Shown: positions 1 to 64,000 of the stretch, piece by piece
How positions within the stretch are numbered: the first letter of the stretch is position 1
Layout of the letters: each line of letters begins with the position of its first letter
Origin: Kineosporia sp. NBRC 101731
GTDB taxonomy: Bacteria; Actinomycetota; Actinomycetes; Actinomycetales; Kineosporiaceae
Direction: 5' to 3'
Assembly: GCF_030269305.1 (NCBI RefSeq)
Contig: NZ_BSTC01000001.1
Span: 1,377,467-1,441,466 of the forward strand
Length of the DNA stretch: 64,000 nt
Translations under genes and position numbers: made by a program
Notes under the pieces: generated by a model
What the model saw: the letters and a program-made list of their open reading frames with translations, nothing else
Databases searched by the model: none
What the model was told of the DNA's origin: nothing

Positions 1-1
1 C

Positions 2-874
2 GAGACCTCCGGCACGCTCGACCTGACCACGGTCTCGGTGCTCGGCGGTCCTGACCGCACGGTCACCCTGATCCAGGTCATCGACGGCTGGCTGCGGCGT
101 AGCAGCGCGGTGGTGCCGGAGGAGCAGGTGTTCACGCCGGGGGAGACCCAGGAGCAGTCGGACGCCGAGAACCAGGCCGAGATGACCTCGTCGCAGGAGA
201 GCGCGACCGCCGCGGCCCTGTGGGCGCTGGGCATCGACGTGCCGACCACGCTGACCGTGGCGGGCACCGACCCGTCCGCGCCGGCGGCCGACGCGCTGAA
301 GAAGGACGACGTGATCCTCGGCCTGAATGGGAAGAACGTCGGTGACCTGGCCGAACTGCGCACCATGCTGGCGGCCACCGGCCCGGGCGACGACGTGACG
401 GTGAAGGTCCGCCGCGACGGCAAGGCGCGAGCGGTCACCACCCAGACCGTCCAGGCCGAAGACGGTGACACGGTGCTCGGCATCTACATCACGCCGGACT
501 TCGACTTCCCGTTCGACGTGAAGATCCAGATCGAGGACATCGGCGGCCCGAGCGCCGGCACGATGTTCGCCCTGGGCATCATCGACAAGCTCACCCCGGG
601 CGACCTGACCAACGGTAAGGACATCGCCGGCACCGGCACGATGGACGCCGACGGCACGGTCGGCCCGATCGGTGGCATCCGGCAGAAGCTGGTCGGGGCC
701 CGCGAGGCGGGCGCCGAGTACTTCCTCGCCCCGGCGGACAACTGCAACGAGGTGGTCGGGCACGTGCCCGACGGCCTGCAGGTGGTCAAGGTCAAGACGC
801 TCGACCAGGCGCGCACCGACGTCGAGAAGATCGCCGCCGGCGACGCGTCCGGGCTGGCCGGGTGCGATTCCTGA
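2..874 (+). CDS. Lon-like PDZ serine protease (YlbL type), 5' truncated
   Basis: The open frame runs in from the window edge, so the N-terminus, which normally holds a membrane anchor, is missing. What remains has a PDZ domain (about 75-145 residues into the visible part) followed by a Lon-type S16 protease domain. The catalytic serine lies in GGPSAG (codon 551-553) and the paired lysine in IRQKLVG (codon 686-688), so the Ser-Lys dyad is intact. This is the membrane-anchored actinobacterial and firmicute YlbL family, expected to cleave proteins outside the membrane; substrates are unknown. It faces a PPA1309 gene and lies near UPF0182, a conserved actinobacterial arrangement. Confidence 0.9.
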   Translation, partial: ETSGTLDLTTVSVLGGPDRTVTLIQVIDGWLRRSSAVVPEEQVFTPGETQEQSDAENQAEMTSSQESATAAALWALGIDVPTTLTVAGTDPSAPAADALKKDDVILGLNGKNVGDLAELRTMLAATGPGDDVTVKVRRDGKARAVTTQTVQAEDGDTVLGIYITPDFDFPFDVKIQIEDIGGPSAGTMFALGIIDKLTPGDLTNGKDIAGTGTMDADGTVGPIGGIRQKLVGAREAGAEYFLAPADNCNEVVGHVPDGLQVVKVKTLDQARTDVEKIAAGDASGLAGCDS

Positions 875-895
875 ACTGAATGGAGGACGACGCAC

Positions 896-910
896 CGCAC
901 CTTCGGTGCG
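896..910. terminator. UUCG-type hairpin between convergent genes
   Basis: CGCAC and GTGCG flank a CTTCG loop 21 bases after the stop of the Lon-like protease gene. There is no T-tract. It is a weak candidate bidirectional terminator. Confidence 0.35.
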
Positions 911-960
911 TCCGTCCCGTCAGCCCTGTCCGTCCCGTCAGTCTCGTCAGTCTCGTCAGT
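911..960. repeat. Short degenerate tandem repeat of CGTCAG units
   Basis: Units such as CGTCCCGTCAG (twice) and TCTCGTCAG (twice) follow one another at 9-18 base spacing. The repeat runs into the last bases of the PPA1309 gene on the other strand. It looks like local slippage. Confidence 0.6.
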
Positions 961-1549
961 CCAGGGTCGCGGCGACGCCCTCGACCAGTCCGGGGGCGAG
1001 GTCGCGGCCCACCGCCACGTTGTCGTCGGCGTCGTGGTCGCGGGCCCGCACGGCGCAGCAGTACTCACCCGAGCGCAGCACCGCAGCGCCCAGTCGCACG
1101 TCCCGGCGGTCCGGATGCTGCTCGATCCAGGCGGCGGCCGATTCCTCGTCGTCCGGGATCTGGTCCTCCACCTCGGGCGGCAGCACCGTGCGTTCCACCA
1201 CCACGGCGCAACCGTCCACCGATTCCGGCCAGGCGATCTGGTGCAGAAGTTCTTCCAGGTTCTGGGCCTGCGGCAGGCCCTCCTGCTCGACGGCGGTCAG
1301 GTGATCGGGGTCTTCCTGCGAGGCGTTGATCACCTCGGTCGGCAGCCGGGAGGCCAGGGAAGGATCTCTCTGGAGCGCGGCCGCGGTCTTGACCAGGGCG
1401 AACACCCGCACCGGGGCATCCCAGCCGGCGGTGGCGACGTGACGTTCCAGCTCCACGATCACGCGGCGGACGGAGAGCGAGCGGGGGTCGGCGAGTTCTT
1501 CTGTCACGGCCCGCAGTCTTCCATCCGAAAGATCTTCGGGCTTCCTCAC
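956..1549 (-). CDS. PPA1309 family protein
   Basis: A 197-residue cytosolic protein without signal peptide, membrane segments or recognised catalytic motifs, rich in acidic residues and alanine. Sequence and position match the actinobacterial PPA1309 family, usually found between a Lon-like PDZ protease and UPF0182, as here. Its function is not known. The start taken is a GTG at 1549; no strong ribosome-binding site is visible, so it may be a little shorter at the N-terminus. Confidence 0.8.
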   Translation of the reverse strand: MRKPEDLSDGRLRAVTEELADPRSLSVRRVIVELERHVATAGWDAPVRVFALVKTAAALQRDPSLASRLPTEVINASQEDPDHLTAVEQEGLPQAQNLEELLHQIAWPESVDGCAVVVERTVLPPEVEDQIPDDEESAAAWIEQHPDRRDVRLGAAVLRSGEYCCAVRARDHDADDNVAVGRDLAPGLVEGVAATLD

Positions 1550-1640
1550 CTGCTGGCCAGTTGTTCCAGCCGGTATTCACAGCGCCACATCAGCTGCGTC
1601 AGGTAGGGAACCGGGCGGATGGTGGGTAAGTTCTCCATGC

Positions 1641-4600
1641 GTGACCTATGAGCGCGACCCCCGAGGCCCACGGCCGGTCCTGAACAAACGCAGGCGCGGA
1701 GCTCTGGCACCTACGCTGATCACTCTCGGCGTGCTCATCGTGCTGGGTCTGATCGCGTCCCAGATGTGGACGGAGGTGCTCTGGTACCAGTCGGTCGGAT
1801 TTGCGAAGGTTTATCAGACCGAGCTGATCACCAAGATCATCCTGTTCGTGCTGGGCGCCGCCGTGATGGGTGCGGCCGTGGCGGCCTCGCTGATCATCGG
1901 CTACCGCAGCCGCCCGATCTACGCCCCGATCTCCACCGAGCAGGTGGGGCTGGACCGCTATCGCGAGAGCATCGAGCCGCTGCGTCGCCTGGTCGGCATC
2001 GCCGTGCCGGTCGTGCTCGGCCTGTTCGCCGGCTCGGCCGCCAGCCAGCAGTGGCAGACCGTTCAGCTGTGGCTGCACCGGGTGCCGTTCGGCCAGAAAG
2101 ACCCGCAGTTCAAGATGGACATCGGGTTCTTCGTGTTCACGCTGCCGTGGTTGCAGTTCCTGGTCAGCTTCCTGACCGCCGCGGTGTTCCTGGCCGCGAT
2201 CGCTGCACTCGTGACGCACTATCTCTACGGCGGTCTGCGGGTCCAGGGCGGTGGGCAGCGCCTCACCTCGGCGGCCCGCATCCACCTCTTCGTGCTGGCC
2301 GGCTCGTTCCTGGTGCTGCGCGGCCTGGACTACTGGCTCGCCCGGTACGCGCTCTCCACCAAAGACTCGCGGCTCATCACCGGTCTCACCTACACCGATG
2401 CCAACGCCGGGCTGACCTCGCGCGGCGTGCTGGCCGGGATCGCGGTGATCATCGCGGTCCTGTTCATCGTGGCTGCCTTCGTCGACCGCTGGCGGTTGAT
2501 CCCGCTCTACGGCACCGCCCTGCTGGTGGTCTCCGCGATCGTCATCGGGGGCATCTACCCGGCCGCCGTGCAGCGGTTCCAGGTGCAGCCGAGCGCGCAG
2601 GAGCTGGAGCGTACCTACATCCAGAAGAACATCAAGGCCACGAGAGATGCGTACGGTCTGGAGAACATCAAGACCGAGACCTACAACGCGCAGTCCGAGG
2701 CCGACGAGAAGGATCTGCGGGACAGCGCGGAGAGCATCCCGGGCATCCGCCTGCAAGACCCCTCGCTGGTCAGCCCCACGTTCTCGCAGCTGCAGCAGAT
2801 CAAGCAGTACTACTCGTTCGCGGACACCCTCGACGTGGACAAGTACAGCATCGACGGGGAGACCCGCGACGCCGTGGTCGCCGCCCGGGAACTGAACATC
2901 GACGCGGCCCCCAGCGAGCAGCGCAACTGGGTCAACGACCACATCGTCTACACCCACGGCTACGGCATGGTCGCGGCCTACGGCAACGAGCGCTCCGCCG
3001 ACGGTCGCCCGGTGTTCATGGAATCGAGCATCCCGAGCACCGGGAAGCTCGGTGAGTACGAGCCGCGCATCTACTTCGGCGAGAACTCCCCGGACTACTC
3101 GATCGTGGGCGCACCCGAAGGCGCCGCCCCGCAGGAACTCGACATCCCCGACGACACGGCCGCCAGTGGCCAGCAGAACTACACCTACGCGGGCGACGGT
3201 GGCGTCAAGGTCGGCTCGACCCTGCGTCAGCTGCTCTACTCGATCAAGTTCCAGGACCAGAACATCCTGCTGTCGAAGCAGGTGAACGCCGATTCACAGA
3301 TCCTCTACGACCGCACGCCGCGCGAGCGGGTCGAGAAGGTCGCGCCGTTCCTCACTCTCGACGGCGACCCGTACCCGGCCGTGGTGAACGGCCGGATCAC
3401 CTGGATCATCGACGCGTACACGACCACCTCGCAGTACCCGTACTCACGCACCCAGACGCTGGAAGACGCCACCTCCGACTCGATCACCAAGACCACCACG
3501 GCGGTCAGCGCCCTGGACAACACCCGGGTCAACTACATCCGTAACTCGGTGAAGGCCACGGTCGACGCCTACGACGGCTCGGTGAAGCTCTACACCTGGG
3601 ACAACGAAGACCCGATCCTCAAGGCCTGGACCAAGGTCTTCCCCAACACGGTCGAGCCGATGAGTGACATCAGCGCCGACCTGATGTCGCACCTGCGCTA
3701 CCCGGAAGACCTCTTCAAGGTCCAGCGCGAGCTGCTGCAGCAGTACCACGTGACCGATGCGAACGCGTTCTACTCGCAGCAGGACTTCTGGACGGTGCCC
3801 GACGACCCGACGAAGACCACGGCCAACGCCCTGCAGCCGCCCTACTACCTGACCCTGCAGATGCCGGGCACAGACACCACGAACTTCTCGCTGACGTCCA
3901 CCTTCATCCCGGCCGGCCGAACCCGCAGTGTGCTCACCGGCTTCCTGGCGGTGGACGCGGACGCGGGCAGTGATCCGGGCAAACCACGGTCCGACTACGG
4001 GCAGATGAGACTTCTGCAACTGCCCAAGGACACGGTGATCTCGGGCCCGGGCCAGGTGCAGAACTCGTTCAACTCCGACCCTGACGTCTCCTACCTGCTC
4101 AACCAGCTGCAACGCGGAAACGACAGCTCGGTGCAGCGAGGTAACCTGCTCACGCTGCCCCTGGCCGGTGGCCTGCTCTACGTCCAGCCGGTCTACGTGC
4201 GGGGCAGCGGCAACACCTCGTACCCGCTGCTGCAGAAGGTGCTCGTCTCGTTCGGTGACGAGATCGGGTTCGCCGACGACCTGAACGGTGCGCTCGACCA
4301 GGTCTTCGGCGAGGCCAGTACCGGCGGTGACAGCGGTGACGGCGCCGGTTCCGGGGACGACTCCGGGGACACCGGTGACACGGCGGTGGCCAATGCCCAG
4401 CAGCGCCTGAACAGCGCTCTGGAAGCGGCTCAGAAGGCGTTCACCGACGGGCGCACGGCTCTGCAGAACAATGACTTCGCCGCCTACGGCGTGGCGCAGA
4501 AGACGCTGGAGAGCGCACTGGAACGGGCGACCGAGGCGGAGGCCGCACTGAAGGCCGCGCAGACGGCCGCCGACGCGACACCGGCGCCCAGCGCGTCGGC

Positions 4601-4679
4601 CAGCCCGTCGGCCAGTGCAAGTACGAGCCCCAGCACCAGTACGGGCAGCACCGAGATCACGACCAGTCCGTCGAACTGA
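1641..4679 (+). CDS. UPF0182 family integral membrane protein
   Basis: A 1012-residue protein with about seven hydrophobic segments in the first 320 residues, then a large extracytoplasmic domain and a low-complexity tail rich in Ala, Ser, Thr and Pro (from about residue 905). This is the standard plan of actinobacterial UPF0182 proteins, whose function is unknown. The start is a GTG at 1641; a nearby ATG at 1638 is out of frame and closes at once. The C-terminal 60 residues look like an exported disordered tail. Confidence 0.93.
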   Translation: MTYERDPRGPRPVLNKRRRGALAPTLITLGVLIVLGLIASQMWTEVLWYQSVGFAKVYQTELITKIILFVLGAAVMGAAVAASLIIGYRSRPIYAPISTEQVGLDRYRESIEPLRRLVGIAVPVVLGLFAGSAASQQWQTVQLWLHRVPFGQKDPQFKMDIGFFVFTLPWLQFLVSFLTAAVFLAAIAALVTHYLYGGLRVQGGGQRLTSAARIHLFVLAGSFLVLRGLDYWLARYALSTKDSRLITGLTYTDANAGLTSRGVLAGIAVIIAVLFIVAAFVDRWRLIPLYGTALLVVSAIVIGGIYPAAVQRFQVQPSAQELERTYIQKNIKATRDAYGLENIKTETYNAQSEADEKDLRDSAESIPGIRLQDPSLVSPTFSQLQQIKQYYSFADTLDVDKYSIDGETRDAVVAARELNIDAAPSEQRNWVNDHIVYTHGYGMVAAYGNERSADGRPVFMESSIPSTGKLGEYEPRIYFGENSPDYSIVGAPEGAAPQELDIPDDTAASGQQNYTYAGDGGVKVGSTLRQLLYSIKFQDQNILLSKQVNADSQILYDRTPRERVEKVAPFLTLDGDPYPAVVNGRITWIIDAYTTTSQYPYSRTQTLEDATSDSITKTTTAVSALDNTRVNYIRNSVKATVDAYDGSVKLYTWDNEDPILKAWTKVFPNTVEPMSDISADLMSHLRYPEDLFKVQRELLQQYHVTDANAFYSQQDFWTVPDDPTKTTANALQPPYYLTLQMPGTDTTNFSLTSTFIPAGRTRSVLTGFLAVDADAGSDPGKPRSDYGQMRLLQLPKDTVISGPGQVQNSFNSDPDVSYLLNQLQRGNDSSVQRGNLLTLPLAGGLLYVQPVYVRGSGNTSYPLLQKVLVSFGDEIGFADDLNGALDQVFGEASTGGDSGDGAGSGDDSGDTGDTAVANAQQRLNSALEAAQKAFTDGRTALQNNDFAAYGVAQKTLESALERATEAEAALKAAQTAADATPAPSASASPSASASTSPSTSTGSTEITTSPSN

Positions 4680-4705
4680 ACGCAACGTCTCGCGGCGGTG
4701 TCGAT

Positions 4706-4735
4706 TTGCTGTCTGTCCTGAGGACGGCATATTGT
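4706..4735 (+). promoter_or_regulatory. Sigma-70-like promoter of tRNA-fMet copy 1
   Basis: TTGCTG (4706-4711) and TATTGT (4730-4735) are separated by 18 bases; the -10 ends 11 bases before the mature tRNA. The two other copies of this tRNA have an unrelated upstream sequence. Confidence 0.5.
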
Positions 4736-4746
4736 TGAGACATCGC

Positions 4747-4820
4747 CGCGGGGTGGAGCAGCTCGGTAGCTCGCTGGGCTCATAACCCAGAGGTCGCAGG
4801 TTCAAATCCTGTCCCCGCTA
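4747..4820 (+). tRNA. Initiator tRNA-fMet (CAU), copy 1
   Basis: A complete cloverleaf with CAT anticodon. Two initiator hallmarks are present: position 1 (C) does not pair with position 72 (T), and the anticodon stem ends in three G:C pairs next to the loop CTCATAA. The discriminator base is A and is followed by CAA, so the terminal CCA is not encoded. Two identical copies lie at 7649 and 7856. Confidence 0.97.
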
Positions 4821-4826
4821 CAAAGA

Positions 4827-4865
4827 TTGAGGCCCGGTCTTCTCAGTGAGAAGACCGGGCCTCAA
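4827..4865 (+). terminator. Terminator hairpin of tRNA-fMet copy 1 (also facing fucO)
   Basis: A perfect 19-bp inverted repeat around a single central base, starting TTGAGGCCCGG and ending in CTCAA, followed by TTGTTT. The similar hairpin after tRNA copy 3 begins with the same bases (AAAGATTGAGGCC), pointing to common ancestry of the two tRNA units. Confidence 0.85.
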
Positions 4866-4894
4866 TTGTTTGGCCAGGGATTGCCGGCCAGGGC

Positions 4895-6046
4895 TCAGAA
4901 GACGGACCGGTACAGCTCCTCGATCTCCGCGACCGTTGCTTCCCGCGGGTTGCCGCCCGCGCAGACATCGTCGAACGCTGCTCGGGCCAGGGCCGGCAGA
5001 TCTTCCTCGCGGGCACCGACCTCCCGCAGCCGGGTCGGGTTCCCCAGGTCGCGGGTCAGGGTGGCGACCGCCTCGACCGCCGCGATGCGGGCCTTCTCCA
5101 GCGGCATCGTGGCGGCGTCCGGCACCCCGAAGGCGGCGGCGATGTCGCGGTAGCGCTCGGCGCTGCTCTCCGCATTGAAGGCCATCACCGGGGCCAGCAG
5201 GATCCCGTTGGCCGCACCGTGCGGCGCGGAGTAGAAGGCGCCGAGGGGATGGGCCATGGCGTGCACCAGGCCGAGGCCGACGTTGGAGTAGCCCATCCCG
5301 GCCACGTACTGAGCCAGGGCCATCCGTTCCGCCGCGGCCGGGTCGCCGTCCGCCGCCGCGCGCAGGGAGCCGGCGATCGTGGTGATGGCCTTGAGGTGGA
5401 ACAGGTCGGACAACTCCCAGGCGCCCTTGGTGAGGTAGCCCTCGATCGCGTGGGTGAGCGCGTCCAGACCGGTCGCGACCTTCAGCCCGCGGGGCGCGCC
5501 GGCCATCATCTCCGGGTCGACGACGGCCAGCACCGGGATGTCGTGCGGATCGACGCAGACGAACTTGCGCTGTCGCTCCTCGTCGGTGATCACGTAGTTG
5601 ATGGTCGTCTCGGAGGCGGTGCCGGCGGTGGTGGGCACCGCGACGATCGGCACCGACGGGTTCTTGGTCGGGGCCACACCCTCGAGTGAGCGCACGTCGG
5701 CGAACTCGGGGTTGGCCACGATGATGCCGATCGCCTTGCAGGTGTCCTGCGGTGATCCCCCACCCACGGCGATCAGGACATCGGCGCCGGACGCCCGGAA
5801 GGCTTCGACACCGGCCTGCACCTTGGCGATGGGCGGGTTGGGCAGCACGTCGCAGAACACCTCGTAGGGCAGGCCCGCACCCTCCAGCAGCCCGGTCACC
5901 CGACCGGTGACCCCGGAGTCGACGAGCACCTGGTCGGAGACCACGAACGCCTTCCGGAACCCTCGCCGCGCCAGCTCGTCCGGAATCACCTCGATCGAAC
6001 CGGCACCGAAGTAGGCAGTCTGGTTCCAGATCATTCGATACGCCAT
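4895..6046 (-). CDS. fucO: Lactaldehyde reductase / 1,2-propanediol oxidoreductase
   Basis: A 383-residue group III iron-dependent alcohol dehydrogenase, collinear along its whole length with Escherichia coli FucO (382 residues). The nucleotide-binding GGGSPQD and long diagnostic stretches such as FVCVDPHDIP are present. Iron ligands are visible as the Asp and His of TGLDALTHAIEGY, the His of GLVHAMAHPLG and the His of APHG. It should interconvert lactaldehyde and 1,2-propanediol with NAD(H). No other fucose or rhamnose gene is adjacent. A LacI-type operator lies 28 bases upstream. The gene sits between initiator tRNA copies 1 and 2. Confidence 0.93.
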   Translation of the reverse strand: MAYRMIWNQTAYFGAGSIEVIPDELARRGFRKAFVVSDQVLVDSGVTGRVTGLLEGAGLPYEVFCDVLPNPPIAKVQAGVEAFRASGADVLIAVGGGSPQDTCKAIGIIVANPEFADVRSLEGVAPTKNPSVPIVAVPTTAGTASETTINYVITDEERQRKFVCVDPHDIPVLAVVDPEMMAGAPRGLKVATGLDALTHAIEGYLTKGAWELSDLFHLKAITTIAGSLRAAADGDPAAAERMALAQYVAGMGYSNVGLGLVHAMAHPLGAFYSAPHGAANGILLAPVMAFNAESSAERYRDIAAAFGVPDAATMPLEKARIAAVEAVATLTRDLGNPTRLREVGAREEDLPALARAAFDDVCAGGNPREATVAEIEELYRSVF

Positions 6047-6368
6047 GACACATGCTCCGCTCGAACCGGCTGGTTGAAACCTTTCAATCCGACGCTAGGG
6101 GTGGCTCGGGCGCAGTCACACCATCCAAGGCCCTGCCGTCGCGGGACCTCCAGCCGAAAACCACGTGTCTCACGACTGTCCCGGTGTCATCGTCGGTATC
6201 ACCCGCCACAGCAAAAGCGCCGACTGCCAGGCATCTTCGCTAAATCGATCCTAAATCCAAGTCCGTGGGCAACTTTCGCCCGGCGCCCGACAACTGGACA
6301 GACGTAACTCCTCCGATCGTGGCTTTCGACGCCGCGTGCCCTGACACCGGAAAGAGAAGACACTCTTC
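6047..6368. other. Divergent intergenic region fucO / GH12 cellulase
   Basis: This 322-base gap has lower GC than its surroundings near 6170-6260. It holds the fucO operator (6074-6087) and a GA-rich ribosome-binding site (6349-6360) for the cellulase. No CebR-type palindrome or small gene was seen. Confidence 0.5.
6074..6087. promoter_or_regulatory. LacI-type operator upstream of fucO
   Basis: TTGAAACCTTTCAA: perfect TTGAAA/TTTCAA half-sites with a CC centre, resembling operators of LacI/CcpA-family sugar regulators (typical centre CG). It lies 28 bases upstream of the fucO start. No LacI-family gene is in the window. Confidence 0.55.
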
Positions 6369-7547
6369 ATGAAGGCTCGTATCGCGCTGGCCGCCGCCGC
6401 TGTGGCCGCCGCCGTCGTCGGAGGCGGCATCATGCTGTCCGGCCCCGCCTCGGCCGTCGAGACAACCCTCTGCGACCAGTACGCCTCCACCAAGGTGCAG
6501 GGTGGTGAGTACATCGTCCAGAACAACCGCTGGGGAACCGGTGCCGCCCAGTGCATCGATGTCAGCGACGACGGGTTCACCATCACCCAGCAGGAGGGTG
6601 TGAACTCGGGCGGGGCCCCGACGGCCTACCCCTCGCTGGTCTGGGGCTGCCACTACAACAACTGCACCAATAACTTCTCGCCGATCAAGGCCAGCTCCAC
6701 CGAGTTCACCGGGATCGGCTCCAAGGCCTCGATGAAGTACGTCTCCGGTGGCGTCTGGAACGCCTCGTACGACATCTGGTTCGACCCGACCGCGCGTAAG
6801 GACGGCCAGAACACCGGCGCCGAGGTGATGATCTGGGCCAACCACTCCGGTGGCGCCTCACCGGTCGGCTCCAAGGTCGGCACGGTCACCACCGCCGGTG
6901 GCACCTGGGACGTCTGGTACGGCAACATCGGCTGGAACGTGGTCTCGTACGTGCGCACCTCGGCGGCCTCGTCCGTCGACTTCAAGGTGACGGACTTCTA
7001 CAACGACGCCGTGCAGCGTGGCTACGCCCAGAGCTCCTGGTACCTCACCAGCATCCAGGCCGGCTTCGAGCCGTGGAGCGGTGGAAAGGGCCTCGGGATC
7101 TCCGGTTTCGCGGTCACCAAGGGCACCAGCGGCTCGACCCCGGTCGTGACGACGGCAGCGCCCACCGTGCCGGCGGCGACGCCGACGGCCACCACCACGA
7201 CGCCTCCCGTGACGACCACGACGACCGCCCCCAGCACCGGTACGGGGACGGCCAAGTGCACCGCGACCTACAAGGTCTCCCAGTCCTGGGGCTCGGGCTT
7301 CATCGGTGAGGTCACGGTGAAGAACACCGGTGCCGCCACCTCGAAGAACTGGAAGGTCGCCTGGACCTGGCCCGCGAGCCAGAAGGTCGTCTCCAGCTGG
7401 AACGCCACCTCCGCCCAGTCGGGCACCAAGGTCACCGCCGCCAGCCTGAACTACAACGGCGCGGTCTCCGCCAGCGGCACCACCCAGTTCGGGATGCAGG
7501 TGGACGGTGCGTCCGCCACCCCGAAGCTGACCTGCAGCGCCGCCTGA
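6369..7547 (+). CDS. Secreted GH12 endoglucanase with C-terminal CBM2
   Basis: A 392-residue secreted glycoside hydrolase. Residues 1-30 form a signal peptide with likely cleavage after PASA. The GH12 domain (about 34-255) has the nucleophile Glu in GAEVMIWAN and the acid/base Glu in GFEPW. A Thr/Pro linker (about 257-296) leads to a carbohydrate-binding module of family 2 (about 298-392) with flanking cysteines and spaced tryptophans. It should cut beta-1,4-glucans such as cellulose or xyloglucan outside the cell. A GA-rich ribosome-binding site precedes the ATG, and a perfect hairpin follows the stop. Confidence 0.93.
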   Translation: MKARIALAAAAVAAAVVGGGIMLSGPASAVETTLCDQYASTKVQGGEYIVQNNRWGTGAAQCIDVSDDGFTITQQEGVNSGGAPTAYPSLVWGCHYNNCTNNFSPIKASSTEFTGIGSKASMKYVSGGVWNASYDIWFDPTARKDGQNTGAEVMIWANHSGGASPVGSKVGTVTTAGGTWDVWYGNIGWNVVSYVRTSAASSVDFKVTDFYNDAVQRGYAQSSWYLTSIQAGFEPWSGGKGLGISGFAVTKGTSGSTPVVTTAAPTVPAATPTATTTTPPVTTTTTAPSTGTGTAKCTATYKVSQSWGSGFIGEVTVKNTGAATSKNWKVAWTWPASQKVVSSWNATSAQSGTKVTAASLNYNGAVSASGTTQFGMQVDGASATPKLTCSAA

Positions 7548-7562
7548 CCCCCAGCGGCGAGT

Positions 7563-7592
7563 GGGCCCGGTCCTCTCCGGAGGACCGGGCCC
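7563..7592 (+). terminator. Terminator hairpin of the GH12 gene
   Basis: A perfect 13-bp stem (GGGCCCGGTCCTC and its complement) around a TCCG loop, 15 bases after the stop codon. No T-tract follows, as is common in high-GC actinomycetes. Confidence 0.75.
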
Positions 7593-7600
7593 GTCCGGGT

Positions 7601-7722
7601 CAACGGATTCGCGTTCTCGGACGGGGTGTGACAGTGTTGAGCTACCGACGCGGGGTGGAGCAGCTCGGTAGCTCGCTGGGCTCATAACCCAGAGGTCGCA
7701 GGTTCAAATCCTGTCCCCGCTA
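7601..7722 (+). repeat. 122-bp tRNA-fMet unit, first of a tandem pair
   Basis: This segment (upstream sequence plus tRNA copy 2) recurs at 7808-7929 with a constant offset of 207 bases. The tRNA part is identical and the 48 upstream bases differ at a few positions, so the pair arose by tandem duplication. Confidence 0.85.
7649..7722 (+). tRNA. Initiator tRNA-fMet (CAU), copy 2
   Basis: Identical over all 74 bases to copy 1: CAT anticodon, mismatched C1/T72 and three G:C pairs closing the anticodon stem. CCA is not encoded. Confidence 0.97.
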
Positions 7723-7735
7723 CAAGTAGTAGTGA

Positions 7736-7773
7736 AAGAAGCCCGGCCCTTGATCCTGAGGGCCGGGCTTCTT
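7736..7773 (+). terminator. Terminator hairpin of tRNA-fMet copy 2
   Basis: AAGAAGCCCGGCCCT and its complement AGGGCCGGGCTTCTT form a 15-bp stem around an 8-base loop, 14 bases after the tRNA. A partial copy of the right arm (GCCGGGCTTCTTCGT) follows at once. Confidence 0.8.
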
Positions 7774-7807
7774 CGTGGCTGGCCGGGCTTCTTCGTCCCT
7801 GATGGAG

Positions 7808-7929
7808 CAACGGATTCGCGTTCTCGGCCCAGGTGTGACAGTCTTGAACTACCGACGCGGGGTGGAGCAGCTCGGTAGCTCGCTGGGCTCATAACCCAGA
7901 GGTCGCAGGTTCAAATCCTGTCCCCGCTA
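7808..7929 (+). repeat. 122-bp tRNA-fMet unit, second of a tandem pair
   Basis: Matches 7601-7722 at a fixed 207-base offset, covering the promoter-side sequence and tRNA copy 3. Confidence 0.85.
7856..7929 (+). tRNA. Initiator tRNA-fMet (CAU), copy 3
   Basis: Identical to copies 1 and 2, with the same initiator features and no encoded CCA. Its downstream flank resembles that of copy 1 rather than copy 2. Confidence 0.97.
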
Positions 7930-7935
7930 CAAAGA

Positions 7936-7975
7936 TTGAGGCCTGGTCACCGGACATCCGGAGATCGGGCCTCAA
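7936..7975 (+). terminator. Terminator hairpin of tRNA-fMet copy 3
   Basis: TTGAGGCC pairs with GGCCTCAA in an interrupted hairpin, a degenerate version of the hairpin after copy 1. TTTGG follows shortly after. Confidence 0.65.
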
Positions 7976-8000
7976 TGGGTTTGGCGGTCCGGTCCAGTGG

Positions 8001-8040
8001 CCTGGTCCGGCCTGGTCCGGCCCGGTCCGGCCTGGTCCGG
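8001..8040. repeat. Four tandem copies of a 10-mer
   Basis: Four consecutive units of CCTGGTCCGG, the third with one change (CCCGGTCCGG), between tRNA copy 3 and the nucleoside hydrolase gene. Confidence 0.9.
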
Positions 8041-8102
8041 GCCCGAAACGATGCTGGGATAGGCTGACCGGCTGTTCGTTTCGCCTTCTCCTGGGAGTCA
8101 CC

Positions 8103-9032
8103 TTGTCCGAGCTACCGGTCCACTTCGACTGCGACACCGGGATCGACGACTCCCTGGCCCTGGGACACCTGGTTTCCTGCACCGGCATCGAGCTGGTGAG
8201 CATCAGCACGGTGAGCGGCAACATCGACGCCGCGCAGGCGGCCCGCAACACGCTCGACCTGCTGGCCGTACTGGGCCGCGACGACATCCCGGTCGCCGTC
8301 GGCGAGCACCACCCGCTCGTGGGCGGCTATGCCGGTGACGCCCCGCACGTGCACGGTGGGAACGGCATCGGCGACATCGCTCTGACCCGGTCCGCCCGCG
8401 AACCGGAATCGATGAGCGGCCCCGAGCAGATCGTCGAGGCGGCGCTGACCCACGCGGGCCGGCTGCACCTGGTCGCGGTCGGGCCGCTCACCAACCTGGC
8501 CAAGGCCCTCGAGCTGGAGCCGCGCCTGCCCGAACTTCTCGCCCACGTCACCATCATGGGCGGCGCGGTCTGGGTGCCCGGCAACATCACCGATCACGCC
8601 GAGGCCAACATCGGCAACGACCCCGAGGCCGCGGCCATCGTGCTGGGCGCCGGCTGGCCGGTCACCCTGGTGCCGCTGGACGTCACCCTGACCCACACGC
8701 TCGACGTCACCGCCCAGGATGCGCTGGCGGCCGCCGGGGGCGGCTTCCAGACGGCGCTGGCCGGCATGCTCGACTGCTACCTGGGATTCCACGAGACCCG
8801 GTACGGCAGGCGTGTGAGCGCCCTCCACGACCCGATGGCCACGATGCTCGCCGTCGGCGACATCGCGGCGGCCACCGTGCGGTCCACCGGCATCCGGGTC
8901 GAGACCTCCGGCGCCGAGCGGGGTCGCACCGTGGCGGTGGAGACCGGCCCGGTGATCGACGTGGTCACCGCCATCGACGATGCGGTCGGTCCGCTCCTGC
9001 TCGAGCGGCTCCTCGGCCTGAAGAACGCCTGA
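8103..9032 (+). CDS. Inosine/uridine-preferring nucleoside hydrolase
   Basis: A 309-residue cytosolic protein with the family signature near the N-terminus: the aspartate cluster DCDTGIDD (residues 9-16) that binds the catalytic calcium. Conserved segments GPLTNLAKAL, IMGGAVW and the late HDPMA follow in the usual order. It should hydrolyse ribonucleosides to base plus ribose for salvage; base preference cannot be read from the sequence. The start is a TTG at 8103 preceded by GGGAG. A strong bidirectional hairpin follows it. Confidence 0.88.
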   Translation: MSELPVHFDCDTGIDDSLALGHLVSCTGIELVSISTVSGNIDAAQAARNTLDLLAVLGRDDIPVAVGEHHPLVGGYAGDAPHVHGGNGIGDIALTRSAREPESMSGPEQIVEAALTHAGRLHLVAVGPLTNLAKALELEPRLPELLAHVTIMGGAVWVPGNITDHAEANIGNDPEAAAIVLGAGWPVTLVPLDVTLTHTLDVTAQDALAAAGGGFQTALAGMLDCYLGFHETRYGRRVSALHDPMATMLAVGDIAAATVRSTGIRVETSGAERGRTVAVETGPVIDVVTAIDDAVGPLLLERLLGLKNA

Positions 9033-9144
9033 GGGCCATCCTGGCGAAGGCTCGCCCCGATCACCGGGACGACCCACCGGAGGCGGGCTTTCGTCCGCTT
9101 TCCGGCACTCGGTCGCCCCTGGCGACATCCGCCGGTGACGCAGC

Positions 9145-9176
9145 AAGGCCCGGGTTCTGTGCAGAACCCGGGCCTT
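9145..9176. terminator. Bidirectional terminator
   Basis: A perfect 15-bp stem (AAGGCCCGGGTTCTG and complement) with a 2-base spacer, followed by TTT on the plus strand. It separates the convergent nucleoside hydrolase and amine oxidase genes. Confidence 0.85.
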
Positions 9177-9217
9177 TTCGATGTCTGTCGATGTTTTCAG
9201 TGGTCGGAAGGTGTTCC

Positions 9218-10555
9218 TCAGATCGATTCGGCGAGCATCCGTCCCACCCGGATGGCCCCGTCGACATGCTGGAAACCGAGGCCGGCCACGTCGGACGTGC
9301 CGAACGAGATCGGGCCCACCGGCTCACGCAGTGTGGCGCCGTACCGGGTCAGGCCACCGATGTCGAAGCTGGTCGCGTAGGCCCCGGCGGTCCACTCCTC
9401 GGCCATCCACTGGCTCTCGTAGTAGGCCTCCGGCTGCAGGGCCCGGTCGCCGTAGTAGGCGGCCAGTGAGGCCAGGGTGCGGGCGCGACGCTCCTGCGGC
9501 GACAGCGCGAGCAGTTCGTCCGCGTTCTCGTCCGAGACGAAACCGACGAGCGTTCCGCGGGTCTCGTCGTGGTTGGTGTTGTCGTAGGACTCGTGCACCA
9601 CTTCGTACGGGCTGAAGGCGGTTCCGGAGAGCCCGTCCTCGCGCCAGAACGGTGTCGGGTACGTGATGTGCAGTTTGAGCACGATGCCGAACGAGGTGTG
9701 CTGGCGGGCCTGCATGTGCACGGGGGGCAGGTTGGGCGTGAAACCGATACGGGAGACCAGGGTGGGCGGTACGGCCACGATGACCCGCTTCGCCCGCCAG
9801 GTGCCGTTCACCGTGGCGCCGTCGGCGTCCCAGGCGATCGAGGTCACCGGAGTGCCGGTGACCACCCGGTCGCCCAGCTGTTCGGCCAGCAGCAGCGGTA
9901 CCTGCTGCAGGCCGCCCTCCACCCGCCGGTCGAGGATGAAGTCGGCGTCGACCAGATGGCTGAAGCTGCCCGCGCTGGCGGCCATCAGCACCGCGGACAG
10001 CGCGGAGAAGGAGTGCGCGGGCTTGGTCAGCATGGCCGGGCCGATGTAGAGGGCGATGTTGTCGCGCGCCTCCACGTCGTCGGTCTGCTGTTCCAGCCAC
10101 GCGGAGAAGGAGACGCGGTCGAGCTCGGCGGCCCCCGGCATGTCCCACGGGCTCAGCGGGTCCATCTGCCCGGCGAGTTTGTCCAGCAGCACGGTGAGGC
10201 GGTCGACCTCGGCCGCGGTGTGCTCCGACACCGGGAACGCGGCGCCGTCGAAGGTGCGGCGCACGCCGTCGCGGCCGACGTAGACGCTGCGCCCCTCGCG
10301 GTAGCGGGTGAAGGTCTTCAGCCCGAGCTCGTCCAGGGTCTCCAGCAGGGCGGACTGGTCGGGGGAGACCCACTGCCCGCCCAGTTCCAGGCGCACGCCG
10401 TCGATCGTGTCGGTCCACAGGCGACCGCCGATGCGCATCCGGGCCTCCAGCACCACCACGCTGCGGCCGGCCTTCGCCAGGCGGGTGGCCGCGGTCAGGC
10501 CGGTGACGCCGGCGCCCACGACCACGACGTCGACATCAGTTAGGGCGGCACTCAT
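9218..10555 (-). CDS. puo: Flavin-dependent amine oxidase, putrescine oxidase-like
   Basis: A 445-residue FAD enzyme with an N-terminal Rossmann fold (VVVVGAGVTGLTAATRLAKAG split across residues 8-28), the GGRLWTD motif, and a C-terminal FAD segment (FGTSDVAGLGFQHVDGAI). It belongs to the monoamine oxidase family and resembles actinobacterial putrescine oxidases, which convert putrescine and oxygen to 4-aminobutanal. The neighbouring gabT and gabD supply the remaining route to succinate, supporting that substrate. The start chosen is the ATG at 10555, behind GGGAGA; the frame stays open 69 bases further upstream. A LysR-type dyad lies upstream. Confidence 0.82.
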   Translation of the reverse strand: MSAALTDVDVVVVGAGVTGLTAATRLAKAGRSVVVLEARMRIGGRLWTDTIDGVRLELGGQWVSPDQSALLETLDELGLKTFTRYREGRSVYVGRDGVRRTFDGAAFPVSEHTAAEVDRLTVLLDKLAGQMDPLSPWDMPGAAELDRVSFSAWLEQQTDDVEARDNIALYIGPAMLTKPAHSFSALSAVLMAASAGSFSHLVDADFILDRRVEGGLQQVPLLLAEQLGDRVVTGTPVTSIAWDADGATVNGTWRAKRVIVAVPPTLVSRIGFTPNLPPVHMQARQHTSFGIVLKLHITYPTPFWREDGLSGTAFSPYEVVHESYDNTNHDETRGTLVGFVSDENADELLALSPQERRARTLASLAAYYGDRALQPEAYYESQWMAEEWTAGAYATSFDIGGLTRYGATLREPVGPISFGTSDVAGLGFQHVDGAIRVGRMLAESI

Positions 10556-10605
10556 GATCAGGAATCTCCCTGGAGGTACGTATATCGTCGTGACGAGTGT
10601 CGATG

Positions 10606-10628
10606 GCGCTTGAATCCGCGTCAAGCGC
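10606..10628. promoter_or_regulatory. LysR-type box upstream of the amine oxidase gene
   Basis: GCGCTTGA and TCAAGCGC, a perfect 8-bp dyad with a 7-base spacer; the inner bases TGA-N7-TCA satisfy the T-N11-A rule for LysR-family sites. It lies 51-73 bases upstream of the oxidase start, in the gap after the lysR stop. Confidence 0.6.
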
Positions 10629-10645
10629 GGTTAACAGCGACGAAA

Positions 10646-11584
10646 TCAATGGGTGGACGCGGTTGGGTCCACGTTTTCCGCAGGTTCGGCTCCCGATGCG
10701 GGCACCACGTCCGGGCCGTACTGCTCGGCGCAGAAGGCGGCCAGTCGCCCGGCCAGAGCGGCCAGGGCGGTCGCGGCGTGATGATGCGGGTCCCAGGCGG
10801 CGTAGAGGCTGATCCGGACCGGACCGGCGGGGCCGGTCACGGCCACCGGGGCGAGGTCGAAGCGGGGATCGTCCGAGACCACCGCCACACCGCGGCCCGC
10901 CGCGGCGAGGGCCTGGGCCACCCGGGCGTTCGTGCACTCGATCACCTCCCGATAGCTCAGACCGGTTCCGTCCAGCGCCTCGTCCAGCAGCTGGCGGGGC
11001 CGGAAGTCGACGGTGAGCAGCAACAGCGCCCTCTCGGCGAGCTCACCGACGTCCACCGTCGGGCGCCCGGCCCACGGATCGTCCCTGCGTACCTGGGCCC
11101 AGATCGGCAGCACGGCCAGCGCGTGCGAGGCCAGGTGCCGGGCCGGTGGCCGGGGCACGATGGCCAGATCCGCACCCGAGCTCAGAGCCGCGTCGGCGCC
11201 CCGGGGGTCTAGCTGGCGCACGATGGGGACCGGGTCGTCGGGGTGCAGAGTGGCCAGGAACGGGGCCAGCACGTCGTTGAGCGTGGTCGTGGGCACGGCC
11301 AGATGCAGCTGGTCCAGGCGTCCGGAGGCGATCGAGGCGCAGGCCCGCCGCACCTCGTCGGCCTGACGCAGCAGATTCCGGGCCAGGGGCAGGAACTGTT
11401 CACCGGCCGGGGTCAGTCGCAGCCGATGCCCCTGTCGCTCGAACAGCGGCAGGCCGATGTCCTGCTCCAGCTGACGCAGCTGTCGGGAGAGCACGGGCTG
11501 GGTCACGTGCAGCCGGGCCGCGGCCCGGGTCGCGGAGCCGGCGTCGACCGTCTCGGTGAAGTAACGCAGCAATCGGAGGTTCAT
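10646..11584 (-). CDS. LysR-family transcriptional regulator
   Basis: A 312-residue regulator. The N-terminal winged helix-turn-helix (about residues 1-60) has the typical LRYFTETVDAGSATRAAARL and QPVLSRQLRQLEQDIG segments; the rest is a LysR co-inducer-binding domain. The start at ATG 11584 gives the usual family N-terminus; upstream in-frame codons would add 15 unrelated residues. It is divergent from gabT, upstream of the amine oxidase and flanked by two T-N11-A dyads, so it probably controls both sides of the putrescine/GABA cluster and itself. The inducer is likely a pathway amine or GABA (inference). Confidence 0.88.
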   Translation of the reverse strand: MNLRLLRYFTETVDAGSATRAAARLHVTQPVLSRQLRQLEQDIGLPLFERQGHRLRLTPAGEQFLPLARNLLRQADEVRRACASIASGRLDQLHLAVPTTTLNDVLAPFLATLHPDDPVPIVRQLDPRGADAALSSGADLAIVPRPPARHLASHALAVLPIWAQVRRDDPWAGRPTVDVGELAERALLLLTVDFRPRQLLDEALDGTGLSYREVIECTNARVAQALAAAGRGVAVVSDDPRFDLAPVAVTGPAGPVRISLYAAWDPHHHAATALAALAGRLAAFCAEQYGPDVVPASGAEPAENVDPTASTH

Positions 11585-11600
11585 GCTCACAAGGCATGAA
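11580..11600. promoter_or_regulatory. LysR-type box between lysR and gabT
   Basis: TTCATGC and GCATGAA, a perfect 7-bp dyad with a 7-base spacer; the inner TGC-N7-GCA gives T-N11-A. It overlaps the lysR start codon and lies 55 bases upstream of gabT, fitting autorepression plus activation of gabTD. Confidence 0.65.
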
Positions 11601-11654
11601 TTTAGTGTTGAACAGGTCTTGGACAACATGAGAAGGACGTCGCACCCTCGTGAT

Positions 11655-12974
11655 ATGCCCCGTGAACCCCTTGCCCAGAGCCGTCACCTCGGCACCGAGC
11701 TGCCCGGCCCGAAGTCGGTCGCCCTGATGCAGCGCAAGCAGGCCTTCGTCAGCCCGGGGGTCGGCACCACCCTGCCGGTCTTCGCCGCCCGCGCGGCCGG
11801 GGGCATCGTCGAGGACGTCGACGGCAACCGCTTCATCGATCTCGGTTCGGGCATCGCCGTCACCACGGTCGGCAGCAGCGCCCCGCGCGTGGTCGAGGCC
11901 GTGCAGGCCCAGGTCGCCGACTTCACCCACACCTGTTTCATGATCACCCCGTACGAGTCGTACGTGCAGGTCGCGCAGGCGCTCGCCCGGCTCACCCCCG
12001 GTGACCACGAAAAGCGGTCGGCCCTGTTCAATTCGGGCTCCGAGGCGGTCGAGAATGCGGTCAAGATCGCGCGTTCCTACACCGGCCGCGACGCCGTGGT
12101 GGTGTTCGACCACGCCTACCACGGCCGCACCAACCTGACCATGGCGATGACCGCCAAGGTCGCCCCGTACAAGCACGGGTTCGGCCCATTCGCCGGTGAG
12201 GTCTACCGGGCGCCGATGTCGTACCCCTCGCGCGACGGTCTTTCCGGGGCCGAAGCGGCGCGGCGCGCGCTGTCGCAGATCGAGACCCAGGTGGGTGCCG
12301 GGAATCTCGCAGCACTGGTGATCGAGCCGATCCAGGGTGAGGGCGGTTTCATCGTCCCGGCCCCCGGATTCCTGGCTGCGCTGGCCGACTGGTGCACGGA
12401 GCACGGCGTGGTCTTCGTCGCCGACGAGGTGCAGTCCGGATTCGGCCGCACCGGGACCTGGTTCGCGGTCGAGCAGGAGAACGTCGTGCCCGACGTGGTG
12501 GTCTCGGCCAAGGGCATCGCGGGTGGGCTTCCGCTCTCGGCGGTCACCGGTCGCGCAGACATCATGGACGCGGTGCACACCGGCGGTCTCGGGGGCACCT
12601 ACGGGGGTAACCCGCTCGCCTGCGCGGCCGCCCTCGCCGTGATCGAGACGATCGAGGCCGACGGCCTCCTGGAGAGGGCCCAGGAGATCGAGACCCTGGT
12701 GCTCGGGCGTCTGCACGATCTGAAAGACCCCCGTATCGGTGACATCCGGGGCCGGGGCGCGATGCTCGCCGCGGAGTTCGTCGACCCGGCGACCGGTGAG
12801 CCGGACGGCGCCCTGGCGAAGGCGGTGGCGGCCTATGCTCACGCCCAGGGCGTCATCACCCTGACCTGCGGCACCTGGGGCAACGTGATCCGGTTCCTGC
12901 CGCCGCTGAGCATCTCCGACGAGCTGCTCTCCGAAGGGCTGGACGTCATCGCCGCCGCGCTGAAGGAGATCTGA
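11655..12974 (+). CDS. gabT: 4-aminobutyrate aminotransferase
   Basis: A 439-residue class III PLP aminotransferase. Visible are the cofactor contacts NSGSEAVENAVK, the DEVQSGFGRTG segment carrying the PLP aspartate, and the Schiff-base lysine in SAKGIAGG. The enzyme should transfer the amino group of GABA to 2-oxoglutarate, giving succinate semialdehyde. The start at ATG 11655 gives the family N-terminus and leaves the regulator site free; an earlier ATG at 11628 is possible. One base separates its stop from the gabD start. Confidence 0.9.
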   Translation: MPREPLAQSRHLGTELPGPKSVALMQRKQAFVSPGVGTTLPVFAARAAGGIVEDVDGNRFIDLGSGIAVTTVGSSAPRVVEAVQAQVADFTHTCFMITPYESYVQVAQALARLTPGDHEKRSALFNSGSEAVENAVKIARSYTGRDAVVVFDHAYHGRTNLTMAMTAKVAPYKHGFGPFAGEVYRAPMSYPSRDGLSGAEAARRALSQIETQVGAGNLAALVIEPIQGEGGFIVPAPGFLAALADWCTEHGVVFVADEVQSGFGRTGTWFAVEQENVVPDVVVSAKGIAGGLPLSAVTGRADIMDAVHTGGLGGTYGGNPLACAAALAVIETIEADGLLERAQEIETLVLGRLHDLKDPRIGDIRGRGAMLAAEFVDPATGEPDGALAKAVAAYAHAQGVITLTCGTWGNVIRFLPPLSISDELLSEGLDVIAAALKEI

Positions 12975-12975
12975 G

Positions 12976-14403
12976 ATGGACTACACCAAGGGCGTTCTCA
13001 TCGGCGGCACCGGGCGGGCCGGTAGCCGCGGCACGTTCGGGGTGGTCAACCCGGCCACGCTCGAGGTCATCGCCCAGGTCTCCGACGCCGGCCCGGACGA
13101 CGCCGTGCTGGCCGTCGACGCGGCCTCGCAGGCGTTCCGCGCCTGGGCCGACACCGCGCCCCGGGCCCGGGCCGACCTGCTGATGAAGACCCGCGAGCTG
13201 ATGCTGCGCGACACCGAGGAGCTCGCCCGGCTGATCGCGGCCGAGAACGGCAAGTCGCTCACCGACGCCCGCGGTGAGGTGATCTACGCGGCCGAGTTCT
13301 TCCGCTGGTTCGCCGAGGAGGCCGTGCGCCCGCACGGTGACTTCGGCTCTTCCCCGGCCGGTGGCACCCGTACCATCGTCACCCATCACCCGGTCGGCGT
13401 GGCCGCACTGGTCACACCGTGGAACTTCCCGGCCGCCATGGCCACGCGCAAGATCGCCCCGGCCCTGGCCGCGGGCTGCACGGTGGTGCTCAAGCCCGCC
13501 GCCGAGACCCCGCTCACCGCACTGCACATCGCCGCCCTGATGGCCGAGGCGGGGATCCCCGACGGTGTGGTCAACGTGGTGCCGGGGGAGGACGCCCCGG
13601 CGATCGTCGCGGCCTGGACCGACGACCCCCGCGTCCGCAAGATCTCCTTCACCGGTTCCACCCAGGTCGGCCGCCAGCTCCTGCGCCAGGCCTCCGAGAG
13701 GGTGATGAACACGTCGATGGAGCTCGGCGGCAACGCTCCCTTCATCGTCACCGCCGATGCCGATCTGGACGCGGCCGTGGACGGGGCGATGATCGCCAAG
13801 TTCCGCAACGGCGGGCAGGCCTGCACCGCGGCCAACCGGTTCTACGTGCACGCCGACGTCGCCGCCGAGTTCACCGCACAGCTCGGCGCACGCGTCGAGG
13901 CCCTGAAAGTGGGCCCGGCTGCTGACGGTTGCGACATCGGACCACTGATCTCCGCGAAAGCCCTGGCGAACGTCCACCGTCTGGTCGAGAGTGCTCTGGT
14001 GACCGGTGCCCGCATCGCCCACGAAGCAAAACCCGCCACCGCCCCGGGGCACTTCTTCACCCCACTGGTGCTGACCAACGTCACCACCGAGTCGGACGTG
14101 GTGCGGGAGGAGTCGTTCGCGCCCATCGTCCCGATCGTCACCTGGACCGATCCCGAAGACCTGCTGACCCAGGTGAATTCCACCGAGTATGGCCTGGCCG
14201 CCTACATTTTCGCCGGTGACCTGGGCGTCGCACTGAAACTGGCCGAGCGCGTCGAGGCCGGCATGATCGGTGTCAACCGGGGCCTGGTCTCCGACCCGTC
14301 GGCGCCGTTCGGTGGGGTCAAGCAGAGCGGCATCGGCCGGGAGGGGGCCCGCGTGGGGCTGGAGGAGTACACGGAGACGCAGTACTTCAGCGTCGCCTGG
14401 TAA
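12976..14403 (+). CDS. gabD: Succinate-semialdehyde dehydrogenase
   Basis: A 475-residue NAD(P)+-dependent aldehyde dehydrogenase. The catalytic glutamate is in MELGGNAP, the catalytic cysteine in GGQACTAANR, and the cofactor loop in FTGSTQVGR. Pairing with gabT supports succinate semialdehyde as substrate. The same enzyme, or another, must also oxidise 4-aminobutanal for the pathway to run from putrescine to succinate, because no second aldehyde dehydrogenase is present. A palindromic element follows the stop and may end transcription. Confidence 0.9.
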   Translation: MDYTKGVLIGGTGRAGSRGTFGVVNPATLEVIAQVSDAGPDDAVLAVDAASQAFRAWADTAPRARADLLMKTRELMLRDTEELARLIAAENGKSLTDARGEVIYAAEFFRWFAEEAVRPHGDFGSSPAGGTRTIVTHHPVGVAALVTPWNFPAAMATRKIAPALAAGCTVVLKPAAETPLTALHIAALMAEAGIPDGVVNVVPGEDAPAIVAAWTDDPRVRKISFTGSTQVGRQLLRQASERVMNTSMELGGNAPFIVTADADLDAAVDGAMIAKFRNGGQACTAANRFYVHADVAAEFTAQLGARVEALKVGPAADGCDIGPLISAKALANVHRLVESALVTGARIAHEAKPATAPGHFFTPLVLTNVTTESDVVREESFAPIVPIVTWTDPEDLLTQVNSTEYGLAAYIFAGDLGVALKLAERVEAGMIGVNRGLVSDPSAPFGGVKQSGIGREGARVGLEEYTETQYFSVAW

Positions 14404-14416
14404 CCCGACCCTTCGT

Positions 14417-14461
14417 CCGTGATCATGCAAAGGTTCCCCGGGGGCGTCTGCATGATCACGG
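14417..14461. repeat. Dispersed palindromic element, copy A
   Basis: A perfect 13-bp inverted repeat, CCGTGATCATGCA and its complement, around a 19-base GC-rich centre. It shares its arm sequence with elements at 29167, 47373, 53271 and 54877. It lies between gabD and the chemoreceptor gene. Confidence 0.85.
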
Positions 14462-14580
14462 CCGGTCGGGTTCGGGGCGCCGGGCGGGCACTGCTGGGTC
14501 ACTGCTGGGTCACCGATGACTTTGGTCCTTTCGTATCCGTGAACGGTCAAGAGCCGGCCGGTATCTGTCGAGACGGGGGC

Positions 14581-16650
14581 ATGACCACGTGGGAGGGCGA
14601 CCAGACAGTGGTTCACCGGAGCAGCAAGCCGGCGTTCCTTCGGCCCTCGCTGGCGGTGACCGATCGGCTGCGTTCCAGCTCTCGCCTGATTCTCGTCATC
14701 GTCATGCTGCTGATCCCCGGGGCCGTCGCGACCTGGTCGTTCGCGGCGGTGATGGACGAGCAGACCAGTTTCGCCGGGCACGAGCGCGTCGGGGTCGACG
14801 TCTTGAAGCCGGTGCTCGACGAAATGGTCCAGGTACTGGCCGGGCAGACCCCGGACCTGGCGGCCCTGACCGCGCTGGCCGGTGATCATCCCGAACTGCG
14901 GCTGGACGATGCCGTGCAGGGTCTGCGCGACGGGGGTGCCGATCCCATCGCTCAGATCGACGCCCTGACCCAGCTGGTGACCGCGATCGGCAACTACTCC
15001 AACCTCATTCTCGACCCGGACCTCGACTCCTTCTACGTGATGGATGCGCAGGTGGTCCAGCTGCCCAGGATGGCGCAGGTCGCCGTGCACGCAGCGCATC
15101 CCGGTACCGGAGGGTCGCTCAGTTCCCGGATCGCTGATCAGGCGGTCCTGGCCGGAACTCTGCAGAGTGCGGCCGACACCATCGAGGCAGACGCGACGAC
15201 GGCCGCGGCCAACAGTTCACTGAGTGGTCTGGACCAGAAACTCGCCGCGGTGCCCACCCTCGCCGAGGCGGGCCGGGTCCTGGCCGGGAAGCTCAGCGGT
15301 GGTCTGGCCCGCCCCGGGGCGGTCAGTGACCAGGACTTCACCGCGGCGGTGACGGCTGCTGTCGTCCCCCTCACCACCGTGCTGGAAGAGCTTCTCGACG
15401 CCCGGATCGAGCGGCTGGAGGCACGCCGCGACCGGGTCCTGGTGCTGGCCCTGATCTTCTTCGTGATCGGGGTCTGGTTGGCGGTCGGGGTCTGGTGGCG
15501 CACCCAGCACGATGTCCGGCAGACCGTGGCCGGGGTGATGGCGATCACGACGGGTGATCGGCAGAGACATCCGCTTCCGTCCGGTCGTGACGAGATGGGC
15601 GACATCGGCCGGGCACTGATGGTGGCCCGGGAACAGCTGGGTTCTTCGGCCGAGGAACTGCGCTCCGCCCATGCCGCCCAGGCGGCGCAGGCCCAGGACA
15701 CCTTCCTGCGCCAGCGGGAGGCGGAGAAGCAGTCGCGGGAGCGGGCCAAGGAAGTGGTCGCCCAGACGTCGGCAACGGTCGTCGTGGAACTCCAGTCGGT
15801 GGTGCGGGACGTCGAGGCGGTACGCACCACAGCCGGGACGATCGACGGCCGGGTGGCGGGTGCCCACCAGATCACCCGCGACGTGGTGGCCCGGGCCGAA
15901 CAGGCGAACCGGGTGGTGATGGCCCTGGGGGAGAGCCTGAACAAGGTGGCGGGTATGGCGCACCTGATCGCCGGGGTGGCCGACCAGACGAAGCTCCTGG
16001 CCCTGAACGCGAACATCGAGGCGGCCCGGGCCGGTGAGGCCGGCCGTGGCTTCAGCGTGGTCGCCGCCGAGGTGAAGAACCTGGCGATCGCCACGGCCAC
16101 GTCGACCGAGCAGATCACGAGCATCATCAGCCGGATCGAGATGGACGCCGTCGAGATGCACGGCGCCATCGGCGGAGTGGCCGCCAGCATCGAGGGCGTC
16201 GACGAGGCCACCTCCGGACTGGCCGGGGTGGCCGAGGAACAACTGGCGCTGGTCGAGCGCCTGGATGCTTCGCTGAACGAGACGATCCAGCGGCTGAACG
16301 GCATGGAACGTATGGACGAGGTCCTGGAACGCCGTGGGCGCGAACGGGTCCCGGTCTCCAGCCCGCTCCGGATCACCTACCGTGGGCAGACCCGGACGAG
16401 CGTCCCGATCGACCTGAGCGAGACCGGACTCGGATGCGTCCCGCCGGACGGCCCGGCGCTGTCGATCGGTGACCGGGTCGAGGTGGCGCTGGAGGTCATG
16501 GGCCGTCCGATGCAGTTCAAGGCCCAGGTGGTCCGGGTGAACGGAGGCGAGAACCCACTGCTGGGGCTGCAGTTCACCGACCTGACCGCCGAGGAGCGGG
16601 ACTACCTGATCCGGGTGGTCGAGGACCGGCTTCAGCCGGTCCGGCGGTGA
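14581..16650 (+). CDS. Methyl-accepting chemotaxis receptor with C-terminal PilZ domain
   Basis: A 689-residue membrane receptor. Transmembrane helices lie near residues 32-50 and 285-305, enclosing an extracytoplasmic helical sensor domain. A HAMP region follows, then the cytoplasmic signalling helices with the highly conserved tip near residues 456-503 ([20 protein letters not shown]). After it come about 105 residues with PilZ features: the arginine motif in RRGRERVP and DLSETGLG, the usual cyclic-di-GMP contacts. The fusion would join chemoreceptor output to c-di-GMP. An ATG at 14581 was chosen because an upstream GTG start would translate palindromic element A; GTG 14608 is an alternative. 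Confidence 0.88.
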   Translation: MTTWEGDQTVVHRSSKPAFLRPSLAVTDRLRSSSRLILVIVMLLIPGAVATWSFAAVMDEQTSFAGHERVGVDVLKPVLDEMVQVLAGQTPDLAALTALAGDHPELRLDDAVQGLRDGGADPIAQIDALTQLVTAIGNYSNLILDPDLDSFYVMDAQVVQLPRMAQVAVHAAHPGTGGSLSSRIADQAVLAGTLQSAADTIEADATTAAANSSLSGLDQKLAAVPTLAEAGRVLAGKLSGGLARPGAVSDQDFTAAVTAAVVPLTTVLEELLDARIERLEARRDRVLVLALIFFVIGVWLAVGVWWRTQHDVRQTVAGVMAITTGDRQRHPLPSGRDEMGDIGRALMVAREQLGSSAEELRSAHAAQAAQAQDTFLRQREAEKQSRERAKEVVAQTSATVVVELQSVVRDVEAVRTTAGTIDGRVAGAHQITRDVVARAEQANRVVMALGESLNKVAGMAHLIAGVADQTKLLALNANIEAARAGEAGRGFSVVAAEVKNLAIATATSTEQITSIISRIEMDAVEMHGAIGGVAASIEGVDEATSGLAGVAEEQLALVERLDASLNETIQRLNGMERMDEVLERRGRERVPVSSPLRITYRGQTRTSVPIDLSETGLGCVPPDGPALSIGDRVEVALEVMGRPMQFKAQVVRVNGGENPLLGLQFTDLTAEERDYLIRVVEDRLQPVRR

Positions 16651-16675
16651 GCCGAACCGGCTGACGTCACTGAGA

Positions 16676-17734
16676 TCAGCTCTCGCGCACGAATTCGTAG
16701 GGGTGGGCGCTGTAGGTCAGACCGGAGTGCCAGTTACTGTAAGTGGTTTCGAACTTCCGGGTCTTCCCGGCCGCCAGGGGCAGGTCGCCCCAGCTGAAGT
16801 CCGCGCCGACCAGGACGCCACGCTTGTCCCGGGCCTCGACGGCGACCGTGATGTAGGGAACCTTGCGGCTGGAGTTGTTGGTGACCTTCCCCGACCACTC
16901 GACCGTGGTGATCCCGTGGTAGCTGCTCGACGTCTTCTTCACCGCCGAGACCTTGAGCTTCGCCGGGCTGAGCGCAGACCGGGTGCCCCATGACGGCTTC
17001 ACCTTCGCACTGGCCGTCTTCTTCAGCACCGCGGCCGACGCTTCGGGCCACACGGTGAAGGGGGCACGGGATCCGGGGGCCATCAAGACCCAGGTCCCGT
17101 TGAACTTCTCCTTGTACGTCTTCAGCAGTTTCCCCTGGGCGTCGTACAGCGAGACGTCCAGGACCGGCACCGAATGCCATTCGTTCGAGACATTGACCAG
17201 CTCACCGATCACGCTGCTCTCGAAGTTCCGGCTCATCCGCTGCGTCAGCACACCGATGGTCTGGCTCTCCGGCACCACGCGTGCCATCAGGTCGTAGGAC
17301 TTGGTCTTGCTGTAGCCCTTGGGCGATGCGACGACCAGGTAGTAACTGCCCTTGTTCAGCATCCGCCCGATCTTCTCGGGGCTGGTGCCCGAGCTGTTCG
17401 AGGCGTTGAGCTTCTTGCCCGATGCGTCGTAGAGGCCGAGGTTGTAGTTGGTGGGCAGGTTTCCGAGCAGCGCGTAGAGGTAACCGCGGCTCTTGAAATC
17501 GACCCGGTACCAGTTGCGCTGGCTCTTGCTACGAATCGTCGACTTCTGCCAGGTGTTCGCGGGCATCGCGGCCCGCTTCTTCACCGCGGCGAAGGTGTGG
17601 GACGGCGCGTAGGCCGTGGCCGCCTCGGCCCGGCCGGTGAAGGTGGGGCCGGACGAGACCAGGAAACCCATTACCAGCAGGGCGGCCACGGGCAGGAGCA
17701 GGAACCTGCGTCTGGAGATCAGTGATGAGAACAT
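16676..17734 (-). CDS. Secreted protein with PPC-like domain, paralogue 1
   Basis: A 352-residue protein with a signal peptide (RRRF, hydrophobic core, cleavage near AEA at residues 36-38). The N-terminal half resembles bacterial pre-peptidase C-terminal (PPC) beta-sandwich domains. The C-terminal half has features of FxLYD-type extracellular domains, such as VTNNSSRKVPYITVAVEARD. No catalytic motif is visible. It follows the closely related paralogue at 17758-18822 by 23 bases and is probably cotranscribed. Likely a surface or extracellular binding protein; its true role is unknown. Confidence 0.75.
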   Translation of the reverse strand: MFSSLISRRRFLLLPVAALLVMGFLVSSGPTFTGRAEAATAYAPSHTFAAVKKRAAMPANTWQKSTIRSKSQRNWYRVDFKSRGYLYALLGNLPTNYNLGLYDASGKKLNASNSSGTSPEKIGRMLNKGSYYLVVASPKGYSKTKSYDLMARVVPESQTIGVLTQRMSRNFESSVIGELVNVSNEWHSVPVLDVSLYDAQGKLLKTYKEKFNGTWVLMAPGSRAPFTVWPEASAAVLKKTASAKVKPSWGTRSALSPAKLKVSAVKKTSSSYHGITTVEWSGKVTNNSSRKVPYITVAVEARDKRGVLVGADFSWGDLPLAAGKTRKFETTYSNWHSGLTYSAHPYEFVRES

Positions 17735-17757
17735 GGAAGGCCCTCCAGTGGGGGAAC

Positions 17758-18822
17758 TCAGGAAGTCTCGTAGGCACGAACGGTGTAATGGACCGGCGTG
17801 GAGCGTCGGCCGGAATGGCTGACGACGAACTTCTTCGTCGCGCCCGGAGCCAGATTGGGCTGCCAGATACCGTCGACGATGTCGACCACAACGCCCCGCT
17901 TGTCCCGGCCTTCGAGGAACACATTCACGTCATGAGCCGTGCGGCTCGAGGTATTGGTGACCTTCACCGACCAGTCGACATCGGACCAGGCGCCACCGCC
18001 GTAGACCCGGGTCGTCGTCTTCTTCAGGCCGGAGACCTTGAGACCCACACGAGTCCTGACCGTCTGCTCCTGCCAGTGGGGTACCACCTTCACACTGGCT
18101 GCCCGCTCGAAGTACGGGGCCCGCTCGACGAATGCCGAATAGTGGACGCGGGCTCCGGGAGCGATCGGGATCCAGGGGTGGTTGCTCTGCTTCTTGTACT
18201 TCTTCAGCAGCTTTCCGCGGGAGTCGTACAGCGAGACATCCATCTGGACGACCTCGAGCCAACTGTCTGAGACATTGACGATCTCACCGACCGCGTGGTT
18301 CGAGGTGCGGGCCAGACGCTGGGTGAGCACACCGATGGTGGCGCTCCTCGGCACGACCCGGGCCATCAGCTCGTAGTTACTCTTGCTGTGACCCTTCGAC
18401 GAGCCCACCAGCAGGTAGTACGTACCCGCGTCGAGCATCCGCCCGATGCTCTCCGGTTTCGTCCCCGCGCGGTCGGACACGTTGAGCTGCTTGCCCTTCG
18501 CGTCGTACAGCCGCAGGTTGTAGTCGGCCGGCAGGCTCCCGAGCAGGGCGTAGAGATAGCCACGGGTCTTGAGGTTCACCCGGTACCAGTTGCGCTGGCT
18601 CTTACTGCGGATCGTGGACTTCTGCCACGAGTTGGCCGGCATCGCGGCGCGTTTCTTCACCGCCGCGAAGGTGTGGGACGGCTGGTACGAGGCTGCGGCC
18701 TGGGCGCTCCCGGCGAAGGGGAGAAGGCTCAGGGCCAGCATGACGATGATCGGCAGCAGGAACAGCCTGCGCCGTGAGATCCGCGTGGAGATTGCGACCG
18801 CCCCTGGTGAAAAGTAGATCAA
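17758..18822 (-). CDS. Secreted protein with PPC-like domain, paralogue 2
   Basis: A 354-residue paralogue of the downstream gene, with nearly identical stretches early in the mature protein (KKRAAMPAN, QKSTIRSKSQRNWYRV). It has a signal peptide (RRRLFLLP, core, cleavage near AQA) followed by PPC-like and FxLYD-like halves. No ATG or GTG start fits; the TTG at 18822 is the only common start codon before the signal peptide, and no good ribosome-binding site precedes it, so the start is uncertain. The pair looks like a tandem duplication that has since diverged. Confidence 0.72.
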   Translation of the reverse strand: MIYFSPGAVAISTRISRRRLFLLPIIVMLALSLLPFAGSAQAAASYQPSHTFAAVKKRAAMPANSWQKSTIRSKSQRNWYRVNLKTRGYLYALLGSLPADYNLRLYDAKGKQLNVSDRAGTKPESIGRMLDAGTYYLLVGSSKGHSKSNYELMARVVPRSATIGVLTQRLARTSNHAVGEIVNVSDSWLEVVQMDVSLYDSRGKLLKKYKKQSNHPWIPIAPGARVHYSAFVERAPYFERAASVKVVPHWQEQTVRTRVGLKVSGLKKTTTRVYGGGAWSDVDWSVKVTNTSSRTAHDVNVFLEGRDKRGVVVDIVDGIWQPNLAPGATKKFVVSHSGRRSTPVHYTVRAYETS

Positions 18823-18837
18823 GAGGGGCGATCGTAA

Positions 18838-18849
18838 GACATATATGTC
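18838..18849. promoter_or_regulatory. 12-bp palindrome upstream of the secreted paralogues
   Basis: GACATATATGTC, a perfect AT-centred palindrome 16 bases upstream of the TTG start of paralogue 2. It stands out in this GC-rich sequence and could be an operator or part of the promoter. Confidence 0.35.
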
Positions 18850-18886
18850 CGAAAAATCCGGTCAATAGATCACAGGAACCTCACAG

Positions 18887-19699
18887 TCAGGAGATCGTGG
18901 TCTCCCGCCACGGCGCCCAGTCCGGGTCGTGGCCCGGCCAGACCTCGGTCCCGTCCTCCTGATCCAGGGCGTGGAGACGCCGGATCGCGGTCACGGCGTG
19001 AGGTTCGTCCTCGGGGAGCATCGTCGTCCCGCAGGGCAGGGCCTCGACGATGTTCTGCCGCAGATCCGCCGCGTCGCAGGCCAGAACCACCGTACGGGTG
19101 GGCAGCTCGATCCGGAACGACTGGTGGCCCGGGGTGTGGCCGCGGGTGTCCAGGGCGGTGACGCCTTCTGCCAGTTCGGTGTCGCCGTCGAGCAGCACGA
19201 TGTCCAGGCCTTCGCGCAGGAAGTCGCTCGGCACGGTGACGTAGTTGCTGTCGAGTTCCGGTATGCGCCGCGCGAACTCGTACTCGGCGCGCTGGATCAG
19301 CACCGGGGCGTCCACCAGGCGCAGGCCCCCGGTGTGATCGAGATGCACGTGCGAGATGCCGCATCCCTTGAGCTGCTGCCAGGACAGCCCGAGCGCCGCG
19401 ACCTGGTCGGCCAGCGGATCGCCGGGTGGTAGCAGGGCGGTGTAGCTGTCGAAGTTGAGATATTCCGCCCGGGCGGCCGGATCACGCACCACGTCGACGT
19501 TGAATCCGCTGTCGAACATCAGCCAGCCGTTCTCGTACACCACGGCGGCCGCGGTGACCGGTTCCAGCAGGAACCGGGCCGGATCGCCGCCGGGCACCGA
19601 GACCGGCTCCGGGATCGGCTCGTAGCCCACGATCATCGGGTGCATCCGCAGTGGACGGCCGGTCAGGCCGAGCGCGGAGTCCCAGTCCCGCACGCTCAC
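18887..19699 (-). CDS. Metallo-beta-lactamase fold hydrolase, N-acyl homoserine lactonase-like
   Basis: A 270-residue protein with the full lactonase metal set: the HxHxDH signature as HVHLDH, a downstream histidine in RGHTPGHQS, an aspartate in ACDAADL and a C-terminal WPGHD. This pattern matches the AiiA/AttM lactonase branch, which opens homoserine-lactone rings, though related lactone or ester substrates are equally possible. It starts with a GTG that overlaps the stop of the ABC ATPase gene (GTGA), so it is translated as the last gene of the uptake operon. That context suggests it hydrolyses the imported compound, not necessarily a quorum signal. Confidence 0.8.
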   Translation of the reverse strand: MSVRDWDSALGLTGRPLRMHPMIVGYEPIPEPVSVPGGDPARFLLEPVTAAAVVYENGWLMFDSGFNVDVVRDPAARAEYLNFDSYTALLPPGDPLADQVAALGLSWQQLKGCGISHVHLDHTGGLRLVDAPVLIQRAEYEFARRIPELDSNYVTVPSDFLREGLDIVLLDGDTELAEGVTALDTRGHTPGHQSFRIELPTRTVVLACDAADLRQNIVEALPCGTTMLPEDEPHAVTAIRRLHALDQEDGTEVWPGHDPDWAPWRETTIS

Positions 19700-21264
19700 G
19701 AAACAGCCGCCAGACTGGGCGAAGCCGCCAGCAAGCTCTTGGTGTACGCATGCTCCGGTGCCTCGAACACCCTCCGCACCTCACCCTCCTCGACGATCCG
19801 GCCTTCGGTCATCACCGCGATCCGCCCGGCGATGCGCTTGGCCACGGCCAGGTCGTGCGTCACGAGCAGCAGCGCCACACCGGTGGTCCGGCGCAGGTTG
19901 TCGAGCAGTTCCACCACCTGGGTGGCCAGTGTGGCATCGAGCGCACTGACCGGCTCGTCACACAGCAGCACCCGGGGGGAGGAGGCCAGGGCCCGGGCGA
20001 TCGCCGCGCGCTGGCACTGCCCACCCGACATCTGGCGCGGTCTCGAGCGGGCCACCGCGGGATCCAGGCCGACCTGCTCCAGAAGCTCGGCAACCCGCCC
20101 CGGCCGGGCCGATCTGGCCATCCCGGCCAGCTCCAGTCGCTCCGCGATCTGGGCGCCCACCGGCATCCACGGGGTCAGTGAGGCGCGCGCATCCTGAAAG
20201 ATCAACTGCGGACGCGCGTCCGCTGCACTCCTGATCTTGCCTTCCGTCGCCTGCTCGAGGCCGGCCGCGATCCGCAGCAGGGTCGATTTGCCGCTGCCGC
20301 TCTCACCCACGAGCGCCACCGACTCGCCCTCGGCCAGGTCCAGGGAAACCCCGTGCAGCACGCGACGACTCTCCCGGCGGTGATGCGGGACGGGGAAGTC
20401 CTTGGTGATGTTCCGCAGTCGGAGCACCGGGTTCGCTGTGGCGAACGAGGTTTCCGCTGCGCCGAACGGGCCGGCGATGTCCAGCCGCGATGCCAGCAGC
20501 TGCCGGGTGTACGGGTGCTCCGGCGAGCGCAGCACCTTCCTGGCCGATCCCTGCTCGCGGATCCTCCCGGCCGACATCACCACGATGCGGTCGGCGATCT
20601 GCGCGGCCACCCCGAGGTCGTGGGTGATGAGCAGCACCGAACAGCCGTGCTGTTCGCGCAGCCGGGCGAACAGGGCGACCACCGTGGCCTGCACACTCAC
20701 GTCGAGCGCCGTGGTCGGCTCGTCTGCGACGATCAGCGCGGGTGCCTCCTCGGGATCGGTCGCGATCGCCCCGGCGATGCTCACCCGCTGCCGCAGACCG
20801 CCGGAGAGCTGGTGCGGCCAGTAGTGAAAACGGGCCTCCGGCTCGGGTACACCGCACTCCGCCATCGCCGCCACACCGCGTTCGTCCGAGGCACCGCGTT
20901 CGCAGACCTGCGTCCCCGCCTTCATGGTCGGGTCGAGCGAGGTCAGCGGATCCTGGAAGACCGCGCCGAGCCGGTGCCGGCGCACGTGGTGGCGCGCCTT
21001 CTCGGGGCCGTGCAGCATGTCGACACCTGGGGGCACCTCCCGGCCCCCTTGGGGCTGGGGGACGATCTCGATGGTGCCGCCGATCTGCGCGTGTGCGGGC
21101 GGGATGCCGAGCAGGCAACTGCCCAGCACCGTCTTGCCGGAGCCGGACTCACCGACCAGTGCGACGATCTCACCGGCCCGGATCTCCAGGTCCACACCGT
21201 CCACGGCCCGCTTGTCCCCGAAATCGACGGTCAGACCGCTGATCCGGGCCACGATGTTGCTCAC
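19696..21264 (-). CDS. ABC transporter ATPase with two fused nucleotide-binding domains (Opp/Dpp type)
   Basis: A 522-residue protein made of two peptide-transporter ATPase domains in tandem, each with a Walker A GESGSGK(T/S) and signature motifs LSGGLRQR and MSGGQCQR. It corresponds to fused DppD and DppF. It should energise the two membrane permeases encoded immediately upstream. The real start is GTG 21264, overlapping the permease stop as GTGA; the longer open frame upstream is antisense-like filler over the permease gene. Its own stop overlaps the lactonase start in the same way. Confidence 0.92.
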   Translation of the reverse strand: MSNIVARISGLTVDFGDKRAVDGVDLEIRAGEIVALVGESGSGKTVLGSCLLGIPPAHAQIGGTIEIVPQPQGGREVPPGVDMLHGPEKARHHVRRHRLGAVFQDPLTSLDPTMKAGTQVCERGASDERGVAAMAECGVPEPEARFHYWPHQLSGGLRQRVSIAGAIATDPEEAPALIVADEPTTALDVSVQATVVALFARLREQHGCSVLLITHDLGVAAQIADRIVVMSAGRIREQGSARKVLRSPEHPYTRQLLASRLDIAGPFGAAETSFATANPVLRLRNITKDFPVPHHRRESRRVLHGVSLDLAEGESVALVGESGSGKSTLLRIAAGLEQATEGKIRSAADARPQLIFQDARASLTPWMPVGAQIAERLELAGMARSARPGRVAELLEQVGLDPAVARSRPRQMSGGQCQRAAIARALASSPRVLLCDEPVSALDATLATQVVELLDNLRRTTGVALLLVTHDLAVAKRIAGRIAVMTEGRIVEEGEVRRVFEAPEHAYTKSLLAASPSLAAVS

Positions 21265-22262
21265 TCCGACTCCCTCAGTCGCGGATCGATCAGAAGCTGC
21301 AGGGTGTCCACGAGGAAGTTGAGCAGCACGTAGGCCACCCCGAGCACCAGCACCACGCCGGTGATCGCGGCCAGGTCGGAGGCAGCGATCGCGGTGGAGA
21401 GGTAGCGGCCCAGACCCGGCCAGGAGAAGAGGCTCTCGACCACCACGGAGCCACCGAACATGATGCTCACCTGGAGCCCGGCCATCGACAGGGCCGGCCC
21501 CGCGGCGTTGCGCAGTCCGTGTCGCCACACCGTCAGCCACCAGCCCGCGCCCTTGGCCCGGGCCGAGCGGACGAAGTCCGCCGCCATCACCTCTCGCAGC
21601 GAGGCCCGCAGGACCCGGCCGATCGCCACCGCCGGTCCGAGCGCCAGCACCACGGCGGGCAGGACGACGTGCCAGACCGCGTCGAGGAATCCGCCCGGGT
21701 CGCCGTGCAGGAGCGAGTCCAGCAGGGTCATACCGGTCGGGCCGTCGGCCGTGTCGCCCCGGCCACCGGCCGGGAACCAGCCCAGGTCGCGGTAGAACAC
21801 GAGCAGCAGCACGATCGCCAGCAGGAACGAGGCGGCGGAGGCCCCGGCGACCGAGACCACCCGCACCAGGCCGCCGGTCAGGCCGTCCCGGGCCCCGACC
21901 ACGCCGAGCAGCAGCCCGCCGATCAGGGCCAGCAACGCCGCGACCAGCACCAGTTCCAGCGTGGCGGGTAGATAGGTGGCGATGTCGTCGGCCACCGGCC
22001 GCCGGGTGGAGACCGAGGTGCCGAGGTCGCCGTTGAGCAGACGGCCGAGATAGCCCACGTAGTGGGCGATCAGCGGCTCGTCCAGACCCAGCCGCTCCCG
22101 GGCCGCGGCCAGGGCCTCGGGTGAGGCCGTACGCCCGGCCAGCACCCGGGCCGGGTCGGAGGGCAATTGCCGCTGAATCAGGTCGACCACGAAGGTCAGC
22201 ACCAGCAGTACCCCGGCCATCGAGGCCAGGCGAACACCGAACTGCCGCACGAAGCCCGTCAT
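21261..22262 (-). CDS. ABC transporter permease, DppB/OppB type
   Basis: A 333-residue inner-membrane protein with about six hydrophobic segments and the ATPase-contacting loop around VRSARAKGAGWWLTVWRHG. The N-terminal pattern (RQLPSDPARVLAGRTASPE, then the GLDEPL segment) is typical of the B permease of peptide and nickel transporters. It overlaps the preceding permease by 4 bases (ATGA). Here the C-type permease gene comes first and the B-type second, the reverse of most dpp and opp operons. Confidence 0.9.
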   Translation of the reverse strand: MTGFVRQFGVRLASMAGVLLVLTFVVDLIQRQLPSDPARVLAGRTASPEALAAARERLGLDEPLIAHYVGYLGRLLNGDLGTSVSTRRPVADDIATYLPATLELVLVAALLALIGGLLLGVVGARDGLTGGLVRVVSVAGASAASFLLAIVLLLVFYRDLGWFPAGGRGDTADGPTGMTLLDSLLHGDPGGFLDAVWHVVLPAVVLALGPAVAIGRVLRASLREVMAADFVRSARAKGAGWWLTVWRHGLRNAAGPALSMAGLQVSIMFGGSVVVESLFSWPGLGRYLSTAIAASDLAAITGVVLVLGVAYVLLNFLVDTLQLLIDPRLRESE

Positions 22263-23110
22263 CCGATCCGCTCCTGCACACCGTCACCGGCAAAGTTGGC
22301 GGCCATGGTCACCACGAAGAGCACCGCGGCCGGGGCCAGGGCGACCCAGGGCGCACTGAACAGATAGGTGAAGCCGGCGGCCGACATGCTCCCGATCTCC
22401 GCGGCCGGCGCGGGTGCGCCGAGACCGATGAACGAGAGGGAGGCCAGCAGCAACAGCACCGATCCGACGTCGAGGGAGGCCACGACCACGATCGGGCGCA
22501 GCACCCCCGGCAGCACGTGACGCAGGGCGACCCGCAGCGGGGACATCCCCGCCGAGCGGGCCGCGTCCACGTGGGGGAGTACCCGTACGGCCCGCACCTC
22601 GCTCCGGACGATCCGGGCGTACCAGGGCCACCAGGTGGCCGTGACGGCCAGCAGCACGTTGCGCAGACCGGGGCCGAGCGCCGCCACCACGAGCAGCGAG
22701 ACCAGGGGCCCGGGCAGCGCGAGTACGGCGTCGGTGAGGCGCATCAGCACCGCGTCCACCCAGCCGCCGAGCGTTCCGGCGATCGTCCCGATGATCGTCC
22801 CGATGAGCAGACTGCACACGATGATCCCGAGCACACCCCACCAGGACGAGGCCAGACCCAGGACCACCCGGGAGAGCACGTCGCGGCCCTGTTCGTCCGT
22901 GCCCAGCCAGTGCTGGGTCCCCGGAGACAGGAAAGGCGTCCCCACGATCTCGGTCTCACCCGAGGGCACGAGCCAGTGGGCGAACGGCAGGATCACCGTG
23001 AGCGCGACGATCAGGTACAGGCACCAGAGTTCCAGCCGCCCGGCCCCGCCCCGTCGCGGCCCCGCGAGCCGGAACCACCGCCGTCCCGGCGTCGCGGTCG
23101 CCACTGTCAT
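22259..23110 (-). CDS. ABC transporter permease, DppC/OppC type
   Basis: A 283-residue inner-membrane protein with an N-terminal membrane helix, the family segment HWLGTDEQGRDVLSRVV, and the cytoplasmic loop RSAGMSPLRVALRHVLP that docks the ATPase. It lies 4 bases after the binding-protein gene and overlaps the next permease by 4 bases. With that partner it would form the channel of a five-gene uptake system. Confidence 0.9.
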   Translation of the reverse strand: MTVATATPGRRWFRLAGPRRGGAGRLELWCLYLIVALTVILPFAHWLVPSGETEIVGTPFLSPGTQHWLGTDEQGRDVLSRVVLGLASSWWGVLGIIVCSLLIGTIIGTIAGTLGGWVDAVLMRLTDAVLALPGPLVSLLVVAALGPGLRNVLLAVTATWWPWYARIVRSEVRAVRVLPHVDAARSAGMSPLRVALRHVLPGVLRPIVVVASLDVGSVLLLLASLSFIGLGAPAPAAEIGSMSAAGFTYLFSAPWVALAPAAVLFVVTMAANFAGDGVQERIG

Positions 23111-23114
23111 GTTC

Positions 23115-24710
23115 TCAGCTCCGCTTCAGGGTGCGCAGGTCGAGGGTGACGGAGAGCGGGAGCCAGTGACCCGCACCGGTCAGGTCCTTGCTCATGATGA
23201 ACGCGTCGTCGATGTCGGCCAGCGTGATGTAGGAGACGTCGTCGTGGATCGCGTCCCCGGCTGCGCCGTATGCCTTCTCGGCGACCGTCTCGTTCGTGGC
23301 CGCCGCGCCCCGGTCGATGTACCGGTCGGCGGTGGGAGTCCCCCCGGCCAGGTAGTTCAGTGCGCCGTTGCCCTTGGTCAGGTCGGAGTACCAGAACAGC
23401 CGGGCCCAGGTGTCGGGGTGGGCCGAGTCCGGATAGGCGGTCTCGAAGAGCAGGTCCGGCGCGGTGTCGAGACTGCCCGACAATCCGTAGATGTCGTTGC
23501 CCTGCACAGCGACCAGTTCGACGGTGGCCCCGGCGTCGGTCCACTGGGCCTGGAGCGCCTCGGAGGCCTGCTGGTCGGCGGTGTGCCCGGCAATGTACCC
23601 GAGGGTGATGGTCTTGCCCTTGGCCAGGGTCGCGAGGTCGCCGGCCGCGGTCTGCCAGGTGTCGGTCGCCGTGCCGTCGGCCACCATCCCGCCCGGGTAC
23701 ATCTGCCCGGAGACCTTGGCGTAGTCGCCCCAGACCTGGCTGACCAGGGTCGTGCGGTCGATCGAGTCGCGCAGTGCCTCGCGCAGTTTCACGTCCGACA
23801 GGGTGCCGCTGGTTTTGACGTGCAGGTTGGCCTTCTGCAGGGTCGGGAACTGCTCCACCTGGTAGTCGGCGTCTTTCGCGAACTGCTGCAGCGTGGCCAC
23901 CGGCTGCCCGGTGATGATGTCCAGGTCGCCGCCCTCCAGCTGCAGCAGCTGGGTCGCCACGTCGCTGATCACCTTCACCGTGACCGTTGCGAAAGAGGGC
24001 TCGGAACCCCAGTAGTCGTCGCGCCGGGTGAGATCGTACTCCTGGCCCGCGGTCATCGAGCCGAGCTGGTAGGGCCCGGTGCCGGCGGTGTGCGTCTTGA
24101 GGTACTCCAGCGCGTTGTCGGCCTTGTTCTCCTCCAGCACCTGCGAGTCGATCACCTTCGGCCCGAACGGGCTGGCGACCAGGGAGAGGAAGGAGCTGCT
24201 GGGCGCCTTCAGCTTCACCACGAAGGTGTGGTCGTCGGGCGTCTGGTACTTGGCGACACCGGCCACCATGTAAGCCATCTGGGACTCCACCCCGGGGGCG
24301 GCCAGGCGCTCGAAGCTCGCCTGGACGTCGGCGGCGGTCATGGCCCGGCCACCGGCGAAGGTGACGTCGTCGCGCAGGGCGAAGGTGTAGGTGAGCCCGT
24401 CGGCGGAGATCTTGTACGACTTCGCCAGCATCGGCACGATCTCGTCGGTGGAGTCGGCGCTGTAGCTGAGCAGCCCCTCGTAGACGGCCGTGAGCACCTG
24501 GTTGCCCTCGTACTGGTAAACGGTCTGCGGGTCGAGCGTCGGCATCTCGGAGGAGATCGCCAGGCGCAGCGCGTCGTCCGGCCGGTCCCCGGCCGATCCC
24601 GAGGCGCCGCCCGAGCAGGCGGCGAGGGCCAGGGTGATGGTGGCCAGCCCGGCGCCGACTCCGAGGTTCCGGCGGAGGTGCCTGCGGTGAGGGGACATTC
24701 GGCGGCTCAT
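23115..24710 (-). CDS. ABC transporter substrate-binding lipoprotein, family 5
   Basis: A 531-residue exported protein with a lipoprotein signal (basic N-terminus, hydrophobic core, lipobox LAACSGG) followed by a family 5 extracellular solute-binding domain (for example YSADSTDEIVPMLAKSY and VTFAGGRAMTAADVQASFERL). Such proteins bind peptides, nickel complexes, opines or other small amides; the ligand is not evident. The start at ATG 24710 follows GAGGAGC. It is the first gene of the operon, 105 bases downstream of the TetR gene. Confidence 0.88.
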   Translation of the reverse strand: MSRRMSPHRRHLRRNLGVGAGLATITLALAACSGGASGSAGDRPDDALRLAISSEMPTLDPQTVYQYEGNQVLTAVYEGLLSYSADSTDEIVPMLAKSYKISADGLTYTFALRDDVTFAGGRAMTAADVQASFERLAAPGVESQMAYMVAGVAKYQTPDDHTFVVKLKAPSSSFLSLVASPFGPKVIDSQVLEENKADNALEYLKTHTAGTGPYQLGSMTAGQEYDLTRRDDYWGSEPSFATVTVKVISDVATQLLQLEGGDLDIITGQPVATLQQFAKDADYQVEQFPTLQKANLHVKTSGTLSDVKLREALRDSIDRTTLVSQVWGDYAKVSGQMYPGGMVADGTATDTWQTAAGDLATLAKGKTITLGYIAGHTADQQASEALQAQWTDAGATVELVAVQGNDIYGLSGSLDTAPDLLFETAYPDSAHPDTWARLFWYSDLTKGNGALNYLAGGTPTADRYIDRGAAATNETVAEKAYGAAGDAIHDDVSYITLADIDDAFIMSKDLTGAGHWLPLSVTLDLRTLKRS

Positions 24711-24815
24711 GGGGCTCCTCGCTCGGCCGGTGACACTTTCGATCAACTGATAGGAAGTCGGCCCTATTCAGCCCGCCGAGTGTTTCCGGAGTGATTCGCG
24801 GCCCGCTGAGTTCGG

Positions 24816-25469
24816 TTAAACCAAACCGGCTTCCAGAGTGACGCGGGCCACACTCAGCAATCGGCGCTCGGGGACGCGCAGGATGCGCAGGGCGGCGTCG
24901 GCGATCGCCGGGGCCACCTCGTCCGCGTTCATCTCGCCCTCGGTGCGGCGCCGCAGGATCACCGACTCGATCAGCCCGATGACCAGCATCGCTGCTGGTC
25001 GGGCGGTTTTCGAATCGGTCTCCAGCACGCCCGCGACCAGCTCGCGATAGACCTCGTAGAGCCGTTCGCGCTCGAGCTGGAACTCACTGAAGTCGTCGTG
25101 GTCGAGCCCGGGGGTCAGGTAGAGCGATCCGAGATTGTCGTGCCCGGACAGCAGCAGCCGGGTGTCGTAGAGACACAGCGCCCGCAGGCGCACGTCCGCC
25201 GGGTCGTCGCGTTCGGCCAGGGCCGTGGCGTACTCCACCGAGGGTTGCACCGTCTCCAGCAGCAGGCGCAGCAAAATAGCCTGTTTGCCCGGGAAGTAGT
25301 GGTACATCGAGGCCTGGCTGATGCCCGCCCGGGCGGCGATCTTGTGCGTGCTGGTGCTGCCGTAGCCGGCCTGGCAGAACAGGTGGGCCGCGGCGGCCAG
25401 GATGTCCTGCTCGGTGGTGAGACCGGACGTGGATGGCCCCTTCGCGCGGGGACGACCGAGGGACGACAT
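24816..25469 (-). CDS. TetR-family transcriptional regulator
   Basis: A 217-residue regulator with an N-terminal TetR helix-turn-helix: ILAAAAHLFCQAGYGSTSTH, then ISQASMYHYFPGK. The C-terminal ligand domain is not diagnostic. The start at ATG 25469 gives a typical family N-terminus. It lies between the ABC uptake operon (same strand, downstream) and the urea-carboxylase-like gene (divergent), with a perfect 10-bp dyad in the shared promoter region. It is the likely switch for both transcription units. Confidence 0.88.
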   Translation of the reverse strand: MSSLGRPRAKGPSTSGLTTEQDILAAAAHLFCQAGYGSTSTHKIAARAGISQASMYHYFPGKQAILLRLLLETVQPSVEYATALAERDDPADVRLRALCLYDTRLLLSGHDNLGSLYLTPGLDHDDFSEFQLERERLYEVYRELVAGVLETDSKTARPAAMLVIGLIESVILRRRTEGEMNADEVAPAIADAALRILRVPERRLLSVARVTLEAGLV

Positions 25470-25566
25470 GGCCAGGAGTGTAGGTCCTGCTTCCGGATTT
25501 ACCCCCGGCACAACGTGTTACACCGACTTAACCGGCGCGGAACGTGGCGTCAATCGGTCGTGTCTT

Positions 25567-25592
25567 GACTTTCTGTCAATCAACAGAAAGTC
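25567..25592. promoter_or_regulatory. Operator dyad covering the translation start region of the carboxylase gene
   Basis: GACTTTCTGT and ACAGAAAGTC, a perfect 10-bp inverted repeat with a 6-base spacer (CAATCA). It overlaps a -35-like TTGACT (25566-25571) and ends one base before the GTG start. The only ribosome-binding candidate (AGAAAG) is in the right arm. A TetR-type operator is the simplest reading. Confidence 0.65.
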
Positions 25593-25593
25593 G

Positions 25594-28500
25594 GTGACGG
25601 GGACAGTGGCGGAACGGATCGGCGCCCTGCTGGTGGCCAACCGCGGTGAGATCGCCTGCCGCATCATCCGCTCGGCGCGGAGCCTCGGGATGCGCACCAT
25701 CGCGGTGTTCTCCGAGGTCGACCGGGCTTCGGCGCACGTACGGCAGGCCGACGAGGCGGTACTCATCGGACCGGCGCGCAGCTACCTCGATCCGCAGGCC
25801 CTGCTCGACGCCGCCCGGCGCACGGGCGCGCAGGCCGTGCATCCGGGCTACGGATTCCTCTCCGAGGACGCGGCGTTCGCGGAGCGGGTCGAGGCGGCCG
25901 GGCTGATCTGGGTCGGCCCGACCCCGGAGCAGCTGCGTCTGCTCGGGGCCAAGCACACCGCCCGGGCGGCGGCGGTGGCCGCGGGAGTGCCGGTGTTCCC
26001 GGGCACCGGGCTGCTGGCGTCGGCCGACGATGCGGTGGCCGCGGTGGCTGCCGTCGGCTACCCGGTCATGCTCAAGGCCACCGGCGGGGGCGGTGGCATC
26101 GGGATGTCGGTGTGCCGGGACGAGGCAGAGCTGCGGGCCGGGTACGAGCGGGTCTCCGGTCTCGCGGAGCGCAGTTTCGGCGACACCGGGGTGTTCGCCG
26201 AGCGATACGTGGAACGCGCCCGTCATGTCGAGGTCCAGGTGTTCGGCGACGGCACCGGAACCGTGGTCTCGCTCGGTGACCGCGACTGCTCCTTGCAGCG
26301 GCGGCACCAGAAAGTGGTGGAGGAGGCCCCGGCCCCGGGCCTTCCCGACGAGCTGCGGGAGCGGTTGCACTCCTCGGCCCGCAACCTGCTGGCGTCGGTC
26401 GGTTACCGGTCGGCCGGCACGGTCGAGTTCGTCTACGACGCGCAGCGCGGCGAGGCCTCGTTCCTGGAGGTGAACGCCCGCCTCCAGGTGGAGCACCCGG
26501 TGACCGAGGCGGTCACCGGTGTCGATCTGGTCGCGTGGATGCTCCGGCTCGCCTCCGGTGAGAAGGACCTGCTGAAGGCCTATCCCGACGGATCGGTCCC
26601 GGTCTCGGGCCACGCGGTGGAAGCGCGTGTCTATGCCGAGGACCCGGCGGCCGGGTTCCGGCCCAACGCCGGTCTGCTGACCCGGGTCGAGTTCCCCGAG
26701 ACGCCGGGTGTCCGGGTGGACGGCTGGGTCGCCACCGGCACCCGGATCCCGACCGACTACGACCCGCTGCTGGCCAAGGTGATCGTGAGCGGTGCCGACC
26801 GGGACGCGGCGCTGCGGGGCCTCGGTGAGGCCCTGGGGAAGACCCGGTTCGACGGGGTCGAGGTGAATCTCGGCCTGCTGCGCACGGTCACGCGCCTGGC
26901 GGAGTTCACCGGCCTGGAGCACCACACCGGGACCCTCGACGACCTGGGTGATCCCGAGCCGCGGGTCACCGTCGGCCGGCCGGGCCTGATGACGACGATC
27001 CAGGACGCGGACGGCCGGCAGGGTTTCTGGCAGGTCGGGGTGCCGCCGAGCGGCGCGATGGACGACCGGTCACTGCGGGCCGGTAACCGGTTGCTCGGGA
27101 ACGACGACAACGCCGCCGGTCTCGAATGCACGGCGAACGGACCGGAACTGACGTTCACGCACGCCACGCGGATCTGCGTGACCGGGGCACCCGCGCCGGT
27201 CACGGTGGACGGCACCCCGATCGAGCACTGGAGGGTGGTGGATGTCGCGGCCGGATCGGTGGTCTCGGTCGGGGAGGCGAGCGCCGGGCTGCGCACGTAC
27301 CTGACCGTGGCCGGTGGCTTCGACGTACCGCAGTACCTCGGCTCGGCCGCGACCTTCACCCTGGGCGGGTTCGGCGGTCACGGTGGGCGGGCGTTGCGGC
27401 CCGGTGACGTGCTGCGCCTGGGTCGTTCGACAGCAGAGGTCCAGACCCCTCTGCGGCCTGAGCCCTTCACCCACCACTGGAACCTGACCGTGCTGGTCGG
27501 CCCGCACGGCGCCCCGGAGTTCTTCACCCGTGACGACCTGCGCCAGATCCTGAACTCCCGCTACGAGGTGCATTTCAACTCGGCCCGGACCGGAGTGCGG
27601 CTGATCGGCCCGAAACCGGTGTGGGCCCGCCGGGACGGTGGCGAGGCCGGGCTGCACCCCTCGAACATCCACGACAACGCCTACTCGGTCGGCGCTCTCG
27701 ACTTCACCGGGGACACCCCGATCCTGCTCGGCCCGGACGGCCCGTCGCTCGGCGGTTTCGTCTGCCCAGTGACGGTGATCCGTTCCGAGCGCTGGAAACT
27801 CGGGCAGTTGCGCCCGGGTGACACGGTGTCTTTCGTGACCCGGACGGAAGCCTTGCCGACAGTGGCGGGCGAGGACGGCGTCCTCCAGCGTATCCCTGCC
27901 GAAGGCGCTGCCCCCGAGGTGACCTACCGCCGCAGCGGTGACGACAACGTCCTGATCGAATACGGGCCGATCGTGCTGGATCTGGGCCTGCGGGCGCGGG
28001 TGCACGCACTGCACCGGCGGCTGGCCGAGCTCGACCTGCGAGGGGTCGTCGACCTGACCCCCGGAATCCGCAGCCTGCAGGTCCATGTCGACCCGGACGT
28101 CCTGCCGGTCCAGCGGCTGCTCGGCATCCTGACCGAGGTGGAGCGTGATCTGCCGTCGGCGAGCGACCTGGTGGTGCCCAGTCGTCGTGTGCGGCTGCCG
28201 CTGAGCTGGGACGACCCGGCGACGCGCCTGGCCATCGAGCGGTACATGGCCGGTGTGCGCGACGACGCCCCGTGGTGCCCCTGGAACATCGAGTTCATCC
28301 GCCGGATCAACGGTCTCGACACCCCGGACGACGTCTACCGCACCGTTTTCGATGCCGAGTACCTGGTGCTCGGGCTGGGCGACGTCTACCTCGGCGCTCC
28401 CGTCGCCACCCCGCTCGACCCACGGCACCGGCTGGTCACCACCAAGTACAACCCGGCCCGCACCTGGACCGCGGAGAACTCCGTCGGCATCGGTGGCGCG

Positions 28501-29133
28501 TACCTGTGCATCTACGGCATGGAGGGCCCGGGCGGCTACCAGTTCGTCGGGCGTACCACCCAGGTCTGGCGCACCTATCCGGATCCCGGCCAGAACCCCT
28601 GGCTGCTCGACTTCTTCGACCGGATCAGCTGGTACCCGGTGTCACCCGAGGAATTGCTCGACCTGCGGGCCGACCTGGCCGCGGGGCGCAGCACGCCGGA
28701 CATCACCGAGGGCAGCTTCTCCCTGGCCGAGCACGAGCGGTTCCTGGCCGAGAACGCGGACTCGATCACGGCCTTCCGCCAGGTGCAGGCCGGGGCGTTC
28801 GAGGCGGAGCGCCGGGCCTGGGAGGCGGCGGGCGAGTTCGACCGGGCCGAGCAGGCGGCGGCCGCGGTGGTGCCGGAGCCGGTCGAGGTGGTGGTGCCGG
28901 CGGGTGGTTCCCGAGTGGATGCCCCCTTCGTCGCCAACGTGTGGAAGGTGCTGGTGAAGCCGGGGGACGTGGTCGAGGTGGGGCAGGACGTGGTGGTCCT
29001 CGAGGCGATGAAGATGGAGGCCTCGGTGCAGGCGACCGCAGCCGGGGTGGTTCACGAGGTCCCCGCTGTTTCCGGAGCCCAGGTGGCCCCGGGCGAGGCC
29101 CTGGTGGTCCTGGCGTCAGCGGTCCCAGCCTGA
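25594..29133 (+). CDS. uca: Biotin-dependent urea carboxylase-like enzyme (urea or guanidine carboxylase)
   Basis: A 1179-residue biotin enzyme. Domains in order: biotin carboxylase (about 8-445, with RGEIACR and EVNARLQVEHPVTE), a KipA-like half (about 458-770), a KipI-like half (about 775-1000) forming the carboxyltransferase, and a biotinyl domain with the biotinylated lysine in EAMKMEA (about residue 1138). This is the plan of urea carboxylase, which makes allophanate from urea, and of guanidine carboxylase. No allophanate hydrolase, UAAP gene or guanidine riboswitch lies nearby, so the substrate is unsettled. The start at GTG 25594 abuts the operator; GTG 25606 is possible. It is divergent from a TetR gene. 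Confidence 0.88.
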   Translation: MTGTVAERIGALLVANRGEIACRIIRSARSLGMRTIAVFSEVDRASAHVRQADEAVLIGPARSYLDPQALLDAARRTGAQAVHPGYGFLSEDAAFAERVEAAGLIWVGPTPEQLRLLGAKHTARAAAVAAGVPVFPGTGLLASADDAVAAVAAVGYPVMLKATGGGGGIGMSVCRDEAELRAGYERVSGLAERSFGDTGVFAERYVERARHVEVQVFGDGTGTVVSLGDRDCSLQRRHQKVVEEAPAPGLPDELRERLHSSARNLLASVGYRSAGTVEFVYDAQRGEASFLEVNARLQVEHPVTEAVTGVDLVAWMLRLASGEKDLLKAYPDGSVPVSGHAVEARVYAEDPAAGFRPNAGLLTRVEFPETPGVRVDGWVATGTRIPTDYDPLLAKVIVSGADRDAALRGLGEALGKTRFDGVEVNLGLLRTVTRLAEFTGLEHHTGTLDDLGDPEPRVTVGRPGLMTTIQDADGRQGFWQVGVPPSGAMDDRSLRAGNRLLGNDDNAAGLECTANGPELTFTHATRICVTGAPAPVTVDGTPIEHWRVVDVAAGSVVSVGEASAGLRTYLTVAGGFDVPQYLGSAATFTLGGFGGHGGRALRPGDVLRLGRSTAEVQTPLRPEPFTHHWNLTVLVGPHGAPEFFTRDDLRQILNSRYEVHFNSARTGVRLIGPKPVWARRDGGEAGLHPSNIHDNAYSVGALDFTGDTPILLGPDGPSLGGFVCPVTVIRSERWKLGQLRPGDTVSFVTRTEALPTVAGEDGVLQRIPAEGAAPEVTYRRSGDDNVLIEYGPIVLDLGLRARVHALHRRLAELDLRGVVDLTPGIRSLQVHVDPDVLPVQRLLGILTEVERDLPSASDLVVPSRRVRLPLSWDDPATRLAIERYMAGVRDDAPWCPWNIEFIRRINGLDTPDDVYRTVFDAEYLVLGLGDVYLGAPVATPLDPRHRLVTTKYNPARTWTAENSVGIGGAYLCIYGMEGPGGYQFVGRTTQVWRTYPDPGQNPWLLDFFDRISWYPVSPEELLDLRADLAAGRSTPDITEGSFSLAEHERFLAENADSITAFRQVQAGAFEAERRAWEAAGEFDRAEQAAAAVVPEPVEVVVPAGGSRVDAPFVANVWKVLVKPGDVVEVGQDVVVLEAMKMEASVQATAAGVVHEVPAVSGAQVAPGEALVVLASAVPA

Positions 29134-29166
29134 CTCTGCGGGAGATGCAACGACCCCAGCAAACCT

Positions 29167-29253
29167 TCCGTGATCATGCAAAACCTCCCCGACGTTCTAG
29201 AACTCTCATGCAAGGAGTTCTAGAACTCTGGGGAGGTTTTGCATGATCACGGA
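29167..29253. repeat. Dispersed palindromic element, copy B
   Basis: The outer arms form a perfect 24-bp stem (TCCGTGATCATGCAAAACC... and complement). Inside lie two copies of the 10-bp palindrome GTTCTAGAAC (29194-29203 and 29217-29226), which can also pair with each other. The whole element could form a long nested hairpin. It follows the carboxylase gene and may terminate it. Confidence 0.9.
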
Positions 29254-29264
29254 GGTGTAGTTGT

Positions 29265-29280
29265 TCGAACAAATGTTCGA
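29265..29280. promoter_or_regulatory. LexA-binding SOS box
   Basis: TCGAACAAATGTTCGA: perfect TCGAAC/GTTCGA half-sites with a 4-base spacer, the actinobacterial/Gram-positive SOS box. A -10-like TAGAAT follows directly at 29281-29286, so LexA bound here would block the promoter of the gene at 29325. Confidence 0.85.
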
Positions 29281-29324
29281 TAGAATCGGCGTGTCCGGCA
29301 CACCAATTGCGGGGGTGGTGCTAC

Positions 29325-29675
29325 GTGCGACCGATGCAGTCCCGAGCCGTCCGTCAGAGTCTTCCTAGTGATCCCTTCGAGCGGGTGCGCACGCCGCCGG
29401 AGGCTGTTCCCGTGCTGGCGCTGCTGCGGGGTGACGGCGGTGAGGTGCTGACCGTGGTTCCGGCCGCGGTGCAGGCCTGGTCGGGTGAATCCGTGCGCAT
29501 CACCTGGGCGGCGCGGCGGGGTGTCCAGCTCTACTCGGCCTGGATCCCGGCGGCCGACGTGGTGCGGGGTGAGGCGGCCGCGCGGTTGCTCGACGAGTTC
29601 GCCTTCGGTGGTGGGTACCGGGCCGTGATCGCGCGGTTCCTGGCGTGGCGGGAGGCGCAGCCCCGTTCGGCGTAG
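29325..29675 (+). CDS. Uncharacterised small protein under LexA control
   Basis: About 116 residues, no signal peptide or membrane segment. The sequence looks folded (VPVLALLRGDGGEVLTVVPAAV, then VRITWAARRGVQLYSAWIPAADV) and ends in a basic aromatic stretch (RAVIARFLAWREAQ). No family was recognised. GTG 29325 is preferred because GGGGGTGG lies 6 bases before it; TTG 29307 and ATG 29334 are alternatives. A textbook SOS box and -10 sit 20-60 bases upstream, so expression should rise on DNA damage. The serine hydrolase gene follows after 82 bases and may share the transcript. Confidence 0.7.
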   Translation: MRPMQSRAVRQSLPSDPFERVRTPPEAVPVLALLRGDGGEVLTVVPAAVQAWSGESVRITWAARRGVQLYSAWIPAADVVRGEAAARLLDEFAFGGGYRAVIARFLAWREAQPRSA

Positions 29676-29757
29676 AAACGCGGGACGGGCGATGAGTTCG
29701 GGTGGTGTGTCTCGTCCTCAGGGGTGACCGTCGTTGTCGCGAACCGGAGGCGAACCT

Positions 29758-30960
29758 GTGCCGATGCCCGTCGAAGCCCTCGAGAAGCTCCATGCCGACC
29801 TGGCTGCGAACGTCACCGCGGGTGAGGTGCCGGGGCTGGTGACCGCGGTGGTGCGTGGTGACGACGTGGACGTGTTCTGCGCGGGCGCGACGGCGGTGGA
29901 GGGTGGCGTGCCGGTGCGGCGCGACACGATCTTCCGGATCGCGTCCATGACCAAGCCGATGGCGGCCTTCGCGGCCCTGCGACTCATCGACGAGGGGCGG
30001 TTCGGGCTGGACGAGCCGGTCGGCCGGCTGCTGCCCGAACTGGCCGCGCCGCGCGTGCTGCGGGAACTGGGGGCGCCGGTCGGCGACACGGTCCCCGTCG
30101 AAAGGGCCATCGTCGTGCGCGATCTGCTTGCCTTCACGGCGGGTTTCGGGGTGGTGATGGCCGGGCCGGGCACCTACCCGATCCAGGCGGAGATCGAGGC
30201 CGCCTTCGGTCCGCCCGGTCCACCCCGGCCTGCGCACACACTCCCGGGCGACGAGTACCTGGCCCGGCTCGGGGCCCTGCCGTTGCTGCACCAGCCCGGG
30301 GCACAGTGGATGTACAACACCGCGAGCGACGTGCTGGGTGTCCTGATGGCGCGGGCCACCGGCGCTTCGCTCGACGAGGTGCTGCGGGAGTACCTTTTCG
30401 AGCCGCTGGGAATGCCGGACACGGGTTTCTGGGTGACGGAGGGCGCCGTCGGGCGTCTGGCGGTCAGCTACACCGTGGGTGCCGACGGGGGTCTCGAGCT
30501 GTTCGACCCGGCCCGGGGTGGGCAGTGGACCGCGCCGCCGCCCCTGGAATCGGCGGCCGGGGGACTGGTCTCGACGGTCGACGACTGTCTGGCCTTCACC
30601 CGGCTGATGCTCGGTCGGGGAGTCGTCGGCGGGCGGCGGCTGCTGTCGGGAGAACTGTTCGCCGAGATGACCCGCGACCAGCTGAGCCCGGCCCAGAAGG
30701 CGCACACCGAATGGGTTCCCGGGTTCTTCGACACGCACGGCTGGGGCCTGGGCCTGGCGGTGCGAACGGTCGCGGGCGACGGTGAGTCGGCCGGCTCGTA
30801 CGGGTGGAGCGGTGGCCTGGGCACGGCTTGGGCCTGTGACCCGGCGCTGGGCTCGGCGGGCATCCTGCTCACCCAGCGGGCGATGACCTCGCCCGTGCCG
30901 AACCCGGTGATGAACGCCTTCTGGTCTCAGGTTCCGGCCGTCACCGGCTGGGTGGGATGA
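29758..30960 (+). CDS. Serine hydrolase of the beta-lactamase/class C PBP superfamily
   Basis: A 400-residue protein with the class C signatures: the nucleophile in SMTK, the tyrosine in YNT, and a later WSGGLGT segment in place of the KTG motif. No signal peptide is visible, so a cytosolic esterase or peptidase is more likely than a secreted beta-lactamase. The start at GTG 29758 follows CGGAGG; the longer frame adds eight residues. Substrate unknown. Confidence 0.82.
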   Translation: MPMPVEALEKLHADLAANVTAGEVPGLVTAVVRGDDVDVFCAGATAVEGGVPVRRDTIFRIASMTKPMAAFAALRLIDEGRFGLDEPVGRLLPELAAPRVLRELGAPVGDTVPVERAIVVRDLLAFTAGFGVVMAGPGTYPIQAEIEAAFGPPGPPRPAHTLPGDEYLARLGALPLLHQPGAQWMYNTASDVLGVLMARATGASLDEVLREYLFEPLGMPDTGFWVTEGAVGRLAVSYTVGADGGLELFDPARGGQWTAPPPLESAAGGLVSTVDDCLAFTRLMLGRGVVGGRRLLSGELFAEMTRDQLSPAQKAHTEWVPGFFDTHGWGLGLAVRTVAGDGESAGSYGWSGGLGTAWACDPALGSAGILLTQRAMTSPVPNPVMNAFWSQVPAVTGWVG

Positions 30961-30997
30961 GCCGAGGCGCCGGCGAGACGCGGAGCGATCACCATGC

Positions 30998-31678
30998 TCA
31001 GCTGACTTCGAGGTCGTACACCAGCACGCCCTCCGCCAGTTCCTCCGGATCGGCCTGATCCGGATCGAGGTCACCGAGTCGCTCGGTGCACCATCGCAGC
31101 AGCTCGACGAGGCCGGGGGCGAGCACCCGGCGCAGGTCCTCGTCGCGGCCGATCACGATGACCTGCCCCACGGTGCCGCCGGGGCGGGGAGCCAGGTCGG
31201 CGGCGAGGAAGTTGCCGCCCCCGTCCGAGGCGAAGGGGATCCAGTCCGGCGAGCTGTACACGCCCAGGACCGGGTCGTTCCCGCGCACGGTGACCGCCCG
31301 GTCGAGTTCCTGGGCCATCTCGCCCGGCTTGAAGTGTGCCCGGACGTTCTCCAGATGGGTCCAGGCGTCGGCCAGTTCGCCGATCGGGTCGAAGGTCCAG
31401 CCGTCGCCGAAGACCGGGCCGACCCATCGACCCCGCTCGCGGCCCGCGTCGTCGTCGGCCAGGTCGGCGTAGTTCGTCTGACCGTCGCTCAGTTGGTAGA
31501 GCCCGGCCAGGTCGGCGGGTAGAGCCCGGCCGACGGTCTCCTGGGCCCTGGCGAACTGGGCCGGGGAAGCGCCGGGCCGGGCCAGCTCGTCCACGGCGTA
31601 TCCGGCGCGGGCCAGGGCGTCGAGCAGGGCGATCCAGGCGTCCTGCACGTGCGCGTCGGGAGGGGCGATGTCGGTCAC
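30998..31678 (-). CDS. SMI1/KNR4-family protein
   Basis: A 226-residue cytosolic acidic protein. The central region has the SMI1/KNR4 pattern, with LPADLAGLYQLSDGQTN followed by WIPFASDGGGNFLAADLAPRP. This superfamily includes many toxin-immunity proteins and other binding proteins; no enzyme activity is expected. The start is a GTG overlapping the stop of the membrane-protein gene (GTGA), so it is the third gene of an operon after an ABC ATPase and DUF6297. Confidence 0.82.
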   Translation of the reverse strand: MTDIAPPDAHVQDAWIALLDALARAGYAVDELARPGASPAQFARAQETVGRALPADLAGLYQLSDGQTNYADLADDDAGRERGRWVGPVFGDGWTFDPIGELADAWTHLENVRAHFKPGEMAQELDRAVTVRGNDPVLGVYSSPDWIPFASDGGGNFLAADLAPRPGGTVGQVIVIGRDEDLRRVLAPGLVELLRWCTERLGDLDPDQADPEELAEGVLVYDLEVS

Positions 31679-33234
31679 GGCTTCTCTCTCGGGTTGGCTT
31701 CTTCCGGGTTCTCGGTCTTCTGATGGAGCGCTATGGCCACGGCGACACCGCTGAGCAGTACCTGGAGCGACAGCAGTTCCGGATGGGTGGAACCGAGGAT
31801 GAGCGCCACCACGATCGGCACACTGCCGATCAGTGCGACGTCCGGGCCCTTCACGACCGACGAGGCCAGGCCCGGTGGCAGGGCTCCCATCGGCGAGGTG
31901 ATCGTCGGGCCGCCGAACGTCGCGTTGGGCCGGTACGCGCCCCGGACCGCGGCGGCGGCCCAGGCCGGGGCCGACAGCACGCCGAGCAGCACCCACCAGG
32001 CCGGATCGCCGAAGCGCCAGCCCAGGACCGCGGTGATGACGATGAACCAGAACTCCATTACCACGATCGGCAGTGCCATCCGGGTCAGGCGCACGTCGCG
32101 CTGGCCGATCGGGAACGCCGCGTCCAGCCCGGGACTGATCTGGGCCCGGCGGGCGCCCTCGACGGTGGCCAGCGAAGCCAGGTAGGCGCCGATCAGCAGG
32201 AGCACGATCGTGCTGGCCGGACCGGGGTCGGGCACCAGCAGCCCGAGGACGGGCAGACCCAGGGCCACGAGCACCTGCACGGGCTGGCGCGGGGTGCGCA
32301 GGAAGAGCAGCACGTCCGAGGTGATCAGGGCGGCCTGAGGCCTCCACGACCGGGGCACGCGGGTCAGCCATTTCATCGTCGAGGAGCGAGCCCGGCGGGG
32401 CGATTGCGTGCGGACCGCCAGCGCGCGCCCCAGGGCTCTGGTGTCCAGCGAGAGCACGGCGACCAGAGCCTCGTCCGTCACCGCTCCGCTGTGCCGCAGG
32501 CTCACGGCGTGCACGTCGCCGAGCCGCCGGTCCCAGCTGACGGCCAGCCCGATCGCGACGACGAGCAGCACCACGGCGACCGGCAGGGCGACCCAGGTGG
32601 TGCCCGGCGGGGCCGTGCGCGAAAGGGCCATGAGAATGCCGAACAAGGGGACGCCCGCGGTCACCAGATCCGCGGCCACCCGGATCGCGCGGTGCGCGGT
32701 GGGGCGGCTCTGCAGCTGCCCGGCCGTGATCACCAGCGTCACCGTGAGGGCGGCGAACAGTGCGGTCGTGCCGGCCATGGCGGCCGGTCCGGCCGGCAGG
32801 GCGAACGAGACGGCGGCCCCGCACACCGCGCCGACCACCAGGCCGATCCCCGGCCACCGGTAGGCGGCGGGCCGCAGCAGCGAGCGTCGGTCGACGGGAA
32901 GCGGGAGCCACCAGGTGCTCTCGGCCCCGGACAAGGACAGCGGCCCGAGCCGCGTGACCAGCCCGATGAAGGCCGCGACGGCGGCGATCGCGGGCAGCAC
33001 CGCGATCCAGCCGACCGCCAGACCCGGTCCGTCCTGGGCGGCCTGGCGGAACGGGCCCTCGCCGGGGGCGAGCCGGGTGCTCAGGGAGAAGACCATCGTC
33101 GAGGCCATCGCAACGGCGAAGACTCCGATGTAGACGTCGCCCAGCAGGTCGGTGAGTTTGGCCTCGGAGTGGTAGTTGCTGGCGTCGCGGGTGACCCGGC
33201 GGACCTGGCCGCCGGTGGGAAGAGCGGGGCTCAC
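31675..33234 (-). CDS. DUF6297-like multi-pass membrane protein
   Basis: A 519-residue protein with about 12 hydrophobic segments in two groups, separated near the middle by a charged stretch (RTQSPRRARSSTMKWLTR). It has the look of an ABC-2-type export permease of the actinobacterial DUF6297 group. It overlaps the ATPase gene upstream and the SMI1 gene downstream, each by 4 bases (GTGA), so the three are translationally coupled. Substrate unknown. Confidence 0.78.
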   Translation of the reverse strand: MSPALPTGGQVRRVTRDASNYHSEAKLTDLLGDVYIGVFAVAMASTMVFSLSTRLAPGEGPFRQAAQDGPGLAVGWIAVLPAIAAVAAFIGLVTRLGPLSLSGAESTWWLPLPVDRRSLLRPAAYRWPGIGLVVGAVCGAAVSFALPAGPAAMAGTTALFAALTVTLVITAGQLQSRPTAHRAIRVAADLVTAGVPLFGILMALSRTAPPGTTWVALPVAVVLLVVAIGLAVSWDRRLGDVHAVSLRHSGAVTDEALVAVLSLDTRALGRALAVRTQSPRRARSSTMKWLTRVPRSWRPQAALITSDVLLFLRTPRQPVQVLVALGLPVLGLLVPDPGPASTIVLLLIGAYLASLATVEGARRAQISPGLDAAFPIGQRDVRLTRMALPIVVMEFWFIVITAVLGWRFGDPAWWVLLGVLSAPAWAAAAVRGAYRPNATFGGPTITSPMGALPPGLASSVVKGPDVALIGSVPIVVALILGSTHPELLSLQVLLSGVAVAIALHQKTENPEEANPREKP

Positions 33235-33923
33235 AGTTCGTTCCGGATGATCGCGGCCCCGCGCTCGGGATCGACCACCCGGACCTCGGTGTCGGAGATC
33301 GCCACCACCTTCGTCGCCGCAACCGAGACCAGCTGGGGGTCGTGCGTGGCCATCAGAACGCCGCCACCTTCCGAGCGTTCCTCGACCAGCCAGTCGGCCA
33401 GGGCGTCGCGGATGGCGGCGTCGAGGCGCTGCTCGGGCTCGTCGAGGATCATCAGGGCGCGCGGCCGGGCGAACGTGGCTGCGAGCAGCAGACGTCGTCG
33501 CTGCCCGGAGCTCAGGGCCCCCGGCATCGCCTCGGCCCGCTCGGTGAGACCGAAAGCATCCAGCTGATAGTTGGTCACGCTGACCGGGTCGTCCACCCCG
33601 TGGCCGAAGCACGTCAGCATCAGGTGCTCGCGCACGGTCAGGCTGGGGAAGAACGCCTCGTCGCCCAGTTCGGAGGCCACCGCCGCCCGGAACGCGCTGC
33701 TGCGCTCGTCCAGACCGGACCCCAGCAGATTCATCGTCCCGCCCAGCGGCGCCAGCAGCCCGACCACCGTGCGCAGCAGGGTGGACTTGCCCGAGCCGTT
33801 GGCGCCGACCACGGCCACCACGTCGCCCGGCGACAGGGTCAGCGTGATCGGTGGGCAGACCGGAAGCCCGTACCCCACCTCGAGGTCTTTCACTTCCAGC
33901 AGAGCTGCGACCGCCCCTGACAT
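33231..33923 (-). CDS. ABC transporter ATP-binding protein
   Basis: A 230-residue ATPase with Walker A GANGSGKST, signature LSSGQRRRLLLA, Walker B MILDEPE and a switch histidine in ATHDPQ. A single-domain exporter-type subunit. The start at ATG 33923 follows GGAGG. It is the first gene of the ATPase/DUF6297/SMI1 operon and most likely drives the adjacent membrane protein. Confidence 0.9.
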   Translation of the reverse strand: MSGAVAALLEVKDLEVGYGLPVCPPITLTLSPGDVVAVVGANGSGKSTLLRTVVGLLAPLGGTMNLLGSGLDERSSAFRAAVASELGDEAFFPSLTVREHLMLTCFGHGVDDPVSVTNYQLDAFGLTERAEAMPGALSSGQRRRLLLAATFARPRALMILDEPEQRLDAAIRDALADWLVEERSEGGGVLMATHDPQLVSVAATKVVAISDTEVRVVDPERGAAIIRNEL

Positions 33924-34049
33924 CGTGCCTCCACGTGTGCGCCCAGCCCAAGTTCCTGCCGCATCATGCCCGTTCTGCCCGTGGCCGCGGCGCGCACCCC
34001 CGAATATGCCCTTCGTGTCCCTTCGCCGGGCGCTCCTTATGCTGGCCGG

Positions 34050-35228
34050 GTGAGAGCGTCGCAGCGTGCCCAGGCCGTCCAGCCCTTCTACGCGATGGAG
34101 TTCGCCAAGCGGGCTCAGGCTCTCGAGACCCAGGGCCATCACGTGGTGAAGCTGAACCTGGGGGAGCCCGACTTCGGTGCGCCCCCGGCCGTGCTGAGCG
34201 CGCTGCAGAAGGTCGCCGACGGCCGCCCCCTGCCCTACACCGGGGCCACCGGTCTTCTGGAACTGCGCGAGGCCATCGCCGGCTTCTACCGCCAGGAGCA
34301 CGATGTCGAGGTCGACCCCCGCCGCATCATCGTCACCGCCGGCGCCTCGGCCGCCCTGTTGTTGGTGAGCGCCGCTCTCGTCGACGCCGGCGACAAGGTA
34401 CTGATCAGCGACCCGTCCTACCCGTGCAATCGCCAGTTCGCCGAAAGCTTCGGTGCCGAGGTCATTCTGGTGCCCACCACCCCCGAGTCCCGGTTCCAGC
34501 TGGATCTGCCCGCCGTGAAGGCGCACTGGGCCGACGACACCCGCGGCATCATGATCGCCACCCCTTCGAACCCGACCGGCACCTCCATCGATACCGCCGA
34601 ACTGCGAAACATCTGCGACTTCGCCCGCTCGCGCGACGCCTGGCGCATCGTCGACGAGATCTACCTGAACCTCGGCACCCGGGACGCGGCGGGACGGGCC
34701 CCGGCCAGCGTGCTGTCCGTCGACCCGGACGCCTTCGTCATCAACAGCTTCTCCAAGTACTTCGGCATGACCGGATGGCGGCTCGGCTGGTGCGTGGTGC
34801 CGGACGCATTCGTGCCGGTGATGGAACGTCTGGCGCAGAACTACTACATCTGCCCCTCCACCCCGGCCCAGTTCGCGGCCCTGGAATGCTTCACGCCGCA
34901 GTCGTTGCAGGTGGCCGAGGACCGGCGCGAGGAGTTCGAGCGCCGCCGGGCCGTGGTGCTGGCCGGCCTGGAAGCGGCAGGCCTCCCCGTGCCGGTACTG
35001 CCCGACGGCGCCTTCTATGTCTACTTCGACGTGAGTGGAACCGGCCTGAGCGCCTGGGACTTCTGCGAGCGGGCCCTGGCGGAGAAACATGTAGCTCTCA
35101 CCCCCGGAAAGGATTTCGGCCCGGGCGGTGCTGACCGCTACGTGCGGCTCTCCTACTCGGCCTCGGTCGCCGAACTCCGGCAGGGCCTTTCCCGCCTGGC
35201 CGAGTTCACGGCCGATCTCCAGCCCTGA
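34050..35228 (+). CDS. PLP-dependent class I/II aminotransferase (aspartate aminotransferase-like)
   Basis: A 392-residue enzyme. LNLGEPDF near residue 38 and the Schiff-base lysine in NSFSKYFGMTGWRLGW define the AspC-like subgroup; SNPTGTS lies between them. It should move amino groups between amino acids and 2-oxo acids, with exact specificity unknown. The start at GTG 34050 gives the common family N-terminus (RASQRAQ); the frame is open 84 bases further upstream. Confidence 0.88.
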   Translation: MRASQRAQAVQPFYAMEFAKRAQALETQGHHVVKLNLGEPDFGAPPAVLSALQKVADGRPLPYTGATGLLELREAIAGFYRQEHDVEVDPRRIIVTAGASAALLLVSAALVDAGDKVLISDPSYPCNRQFAESFGAEVILVPTTPESRFQLDLPAVKAHWADDTRGIMIATPSNPTGTSIDTAELRNICDFARSRDAWRIVDEIYLNLGTRDAAGRAPASVLSVDPDAFVINSFSKYFGMTGWRLGWCVVPDAFVPVMERLAQNYYICPSTPAQFAALECFTPQSLQVAEDRREEFERRRAVVLAGLEAAGLPVPVLPDGAFYVYFDVSGTGLSAWDFCERALAEKHVALTPGKDFGPGGADRYVRLSYSASVAELRQGLSRLAEFTADLQP

Positions 35229-35249
35229 GGGCCTCTGCCGCAGCGACGG

Positions 35250-35456
35250 TCAGTGGCGCCCGAGCATCTCGGCGGTCAGCACAGTGCTGCCCAGGCCCCA
35301 GCCGCCGTCGGCCACCTCTTCGACGATGACGAGGGCGTTCTGCCGGGCCTGATCGCCGTAGACCTGGCCGTAGGCATCGGTGACGGCGTCGATGAGGATC
35401 TTCTTGGACTCGGGGGTGAGGGTTCCGGCGGGGACCTTCAGGTTCGCGAAAGGCAT
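35250..35456 (-). CDS. 4-oxalocrotonate tautomerase family protein
   Basis: A 68-residue protein starting Met-Pro, so the catalytic N-terminal proline exposed after methionine removal is present. PESKKILIDAVTDA and ALVIVEEV are typical of the family. It starts 34 bases after the SDR gene, behind AAGGAGAG, and is probably cotranscribed with it. The substrate is unknown. Confidence 0.85.
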   Translation of the reverse strand: MPFANLKVPAGTLTPESKKILIDAVTDAYGQVYGDQARQNALVIVEEVADGGWGLGSTVLTAEMLGRH

Positions 35457-35490
35457 GACTCTCCTTGGGATTGTTTTTCGCAGTGAGGAT

Positions 35491-36225
35491 TTAGATGATT
35501 CCGCCGTTGGCGCGGAGCACCTGACCGTTGACCCAGCGGCCGGTCGGCCCGGCCAGGAAGGCCACGACGTCGGCAATGTCTTCCGGGGTGCCCAGGCGCT
35601 CCAGCGGAGCCTGCTTGGCCAGGTGGTCGATCGTGGGCTGGTCTTTGCCCTCGAGGAACAGCTCGGTCGCCGTCGGGCCGGGGGCCACCGTGTTGACCGT
35701 GATGTCACGCCCCCGCAGTTCGCGGGCCAGGATCAGCGTGGCCGCCTCGACCGCACCCTTACTGGCCGCGTAGCCGCCGTAGGTCGGGAACTGTAGCCCG
35801 ACCACCGAGGTCGACAGCGTGACCACGGCGCCACCCGCGCGCACCCGCCGCGCCGCTTCCCGCAGGACCACGAAGGTGCCACGGATGTTGGTGCGGTGCA
35901 TGGCATCCAGGTCGTCGAGGTTGATCTCGGCGATCGTGGTCAGAGACATCCGCCCGGCCGAGTTCACCACCACGTCGACACTGCCGAACTCGGCCTCCGC
36001 CGTGTCGAACATCGCTGCGACCGCGTGCTCGTCGGCGACGTCGGCCTGGAAGGCCACGGCCCGTCCGCCCGCGGCGGTGATCTCCTGCACCACGGCGGCG
36101 GCGGCCTCGGCCCGCCCCGCGTACCCGACGACGACGGCCTGCCCCTGCGTGGCCAGGGTGAGGGCGATCTGCCGGCCGATACCCCGGCTGGCCCCGGTGA
36201 CGACTGCTACGCGCTGCTGGCTCAT
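35491..36225 (-). CDS. Short-chain dehydrogenase/reductase
   Basis: A 244-residue NAD(P)-dependent Rossmann enzyme: TGASRGIG cofactor loop (residues 10-17), NSAG, catalytic serine in STSVVG and the YxxxK pair in YAASKGA. It ends in the usual VNGQVLRANGG. It closely follows the plan of 3-oxoacyl-ACP-reductase-like SDRs; the true substrate is open. The tautomerase gene lies downstream on the same strand. Confidence 0.88.
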   Translation of the reverse strand: MSQQRVAVVTGASRGIGRQIALTLATQGQAVVVGYAGRAEAAAAVVQEITAAGGRAVAFQADVADEHAVAAMFDTAEAEFGSVDVVVNSAGRMSLTTIAEINLDDLDAMHRTNIRGTFVVLREAARRVRAGGAVVTLSTSVVGLQFPTYGGYAASKGAVEAATLILARELRGRDITVNTVAPGPTATELFLEGKDQPTIDHLAKQAPLERLGTPEDIADVVAFLAGPTGRWVNGQVLRANGGII

Positions 36226-36274
36226 GGCTCTCCTCCAGGAAATTACTGCCGCGACGTGTCCGTAGCGGCGATAC

Positions 36275-36312
36275 GAAACAAAGGTAGCAGTGATGTGGAT
36301 TCACTGCTACCT
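36275..36312 (-). terminator. Rho-independent terminator of the DUF4253-like gene
   Basis: Read on the minus strand: AGGTAGCAGTGA, a 7-base loop, TCACTGCTACCT, then TTTGTTTCG. A perfect 12-bp stem with a T-rich tail, rare in GC-rich actinomycetes. CGATACG and CGTATCG at 36269-36275 and 36319-36325 also pair outside it. It insulates the SDR gene downstream. Confidence 0.8.
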
Positions 36313-36337
36313 CTGGTGCGTATCGATGAATCGACCG

Positions 36338-37198
36338 CTAGGGGCGGTCGTGGAGGAACCAGGCGTTGGTGTGGGCCAGGTCCCAGGCCAGCGAGATCTG
36401 GGGTATCTGGAGACTGCCTCCCAGTGCCAGCTGCTGCCGCGCGAGGTTCCAGGCTTCCGGCCCGAAGCGCGGTCGCCGGGTGCTGACGAACTGGAGCATG
36501 GTTCCCCAGGACGCGACGAGTTCGGCACCCCAGGCCTGATGCCATTGCTGCAGGCAGGCGGCCAGAACCTGATGGTTGTCCTCGCCGAAATAGTCCAGCC
36601 AGGTCATCGGCGACCAGGCACTGGTCGTGGGGAGCAGAGCCAGGTAGACGTGATCGGGGATGTACCAGTTCAGTGCCCCGGAGGTCTCCTTCCCACCGGG
36701 GTGACTCAGCTGCGCGAGCCGCGCCGGGTCGTCCCAGATCTGATCGAGGAGGTGGCGGTTCAGGCCGTTCCAGGTGATCGAGGCCGGTATGCCGGGCAGG
36801 AGCTCACGCGCCAGGGCGTCGGGATTCCATTCCGGTCCGGTCCGCCAGAAGCCCAGGAGCTGCGAGACGGTCTCCAGATTGACGGTCTCCACGGGTTCGT
36901 CGCTCTCCCGGCCGTACATCCCGGGCCACGGGTCCAGAGAGAAGGCGGCCGTCTCGATCCGGGCCAGTGCGGCCGGCTCGACCTCGGGGAACCCGAGTTC
37001 GTAGTTGTCGGAGACCGCGACCGGGCGTCGTCCGGTCACGGCCATCACGTCCCGCGCCGCCCTCCAGCCGGTGAGCACGTCGCTGGGGTCCGGCCACTGA
37101 ACCGCCAGCACATCGCAGTCCGGAACCGGATCGACGTCCATCCCGTCCAGGGCGGTTCCCCGGAACGCGGCCATGATCTCGTCAGGTTGATTCAGCAC
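36338..37198 (-). CDS. DUF4253 domain-containing protein (probable)
   Basis: A 286-residue soluble protein rich in tryptophan. The C-terminal 100 residues (LAACLQQWHQAWGAEL, then the RPRFGPEAWNLARQQL segment) fit the DUF4253 pattern, including its preference for aromatic residues near the end. The N-terminal part is unassigned. The role is unknown. It stands alone, with a strong terminator after it. Confidence 0.6.
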   Translation of the reverse strand: MLNQPDEIMAAFRGTALDGMDVDPVPDCDVLAVQWPDPSDVLTGWRAARDVMAVTGRRPVAVSDNYELGFPEVEPAALARIETAAFSLDPWPGMYGRESDEPVETVNLETVSQLLGFWRTGPEWNPDALARELLPGIPASITWNGLNRHLLDQIWDDPARLAQLSHPGGKETSGALNWYIPDHVYLALLPTTSAWSPMTWLDYFGEDNHQVLAACLQQWHQAWGAELVASWGTMLQFVSTRRPRFGPEAWNLARQQLALGGSLQIPQISLAWDLAHTNAWFLHDRP

Positions 37199-37265
37199 CG
37201 GACGATCCTCTCGTTACCGAGGCCCGTCGATCACCCGCCGACGGGGCGGGAGCCACCATCCGCCC

Positions 37266-38174
37266 GTGGGTACGCTCCGGTGCATTCGTCATCGGGAGGT
37301 AGTCATCACCGCGCTCACGCTGCTGGATCTGCTCACCCTGGAAGAGCTCGACACCGACCTCTACCGCACGAGCGCGCTCCACCCCGATCCGTACGGCCTC
37401 TTCGGTGGCCAGGTCGCCGCCCAGACCCTGCGGGCGGCAGGCCTCACCGTCACGGCCGACCGGGTGGTGCACTCACTGCACGGATACTTCCTGCGCCCCG
37501 GAGATCCGGGGCGCCCGGTGGTGTTCGAGGTTCATCGGGACCGGGACGGGCGCTCGTACTCCGCCCGCCGGGTGGTGGCGCGGCAGGGCGGCCAGGTGAT
37601 TTTCAACCTGGCGGCGTCGTTCCACGTCCCGGAGGACGGCCCCGACGTGCAGGCCGAGAAGATGCCCGACGAGCCCCTCCCCGGTCCGGACGCGACCGAG
37701 CTGAGGGCGGGCACGATCGGCATCGACTTCTTCGAGGCGCCGGGTGGTCTTTCGGGTCGCCAGAACGCCGAACCCTGGTGGGAGCCCGCCCTTCCGGGGG
37801 AGCGGCGGCCGGATGCCCGCCCGTCCCGGGTCTGGGCCCGCCCGCAGATCCGGATCCCCGACGAGCCGCACCTGCACGCCTGTGTCCTGACCTACCTGTC
37901 GGACGTCCTCACCGGTCTGTCCACCCTGGCCGTCCCCTCACCCGACACCCTGCTGACCAGCCTCGACCACGCCATCTGGTTCCACCGCCCGGTCGACATG
38001 AACGGCTGGGTGCTCATGGACCTGACCGGCCACTCCCTCGCGGTGGGCCGGGGCATGTACTCCGGGCGCATCTTCTCCGCGGACGGCCGGCTGGTCGCCG
38101 GCCTGGCCCAGGAATCCCTCTTCCGCAAGAACCCGACCGGCGCCCGCAGGCCGCGACGGGTGACGCGGCCATGA
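37266..38174 (+). CDS. tesB: Acyl-CoA thioesterase II
   Basis: A 302-residue double hot-dog thioesterase. LFGGQVAAQTLRAA, HSLHGYFLRPGD and a late LDHAIWFH with RGMYSGRIF are characteristic of TesB. It should release free acids from acyl-CoA. The start is unclear: GTG 37266 has no ribosome-binding site, while a strong GGGAGGT at 37294-37300 is followed only by GTA, GTC and ATC codons. Confidence 0.87.
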   Translation: MGTLRCIRHREVVITALTLLDLLTLEELDTDLYRTSALHPDPYGLFGGQVAAQTLRAAGLTVTADRVVHSLHGYFLRPGDPGRPVVFEVHRDRDGRSYSARRVVARQGGQVIFNLAASFHVPEDGPDVQAEKMPDEPLPGPDATELRAGTIGIDFFEAPGGLSGRQNAEPWWEPALPGERRPDARPSRVWARPQIRIPDEPHLHACVLTYLSDVLTGLSTLAVPSPDTLLTSLDHAIWFHRPVDMNGWVLMDLTGHSLAVGRGMYSGRIFSADGRLVAGLAQESLFRKNPTGARRPRRVTRP

Positions 38175-38294
38175 AGGGTCCTGGTCATCGGACTCGTGGT
38201 CGGCAGTCGCGTCCTGATCGGCGCGGAAGGCGACGGCGGGGCTGTCCGTCGTTCGGCTCTTCGCCGGGCCGAATCCGTGCGGTAATCTATTTGA

Positions 38295-38936
38295 ATGCTC
38301 AACAAAATCTTCCCTGACCCCGTCGTCGCGAAGGCCGGGCCGGACGGTGACGCCGGGCGTCCGCTGGTGGTTCTGCTGCACGGGCGGGGCTCGAACGAGG
38401 CGGACATCATCGGTCTGGCCGGGCATCTGCCGGAAGGGGCGCAGTACGTCGCCGTCCGGGCGCCGATCGCCGAGGGTGGGGGTTACGCCTGGTTCGCCAA
38501 CCGGGGTATCGGGCGGCCGCGGGCGCAGTCGCTGCGCGAGACCATGGACTGGTTCACCGCCTGGCTCGACCCCTTCGCGGGGGAGCGGCCGGTGTACCTG
38601 GTCGGGTTCTCCGGTGGGGCGGCCTTCGCGGGTGGCCTGATCCTCGACCGGCCGCAGCGTTTCGCCGGTGCGGCGATTCTCTACGGCACGCTCCCGTTCG
38701 ACGCCGGGGTTCCGGTGGACGCCGACCACCTCGCCGGGCTACCGGTTTTCGTCGGGCAGGGGCTCGATGACGTGGTCATCCCGCGCGAGCTGCTCGACCG
38801 CACCTGGCAGTACCTGACCGACGGCTCCGGCGCGCTCGTGCACGCCCTGCGCGCACCGGGCGGGCACGGCGTCTCGATGCCCGTGCTCGAGGATCTGTGC
38901 ACCTGGCTGGGAGAGCGGTTCTCGGTCGGTCAATGA
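38295..38936 (+). CDS. Alpha/beta hydrolase, YpfH-like carboxylesterase
   Basis: A 213-residue cytosolic hydrolase of the phospholipase/carboxylesterase group. LLHGRGSNEAD forms the oxyanion region, GFSGGAA holds the nucleophilic serine, and an aspartate (GLDDVVIP) and histidine (GGHGVS) complete the triad. No ribosome-binding site precedes the ATG, while a TAATCT motif lies about 8 bases upstream, so the mRNA may be leaderless (inference). Confidence 0.87.
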   Translation: MLNKIFPDPVVAKAGPDGDAGRPLVVLLHGRGSNEADIIGLAGHLPEGAQYVAVRAPIAEGGGYAWFANRGIGRPRAQSLRETMDWFTAWLDPFAGERPVYLVGFSGGAAFAGGLILDRPQRFAGAAILYGTLPFDAGVPVDADHLAGLPVFVGQGLDDVVIPRELLDRTWQYLTDGSGALVHALRAPGGHGVSMPVLEDLCTWLGERFSVGQ

Positions 38937-39028
38937 GGGACGTCGCGGCCGGCCGGGGTGGTGGCTGACGGGAGGTGCCCGGTCGGTGGGGGAGCCGGCC
39001 GCATCCGGCCCGGGAGCCGAGCGGTCCG

Positions 39029-39080
39029 CGTTGTGTACACCTGGTACATCCGGTACCGGATGTACCAGGTGTACACAACG
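39029..39080. repeat. 52-bp perfect palindrome with five GTAC tetramers at 9-bp period
   Basis: Each 26-base half is the exact reverse complement of the other, with no loop; the centre is GGT|ACC. GTAC occurs at 39035, 39044, 39053, 39062 and 39071, exactly 9 bases apart. It lies between the convergent esterase and AIM24 genes. Confidence 0.95.
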
Positions 39081-39197
39081 GTCAGGGGCCTGTGCCGCCG
39101 GCGGATCGCTGAGGCGACGGGCCACTGACGGGTGACCGGCAGGGGCGAGGCGACCGGTCCGGCCCACTCCCCGTGGGCGTGAGTTCTCCGGTGGAAC

Positions 39198-39911
39198 TCA
39201 GGTGAACAGGCCACCCAGACCGCCGCCGCCACCACCGGCCGACTGCGCCTGCTGCGCGGCAGCACTCCACTCGCTGGGCTGAACGATCACGAAACCCGGC
39301 CCGTGGAAGGCATACTGGAACGCCTCGCCGGTGCCTCCGCGGAGCATCGAGCGCATGTTCATGCTCGAGACGATGTTCGGCACCAGGTTCGCCGACCAGG
39401 CCACGGCGGCCTGTACGTCGACGTAGGTGGGCTGCTGGGAGCAGTCCAGCACGACGGGCTGGCCGACGGAGACGAGGGCGACGGTGCCCTGACCGGAGAG
39501 CACCGTGTTGAACAGGCCCCCGGCCATCATGCCGGCGCCCTGCACCCGTTTGATGTCCCAGCCCAGGCTGGCGTCGAAGGCGATGAGGTTCTGCCCGTTG
39601 ACGCTGAGGGCGTCGCCGGTCAGCTCGACGAGATGCACGTAACCGGCCTCGTTGGCGAAGAAGACCTCACCCTGGCCGCTGACCCGCATGAGCGGCAGGT
39701 CTTCGTTGGTGAGCACCTTCTTGAGGAACTTACCGACGCTGCCGGACCCCTCGTGGTTGAAGGTGACCTGCCCCTGGAACGCGACCATCGCCCCCTTGGT
39801 CGCGAGCACGTCGGGACCGAGCGCGACCCGCAGCATCTGCGAGTTCTGCAGCGCGAAACGGTTCTGGCCGTTGATCTCGAGATTCGACTCGTGGAACAAG
39901 CTGCTTTGCAT
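39198..39911 (-). CDS. AIM24 family protein
   Basis: A 237-residue protein with the beta-rich AIM24/TRAP-like fold: repeated short glycine-containing strands such as VLATKGAMVAFQGQVTF and GLFNTVLSGQGTVALVSVGQP. The C-terminus is a Gly/Gln-rich tail. It lacks a signal peptide. The family is widespread in actinomycetes with no settled function. No operon partner is evident. Confidence 0.85.
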   Translation of the reverse strand: MQSSLFHESNLEINGQNRFALQNSQMLRVALGPDVLATKGAMVAFQGQVTFNHEGSGSVGKFLKKVLTNEDLPLMRVSGQGEVFFANEAGYVHLVELTGDALSVNGQNLIAFDASLGWDIKRVQGAGMMAGGLFNTVLSGQGTVALVSVGQPVVLDCSQQPTYVDVQAAVAWSANLVPNIVSSMNMRSMLRGGTGEAFQYAFHGPGFVIVQPSEWSAAAQQAQSAGGGGGGLGGLFT

Positions 39912-40040
39912 CAGCCCAGGGTAGAGGGGTGCAGGCGATCCGGGGTGTGATCAACGAGCGTTGCGGAACCGGGAACTTTTCGGGATGGACCGGCGGCAGT
40001 TCGACATGCAGGTCGCCGGAACCGGGTTCAAGGTCATTCT

Positions 40041-41531
40041 GTGACGACGCAGCAGCAGACTCCGGGGGACGGACGTGTCCTGCGGAGCAATCTCCCCGCC
40101 CGGCTCGACCGGTTGCCCTGGTCGAGCTGGCACATCACGGTGCTCATCGGTCTCGGCACGGTCTGGATCCTCGACGGACTCGAGGTCACCATCGTGGGAG
40201 CGCTCGGCGACCGGCTGACCGAGGCGGGCAGCGGTCTGGAACTCTCGGCCGGGCAGATCGGCCAGGCCGCGGCGATCTACGTGGCGGGCGCCTGTCTGGG
40301 CGCGCTCTTCTTCGGCCAGCTCACCGAGAGATGGGGCCGGCGCAAGCTGTTCATGATCACTCTCGGCCTGTACCTGGTCGCCACGGTGCTCACCGCGTTC
40401 TCGATGAACCCGCTGTTCTTCTTCGTCTGCCGGTTCTTCACCGGTGCCGGTATCGGCGGTGAGTACGCCGCGATCAACTCGGCGATCGACGAGCTGATGC
40501 CCGCCCGCCTGCGCGGCCGGATCGACCTGATGATCAACGGCTCGTACTGGCTGGGCGCCGCCGTCGGGGCGGCCCTCACCCTGGTGCTGCTGGACACCGA
40601 CCTTCTTCCGGCTGACATCGGCTGGCGGCTCGCCTTCGGCCTGGGGGCCGTGCTGGGCCTGGTGATTCTTCTGGTTCGCCGCAACGTGCCCGAAAGTCCG
40701 CGCTGGATGACGATTCACGGCCAGCACGACGAGGCCGAGAAGGTTGTCGCCGACATCGAGCACACGGTCGAGCACCAGGACAAGCTCGAACTCGCACCGG
40801 TGGCCGACGACCAGAGCATCGAGATCCACGAGCGCGGCCCGGTGAAGGTCTTCGAGATCATCCGCACGATGTTCCGGTCCTACCCGCAGCGTTCTGCCCT
40901 GGGGCTGGGTCTTTTCGTCGGCCAGGCGTTCCTCTACAACGCGGTGTTCTTCACGCAGGGCCTGGTGCTGACCACGTTCTTCGACATCGGCTCGGGCACG
41001 GCAGGGCTCTACATCATCCCGCTGGCGCTGGGGAACTTCCTCGGGCCGATCCTGATGGGGCCGTTGTTCGACACGATCGGCCGCCGCACCATGATCACCC
41101 TGAGCTACGTGCTGAGCTCGGTGTTTCTGGTGGTCACCGCAATCCTTTTCCAGCAAGAGGTTTTCAGCGCCACCACCCTGACCGTCGCGTGGAGCGTGGT
41201 GTTCTTCTTCGCCTCGGCCGGGGCCAGTGCGGCCTATCTGACGGTGAGCGAGATCTTCCCGATGGAGACCCGCGCCATGGCCATCGCCTTCTTCTACGCC
41301 GTGGGCACCGGGCTCGGCGGCATCATCGGGCCGCTGCTCTTCGGCAAGCTCGTCGAGACCGAGAGTTTCGGCGCCGTGGCGGGCGGGTACTACCTGGGTG
41401 CCGGGCTGATGTTCGCCGCGGGCGTGCTGGAGTGGTTCATCGGTGTGGACGCGGAGAACCGCACACTCGAAGACATCGCCTCCCCGCTCTCGGCGGCGAA
41501 GGCACCGCAGAGCCAGTCGCAGCACCAGTAA
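40041..41531 (+). CDS. Major facilitator superfamily transporter
   Basis: A 496-residue membrane protein with about 12 transmembrane helices in two halves. [13 protein letters not shown] between helices 2 and 3 is the MFS signature loop, and [14 protein letters not shown] in helix 4 is typical of the sugar and aromatic-acid porter branch. A long charged linker (about residues 225-270) divides the halves. The substrate is unknown; no catabolic gene is adjacent. Start is GTG 40041. Confidence 0.88.
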
Positions 41532-41558
41532 GGCACCCTCACCCCCTCAGCAGGCTGG

Positions 41559-41607
41559 ACGGCGGATGCGGCTCCCCGAGAGTCACTCCTCAGGCCGCAT
41601 CCGTCGT
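41559..41607. terminator. Hairpin between convergent genes
   Basis: ACGGCGGATGCGGC and GCCGCATCCGTCGT form a 14-bp stem with one mismatch around a 21-base loop. It ends exactly next to the stop of the gene on the other strand and may serve both directions. Confidence 0.55.
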
Positions 41608-42168
41608 TCAGCCGTACCGGTGACTCTTCTGGCTGTGGCCCTTGGCCCGGGTGCAGATGCGGCCGTTCATGCTGCGGTGCCCGCACGGCTCCTCTTCCTC
41701 GGCAGCGGGCTCGGCGACCTCGGCGGCCTCGACCGGGCGCAGGTCGATGACCTTGGCCTCGGCCGGAGGCTCTTCAGTAACCTCAGCGGTGTCCGTCACG
41801 ACGGTCAGCTCGGGGGCGGCTGCCGCCTCGGCCTCGGCCGTCTGCGTGACACCGGTCTCAACCGCAGCCGGTTCGGTCGCAGCAGTCTCGGCCGCAGCCG
41901 GTTCGGCCGGTTCGACCGCAGCCGGATCGGTCACAGCCGGCTCAGCCGCGACAGCCTTCGCCGCCTTGCCCCGCCCCCGCTTCGCCGCGGTCTTCTTGGC
42001 GGGCTTGGCCGGCTCCTGCTCGAACAGCTCGATCGGCTCCGCGGACACGCTGGGCGCAGAAGCGGCCGGGCGCGCCGGCTTCGCGGTCTTCGCCTCTTCC
42101 TTCTTCTGCTGGGCGTATCGCGCGAACCGCGCCTCACGCATGGCCCGCAGGGCGTCTGCTTTGCTCAT
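41608..42168 (-). CDS. Ala/Glu-rich protein with conserved C-terminal Cys-His motif
   Basis: A 186-residue protein in three parts: a conserved N-terminus (MSKADALRAMREARFA), a long Ala/Glu/Pro/Thr-rich low-complexity middle (about residues 25-160), and a compact tail CGHRSMNGRICTRAKGH ending SHRYG. The tail's Cys and His spacing suggests metal binding. Both ends resemble a family I recall from actinomycetes, while the middle varies. Function unknown. Confidence 0.75.
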   Translation of the reverse strand: MSKADALRAMREARFARYAQQKKEEAKTAKPARPAASAPSVSAEPIELFEQEPAKPAKKTAAKRGRGKAAKAVAAEPAVTDPAAVEPAEPAAAETAATEPAAVETGVTQTAEAEAAAAPELTVVTDTAEVTEEPPAEAKVIDLRPVEAAEVAEPAAEEEEPCGHRSMNGRICTRAKGHSQKSHRYG

Positions 42169-42371
42169 CGTTCCATCACATGACAGAGCCTATTGGTTGG
42201 CACCGACAAACTTGCCCCTCTCATCGTTGACCAGGCCAGCCTCACTCGAACCAGGCAACCACGGGCGTCCTCGAGCAGGGTCTGAACCACCTCTCGGCAA
42301 CCCCCGGCGACGGCCGAACCGGTACCCTCACAGGCCTATCAGTTGCGCGCTCAACCAAACGAGGACGTCCG

Positions 42372-43397
42372 ATGGAACTGGGCATCACCACCTTCGCCGA
42401 CGCCTACCCGGTGAACGGCGTGCCGACCCCGCACGGGGTACGGCTGCGCCAGGTGGTCGAGGAGGCCGTGGCCGCCGAACAGGCCGGTCTGGACGTCTAC
42501 GGCATCGGCGAGCACCACCGCGCCGACTTCGCCGCGAGTGCTCCCGCGATCGTGCTCGCGGCCGCCGCCGGGAAGACCGAGAAGATCAACCTGACCAGCG
42601 CCGTCACCGTGCTCTCCTCGGAAGACCCGGTGCGTGTCTGGCAGCAGTTCACCACGCTCGACCTGATCTCGCAGGGGCGTGCCGAGATCATTGCCGGCCG
42701 CGGTTCGTTCATCGAGTCGTTCCCGCTGTTCGGGTACGACCTGGAGGACTACGACGACCTCTTCAGCGAGAAGCTCGACCTGCTGGTCGAGCTCACCCGT
42801 GAGGAGCAGATCACCTGGCAGGGGCGGTTCCGGCCGGCGCTGCACGAACAGGGCGTGTTCCCGCGGCCCGAGCGCCGGCTGCCGATCTGGATCGGCGTGG
42901 GTGGCACCCCGCAGTCGATCGTGCGCGCCGCCTCGTACGGCCTTCCCGTCGCACTCGCGATCATCGGTGGGCAGCCGGCCCAGTTCGGCCCGCTCGCCCA
43001 GCTGCACCGGCACGCGATCAAGGAGTCCGGCTTCGAGCCGGACGATGCTCCGCTCGCCGTCCACATGCACGGATACGTGGCGCCGACGGCCGAGCAGGCC
43101 GTGGAGGAGTACTACCCCTCCTACGCCCAGGCGATGACGGTGCTGGGCCGTGAACGGGGCTGGGGCGCGATGAGCCGCAACCAGTTCAACAATCTGCGCG
43201 GCCGGGGTGGCTCCCTGGTGCTGGGCTCACCCGAGCAGGTGGCGGAGAAGATCGTCGAGGTGCACCGGGTGCTCGGCGTGCAGCGCTTAATGCTGCACAT
43301 CAGCGTCGGCACCCTTCCGCACGAGCAGGTGCTGCGGGCGATCGAGCTGCTCGGCACCCAGGTCGCACCGCTGGTGCGGGCCGAGTTGGGTGCTTGA
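42372..43397 (+). CDS. LLM-class flavin/F420-dependent oxidoreductase
   Basis: A 341-residue TIM-barrel enzyme of the luciferase-like monooxygenase class. GIGEHHRADF, TSAVTVLSSEDPVRVWQQF and AEIIAGRGSF follow the bacterial luciferase pattern. FMN or F420 use cannot be decided by eye. It stands alone and is followed by a 10-bp stem hairpin. Confidence 0.87.
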   Translation: MELGITTFADAYPVNGVPTPHGVRLRQVVEEAVAAEQAGLDVYGIGEHHRADFAASAPAIVLAAAAGKTEKINLTSAVTVLSSEDPVRVWQQFTTLDLISQGRAEIIAGRGSFIESFPLFGYDLEDYDDLFSEKLDLLVELTREEQITWQGRFRPALHEQGVFPRPERRLPIWIGVGGTPQSIVRAASYGLPVALAIIGGQPAQFGPLAQLHRHAIKESGFEPDDAPLAVHMHGYVAPTAEQAVEEYYPSYAQAMTVLGRERGWGAMSRNQFNNLRGRGGSLVLGSPEQVAEKIVEVHRVLGVQRLMLHISVGTLPHEQVLRAIELLGTQVAPLVRAELGA

Positions 43398-43412
43398 GGA
43401 CGAGGTTGTCCT

Positions 43413-43436
43413 CCCGGTGCCCACCCGGGCACCGGG
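43413..43436 (+). terminator. Terminator hairpin of the LLM oxidoreductase gene
   Basis: CCCGGTGCCC and GGGCACCGGG, a perfect 10-bp stem with an ACCC loop, 15 bases after the stop; no T-tract. Confidence 0.65.
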
Positions 43437-43511
43437 GGTCTCCCCGCAAGGGGCGGGTGCGCGTCCCTCATTTGCCAGCTGCCCACCCGCATTGCTAAAT
43501 TGCCCAACATC

Positions 43512-43655
43512 ATGGGCATCTTCTCGACTCGCGCGCTGACCTTCGTGTCGGCTGCCGTCGTCGTGCCCGTTCGCCCGGTGGTCGGCGCTCATGCCCATCA
43601 TCGGCATGCCCATCACGGCGTCCATATCTCGCCGGTGGGTGCTGGCTCCCGCTGA
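43512..43655 (+). CDS. Possible 47-residue His-rich peptide
   Basis: An ATG-to-TGA frame whose first half is hydrophobic (MGIFSTRALTFVSAAVVVPV) and whose second half carries seven histidines (AHAHHRHAHHGVHIS). It could be a short exported metal-binding peptide. No ribosome-binding site is visible, and the frame may be chance in GC-rich DNA. Confidence 0.3.
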   Translation: MGIFSTRALTFVSAAVVVPVRPVVGAHAHHRHAHHGVHISPVGAGSR

Positions 43656-43857
43656 ACCAGGTCTGACGGCCTGAAACGGGTGAGTCCACACCGATCGGCG
43701 CCCTGCCCCGCTCCTGTCACTCCACTCTCGTGGCCCCAACGCGCCTTTCGCGTGCCTGAGACCGGTGTGCCCGGACGCGTCCACTCTCCCGGCCGTGAAA
43801 AGGCTTGTTGGTGGGCACATTGATGCCAGAACTGCGCAGAATCAGGAAGGTGCCCAC

Positions 43858-44580
43858 GTGGGAACCCGGGAAGACGTTTACCAGCTGCTCGAAGAGAAGA
43901 TGCTGAAGTACACCGACTACGCCGAGGTTCCGGTGATCGAGGTGGACGAGGTCGTCCTCTTCGAGGCGGTCCCGCAGCAGGGTGTGCTGCGGGTGGAGCA
44001 CATCGACGCGGAGATGAGTGAACTCACCGGCCGGGTCATCTACGTGCGCCGTCCGGTGGTCGACATGCTCTACGCGGCCGGCCAGGAACTGAAGAGCCTC
44101 GACCGCTCGCTGACGCTCCGGGTGGTCTACGGATTCCGTGCCCTGGAGGTCCAGACCCGTCTGTTCGACGAGGCCAAAGAGTCTCTGCGGCAGCAATATC
44201 CGGACGAGAACGAACTGATCGAGGCGGCCCACCGGCACGTCGCGGTGCCGTCGGTGGCGGGCTATCCGACGGGCGGCGCGGTGGCCGTCGAACTGCTGCG
44301 TGACGGGGATCCGGTCGACATGGGCACCCCGGTGATGGAGGCCGACCGCGACGCCTTCACCTTCTCGCCGTTCGTCTCCCGCGAGGCCTGGGAGTACCGG
44401 CAGCTGTTGCGCCGGGCGATGATGGCGGCCGGCTTCGCGCCCTTCGACGGCGAGTGGTGGCACTTTTCGTACGGCGACAAGGAATGGGCGCGCTACTACC
44501 GCCGGCCCGGGGCGCTGTACGACCAGGTCTCGTTCGCGGACGCGCAGAAGGTCGACCCCGACGCCGACCTGGCTCTCTGA
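43858..44580 (+). CDS. VanX-like M15D peptidase homologue lacking two zinc ligands
   Basis: A 240-residue protein related to D-alanyl-D-alanine dipeptidases (VanX/DdpX). The C-terminal GEWWHF motif with catalytic Glu and zinc His is kept. In the first zinc motif, H-x-x-G-x-A-x-D, the sequence reads YPTGGAVA: the histidine is tyrosine and the aspartate is alanine. Dipeptidase activity in the usual way is therefore doubtful; it may be non-catalytic or use another substrate. GTG 43858 is supported by AGGAAGG seven bases upstream. The tRNA-His gene follows after 126 bases. Confidence 0.75.
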   Translation: MGTREDVYQLLEEKMLKYTDYAEVPVIEVDEVVLFEAVPQQGVLRVEHIDAEMSELTGRVIYVRRPVVDMLYAAGQELKSLDRSLTLRVVYGFRALEVQTRLFDEAKESLRQQYPDENELIEAAHRHVAVPSVAGYPTGGAVAVELLRDGDPVDMGTPVMEADRDAFTFSPFVSREAWEYRQLLRRAMMAAGFAPFDGEWWHFSYGDKEWARYYRRPGALYDQVSFADAQKVDPDADLAL

Positions 44581-44667
44581 TGTGCCCTCGGGTGGGCCCT
44601 GAAAGCTCCTACGGGTGCGTCGAAAGCGTGATCCGGACCGGCCGTGGGCCGTCTGGGAAGGCCGTGG

Positions 44668-44697
44668 TTCATACCCCGGCCGATGCTCTGCTAATCT
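44668..44697 (+). promoter_or_regulatory. Promoter of tRNA-His / hisS / hisG
   Basis: TTCATA (44668-44673) and TAATCT (44692-44697) with an 18-base spacer; the -10 ends 9 bases before the mature tRNA. Confidence 0.5.
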
Positions 44698-44706
44698 ACT
44701 CGGCGA

Positions 44707-44777
44707 GCCGGGATAGCTCAGTGGTAGAGCACCTGATTGTGGATCAGGAGGCGGGGGTTCGATACCCCCTCCCGGTA
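44707..44777 (+). tRNA. tRNA-His (GUG) lacking G-1, with G1:U72 and A73
   Basis: A complete 71-base cloverleaf: acceptor GCCGGGA/TCCCGGT, D-stem GCTC/GAGC, anticodon stem CCTGA/TCAGG with loop TTGTGGA (anticodon GTG), T-stem GGGGG/CCCCC. The base before position 1 is A, so there is no encoded G-1; position 72 is T and the discriminator is A. Canonical bacterial tRNA-His has G-1 opposite C73. CCA is not encoded (CAA follows). hisS starts 71 bases downstream on the same strand. Confidence 0.93.
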
Positions 44778-44848
44778 CAAGTAGATCGTTCGTCGATCTC
44801 TTCGTGCGCCGGGCTACCTCCCCAGCTCATGAGGAAGAAGGCACAACG

Positions 44849-46345
44849 ATGACCGGCCTGGTCCGTCCGCAGAATCTCCGTGGATTCCGTGACCTGCTGC
44901 CCGAGGAGATGCTTCTCCGCAACGAGGTCGTGGCCCGCATCACCCGGGTGTATCAGTCCTACGGTTTCGTACCGCTGGACACCCCGGTGCTGGAGAGCCT
45001 GCCCACGCTGCTCGGCAGCGGTGGCGAAGAGGCCGACAAGCAGATCTTCGTCGTTCGGGAGAACACGAAACCCGTTGTCGCCGAGGGCGAAGCCGCCTCC
45101 GTCGAGGTGGGTATGCGGTTCGACCTGACCGTGCCGTTCGCCCGCGTCATCGCCCAGTACGCGCCGCAGCAGATCAAGCTGCCGTTCCGCCGCTACCACG
45201 TGGGCCCGGTCTTCCGCGCCGACGACCCGCAGCCCGAGCAGGGCCGGTTCCGGCAGTTCACGCAGCTCGACGCCGACATCGCCGGCAGCTCCACGGTGGC
45301 CGCCGACGCCGAGATCGTCGCGGTGATGAGCGCGGCCTTCGACTCCCTGGGGCTGGAGGCGTCCACCGGCTACGTCGTGCGGGTGAACAACCGCAAATTG
45401 GTGGACGCGTTCCTCGCCGGTGTGGGCATCGAGGACTTCGAGACGGCCCGGCACGTGCTGCGCGTGCTCGACAAGGCCGACAAGATCACCCCCGAGGCGC
45501 TGCGCGCCGAACTGGGGGAGGGGCGCTTCGACGTCTCGGGCGACCGGATCCGTGGTGTCGGCCTGGCCGCCGAGGAGATCGACGCGCTGCTGGTCTTCGT
45601 GAGCGTCGGCAAGGACACCCGCGTCGAGACGCTCGACGCGCTCGAGGCCCTGCTGCCGTCCACGGACCAGGCGCAGGCCGCCGTGGCTGAGGTGCGCGAG
45701 TTCCTGTCCCACCTGGACGCGCTCGGGGTGAGCGAGGCGAGCGTGCAGCTCGACCCGAGCCTGGCCCGCGGTCTGGCCTACTACACCGGCACGGTCTACG
45801 AGGCCACGCTGGTCGGCGCGGGGGTCGGCTCGGTCGGCGGTGGTGGCCGCTACGACGGGCTGGTCAGCCGCTTCAGCGACGACCCGGTCGCCGCGGTGGG
45901 TGTCTCCATCGGCATCGACCGGCTGGTGACCGGCCTGGCCAACCTGGGTGTGGAGTTCGGCACGGCCCGCACCACGGCCGACGTGGTGGTGCTGGTGATG
46001 CCCAAGGTCGAACCGGCCGAGGCCACCCGGGTGGCGGCGGAACTGCGTGCGGCCGGTGTGAACACCGAGCTGTACGTCGGTGAGTCGGTGGGCAAGGTGG
46101 GCAAGCAGCTGGCCTACGCCAACGCCCAGGGCTTCAGGGCGGCCGTGATGATCGGTGGCAACGAGGTCAAGGACGGCACCGTCACCGTGAAGAACCTGCA
46201 GGCCGGGGCTGAGTCCCGGGCCGCCATCGCGGACAACAGCGAATACCGTGCGGCCAAGTCGGCCGGGCAGATGACCGTTCCGCGGGGCGAGCTGATCAGC
46301 GTCGTCCGGGACATCCTGGGCGACACCTCGGAGGAGAACTCATGA
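44849..46345 (+). CDS. hisS: Histidyl-tRNA synthetase, divergent (alpha-proteobacterial/eukaryote-like) type
   Basis: A 498-residue class II synthetase, longer than the usual 420. Motif 2 reads PFRRYHVGPVFRADDP with QGRFRQF. It has FDLTVPFAR where bacterial enzymes have RPEGTA, NNRKLVDAFL, and the LGEGRFDVSGD insertion typical of alpha-proteobacterial and eukaryotic forms. The histidine loop reads ARGLAYYTG, with Ala at the position that is Asp in RGLDYY. A full C-terminal anticodon domain (about 395-490) is present, so it is not HisZ. ATG 44849 follows GAGGAAG. It sits directly behind a tRNA-His of matching type and overlaps hisG by ATGA. Confidence 0.9.
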   Translation: MTGLVRPQNLRGFRDLLPEEMLLRNEVVARITRVYQSYGFVPLDTPVLESLPTLLGSGGEEADKQIFVVRENTKPVVAEGEAASVEVGMRFDLTVPFARVIAQYAPQQIKLPFRRYHVGPVFRADDPQPEQGRFRQFTQLDADIAGSSTVAADAEIVAVMSAAFDSLGLEASTGYVVRVNNRKLVDAFLAGVGIEDFETARHVLRVLDKADKITPEALRAELGEGRFDVSGDRIRGVGLAAEEIDALLVFVSVGKDTRVETLDALEALLPSTDQAQAAVAEVREFLSHLDALGVSEASVQLDPSLARGLAYYTGTVYEATLVGAGVGSVGGGGRYDGLVSRFSDDPVAAVGVSIGIDRLVTGLANLGVEFGTARTTADVVVLVMPKVEPAEATRVAAELRAAGVNTELYVGESVGKVGKQLAYANAQGFRAAVMIGGNEVKDGTVTVKNLQAGAESRAAIADNSEYRAAKSAGQMTVPRGELISVVRDILGDTSEENS

Positions 46346-47355
46346 GCGACCGGCAGATCACCCTCGGCATCCCCAAGGGCAGCCTCCAGCAGAGCACCCT
46401 GGGCATCTTCGAGCGGGTCGGGCTGCAGTTCACCGGCGGCTCGCGCACGCTGTGGCTGAGCTCGAACGACCCGGAGATCGTGCCGGTCCTGCTGAAGCCG
46501 CAGGAGATCCCCATCTACGTGAAGTCCGGCCGCCTGGACGCCGGGCTCTCGGGCCGTGACTGGATCGTCGAGCAGGACGTGCTCCAGGACATCGCGGTGA
46601 AAGCGGAACTGCCCTTCTCCCGCCAGACCTCGCGCCCGATCCGCTGGGTGCTCGCGGTGCCGCAGTCGTCGTCCATCAAGACCGTGGAAGACCTGCGCGC
46701 CGAGTGCGACCGCCGCCGCCTGGCCGGCGACCCGTTCGTCATCTCCACCGAGCTCACCCGGATCTCCCGGATGTGGCTGGCCCGGCAGGGTGTCGACGCG
46801 CACGTGGAGTTCTCCTGGGGCGCCACCGAGGCCAAGGCTGAATACTTCGCCGACGCCATCATCGAGGGCGTGGAGACCGGTAATTCGCTGCGGGCCAACC
46901 ACCTTCGTGAGGTCGCGGAGGTGTTCAGCTCGACCAACCAGTTCTTCGTCAGCCGGAAGATCTACCGTGACGACGAGTGGAAGCGGAACAAGCTCGACGC
47001 GATCTCGCACCTGATCCGCGGTGCGCTGCGGGCCAACGACGTGGTCGAGCTGCGCGTGGTGGCCGATAAGCCCCTGTCCCTGGAAGAGATCCTCGGACCC
47101 GACGCCAGAGTGGTCTCGGCGTCCGATGCCGTCAACGGACAGGGTTTCACCGCCACCGTCACGCTGCCCCGGGCCTCCGTGCCCTACGCCCTGCCCGCGG
47201 TGATCGCCGCCGGTGCGACCGACGCCTGGGTCTCACCGATGTCGATCTACTACAGCCACGAGGCCGACGCGACCTCGAAGGCGGCGGCGGAAGCCCGTAA
47301 CGCCAGCGCCAGCCTCCCCCTGGCTCCCGTGTCCCCGGGCACCGGCCTGGCCTAG
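46342..47355 (+). CDS. hisG: ATP phosphoribosyltransferase homologue
   Basis: A 337-residue HisG-family enzyme: GIPKGSLQQSTLGIF at the N-terminus, SGRLDAGLSGRDWI, RWVLAVP and the phosphoribosyl-binding stretch TGNSLRANHLREV. A C-terminal extension (from about residue 225) replaces the short HisZ-dependent form, so it may act alone. It would catalyse the first step of histidine synthesis. Its sequence looks unlike the usual actinobacterial HisG, suggesting a second copy elsewhere. The start overlaps the hisS stop by 4 bases, so the two proteins are translationally coupled. Confidence 0.85.
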   Translation: MSDRQITLGIPKGSLQQSTLGIFERVGLQFTGGSRTLWLSSNDPEIVPVLLKPQEIPIYVKSGRLDAGLSGRDWIVEQDVLQDIAVKAELPFSRQTSRPIRWVLAVPQSSSIKTVEDLRAECDRRRLAGDPFVISTELTRISRMWLARQGVDAHVEFSWGATEAKAEYFADAIIEGVETGNSLRANHLREVAEVFSSTNQFFVSRKIYRDDEWKRNKLDAISHLIRGALRANDVVELRVVADKPLSLEEILGPDARVVSASDAVNGQGFTATVTLPRASVPYALPAVIAAGATDAWVSPMSIYYSHEADATSKAAAEARNASASLPLAPVSPGTGLA

Positions 47356-47372
47356 GCACACCCTTACCCCTC

Positions 47373-47432
47373 CGTGATCATGCAATGTGTCCCCGGAGTT
47401 CCAGAACGCTGGAGACACTTTGCATGATCACG
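47373..47432. repeat. Dispersed palindromic element, copy C
   Basis: A 19-bp stem with one mismatch (CGTGATCATGCAATGTGTC against GACACTTTGCATGATCACG) and a short inner palindromic region around TTCCAGAACG. It lies between the convergent hisG and Pnkp genes. Confidence 0.88.
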
Positions 47433-47452
47433 AACAAGGGGTTGGGGAGGGT

Positions 47453-50005
47453 TTACAGGCGCGGGTCGACCGGCTCGGACTCCAGGGCCAGCACTGCGAA
47501 GACCGCCTCGTGCACGCGCCACAGCGGGTCGCCCGCGGCCACCCGTTCCAGGGATTCCAGGCCCAGCGCGTACTCCCGCAGGGCTGCTGACCGTTTACGG
47601 CCCACTGCACGGGACTTCAGCCGGCTCAGGTTCTCGTCCAGCAGGTAGTCGGGGCCGTAGATGATGCGCAGGTACTCCTTCCCGCGCACCTTCAGACCGG
47701 GCTGCACCAGGCCGCGTTTGGTCCGGGTCAGGTTGGCCAGGGGTTTGACCACCATGCCCTCACCGCCCTTCCCGGTCAGTTCCTCCCACCAGGTCACGGC
47801 CTCGGCCACGGCGTTCTCGTCCGAGGGGTCGAGCACCGTGCGGGCGGTGGTCAGGAACAGCGGGTCGGCGGCCACCAACCGGTCGGCCAGGGCCAGGTGC
47901 CAGAGGTGGTCGCGGTCGTGGAAGGTTTTTCCCTCGGCGGCGAGCACCTGGAACGGCGCGATCCGCACGCCCTCCAGGCCGTCGGTCGGCCAGACGTACC
48001 GCCGGTACGCCTGACGGAACGCCGTGGCCGCCTCCCGCCGCGCGGTGGTGTGGTTGCGCAGTTCCAGGAGCGACGGAACCCGTTGGGCCGCAGCGGTCAG
48101 TGCCTTCACGGCCAGGGGCAGCGAGGCTCCGGCAGCGGCGCCGACCGCGGCGTACTGCTGGCGGATCAGGTCGCCCGCCTTCAGCGACCAGGGCAGGATC
48201 TCGGTGTCGAGCAGCAGCCACCCGGTCTCCAGCTCGTTCCAGATCCCGGTGCTCTCCAGGGCCGAACGCACCCTTGCCAGCAGGGTTTCGGTGTCGGGAT
48301 CGGAGAAGAACGGACGCCCGGTGCGGGTGTGGATCACACCGGTGCGGTCGTCGGGGAACCCGAAGCGGGCGGCGGCCACGCCGGCGTCGCGGCAGAGGAG
48401 CACCACGGCCCGCGAGCCCATGTGTTTCTCCTCGCAGATCACCTCCGGCACGCCCTCCTTGGCGTAGGCGGCGAAGGCCTCGGCGGGATGCTCCAGCAGC
48501 CCGGGCCGGTTGCTCGTCGGCGTCGGGGCCATGGTCGGCGGCAGGTGCAGCAGCCGGCGCGGGTCGATCGCGTAGCGGCTCATCACCTCCAGGGCGCCGG
48601 CCGCGTTCTCGGCCGTGACCGTCACCCGGCCGTGGTGCCGGGTCTCTACCGACCGCTTGCCGGAAACGTCGGCGAGGGTCAGAAGATCGGGGTCCCGGGT
48701 GGCGGCCGGGGCCGCCGGGGCGGCCAGGGGTCGCGCCGGTTCGTACCAGACCTGCTCGGCCGGCACGCTGACGATCTCCTTCTCCGGATAACGCAGCGCG
48801 GTCAGGCTTCCCCCGAACGCGCACCCGGTGTCCAGGCAGAGCGTGTTGTTGACCCACTCCGGTACGACGGTCGGTGTGTGCCCGTAGAGCACCATGGCCC
48901 GGCCGCGGTAGTCGTTCGCCCACGGGTACCGCACCGGCAGGCCGTAGCTGTCGGTCTCGCCGGTGGTGTCGCCGTACATCGCGAAACTCCGCACCCGGCC
49001 CGAGGCCCGGCCGTGATAGGCCTCTTTCAGCCCGGCGTGGGCCACCACCAGCCGGCCGCCGTCGAGCACGTAGTGCGCGACCAGGTGGTCGCAGAAGCTC
49101 GCGACCTTCGCCCGGAACTCCGGCGTCTGCGTCTCGAGCTGGGCCATGGTGCGCTCCAGCCCGTGCGTGAGTTTCACGTTGCGCCCGCTGAGCGCCCGCA
49201 CCAGCTTGTGCTCGTGGTTACCGCTGACGCAGAGCGCGTGACCCGACTCGATCATGCCCATCACCAGGCGCAGCACGCCGGGGGAGTCGGGGCCGCGGTC
49301 GACCAGGTCACCGACGAACACGGCGGTGCGCCCGGCCGGCGGCACGGCGTCGACCGGATTGCCGTCCGGGTCGAGCACGACGCCGTAACCGAGCTTGCCC
49401 AGCAGGCTCTCCAGCTCGGAGCGGCAGCCGTGCACGTCGCCGATCACGTCGAACGGGCCGGTGCGGGTGCGCAGGTCGTTCAGCAGCGGCTCGCGCACGA
49501 TCACCGCGGCGGCGGCCTTCTCCGGGGTGTCGAGCACGTGCACGCGCCGGAAACCCTCGCGGCGCAGGCCCTTGATCGAGCGCTGGAGCTGGTCGGCCTG
49601 GCGGTGGATCACCCGGTCGCCGAAGCTGCGGTCGGAACGCGCGGCGTTGCGCTCCAGGCAGACCTCCTGCGGCATGTCGAGCACGATCGCCACAGGCAGC
49701 ACGTCGTGGTCGCGGGCCAGTTTCAGCAGGCTCGCCCGCGACTCCTTCTGCACGTTGGTCGCGTCGACCACGGTCAGCCGACCGGCGGCCAGGCGCTTGC
49801 CCGCGATGTGGTGCAGCACGTCGAACGCGTCGGCGGTGGCATCCTGGGAGTTCTCGTCGTTCGAGACCAGACCCCGGCAGAAGTCGCTGGAGAGCACCTC
49901 GTAGCGGCCGAACTTCGCGGCGGCGAAGGTGGACTTGCCCGAGCCGGAGACCCCGACGAGCACCACCAGGCAGGTGTCGGGGATGGTCAGGTGGTGGTCG
50001 GTCAT
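47453..50005 (-). CDS. pnkp: Polynucleotide kinase-phosphatase-ligase of the Pnkp/Hen1 RNA-repair system
   Basis: An 850-residue three-domain repair enzyme. The N-terminal 5'-kinase (about 1-170) has GVSGSGKST. The central metallophosphatase (about 175-430) has GDVHG, GDLVDRG and GNHEHK. The C-terminal nucleotidyltransferase/ligase half has the KxxG lysine in EEKHMGSR and a late GEGMVVKPL motif. Bacterial Pnkp heals and, with Hen1, seals and 2'-O-methylates RNAs cut by ribotoxins. ATG 50005 overlaps the hen1 stop as ATGA. Confidence 0.95.
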   Translation of the reverse strand: MTDHHLTIPDTCLVVLVGVSGSGKSTFAAAKFGRYEVLSSDFCRGLVSNDENSQDATADAFDVLHHIAGKRLAAGRLTVVDATNVQKESRASLLKLARDHDVLPVAIVLDMPQEVCLERNAARSDRSFGDRVIHRQADQLQRSIKGLRREGFRRVHVLDTPEKAAAAVIVREPLLNDLRTRTGPFDVIGDVHGCRSELESLLGKLGYGVVLDPDGNPVDAVPPAGRTAVFVGDLVDRGPDSPGVLRLVMGMIESGHALCVSGNHEHKLVRALSGRNVKLTHGLERTMAQLETQTPEFRAKVASFCDHLVAHYVLDGGRLVVAHAGLKEAYHGRASGRVRSFAMYGDTTGETDSYGLPVRYPWANDYRGRAMVLYGHTPTVVPEWVNNTLCLDTGCAFGGSLTALRYPEKEIVSVPAEQVWYEPARPLAAPAAPAATRDPDLLTLADVSGKRSVETRHHGRVTVTAENAAGALEVMSRYAIDPRRLLHLPPTMAPTPTSNRPGLLEHPAEAFAAYAKEGVPEVICEEKHMGSRAVVLLCRDAGVAAARFGFPDDRTGVIHTRTGRPFFSDPDTETLLARVRSALESTGIWNELETGWLLLDTEILPWSLKAGDLIRQQYAAVGAAAGASLPLAVKALTAAAQRVPSLLELRNHTTARREAATAFRQAYRRYVWPTDGLEGVRIAPFQVLAAEGKTFHDRDHLWHLALADRLVAADPLFLTTARTVLDPSDENAVAEAVTWWEELTGKGGEGMVVKPLANLTRTKRGLVQPGLKVRGKEYLRIIYGPDYLLDENLSRLKSRAVGRKRSAALREYALGLESLERVAAGDPLWRVHEAVFAVLALESEPVDPRL

Positions 50006-51447
50006 CGGGACACCTCTGCGGCAGACGACAGGTCGAGGGTGAGAACGGCCATCTGCGTGGGTGGCCCGGCCTCGGTGGACTCCACCCCGACACCCTTGAA
50101 GCGCACCGTGTATCCGTACTGCTCGGCCACCGCGCCGGCCCAGGCCTGGAACGTCGCCCGGTCCCACTCGAAACGGTGGTCGGTGTGCCGGGTCTGGCCC
50201 TCAGACAGGCCGAAGTGCTGGTTGTGCTCGACGTTCGGGGTGGTCACCAGCACCACGCCGGGCCGGGCCGTGCCGAAGACGCTCGAGGCCAGGGCCGGTA
50301 GCCGGGACTCGTCGACGTGCTCGATCACCTCGGACAGCACCGCCGCGTCGAAGCCGGCCAGGCTCGGGTCGGCGTAGACCAGGGACGACTGGCGCAGCTC
50401 GATGCGCTCGGCGGCACGGTCGGGCAGATCGTCCAGCCGCAGCCGTCGAGAGGCGGTCCGCAGCGCTCGGTGTGACACGTCAACGCCGAGAATGCGCTGA
50501 TAGCGGGGATTCTCCAGCAGGCGGCCGAGTAGCTTGCCCTCTCCGCAGCCGAGATCGGCCACGCTCTGCGCCCCGCAGGCCTCCAGCGTCTCGACCAGGG
50601 CGTCCAGACGGAGTGAGGCCAGGGAGACCCGGGCTTCCGGTGGGGCGTCGTCGTCTTCCAGGGGCTCTTCCAGGAGCTCGCCCTCGGGGGCCGGAGCGTC
50701 TTCCAGCCCGGCGAACCGCTCGGCGGCGTCGTCGATCAGCCACCGCTGGTGGCGCAGGTACCGCTGCGTGATCAGGGCCCGCTCGGGGTGGGCGGCCAGC
50801 CAGCCCTCCCCGGCGCGGACCAGCTTGTCGACCTCGTCGGCGGTGACCCAGTAGTGCTTGGCGTCGTCGAGCACCGGCAGCAGTACGTACAGCTGGCTCA
50901 GGGCCTCGGAGAGCAGCAGCTCACCGGTCAGCCGCAGGTCCACGTAGGGCGAGTCGCCCCAGCCGAGCTCCGGGTCCAGGGGCACCGGGGTCACCGTGCA
51001 GGTCCAGCCCAGTGGCTCGAACAGGTTACGGGCCAGATGGGCGTCTCCCCGGCAGGGCAGTGCCGGTACCTCGATCTCCAGGCGCAGCGGGGTGCCGGGC
51101 AGCTCCGGGCGCACGTCGCAGCGGCCCGAGATGGCGGTCTTGAACACTTTGCCCAAGGCGACGGCGAGCAGCGACGACGCGGCGTAGGGCCGGTCGTTCA
51201 CGTACTGCGCGAGGGAGAAACCCTCTACCGGTCTGGAGCCGCGCCCCCGCACCAGCGCGATCGGGTCGACCTCCAGCAGTAGTGCTGCGGTGCAGGTCGT
51301 CGCATCGGCCCGGGGGTAGAACACATGCGCCGTACCGACGGGCAGGCCGAACTTCTGCGCGCGGTCGGGGTGCTTGTGCAACAGGTAGCCCAGGTCGGTG
51401 GCCGGGGCCTCGTCCCGGTCGCTGGTCGAGGTGATGGTCAGGAACAC
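50002..51447 (-). CDS. hen1: 3'-terminal RNA ribose 2'-O-methyltransferase Hen1
   Basis: A 481-residue protein with the Hen1 N-terminal domain that activates Pnkp ligation (starting LTITSTSDRDEAPATDLGYL, with HKHPDRAQ), an acidic linker (about 245-275), and a methyltransferase domain. The latter shows the SAM loop ADLGCGEGKLL and the metal-binding EVIEH, with TPNVEHN and TRHTDHRFEW, characteristic of Hen1. It methylates the ribose 3' of the repair junction and protects it from recutting. First gene of the two-gene operon. Confidence 0.95.
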   Translation of the reverse strand: MFLTITSTSDRDEAPATDLGYLLHKHPDRAQKFGLPVGTAHVFYPRADATTCTAALLLEVDPIALVRGRGSRPVEGFSLAQYVNDRPYAASSLLAVALGKVFKTAISGRCDVRPELPGTPLRLEIEVPALPCRGDAHLARNLFEPLGWTCTVTPVPLDPELGWGDSPYVDLRLTGELLLSEALSQLYVLLPVLDDAKHYWVTADEVDKLVRAGEGWLAAHPERALITQRYLRHQRWLIDDAAERFAGLEDAPAPEGELLEEPLEDDDAPPEARVSLASLRLDALVETLEACGAQSVADLGCGEGKLLGRLLENPRYQRILGVDVSHRALRTASRRLRLDDLPDRAAERIELRQSSLVYADPSLAGFDAAVLSEVIEHVDESRLPALASSVFGTARPGVVLVTTPNVEHNQHFGLSEGQTRHTDHRFEWDRATFQAWAGAVAEQYGYTVRFKGVGVESTEAGPPTQMAVLTLDLSSAAEVSR

Positions 51448-51518
51448 AGGCGCCAGTCTGTCAAGGCGGGGGCCTCAGTCCCATGCATTTTCGCCTCTAC
51501 CGGCCTGTTCGTCGGTGA

Positions 51519-52652
51519 TCAGGAGCTCTTGATGAGCTCTCGCAGCACGGTGGTCTGCTTCTGGACCGAGATCACCGAGTGGTGCACCTCCATCGCCTGG
51601 CTGGATGTGAGCTGGGCCGTTTCGGCGATCACGGAGATGGTGCCGGCGATGCTGGCGGTGGTGGCGGACTGCTCCTCGATGGCCGCCGCGATGGTCTCCT
51701 GCGATTCGCGGATCCGGTCGACGAGCGTGTCGATACCCGCAGTCGCCTCCGCGCTGGCGTCGGCGGCCTGCTGGATGTCCTTGATCTTGTTCTCGATGTC
51801 GCTGATGCTCGCCGTGGTGGTCTCGGCCAGCTGTTTCACCTCGTCGGCGACCACCGCGAAGCCCTTGCCCGCCTCACCGGCCCGGGCGGCCTCGATGGTG
51901 GCGTTCAGCGCGAGCATCTTGGTCTGCCCCGCGACCGTCTCGATGATGCGCAGGATGCCGCCGATCTCGTTGCTCATGGCCTGCAACCGGCGCAGCTGCT
52001 GCAGGTTCTGGGCCGTCGCGTCGACCGTGCGCTGCACCTGCTGGGAGGCCTCGGACGAGGCCCGGGCGATCTCCTGCACCGCGGCGTTCATCTGCTCGGT
52101 GGCCTCGGCCGCGTTGGTGGCCTGCTGCGAGGTGTCACCGGCGGTCTCGGCCAGGCTGCGCGACACCGCGTCGAGCCGGGCGGTCACCACCTCGTTCTCG
52201 GCGAAGGTGGCGTCGGCCTGCGCGTTCCGGTCGGAGACGTTGTCCCAGACCACGATGTACCCGAGCCGCCCCCCGTCGATGTCGGTGATCACGTTGATCA
52301 TCGTGCGCAGGGTGACACCACCGAACGAGAACACCGCGGTGCGGGGGAGTGCGGACGGGTCGTGAAGAATCCGCTCGATCCGGGCCGGGTCCTGGTGGAA
52401 CCGGTGGATCGACCCGTCGAGCAGGTCCTGCAGGGTGACCCCGAACGACGTCTGGATCGCCGGGGCCAGACCGACCAGGGTGTCGTGCGCGAGCCGGTTG
52501 GCCCAGACCAGGTTCAGGTCCGGATCGGCGATGAAGCAGTTCGTGTGCAGGCTGCTCAACGCGGCCAGCAGGGGGTTGGAGGTGTCGTTCAGCGCTGCCA
52601 GCAGCGTCGCGCCCTGAGCAGTTCGGCGGGCACGTGCCGTCAGCAAGCCCAT
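51519..52652 (-). CDS. Soluble PAS-domain chemoreceptor
   Basis: A 377-residue chemoreceptor without membrane segments. A PAS domain (about 38-140: [21 protein letters not shown]) precedes the coiled-coil signalling module, whose tip is intact ([20 protein letters not shown]). It would sense an intracellular cue, perhaps redox state or a small ligand, and signal to CheA elsewhere. The start at ATG 52652 follows GGGGAT; the frame is open much further upstream but with unlikely composition. Confidence 0.85.
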
Positions 52653-52812
52653 GACGAAATCCCCGTTCTCGACGTTCTCCGATGACGGAAGGATTGTCGG
52701 AGGCGGGGTAGGCGATCTTGAGGAGCTACCGGCGGGTCGTGGGAAAGGGCCGTTCGGCGACGGGAGGCCGCCCAGAGGTCCCGAAACGGGACGGAAACCC
52801 TTGCGCGCCGTA

Positions 52813-52850
52813 TGCATCGGGTGCCTTAATGATGGCACTGAGTGCATCGG
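52813..52850. promoter_or_regulatory. Direct repeats flanking a dyad in the divergent promoter region
   Basis: TGCATCGG occurs at 52813-52820 and 52843-52850, exactly 30 bases apart, and encloses GTGCC-TTAATGAT-GGCAC. This AT-rich centre stands out between the divergent PAS chemoreceptor and the 103-residue gene. Confidence 0.4.
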
Positions 52851-52947
52851 CGCCCTCACGAGCGCCGACCCTCCCCTGTTGGGCACCAACACGGCGGTAC
52901 GGCCCCTCCTCTGTCGGGCCGCACCGGCAGACGAGAGGAGTCGGGCC

Positions 52948-53259
52948 ATGACCAGCACCTTGTCCCCCACCCTCGGCGGTACCAAACACGCCGACCCGCA
53001 GCTCTACGTGACCGCGACGCACAAGGTGCGGTCGACCTCCGGCAAGCCGCCGTTCGCCTGGGTGCCCTACGGGGTGCAGCACGCCTGGTCGGCCGGCTCC
53101 CGCAAGACGCTCTGCGGTGAATGGACCTCGGGCTGGACGGTGTTCTGGGAGCGCTCGTTCTCCGCCACCCCGCACGACGCCTGCCCCGCCTGCGTCGAGG
53201 CCAGCCTCCCGGAGGCCTCCCGCCGCCGCCTCGACCCGGCCCTGCGCCGCACAGCCTGA
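52948..53259 (+). CDS. Small hypothetical protein with Cys pairs
   Basis: A 103-residue protein. The middle is Trp-rich ([24 protein letters not shown]) and a CPAC pair follows (residues 82-85), so Cys57 and the CPAC could form a small metal site. ATG 52948 follows GAGAGGAG. It resembles short actinobacterial proteins of unknown role. Palindromic element D begins 12 bases after its stop. Confidence 0.65.
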
Positions 53260-53270
53260 AAACCTTTTTG

Positions 53271-53386
53271 TTCGTGATCATGCAAATCCCCCAGCCTTCG
53301 GCCGGGAGGTGCCCCCACTCCCCGGCGTTCTAGAACTCTTGACTCGACAGTTCTAGAACGCCGGGGAGGATTTGCATGATCACGAA
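53271..53386. repeat. Dispersed palindromic element, copy D, with insertion in the left arm
   Basis: An outer perfect 19-bp stem (53271-53289 with 53368-53386) and an inner perfect 20-bp stem (53318-53337 with 53349-53368) containing GTTCTAGAAC. The right arm is continuous, while the left arm is interrupted by 29 extra bases. Confidence 0.92.
53290..53318. repeat. 29-nt insertion within palindromic element D
   Basis: The extra bases begin CCCAGCCTTCGGCCGGGAGG and end GCCCCCAC. Removing them restores an uninterrupted arm exactly complementary to the right side. A related stretch (CCCAGCCCCTGGAGGGCCGG) is in element E. Confidence 0.85.
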
Positions 53387-53552
53387 GGGTTTGGGGGGGT
53401 GCCCACCTGCGTCTCTGATGGTGGACGCCGGCCCGCACCTACCGGCGCTGGTGCGCCTTGGGTGCCCACCCGCGTCCTCCAGCAGGTGGTGGGTGAGCCT
53501 GCCCACGGTCTGCGCCACCACCTGTTCTTGTTCGGCGGGTATGGTCACGGGC

Positions 53553-54290
53553 ATGTCACGGGTTCCGCTCGTCCCCGGAGAGCAGACCGCCCCGGGCAGT
53601 CATCCGGACACCGGGCGGCGGATCGCGGCGGCGGCGTTCGAGCTGTTCGAGGCTCGCGGGTACGACGGCACCACCGTCGACGCCATCGCGGAGCGCGCGG
53701 GTATCGCCCGGCGCACGTTCTTCCGGTACTTCCGCTCGAAGGACGACGTGATCTTCCCCGATCACGACTCCCTGCTCGCCATGGTCAATCAGCATCTGAT
53801 CGCGCAGACCGCGCTCGACCCGATCGAGGCGATCTGCGGTGCGGTGAAACTGGTGCTGCTCAGTTACCTCGACGACCCGCAGGTCTCGGTGCAGCGCTAC
53901 CGGCTCTCACGCAGTGTCCCCGCCCTGCGCGACCGTGAGCTGGCCAGTGTGCAACGGTACGAGCGCACCTTCAGCCGGTATCTGCGCGGTCGGCTCTCGG
54001 GCCGCCTGCCGGAGGCCCAGACGGTGCTGCGCGCCGACGTGATCGCGGCCGCGGTCGTTGCCGCCCACAATGCGGTGTTGCGAGAGTGGTTGCGCGCCGG
54101 GGGGAACTATGACCCGGTGACCGATCTGGACTCCTCGTGCGGCTGGGTGACGGCCACCTTCGGCGCCCGTACCGAGTCATCACCGGCCCCGGCGGGAGAT
54201 CGGGACGACGTGGTGGTGGCCGTGTTCCGGGCCGGGCAGCCGATGGACGACGTGGTCGCCGAGATCTCCCGGACCCTGCGGCAGTCCTAG
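53553..54290 (+). CDS. TetR-family transcriptional regulator
   Basis: A 245-residue regulator. The helix-turn-helix spans IAAAAFELFEARGYDGTTVD to IARRTFFRYFRSKDDVIF. The C-terminal domain with YRLSRSVPALRDRELASVQRYERTF resembles TetR proteins of the MftR group. ATG 53553 was chosen; ATG 53541 lies four codons upstream. The longer open frame would run through palindromic element D and is not credible. No obvious target operon is adjacent. Confidence 0.82.
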   Translation: MSRVPLVPGEQTAPGSHPDTGRRIAAAAFELFEARGYDGTTVDAIAERAGIARRTFFRYFRSKDDVIFPDHDSLLAMVNQHLIAQTALDPIEAICGAVKLVLLSYLDDPQVSVQRYRLSRSVPALRDRELASVQRYERTFSRYLRGRLSGRLPEAQTVLRADVIAAAVVAAHNAVLREWLRAGGNYDPVTDLDSSCGWVTATFGARTESSPAPAGDRDDVVVAVFRAGQPMDDVVAEISRTLRQS

Positions 54291-54297
54291 GGCACGC

Positions 54298-54759
54298 CTA
54301 GATGCGCGCGCGCCAGACGTCGTCGTCCGCGAGCAGGGCGGTGACCTCGGCGGGCAGCGTGCCGTTGCTGACGTCGGCGAGGGTTGCGCCCTCCAGCACG
54401 ACGCGCATCTTGGCACGCAGTGCCACCCAGATGTCGCGCAGCGCCGTGGCGGCTCCCGAGTAGACCACGTCTTCCGGTCGCTCACCGGCGATGTTGGCCA
54501 GCGGGCCGTCGATCACCCGGATCACGTCGGCGATCTTGATCTCGGTCGAGGGCAGGGCCAGGCGGTATCCGCCCTCGGCCCCGCGCCGGCTCTGCACCAG
54601 ACCGGCCGTACGCAGCTCGGCGAGGATGTTCAGCAGGAACGGCAGCGGGATGCTCTGCCGTTCGGCCACGGTCTCGGTCTTGATCCACACACCCTCCGGG
54701 GCGGCGGCCAGTTCGAGGGCCGCCCGGACTGCGTAGTCGGTCTTCGCGGAGATGCGCAC
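54298..54759 (-). CDS. Rrf2-family transcriptional regulator without cysteines
   Basis: A 153-residue regulator starting RISAKTDYAVRAALELA, the Rrf2 winged-helix N-terminus, with the wing RRGAEGGYRLA. Unlike IscR or NsrR, it has no cysteine and so cannot hold an iron-sulfur cluster by the usual ligands. It may sense a metabolite, as CymR does through a partner. The start is GTG 54759. It is convergent with the TetR gene, seven bases apart. Confidence 0.85.
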   Translation of the reverse strand: MRISAKTDYAVRAALELAAAPEGVWIKTETVAERQSIPLPFLLNILAELRTAGLVQSRRGAEGGYRLALPSTEIKIADVIRVIDGPLANIAGERPEDVVYSGAATALRDIWVALRAKMRVVLEGATLADVSNGTLPAEVTALLADDDVWRARI

Positions 54760-54876
54760 CAGGCCATTGTGCCGGTAGCGGGGCGCTGGGCCGACCTGGC
54801 AGACCTGGCCGACCTGGTCAGCCTGCCGGTCACCGGGGCGCCTGGCTCTGCGAACCTGGTGAACATGAGTGCCCAC

Positions 54877-54971
54877 TTCTTCGTCCGCGATCAGGCGATC
54901 CCCCAGCCCCTGGAGGGCCGGGAGGTGCTCCCACTTCCCCGGGGAATGTCTGCATGATCACGGACGAAGAA
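54877..54971. repeat. Dispersed palindromic element, copy E (degenerate)
   Basis: The right arm GTCTGCATGATCACGGACG and the left arm TTCGTCCGCGATCAGGC pair with a few mismatches. The centre has a stretch similar to the 29-nt insertion in element D. The right arm contains the ATG assigned to the next gene. Confidence 0.75.
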
Positions 54972-55925
54972 ACAGGAAGGGTGCGGCGGCGGCGCGTCGA
55001 TCCCGAACTTGTCCTCGTCGGGGCAGTGCTTCTCTGGATCGGCATGTTTCTGCTGGTCGACGCCGTGCCGGTCGCATCCCTGCCGGTCAGTGAGCTGACC
55101 CGCCAGCTGGTGCTGGGCGTGAGCACCTGGGCGATGCTCGGGTACCTGCTGAGCCGCGAGAGCGTGCTGGTGCGCTGGCAGACCCTGCTGGTGGTGCTCT
55201 TCGCCTCGATCGTCGAGTACACGTTCTCGCCGCTGCTCGAGGCCTACGTGTACCGGATCGGCACCGTGCCGCTGTTCGTCCCGCCCGGCCACGGCCTGGT
55301 CTACCTCGCCGCGCTCGCCCTCGGGCGCAGCCGCCTGATCAGGGCGCACCCGCGGTTCTTCGTCGGTGCGACCGGGCTCGTGGGCGGTGCCTGGGCGGTG
55401 CACGGTCTCTTCCTGGCGGAGCGTCAGGACATGCTCGGGGCCTTCTGGTACCTCTGCCTGCTCGGGTTCCTGATCTGGGGCCGGGCCCGGCTGCTCTACG
55501 TCGGGGCCTTCGTCGTGGTGACCTATCTGGAGTTGCTCGGCACCCGTCTGGACACCTGGGCCTGGGCGCCGTTCGATCCGGTGCTGGGCGTGATCAGCCA
55601 GGGCAACCCGCCCTCGGGCGCAGCCGGTGGGTACGGCTGGTTCGACCTGTGGGCCACGCTGCTGGCACCCAGACTTCAGGCCAGACTTCAGGCCGGGCTT
55701 GCGGCGTTGGTGAGCAGGCCCAGGGTGTCGGCGTGGAGGAGGCTGTTCGTGGCCACCGCGCTGCCGCCGAACGGGCCGTCCTTGCCCTCCACCGAGGTGA
55801 ACGCGCCGCCGGCCTCGACCACGATGGGCACCAGCGCGGCCATGTCGTACAGCTCCAGCGACGGTTCGCAGGCGATGTCCACGGCGCCCTCGGCCAGCAG
55901 CATGTACGACCAGAAGTCGCCGTAG
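54954..55925 (+). CDS. Multi-pass membrane protein of unknown function
   Basis: Up to 323 residues with about seven hydrophobic segments between residues 18 and 205 (for example [17 protein letters not shown]). No family was recognised. The credible part ends near [16 protein letters not shown] (about residue 240). The remaining residues are polar, low in complexity, and overlap hisN antisense by 238 bases, so the C-terminus may be misread or a frameshift may have removed an earlier stop. The ATG lies in palindromic element E and could be wrong. Confidence 0.65.
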
Positions 55926-56482
55926 GCCCGGGTGCGCCACACCGTGCGCATCAGCTCGGCGAAGTTCTCGCCCAGCCCTCGCTCGTCCCAGCCGCCCAGC
56001 GAGGAGTAGGAGAGCGAGGCGTCATCCAGTTCGGCGACCCCCGACACCTGGATGCGCCGGGCCTTGGTCAGGCTCCGCCCGGTCCAGGCGCCCGTGCCCT
56101 GGCTCGCCCACCAGCGCCGCTGCAGGGCGGGGGCCGAGACCAGGCCGACCACCGGCGTCCCGTTGTCGACCAGTGCGATCAGGGTGGCCCACACGGGTAC
56201 ACCCCGCACGAAGTTCTTGGTGCCGTCGATCGGGTCGACGATCCACTGCCGGGGGCTGTTCCCGGTCACGCCGAACTCCTCGCCGAGCACCGAGTCGCGC
56301 GGACGCGTGCGCTTCAGTTGGGTGCGGATCATCTCCTCGGCCGAGCGGTCGGCGTCGCTCACCGGAGTGAGGTCGGGCTTCGTCTCCACCCGGAGGTCTG
56401 CCGCCTGGAACCGGGCCAGCGTCACCGAGTCCACCTGGTCCGCGAGCACGTGTGCAAGGCGGAGATCGTCTTCATAGCCCAC
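55688..56482 (-). CDS. hisN: Histidinol-phosphatase, inositol-monophosphatase family
   Basis: A 264-residue metal-dependent phosphatase. [20 protein letters not shown] (metal aspartates) and the late [17 protein letters not shown] are the IMPase motifs, and the sequence fits the actinobacterial HisN subgroup that removes phosphate from histidinol phosphate. Other histidine genes are not adjacent, as is usual for hisN. Its 3' end overlaps the membrane-protein frame on the plus strand. Confidence 0.87.
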
Positions 56483-56646
56483 AGCCGCCGACGGTACAGC
56501 CCTTTGATCACGCGGAGGTCACGGTGGTGAACGGTGCGATCGCTGGGAAAAGGCTTGGGAATTCCTGTGTCCGGGCCGAAGAAAAGGCAGGTACTAGAAC
56601 CTTTGATACATCGCCGAGAATTGATTGAGGGTTTAAGCTTCCCGCC

Positions 56647-57138
56647 ATGTTCGATCTCATCAACGGTTTGCCGGTCCACGCGCTTGTCGTCCACGCCGTC
56701 GTCGTGCTGCTACCGCTGATGTCGGTGGTCACGGTCGCGTTCGTGATCCGTCCCCGCTGGCGCCGCGAGCTGCCGTGGGCCGTGCTGGGAAATCTTCTCG
56801 CCGCCGCCGCAACCTACGCGGCCCTGGAATCCGGTGAGAAACTCCAGGCTCGCCTCAGTAATCCGGGATTCGAGCCGGTGGCCAAGGACCACGGCGACAT
56901 TGCGCAGTACCTGATTTACTTCGCGATCGCGCAGTTCGTGGTCTCACTCGTCGTCTGGCTGCTACTGCGCACCCGGGACGAGGCGCCCCGCACCTCCGCC
57001 CCGAAGCTGGTCACCTCGATCGTGCTGACCCTGGCGGTCGGCGTCGCGTCCATCGCCTGGACCTACCGGGTGGGCGACAGCGGGGCCAAGGCGGTCTGGA
57101 AAGACTCGATCGCCTCGACGAATCAGACGAATCAGTAG
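56647..57138 (+). CDS. DUF2231 membrane protein
   Basis: A 163-residue protein with four hydrophobic segments; LPVHALVVHAVVVLLPL at the N-terminus is the family hallmark, whose histidines may bind a metal or haem. Function unknown. It overlaps the end of rsgA on the other strand by 7 bases. Confidence 0.85.
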   Translation: MFDLINGLPVHALVVHAVVVLLPLMSVVTVAFVIRPRWRRELPWAVLGNLLAAAATYAALESGEKLQARLSNPGFEPVAKDHGDIAQYLIYFAIAQFVVSLVVWLLLRTRDEAPRTSAPKLVTSIVLTLAVGVASIAWTYRVGDSGAKAVWKDSIASTNQTNQ

Positions 57139-58166
57139 TCGGGCGTTCCCACCCGCGCCCGCAGGAGCCGCCTGAACGACTCCAGCCGGGCCGGGCCGGA
57201 CGCCCCGGCCTTTCCCTCGGCCACCCACGCGTCGAGCCCGCACTCCGGTTCGTCATGGGTGCAGCCACGGGGGCACTCGTCGGTGCCGGCCTCCAGTTCG
57301 GGGAAGGCCCCGACCAGGCGGTCGGGGTCGACATGGCCCAGGCCGAAGGAACGCACGCCGGGGGTGTCCACCACCCAGCCCCCGCCGGGCAGCCGCAGCG
57401 CGACGGCCGAGGTGGAGGTGTGCCGGCCCCGGCCGGTCACGTCGTTGACCCGGCCGATCGCCCGGTCAGACCCGGTCAGGGCGTTGACCAGGGTGGACTT
57501 GCCCACCCCGGAGTGGCCGACGAGCACGGTGACGCGCCCGGCCAGGCGTTCACGCACGGCGTCGAGTCCCTGGATGCCCTCGTCCGAGCGCTCGGAGACC
57601 AGCCAGGGCACGTCGAGTGCCGCGTACTGGGCGGTGAACTCCGCCGGGTCGGCCAGGTCGGCCTTGGTCAGCACCAGCAGCGGGTCGAGCGAGGCGTCGT
57701 AGGCCGCGACCAGGCAGCGGTCGACCATGCGCGGGCGCGGCACCGGGTCGGCCAGCGCGGTGACGATGGCCAGCTGGTCGGCGTTCGCCACGATCACCCG
57801 CTCCACCACATCGGTGTCGTCGGCGCTGCGCCGCAGCAGTGAGGTGCGGGGCTCGACCCGGACGATGCGGGCGAGTGAGCCGGCCGACCCGGTCACGTCG
57901 CCGACCAGGCCCACCCGGTCGCCGACCACCACCGCGGTGCGACCCAGCTCGCGGGCCTTCATCGCGGTGATCACCAGGTCGTCGCCCGCGTCACTGCCGA
58001 AACCGCCCAGCAGACAGCCGAACCGGCCCCGGTCGACGGTGACGACCTGGGCCGTCACCGCGTCGGCGTGCAGCGGGCGTTCCTTGGTGCGGGGACGGTT
58101 TCCCTTGGGGTTGGGCCGGAACCGGATCTGGGACTCGTCGTCCTGGCCCTGCCGCCGGGGACTCAC
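57132..58166 (-). CDS. rsgA: Ribosome small subunit-dependent GTPase A
   Basis: A 344-residue circularly permuted GTPase. After an N-terminal OB-like domain, motif order is G4 TKAD, then G1 GHSGVGKST and G3 DTPG. The C-terminal zinc knuckle shows [12 protein letters not shown]. It acts late in 30S maturation. The start is a GTG overlapping the aroA stop (GTGA), so aroA and rsgA are coupled. Confidence 0.94.
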
Positions 58167-59494
58167 GGGTGTCCGGCGCCGTCCGGACCGGTCAGCATCC
58201 GTTCCCAGAGCTGCGTGAATTCCGGCAGGGTCTTGGCGGTGGTGCCGATGTCCTCCACGCTGATGCCCGGCACCTTCAGGCCGATCACCGCACCCGCCGT
58301 GGCCATCCGGTGGTCGGCGTAGCTGTGGAACACCCCGCCGCGCAGCGGGGCCGGCTTGATGATCAGCCCGTCCTCGGTCTCGGTGACGTTGCCGCCGAGC
58401 CGGTTCAGCTCGGTGGCCAGGGCCTTGAGCCGGTCGGTCTCGTGGCCGCGCAGGTGTGCGATGCCACGTAGGTGCGACGGGGTACCGGCGAGGGCCGCGA
58501 TCGCCGCGATCGTGGGGGTGAGCTCACCGGCCGCGCTCAGGTCGGCGTCGAGGCCGTAGACCTCGCCGGTGCCGCGCACGGTCAGCCCGTCGCGGTCGAG
58601 GGTGACGTCGGCGCCCATCTCGTCGAACAGGTCGCGCAGGTGGTCGCCCGCCTGGGTGGTGTACTGCGGCCAGCCCGGGATCGTCACCTGGCCGCCCGCG
58701 ACCATGGCCGCGGCCAGGAACGGCGCGGCGTTGGAGAGGTCGGGCTCGACCATCACGTCGAGGCCGCCGACCCGGCCGGGCTCGACCCGCCACACGTCGG
58801 GCTCGGAGTCGTCGATCACCACGCCGACGTCGCGCAGGGCCTCGACGGTCATCGTGACGTGCGGCTCGCTGGGCACCTGACCACCGACGTGGCGCAGGGT
58901 CAGGCCGTCCTCGAACCGGGCGCCGGCCAGCAGCAGCGCGGAGACGAACTGGGACGACGCCGAGGAATCGATCTCCAGCGTGCCGCCCCGCACCGAGCCG
59001 GTGCCCTTCACGGTGAACGGCAGACGCCCGCCGCCGTTGTCGTCCACGTCGATCCCGAGGCCGCGCAGGGCCTGGATGATCGGGCCCATCGGCCGGACCC
59101 GGGCGTGCGGGTCGCCGTCGAAGAAGATGTCGCCGTCGGCCAGGGCCGCGATCGGGGGCACGAAACGCATCACCGTGCCGGCCAGGCCGACGTTGATCGA
59201 GGCCGGGCCGCGCAGACGCCCCGGGGTGATCAGCCAGTCGGCGCCGAACGCCCCGGTGGCGCCCGCGTCCTGCAGGTCCGTGCCCAGGCTGCGCACGGCC
59301 TCGGCCATGAGCAACGTGTCGCGGGACCGCAGGGGAGCGCGCAGCCGGGACGGCTCGTCGGCGATCGCGGCCAGCACCAGATACCGGTTGGTGAGCGACT
59401 TGGAGCCGGGCAGGAACACCGTCGCGGAGACCGGGCCTTCCACGGTCGGGGCCGGCCAGTTCTCTGTCGCCTCGTCGCTCACCGGGTTACTCAT
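58163..59494 (-). CDS. aroA: 3-phosphoshikimate 1-carboxyvinyltransferase (EPSP synthase)
   Basis: A 443-residue shikimate-pathway enzyme joining shikimate 3-phosphate and [19 protein letters not shown] and the later LAGTVMRF are the substrate motifs. The LAGTVMRF site has Ala where the common signature has Gly-Asn-Ala-Gly-Thr. ATG 59494 starts the typical N-terminus; upstream residues are not conserved in character. The aroA-rsgA pair upstream of SRAP and sigR is a usual actinobacterial order. Confidence 0.94.
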
Positions 59495-59629
59495 CGTTTC
59501 GCTCGCGCCACTTCCGTCATCGCCTTCACCATGCACACAGGTATCGAGCGACGAGACTATCCGCCGTGGGCGGGCGGAGGCAGCCCCCATGTCCCCGGGC
59601 CCGTGCAGCCCGGGGAATCCGCGGTGGTG

Positions 59630-60292
59630 CTATCCGTGCAGGCTGTTCCCGGCCTTGCGAGCGGCCTTCTGAGCCTTGGCGTACTGCTTGGCCGTCACCT
59701 TCTCGGCCTTCCGGCGGGCCCGGCGGCTGGTCCTGCCGGCGTCCTTCGCGGCCTGCTGGGCGGCCTTCTTGGCCTTCTTCGTGGCCTTGCGGCCGGAGTC
59801 GCGCACGTCGATCAGCGACTCGGACGCGTCCACGCGGGCCTCCCGGACCGCGACGGCGGCGGCCTTGCGGGCCTTGCGGCCGCGGTACGCCACGCTGGGC
59901 TTGCCCTGCGTGTCCACCGTCGCCAGCAGCGCGCCGCCGATCAGGCCGAGCGTCTTCACGAACGTGGCCTGCTTCTCGCGACGCAGCGTCGGGTCCTTCT
60001 CCTTCCAGAAGGGCTCGATGGGCTGCACCACCGGGGCAGTGGCCACGATCGCCAGCGCGGAGAGCCGCGGCAGGCGGCCGACGGCCAGCAGCGAACCCGC
60101 CACAGCGGTCACCGCACCGGCGGAACGCACGACCATCACCGGGTCGTTCGGCAGGCGCAGGGGCCCCGAGACCTGGTTCAGCACCGGCTTGGCGGCCTCG
60201 GCGTGGGAGGCGGGATGACGCGCGACCTCGACCCCGGACTGGATCAGGGGAGCGGCAAGCAGGGGGCGGGCAATACGGCGGACGATCGTCAT
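59630..60292 (-). CDS. DoxX-family membrane protein with basic tail
   Basis: A 220-residue protein: the first 125 residues contain the hydrophobic DoxX-like segments (VVRSAGAVTAVAGSLLAVGRL and following), and the last 80 are a Lys/Ala/Arg-rich stretch (RKATKKAKKAAQQAAKDAG) that may bind nucleic acid or the membrane surface. The family is linked to redox and thiol stress in actinomycetes, and the sigR locus lies 2 kb away. Confidence 0.82.
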   Translation of the reverse strand: MTIVRRIARPLLAAPLIQSGVEVARHPASHAEAAKPVLNQVSGPLRLPNDPVMVVRSAGAVTAVAGSLLAVGRLPRLSALAIVATAPVVQPIEPFWKEKDPTLRREKQATFVKTLGLIGGALLATVDTQGKPSVAYRGRKARKAAAVAVREARVDASESLIDVRDSGRKATKKAKKAAQQAAKDAGRTSRRARRKAEKVTAKQYAKAQKAARKAGNSLHG

Positions 60293-60397
60293 GGTCCTTT
60301 GCTACTCCTGATCGCCCTCCGACGCGAACGGACAGGCCGGAAAAGCACCTAAATCAGCACCGGTTCACAGCCCGCCGCGACGTTTAGGCTGGATCAC

Positions 60398-61297
60398 ATG
60401 TGCGGACGGTACGCGTCGAGTCGCGGTCACGAGGAGCTCGTCGCCGAGTTCGAGGTCACGCAGGACCATCTCGACCATCTCGAGGAGGGCCGGGCGGTGG
60501 AGGCGAAGTACAACATCGCGCCCACCGACACCGTGCCCGTGGTGATCGAACGGCTGGAGAGAACGGCGGCCGACCAGACCGACGTCTTCGATGTGGATGC
60601 CCTGGTGACGGCTGCCCTGGCCGACGACGCGCAGCACGAGGCCCGCGCGGTGCGGCAGTTGCGCTCGCTGCGGTGGGGGCTGGTGCCGTCGTGGAGCAAG
60701 GACGCCTCCGGGGGCGCCCGCATGATCAACGCCCGGCTGGAGACACTGCTCGACAAGCCCGCCTTCAAGAAGGCCGCGCTGTCGCGGCGCTGCCTGGTGC
60801 CGGCCGACGGCTGGTACGAGTGGCAGGTCAGCCCGACCGAGAAGGACGCCAAGGGCAAGCCCCGCAAGCAGCCGTTCTTCATGCGCCCCGCCGACGGTTC
60901 GCCCGGCCTGGCCCTGGCCGGGATCTACGAGTTCTGGCGCGAGCGGGCCGCGGACCCGGACGACCCGGCCGCCTGGCTGGTCACCTTCGCCGTCATCACC
61001 ACCGCCGCCGAGCCCGGTCTGGACACGATTCACGACCGGATGCCGCTGGTGCTGCCGAAAGACCGCTGGGCCGACTGGCTGGACCCGGAGGTGAAGGCCG
61101 CCGACGACGTCCGTGATCTGACGATCGGCCTTCCGGCGGGCCGGTTCTCGGCGCTGCCGATCACCACCCGGGTGAACTCCGTGCGCAACGACGGGCCGGC
61201 CCTGCTCGAGCCCGCCCCCGCCGACAGCCTGATCGGCGTGGTCGACCCGGCCACCGGGGAGTTGCTCGGCGGTCCCGTCGAGGATTCCCTGTTCTGA
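60398..61297 (+). CDS. yedK: SRAP-family abasic-site shield protein (YedK/HMCES)
   Basis: A 299-residue protein with the catalytic Cys2 (MCGRY), the Asn in NIAPTDTVPVV, the Glu in PADGWYEW and the His in TIHDRMP, so the self-crosslinking site for abasic DNA is complete. It protects abasic sites in single-stranded DNA. No SOS box is visible upstream. The next gene's ATG overlaps its TGA by one base. Confidence 0.92.
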   Translation: MCGRYASSRGHEELVAEFEVTQDHLDHLEEGRAVEAKYNIAPTDTVPVVIERLERTAADQTDVFDVDALVTAALADDAQHEARAVRQLRSLRWGLVPSWSKDASGGARMINARLETLLDKPAFKKAALSRRCLVPADGWYEWQVSPTEKDAKGKPRKQPFFMRPADGSPGLALAGIYEFWRERAADPDDPAAWLVTFAVITTAAEPGLDTIHDRMPLVLPKDRWADWLDPEVKAADDVRDLTIGLPAGRFSALPITTRVNSVRNDGPALLEPAPADSLIGVVDPATGELLGGPVEDSLF

Positions 61298-62010
61298 TGA
61301 CGAGCAGAGTGCTTGAGGACGAGGCGGAGCGTCCGGTGGGGGAGCTCGGGTCGGTCGTGGTCGAGATCCCGACGGAGCTGGGCCCGGCCCGCGCCCATCT
61401 CTGGACGCCGAAGGCGGTACCGGTGGGCCGGATCGTGCTCGGCCACGGAGCCGGGGGCGGAATCGGCGCGGCCGACCTGGTCGCGGTGCGCGATCGGGCC
61501 GTGGCCGCCGGCTGGCAGGCCGTGCTGGTCGAGCAGCCCTGGCGGGTGGCCGGCAAGAAGGTCGCCTCGCCGCCGCCCCGGCTCGACATCGGCTGGAACG
61601 CCGTGATGGAGGGCCTGCCCGCTCTGCCGTCCCTGACCGGGGTGCCCCTCGTGGTCGGAGGACGGAGCGCGGGGGCCCGGGTGGCCTGCCGCACCGCCGC
61701 CGCCCACGGCGCCCGGGCGGTGCTGTGCCTGGCCTTCCCCCTTCATCCGCCGGGCCGCCCGGAAAAATCGCGGGCGCACGAACTGGCCCGGCCGGCCGAG
61801 GCCGGTATCGATGTGCTGGTGGTGCAGGGGCATCGCGACGCGTTCGGCTCGGGGCCCGACATCGCGGCGCTGGAACTGCCCGGCGTCGAGGTCGCCGGGG
61901 TCGATGGTGATCACTCTCTGAAGAAGTACGGGCCCGTCGCGGACGCCGTCGCTGCCCGTCTACCCGAATGGGCCAGAGCGTTGCCAACCGCGGTCGACGG
62001 AGCGGAATGA
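61297..62010 (+). CDS. Alpha/beta hydrolase of the KANL3/Tex30 type
   Basis: A 237-residue cytosolic hydrolase. LGHGAGGG gives the oxyanion region, GGRSAGARVA the nucleophile serine, and VVQGHRDAFGS with DGDHSL the acid and histidine. Substrate unknown. It is coupled to the SRAP gene by a one-base overlap (TGATGA), an arrangement that suggests joint expression. Confidence 0.85.
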   Translation: MTSRVLEDEAERPVGELGSVVVEIPTELGPARAHLWTPKAVPVGRIVLGHGAGGGIGAADLVAVRDRAVAAGWQAVLVEQPWRVAGKKVASPPPRLDIGWNAVMEGLPALPSLTGVPLVVGGRSAGARVACRTAAAHGARAVLCLAFPLHPPGRPEKSRAHELARPAEAGIDVLVVQGHRDAFGSGPDIAALELPGVEVAGVDGDHSLKKYGPVADAVAARLPEWARALPTAVDGAE

Positions 62011-62315
62011 CCTCCCGGCTTCGTGCGTTGTGACCACTGCGCAAGTAATCATCGGCCCGCGTGCCCGGGCGTGTCGGAGAATCCAGGCAGGTGGGTTCGT
62101 GACCTTCGGTGACCGCTACGTACATCCCTCATGACAGCCACCGTGATCGTGATGGCGGGGTTGTTCATGGGCGTCCGCGAAGAGTGAGGAGTGCGCCGTT
62201 GCTACTCGTGACGACGGTGGAAGAACGGTCTTCCGGGACCAATCAGTCGTCCGGCCAGTCCACAGGGCGAACCTGGGCGGGAAAAGCCGCTCCGGTGCAG
62301 CTAGGCTCGTCGGTG
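62011..62315 (+). other. sigR upstream region with in-frame extension
   Basis: These 305 bases before the canonical sigR ATG contain an uninterrupted in-frame extension from GTG 62109, with further GTG codons inside. No clear SigR-type GGGAAT/GTT promoter pair was found; GGGAAA at 62280-62285 is the nearest match. Confidence 0.45.
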
Positions 62316-62936
62316 ATGGATGCCCAAGCGGGTCGCGCACCGGCGACTGAGAACCCCGAGGAGCGGTCTGCCCGCTTCGAGCGGGATGCCCTGCAGTACC
62401 TGGACCAGCTCTACTCGGCGGCCCTCCGGATGACGCGTAACCCCGCGGACGCCGAGGATCTCGTCCAGGAGACCTTCACCAAGGCGTTCGCGTCCTTCCA
62501 CCAGTACCAGCCAGGTACGAACCTCAAGGCCTGGCTGTACCGGATCCTGACGAATGCGTACATCAACACGTACCGCAAGAAGCAGCGCGAACCCCAGCAG
62601 GCCCAGACCGACGAGATCGAGGACTGGCAGATCGCGCGGGCCGGGTCGCACACCTCGTCCGGGCTGCGTTCCGCCGAGGCCGAGGCACTCGACCGGCTGC
62701 CCGACTCGGACGTGAAAGAGGCCCTTCAGCGCATCCCCGAGGAGTTCCGCATCGCGGTCTACCTCGCCGATGTCGAGGGCTTCGCCTACCGGGAGATCGC
62801 CGAGATCATGGGCACCCCGATCGGCACGGTCATGTCGCGGCTGCACCGCGGCCGGCGGCAGCTGCGTGACCTGCTCGAGGAGTACGCTGCGGAACGCGGC
62901 TTCGTCGCCGCGCGGTCAGAGGATGGTGCGGCATGA
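62316..62936 (+). CDS. sigR: RNA polymerase sigma factor SigR (ECF, thiol stress)
   Basis: A 206-residue ECF sigma factor. Region 2 is [17 protein letters not shown] and [14 protein letters not shown], and region 4 is [36 protein letters not shown]. The following rsrA anti-sigma gene identifies it as the actinobacterial SigR/SigH type that switches on thioredoxin, mycothiol and proteolysis genes under disulfide stress. The canonical start is ATG 62316; an in-frame extension of 69 codons could give a longer isoform. The stop overlaps rsrA by ATGA. Confidence 0.93.
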
Positions 62937-63190
62937 GCAGCTGCAATGAACCCGACTGTTCCAAGGTGCTCGACCAGGTCTACGAATACCTGGACGGTGA
63001 GCTCGGCGAGGCGGATCTGGACCAGATCCGCCAGCACCTCGACGACTGCTCGCCCTGCCTGCAGCAGTACGACCTCGACGTAGCGCTCAAGGCCCTGGTG
63101 CGTCGTTGCTGCCGGGAGACGGCCCCCGCCGACCTGCGCGACCGCATCATGATCAAGATCACCGAGGCCCGGATCGAGCTGAACGGCTAG
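62933..63190 (+). CDS. rsrA: Redox-sensing zinc anti-sigma factor RsrA
   Basis: An 85-residue ZAS-family anti-sigma factor. The redox centre HxxxCxxC is present as HLDDCSPC, with an earlier cysteine pair near the N-terminus (CNEPDC). Oxidation should eject zinc and release SigR. It overlaps sigR by 4 bases, and a strong terminator follows. Confidence 0.93.
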
Positions 63191-63230
63191 CACCCGGTCC
63201 ACACGACAGCCCGTACGACAGGCTTACAGC

Positions 63231-63266
63231 AGAAGGCGTTGCTCCCGTGAGGGGGCAACGCCTTCT
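63231..63266. terminator. Terminator after sigR-rsrA
   Basis: AGAAGGCGTTGC and GCAACGCCTTCT, a perfect 12-bp stem around a 12-base loop, followed by GTGTGTTT. It lies between rsrA and the convergent bL37 gene and may serve both. Confidence 0.82.
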
Positions 63267-63291
63267 GTGTGTTTCGCTGATGCGCGTTGGC

Positions 63292-63366
63292 TCAGGCGTT
63301 GGGACGGCGACCGTGGTTGGCCGCGCTGCCCTTGCGCGAGCGGCGCTTGCGTCCGCGCTTGCTCAT
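63292..63366 (-). CDS. 50S ribosomal protein bL37
   Basis: A 24-residue, very basic protein starting MSKRGRKRR and ending ANHGRRPNA, matching the actinobacterial bL37 found in mycobacterial ribosome structures. A strong ribosome-binding site (AAGGAGAAG) lies 5 bases before the ATG at 63366. The position next to sigR-rsrA is common in actinomycetes. Confidence 0.9.
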   Translation of the reverse strand: MSKRGRKRRSRKGSAANHGRRPNA

Positions 63367-63506
63367 GGCACTTCTCCTTCACTCGACTACCCGCCATCAT
63401 TTCATGCCCGGGCCGGTGCTCCGGCCAGGCCGGGATCAGGCCGTGATCGTGCCGGGATCAGGCCAGGATTCTCAAGAGTTGCTCAGGGCGGCCGATCGAA
63501 GTACCC

Positions 63507-64000
63507 GTGAACCGCCCTCCTGTCTCCGTGGTGCCCTTCCTGCGGGCCCTGTCCGAGTTGTACGGCTCGGACCTGCACTGCAAGGTCGGTTCGCCGCCAC
63601 GCATCCGTATCGACGGCAAGCTGCGCCGCCTGGACGTGCCCGATCTCTCCCCGGCCGACACCGAGGCGATGGTGGCCGAGGTGCTGCGCGACGACCTGCG
63701 GGCGGCGTTCCAGAGCACCAACGAGGCCGACTTCGCCTACTCCCTCAGCGGCGTCGGCCGGTTCCGGGTGAATGCCTTCCGGCAGCGCGGGTCGGCCGGT
63801 CTGGTGTTCCGCCGCGTCAACGTCGGCGCGATCCCGCTCGAGAAACTCGGCGTGCCCGACGTGATCGGCCGCCTCGCCCTGGAGCCCAGGGGTCTGGTGC
63901 TGGTCACCGGCCCCACCGGTTCGGGCAAGACCACCACGCTCGCCGGCATGGTCGACAAGATCAACACCGAGAGGGAGGTCCACCTCGTCACCGTGGAGGA
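63507..64000 (+). CDS. PilT/GspE-type secretion or twitching ATPase, 3' truncated
   Basis: About 165 residues are visible before the window ends. GSDLHCKVGSPPRIRIDGKLR at the start (split here as GSDLH and PPRIRIDG) is the PilT/GspE N-terminal pattern, and the Walker A is GPTGSGKTTTL. It should power assembly or retraction of a type IV pilus or type II secretion system. The start is GTG 63507. The rest of the operon lies outside the window. Confidence 0.85.
   Translation, partial: MNRPPVSVVPFLRALSELYGSDLHCKVGSPPRIRIDGKLRRLDVPDLSPADTEAMVAEVLRDDLRAAFQSTNEADFAYSLSGVGRFRVNAFRQRGSAGLVFRRVNVGAIPLEKLGVPDVIGRLALEPRGLVLVTGPTGSGKTTTLAGMVDKINTEREVHLVTVE

Follow-up and report, generated by a model that had tools for sequence, protein, structure and literature searches.

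In the window, by which we mean the whole 64,000-nucleotide stretch of DNA from Kineosporia sp. NBRC 101731 that was analysed, a tRNA-His gene without an encoded G-1 lies directly upstream of a divergent hisS. The two belong to a run of four genes on one strand, with the following features.

43861..44580, + strand: gene of the M15 family (D-Ala-D-Ala dipeptidase-like), first member of the cassette (PF01427, E 3.4e-15)
44688..44695, + strand: CTGCTAAT, possible -10 region of a tRNA-hisS-hisG unit (CTGCTAnT in 6/6 genus genomes)
44707..44777, + strand: tRNA-His(GUG), read from the sequence and called by ARAGORN; the single tRNA-His among 57 tRNA genes
44849..46345, + strand: hisS, divergent histidyl-tRNA synthetase (HisRS) of 498 aa (TIGR00442, 351.6 bits)
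45209..45259, + strand: HisRS residues 121-137, VFRADDPQPEQGRFRQF, which hold motif 2 with its loop; canonical and alpha-type rows have a loop shorter by two residues
45512..45565, + strand: insert LGEGRFDVSGDRIRGVGL, residues 222-239, common to alpha-type HisRS (GR.D.SGD pattern)
46214..46270, + strand: C-terminal insert SRAAIADNSEYRAAKSAGQ, residues 456-474, common to alpha-type HisRS (comparison of rows)
46342..47355, + strand: hisG, ATP phosphoribosyltransferase (TIGR00070, 128.8 bits)

The tRNA begins with G1 at 44707 and ends with U72 at 44776 and A73 at 44777, its acceptor stem (GCCGGGA/TCCCGGT) closing on a G1:U72 pair. The base at -1 (44706) is A. G-1 is not encoded, and the G-1:C73 pair, the canonical bacterial trait, is absent from the sequence. 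CCA is not encoded either, and the D loop and variable loop are both short. ARAGORN calls tRNA-His(GTG) at 44707-44778 on the + strand, the last base of its call lying beyond A73. The ATG of hisS, at 44849, follows 71 bases past A73. Both the program and direct reading thus confirm the sequence-only reading, which had described an A at -1, G1:T72, A73 and a hisS 71 bases on. Because the tRNA sequence is identical in this genome and in all five congeners, and nine tRNAs of this kind were found among 42 read, the combination of G1:U72, A73 and no G-1 is not a chance feature.

The reading frame of the M15 gene opens at 43765, and comparisons start from 43861. hisS ends at 46345, and hisG overlaps it by 4 bases. 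A scan of 44500-47500 with consensus models for promoters and terminators found no promoter-like site and no terminator; CTGCTAAT, upstream of the tRNA, is a possible -10 region. The hisG product, of 337 aa, matches only the catalytic domain PF01634 in Pfam and gives no match to a regulatory C-terminal domain. The gene after hisG is Pnkp, not hisZ. This kinase-phosphatase-ligase (PF16542) and Hen1 (PF12623), together at 47453-51447 on the - strand and convergent to hisG, are a bacterial RNA repair pair. They occupy the same place in 6/6 genus genomes.

The genome is a draft of 8.26 Mb in 88 contigs, with completeness 99.11% and contamination 2.65%. The sequence-only reading had proposed searching it for a second tRNA-His and a second hisS, and the search showed a single tRNA-His and a single hisS. 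Rfam RF00005 detects 57 tRNA genes in this 99.11% complete assembly, and ARAGORN, with which all of them were typed, assigns exactly one to tRNA-His; TIGR00442 gives one match over its hisS cut-off of 286.75 bits plus three weak partial ones; neither a second tRNA-His nor a canonical hisS was found in the draft. Profile search likewise finds hisG as a single copy in this genome and in G004, G005 and G764. Within the window there are also three tRNA-Met(CAT) genes of equal Rfam score, at 4747, 7649 and 7856, in one stretch of 3.2 kb; the genome has six.

A genome-wide search also bears on whether G-1 might be added after transcription by Thg1 or a Thg1-like enzyme, which would leave the mature 5' end ordinary. 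Eukaryotic tRNA-His does carry A73 and receives a G-1 opposite it, according to the excerpted text of PMC6471195. The Thg1 model PF04446, however, has no match in this genome, and the positive control was found in Methanosarcina acetivorans. Bacterial and archaeal Thg1-like proteins are moreover described there as strictly template-dependent, for which A73 is unsuited (PMC6471195, in part). We regard such an addition as extremely unlikely.

The place that hisS once held can be recognised from relatives. In the sister genera G007 and G008, hisS lies in a relA, DUF349-MBL-hisS-AKR-aspS region, and in G009 relA and DUF349-MBL-hisS are present up to a contig end. In the genome studied here and in its congener G004, DUF349, MBL and aspS remain together and hisS is missing from the old site; the distance from MBL to aspS is 1.35-1.65 kb in 6/6 genus genomes. 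By eye, an opposite-strand reading frame in the corresponding gap of the present genome resembles radical-SAM proteins. Both genus genomes read at this site have lost the ancestral hisS. Since the single hisG shares 27.6% identity, over 225 residues, with its counterpart in sister genome G008, this gene has apparently been replaced as well.

The distribution was sampled at increasing distance. A set of 78 genomes, made up of this one and its relatives, yields one HisRS match in each of 5/5 congeners, with identities of 82-95%. Beyond the genus, identity does not exceed 41% in 70 of 72 genomes, and the other two (G027 and G041) give no match. In a class sample of 394 genomes, the present genome alone matches at E 1e-70 or better. 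A phylum sample of 396 gave 24 matches at E 1e-60 or better, and the tRNA could be read in 21 of these: A73 tRNAs occur in the present genome, in G764 (HisRS match at 63% identity) and in G791 (41%). A pattern search for tRNA-His in 50 chosen genomes found one each in 42 and none in 8 (the phylum genomes G677 and G794 among them). Read by one script, the 42 divide into 33 with G-1 and C73 and nine with A73 and U72 and no G-1. The nine are the present genome, its 5 congeners, G810 (which is L013, a Nitriliruptoraceae MAG), G764 and G791; in all nine the tRNA adjoins hisS. No tRNA was found in the fetched flanks of canonical hisS loci (24/24 for L099-L122 and 21/21 for L125-L145), several of which end at contig ends. 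The type of tRNA covaries with the type of enzyme.

The comparison also informs the question of the 5' end. In standard tRNA-His, it is the -1:73 pairing that shifts the cut of RNase P. A different use of position -1, in which RNase P leaves A-1 in place and HisRS uses the extra base, would fit the presence of A at -1 in 8/8 window-type tRNAs, and part of PMC9976931 states that Aeropyrum HisRS can recognise A-1. Those eight tRNAs, however, represent two clusters of closely related genomes; no pair can form between A-1 and A73; and position -1 is C in G791 and T in three alphaproteobacterial tRNAs. We therefore consider retention of A-1 very unlikely.

The order M15-tRNA-His-hisS-hisG is found in 6/6 genus genomes and recurs in distant lineages. 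G764, a fragmentary assembly of completeness 84, keeps it entire, with identities of 53% for M15, 61% for hisS and 61% for hisG. L013, a single 4.6 kb contig, has M15, the tRNA and hisS before the contig ends just inside hisG. With one assembly fragmentary and the other a short contig, single-copy replacement in these two lineages is tentative. In both, the M15 gene occupies the equivalent position with 52-53% identity; in 5/5 congeners its identity is 87-97%. A search of G764's contig, 15.3 kb long, found neither Pnkp nor Hen1. Other members of G764's family, f67, have G-1 and C73 in 14/14 tRNAs read, with a different HisRS, and genomes from other genera of the Kineosporia strain's own family have them in 7/7. 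Because related lineages thus keep G-1/C73, both genera look like recipients, and because hisS is 61% identical between them, neither took the cassette recently from the other. That tRNA and synthetase were acquired or evolved together as a unit, as had been proposed from the window alone, is borne out by this synteny and by the likeness of the tRNAs described below; the gene order supports a joint movement of tRNA-His, synthetase and hisG.

The tRNA itself speaks to whether it came with the enzyme or was remodelled at home, that is, whether a resident tRNA-His lost G-1 and gained A73 and U72 after a foreign hisS arrived. There is a precedent, in that Ardell and Andersson in 2006 reportedly argued that the alphaproteobacterial tRNA adapted in place after transfer of HisRS. 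Excerpts of two further papers likewise connect a transferred HisRS with changed tRNA traits in alphaproteobacteria (PMC3937112, PMC9976931). Against this, the tRNA is far closer to that of L013 and G764 (64/71 positions identical with L013) than to those of three sister genera (51-53 of 76 aligned places), and the short D and variable loops and the position in the cassette are held in common with L013 and G764. Remodelling in place is accordingly improbable.

The HisRS was compared with other sequences in rows, of which 17 are A73-type or alpha (8 window-type, G791 and 8 alphaproteobacterial, many of them close relatives) and 123 are others. Among alphaproteobacterial records, tRNA-His was sought in L146, L147, L148 and L150 and found in three, and the A73 type is assumed for L149, L151, L198, L199 and L200. 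In one of these, L198 (Sinorhizobium meliloti Ak57, CP090106.1), hisS is unannotated and matches in two pieces, which indicates an interrupted gene or a sequencing error. The insert with the GR.D.SGD pattern, LGEGRFDVSGDRIRGVGL, occurs in 15/17 A73-type or alpha rows and the C-terminal insert SRAAIADNSEYRAAKSAGQ in 16/17, and each in 0/123 of the others. The first insert is gapped or shortened in the HisRS of Nostoc, Elizabethkingia and human. An AlphaFold2 model of the window enzyme has a mean pLDDT of 87.5 and predicts this insert to be ordered (pLDDT about 90). The best Foldseek matches of the model are HisRS structures, human chains coming first by E-value; by sequence the scores are 217 bits for Nostoc, 214 for Elizabethkingia and 179 for human. 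The sequence-only reading had named FDLTVP, NNRKL and LGEGR as alpha-proteobacterial or eukaryote-like features. Only LGEGR discriminates (12/17 A73-type or alpha rows, 0/123 others); FDLTVP (8/17 and 98/123) and NNRKL (8/17 and 33/123) are common HisRS sequence.

Motif 2 sets the window enzymes apart. Its loop reads RADDPQPEQGR in 8/8 window-type rows and R(N/R)EKPGPGR in 9/9 alpha-type rows, in three of which the search expression began early and contains the motif; a shorter loop is present in 119/123 other HisRS rows, the remaining 4 being unmatched by the expression. Gly123 in the motif IIb loop is described in part of PMC3937112 as a mark of alphaproteobacterial A73-type enzymes. At the equivalent place, located by motif and not by E. 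coli numbering, the window clade has PQ (8/8 rows), as against PG in the alpha rows together with G791 (9/9). Gly at this place also co-occurs with a G-1/C73 tRNA in actinobacterial genomes (L126-L145, families f67, f92 and f120; 17/17 genomes with the tRNA read). Taken as a sign of the A73 rule in general, Gly123 fails in both directions, being absent from the window clade and present with G-1/C73.

Phylogeny was examined in an IQ-TREE analysis of 69 of the 140 rows, hand-picked to represent groups, and in a quick tree of 140 rows, before which L028 and L198 were dropped as too short. L120, on a branch of 2.78 in the larger tree, was omitted from the smaller. In the 69-row tree the present enzyme, two congeners, L013 and G764 form a clade with support 100/100, set off by a long separate branch (1.02). 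Grouping this clade with canonical enzymes of the order and family is rejected (p-AU 0.0018, with groups defined once the first tree was known), in agreement with the proposal that the HisRS is divergent and non-canonical. Its assignment to the alpha type found no support in motif 2, which differs, or in the 69-row tree, where the window clade lies outside the clade of alpha rows and G791 (100/100). The branch joining the two clades has support of 42/44 only, and the 140-row quick tree does not unite them (2 label changes). A union of the window clade with the f67/f92 enzymes, which occur with G-1/C73 tRNAs, was not rejected (p 0.15).

These trees and the gene order speak against a pair that came straight from an alphaproteobacterium, which the two inserts in common with alpha-type HisRS would suggest, as would the occurrence of an alpha-clade enzyme (100/100) in another actinobacterial genome, G791. 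The window clade's position outside the alpha clade on a branch of 1.02, its identity of about 37-41% to the alpha rows printed, its different motif 2 loop and a hisG right after hisS, as opposed to hisS-regulatory subunit-hisG in three annotated alpha loci, leave such an origin unsupported by the tree or by motif 2, and we judge it quite unlikely.

G791 is a case of its own (records L124, L152 and L194). It has a G-1-less A73/U72 tRNA-His, with C at -1, beside an alphaproteobacterial-type hisS, and two hisG genes elsewhere in the genome. Its HisRS falls with the alpha rows at 100/100, its place among them having only 87/52, and has the alpha motif 2, which makes a transfer from or near the alphaproteobacteria likely. 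G791 is a third actinobacterial case, apparently by a separate transfer. In Ornithinimicrobium, by comparison, the HisRS of L023 and L089 lies inside Lysobacterales in the 69-row tree, and the tRNA-His of the L023 and L075 genomes keeps G-1/C73; these three records (L023, L075, L089) probably reflect ordinary transfer of hisS without a change in the tRNA rule.

A G-1-less pair is known from the Rhodobacteraceae, Rhizobiales, Caulobacterales and Hyphomonadaceae (RRCH-type) of the alphaproteobacteria. The window pair resembles it in having no encoded G-1, G1:U72 and A73 (in agreement with 3/3 alphaproteobacterial tRNA-His read) and a HisRS with both inserts. It differs in the Gln and the two extra residues in motif 2, where the alphas have Gly123, in an enzyme that forms its own deep clade, in a hisG directly after hisS, and in a tRNA adjoining hisS; no tRNA was present in the stretches around six alpha hisS genes. 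With the canonical actinobacterial system, represented by sister genera G006-G012, it has in common one tRNA-His found per genome and a class II HisRS. That system differs in its G-1:C73 tRNA (7/7), in a hisS set in the DUF349-MBL-hisS region (three examined), and in a HisRS without the inserts in the rows tested and 32-36% identical to that of the window. Among eukaryotes, tRNA-His is G-1-less in trypanosomes and Acanthamoeba and Thg1-dependent in human and yeast. Eukaryotic tRNA-His has A73 as here (PMC6471195 and PMC9976931, both in part), and human HisRS has the motif 2 loop length and R-x-D pattern (RRDNPAMTRGRYREF) of the window enzyme. It differs in being without the first insert and in scoring lower than Nostoc and Elizabethkingia; the Thg1-dependent eukaryotes differ from a genome with no Thg1 match.

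No donor was found among the mobile elements searched. Matches in plasmids (88/88 records) and phages (16/16) are all under 60% identity. In IMG/VR two HisRS matched at 36-38% and the tRNA had no match, and a search of plasmid DNA with the surroundings of the tRNA found no site where 80% of the query was covered.

We consider it highly probable that the ancestor of the genus took up the cassette horizontally and that its resident hisS, tRNA-His and hisG then disappeared, leaving histidine codons to be read under a non-standard identity rule by a pair that is probably orthogonal. On this explanation, in which we infer the donor and the direction of transfer, the ancestor would have gained an M15 peptidase, a G-1-less A73/U72 tRNA-His, a matching HisRS and a divergent hisG, and the resident genes would then have been lost. 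RNase P would cut at G1. Work by Yuan and colleagues in 2011 is said to have found that Caulobacter crescentus HisRS charges its G-1-less tRNA by the anticodon, A73 and U72. By analogy, the predicted recognition elements of the window HisRS are the anticodon, A73 and U72 in place of G-1:C73, and the enzyme may read A73 through its longer motif 2 loop. Because this is the expected recognition, the pair is probably orthogonal to the standard bacterial one and would ignore G-1:C73 tRNAs. The Caulobacter rule (anticodon, A73 and U72, no G-1) is restated in a section of PMC9976931, and the E. coli pair is orthogonal in Caulobacter according to part of PMC3875453.

A broader joint reading can be put forward tentatively, at slightly less than even probability. 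G-1-independent histidine identity may not be a single alphaproteobacterial invention, and there may be an older bacterial HisRS family that moves as a self-sufficient cassette together with a G-1-less tRNA-His of its own, joined in Actinomycetota by hisG. In at least three actinobacterial lineages it would have taken the place of the standard system. The alphaproteobacterial enzyme would then be one branch of this family, and the window branch would read A73 by a different motif 2 loop. Among the titles and abstract beginnings listed from the open-licence literature, none described a G-1-less tRNA-His for Actinomycetota; a mention in the primary papers of 2006, 2007 and 2011 is possible.

In Actinomycetota, whether the rule applies cannot be predicted from the published Gly123 mark. 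An identity rule described in bacteria for one proteobacterial group appears to exist in a distant phylum as well, in the form of a package that can be transferred. For work on the genetic code, the actinobacterial pair is a candidate for a new orthogonal pair, its motif 2 loop differing from that of the alphas. One actinobacterial genus appears to run on a foreign histidine-tRNA system, its normal bacterial one lost, with tRNA, synthetase and hisG replaced together. The family's remaining genera still have the standard system, so that only a short evolutionary distance needs to be bridged in studying how an essential tRNA/synthetase pair is replaced.
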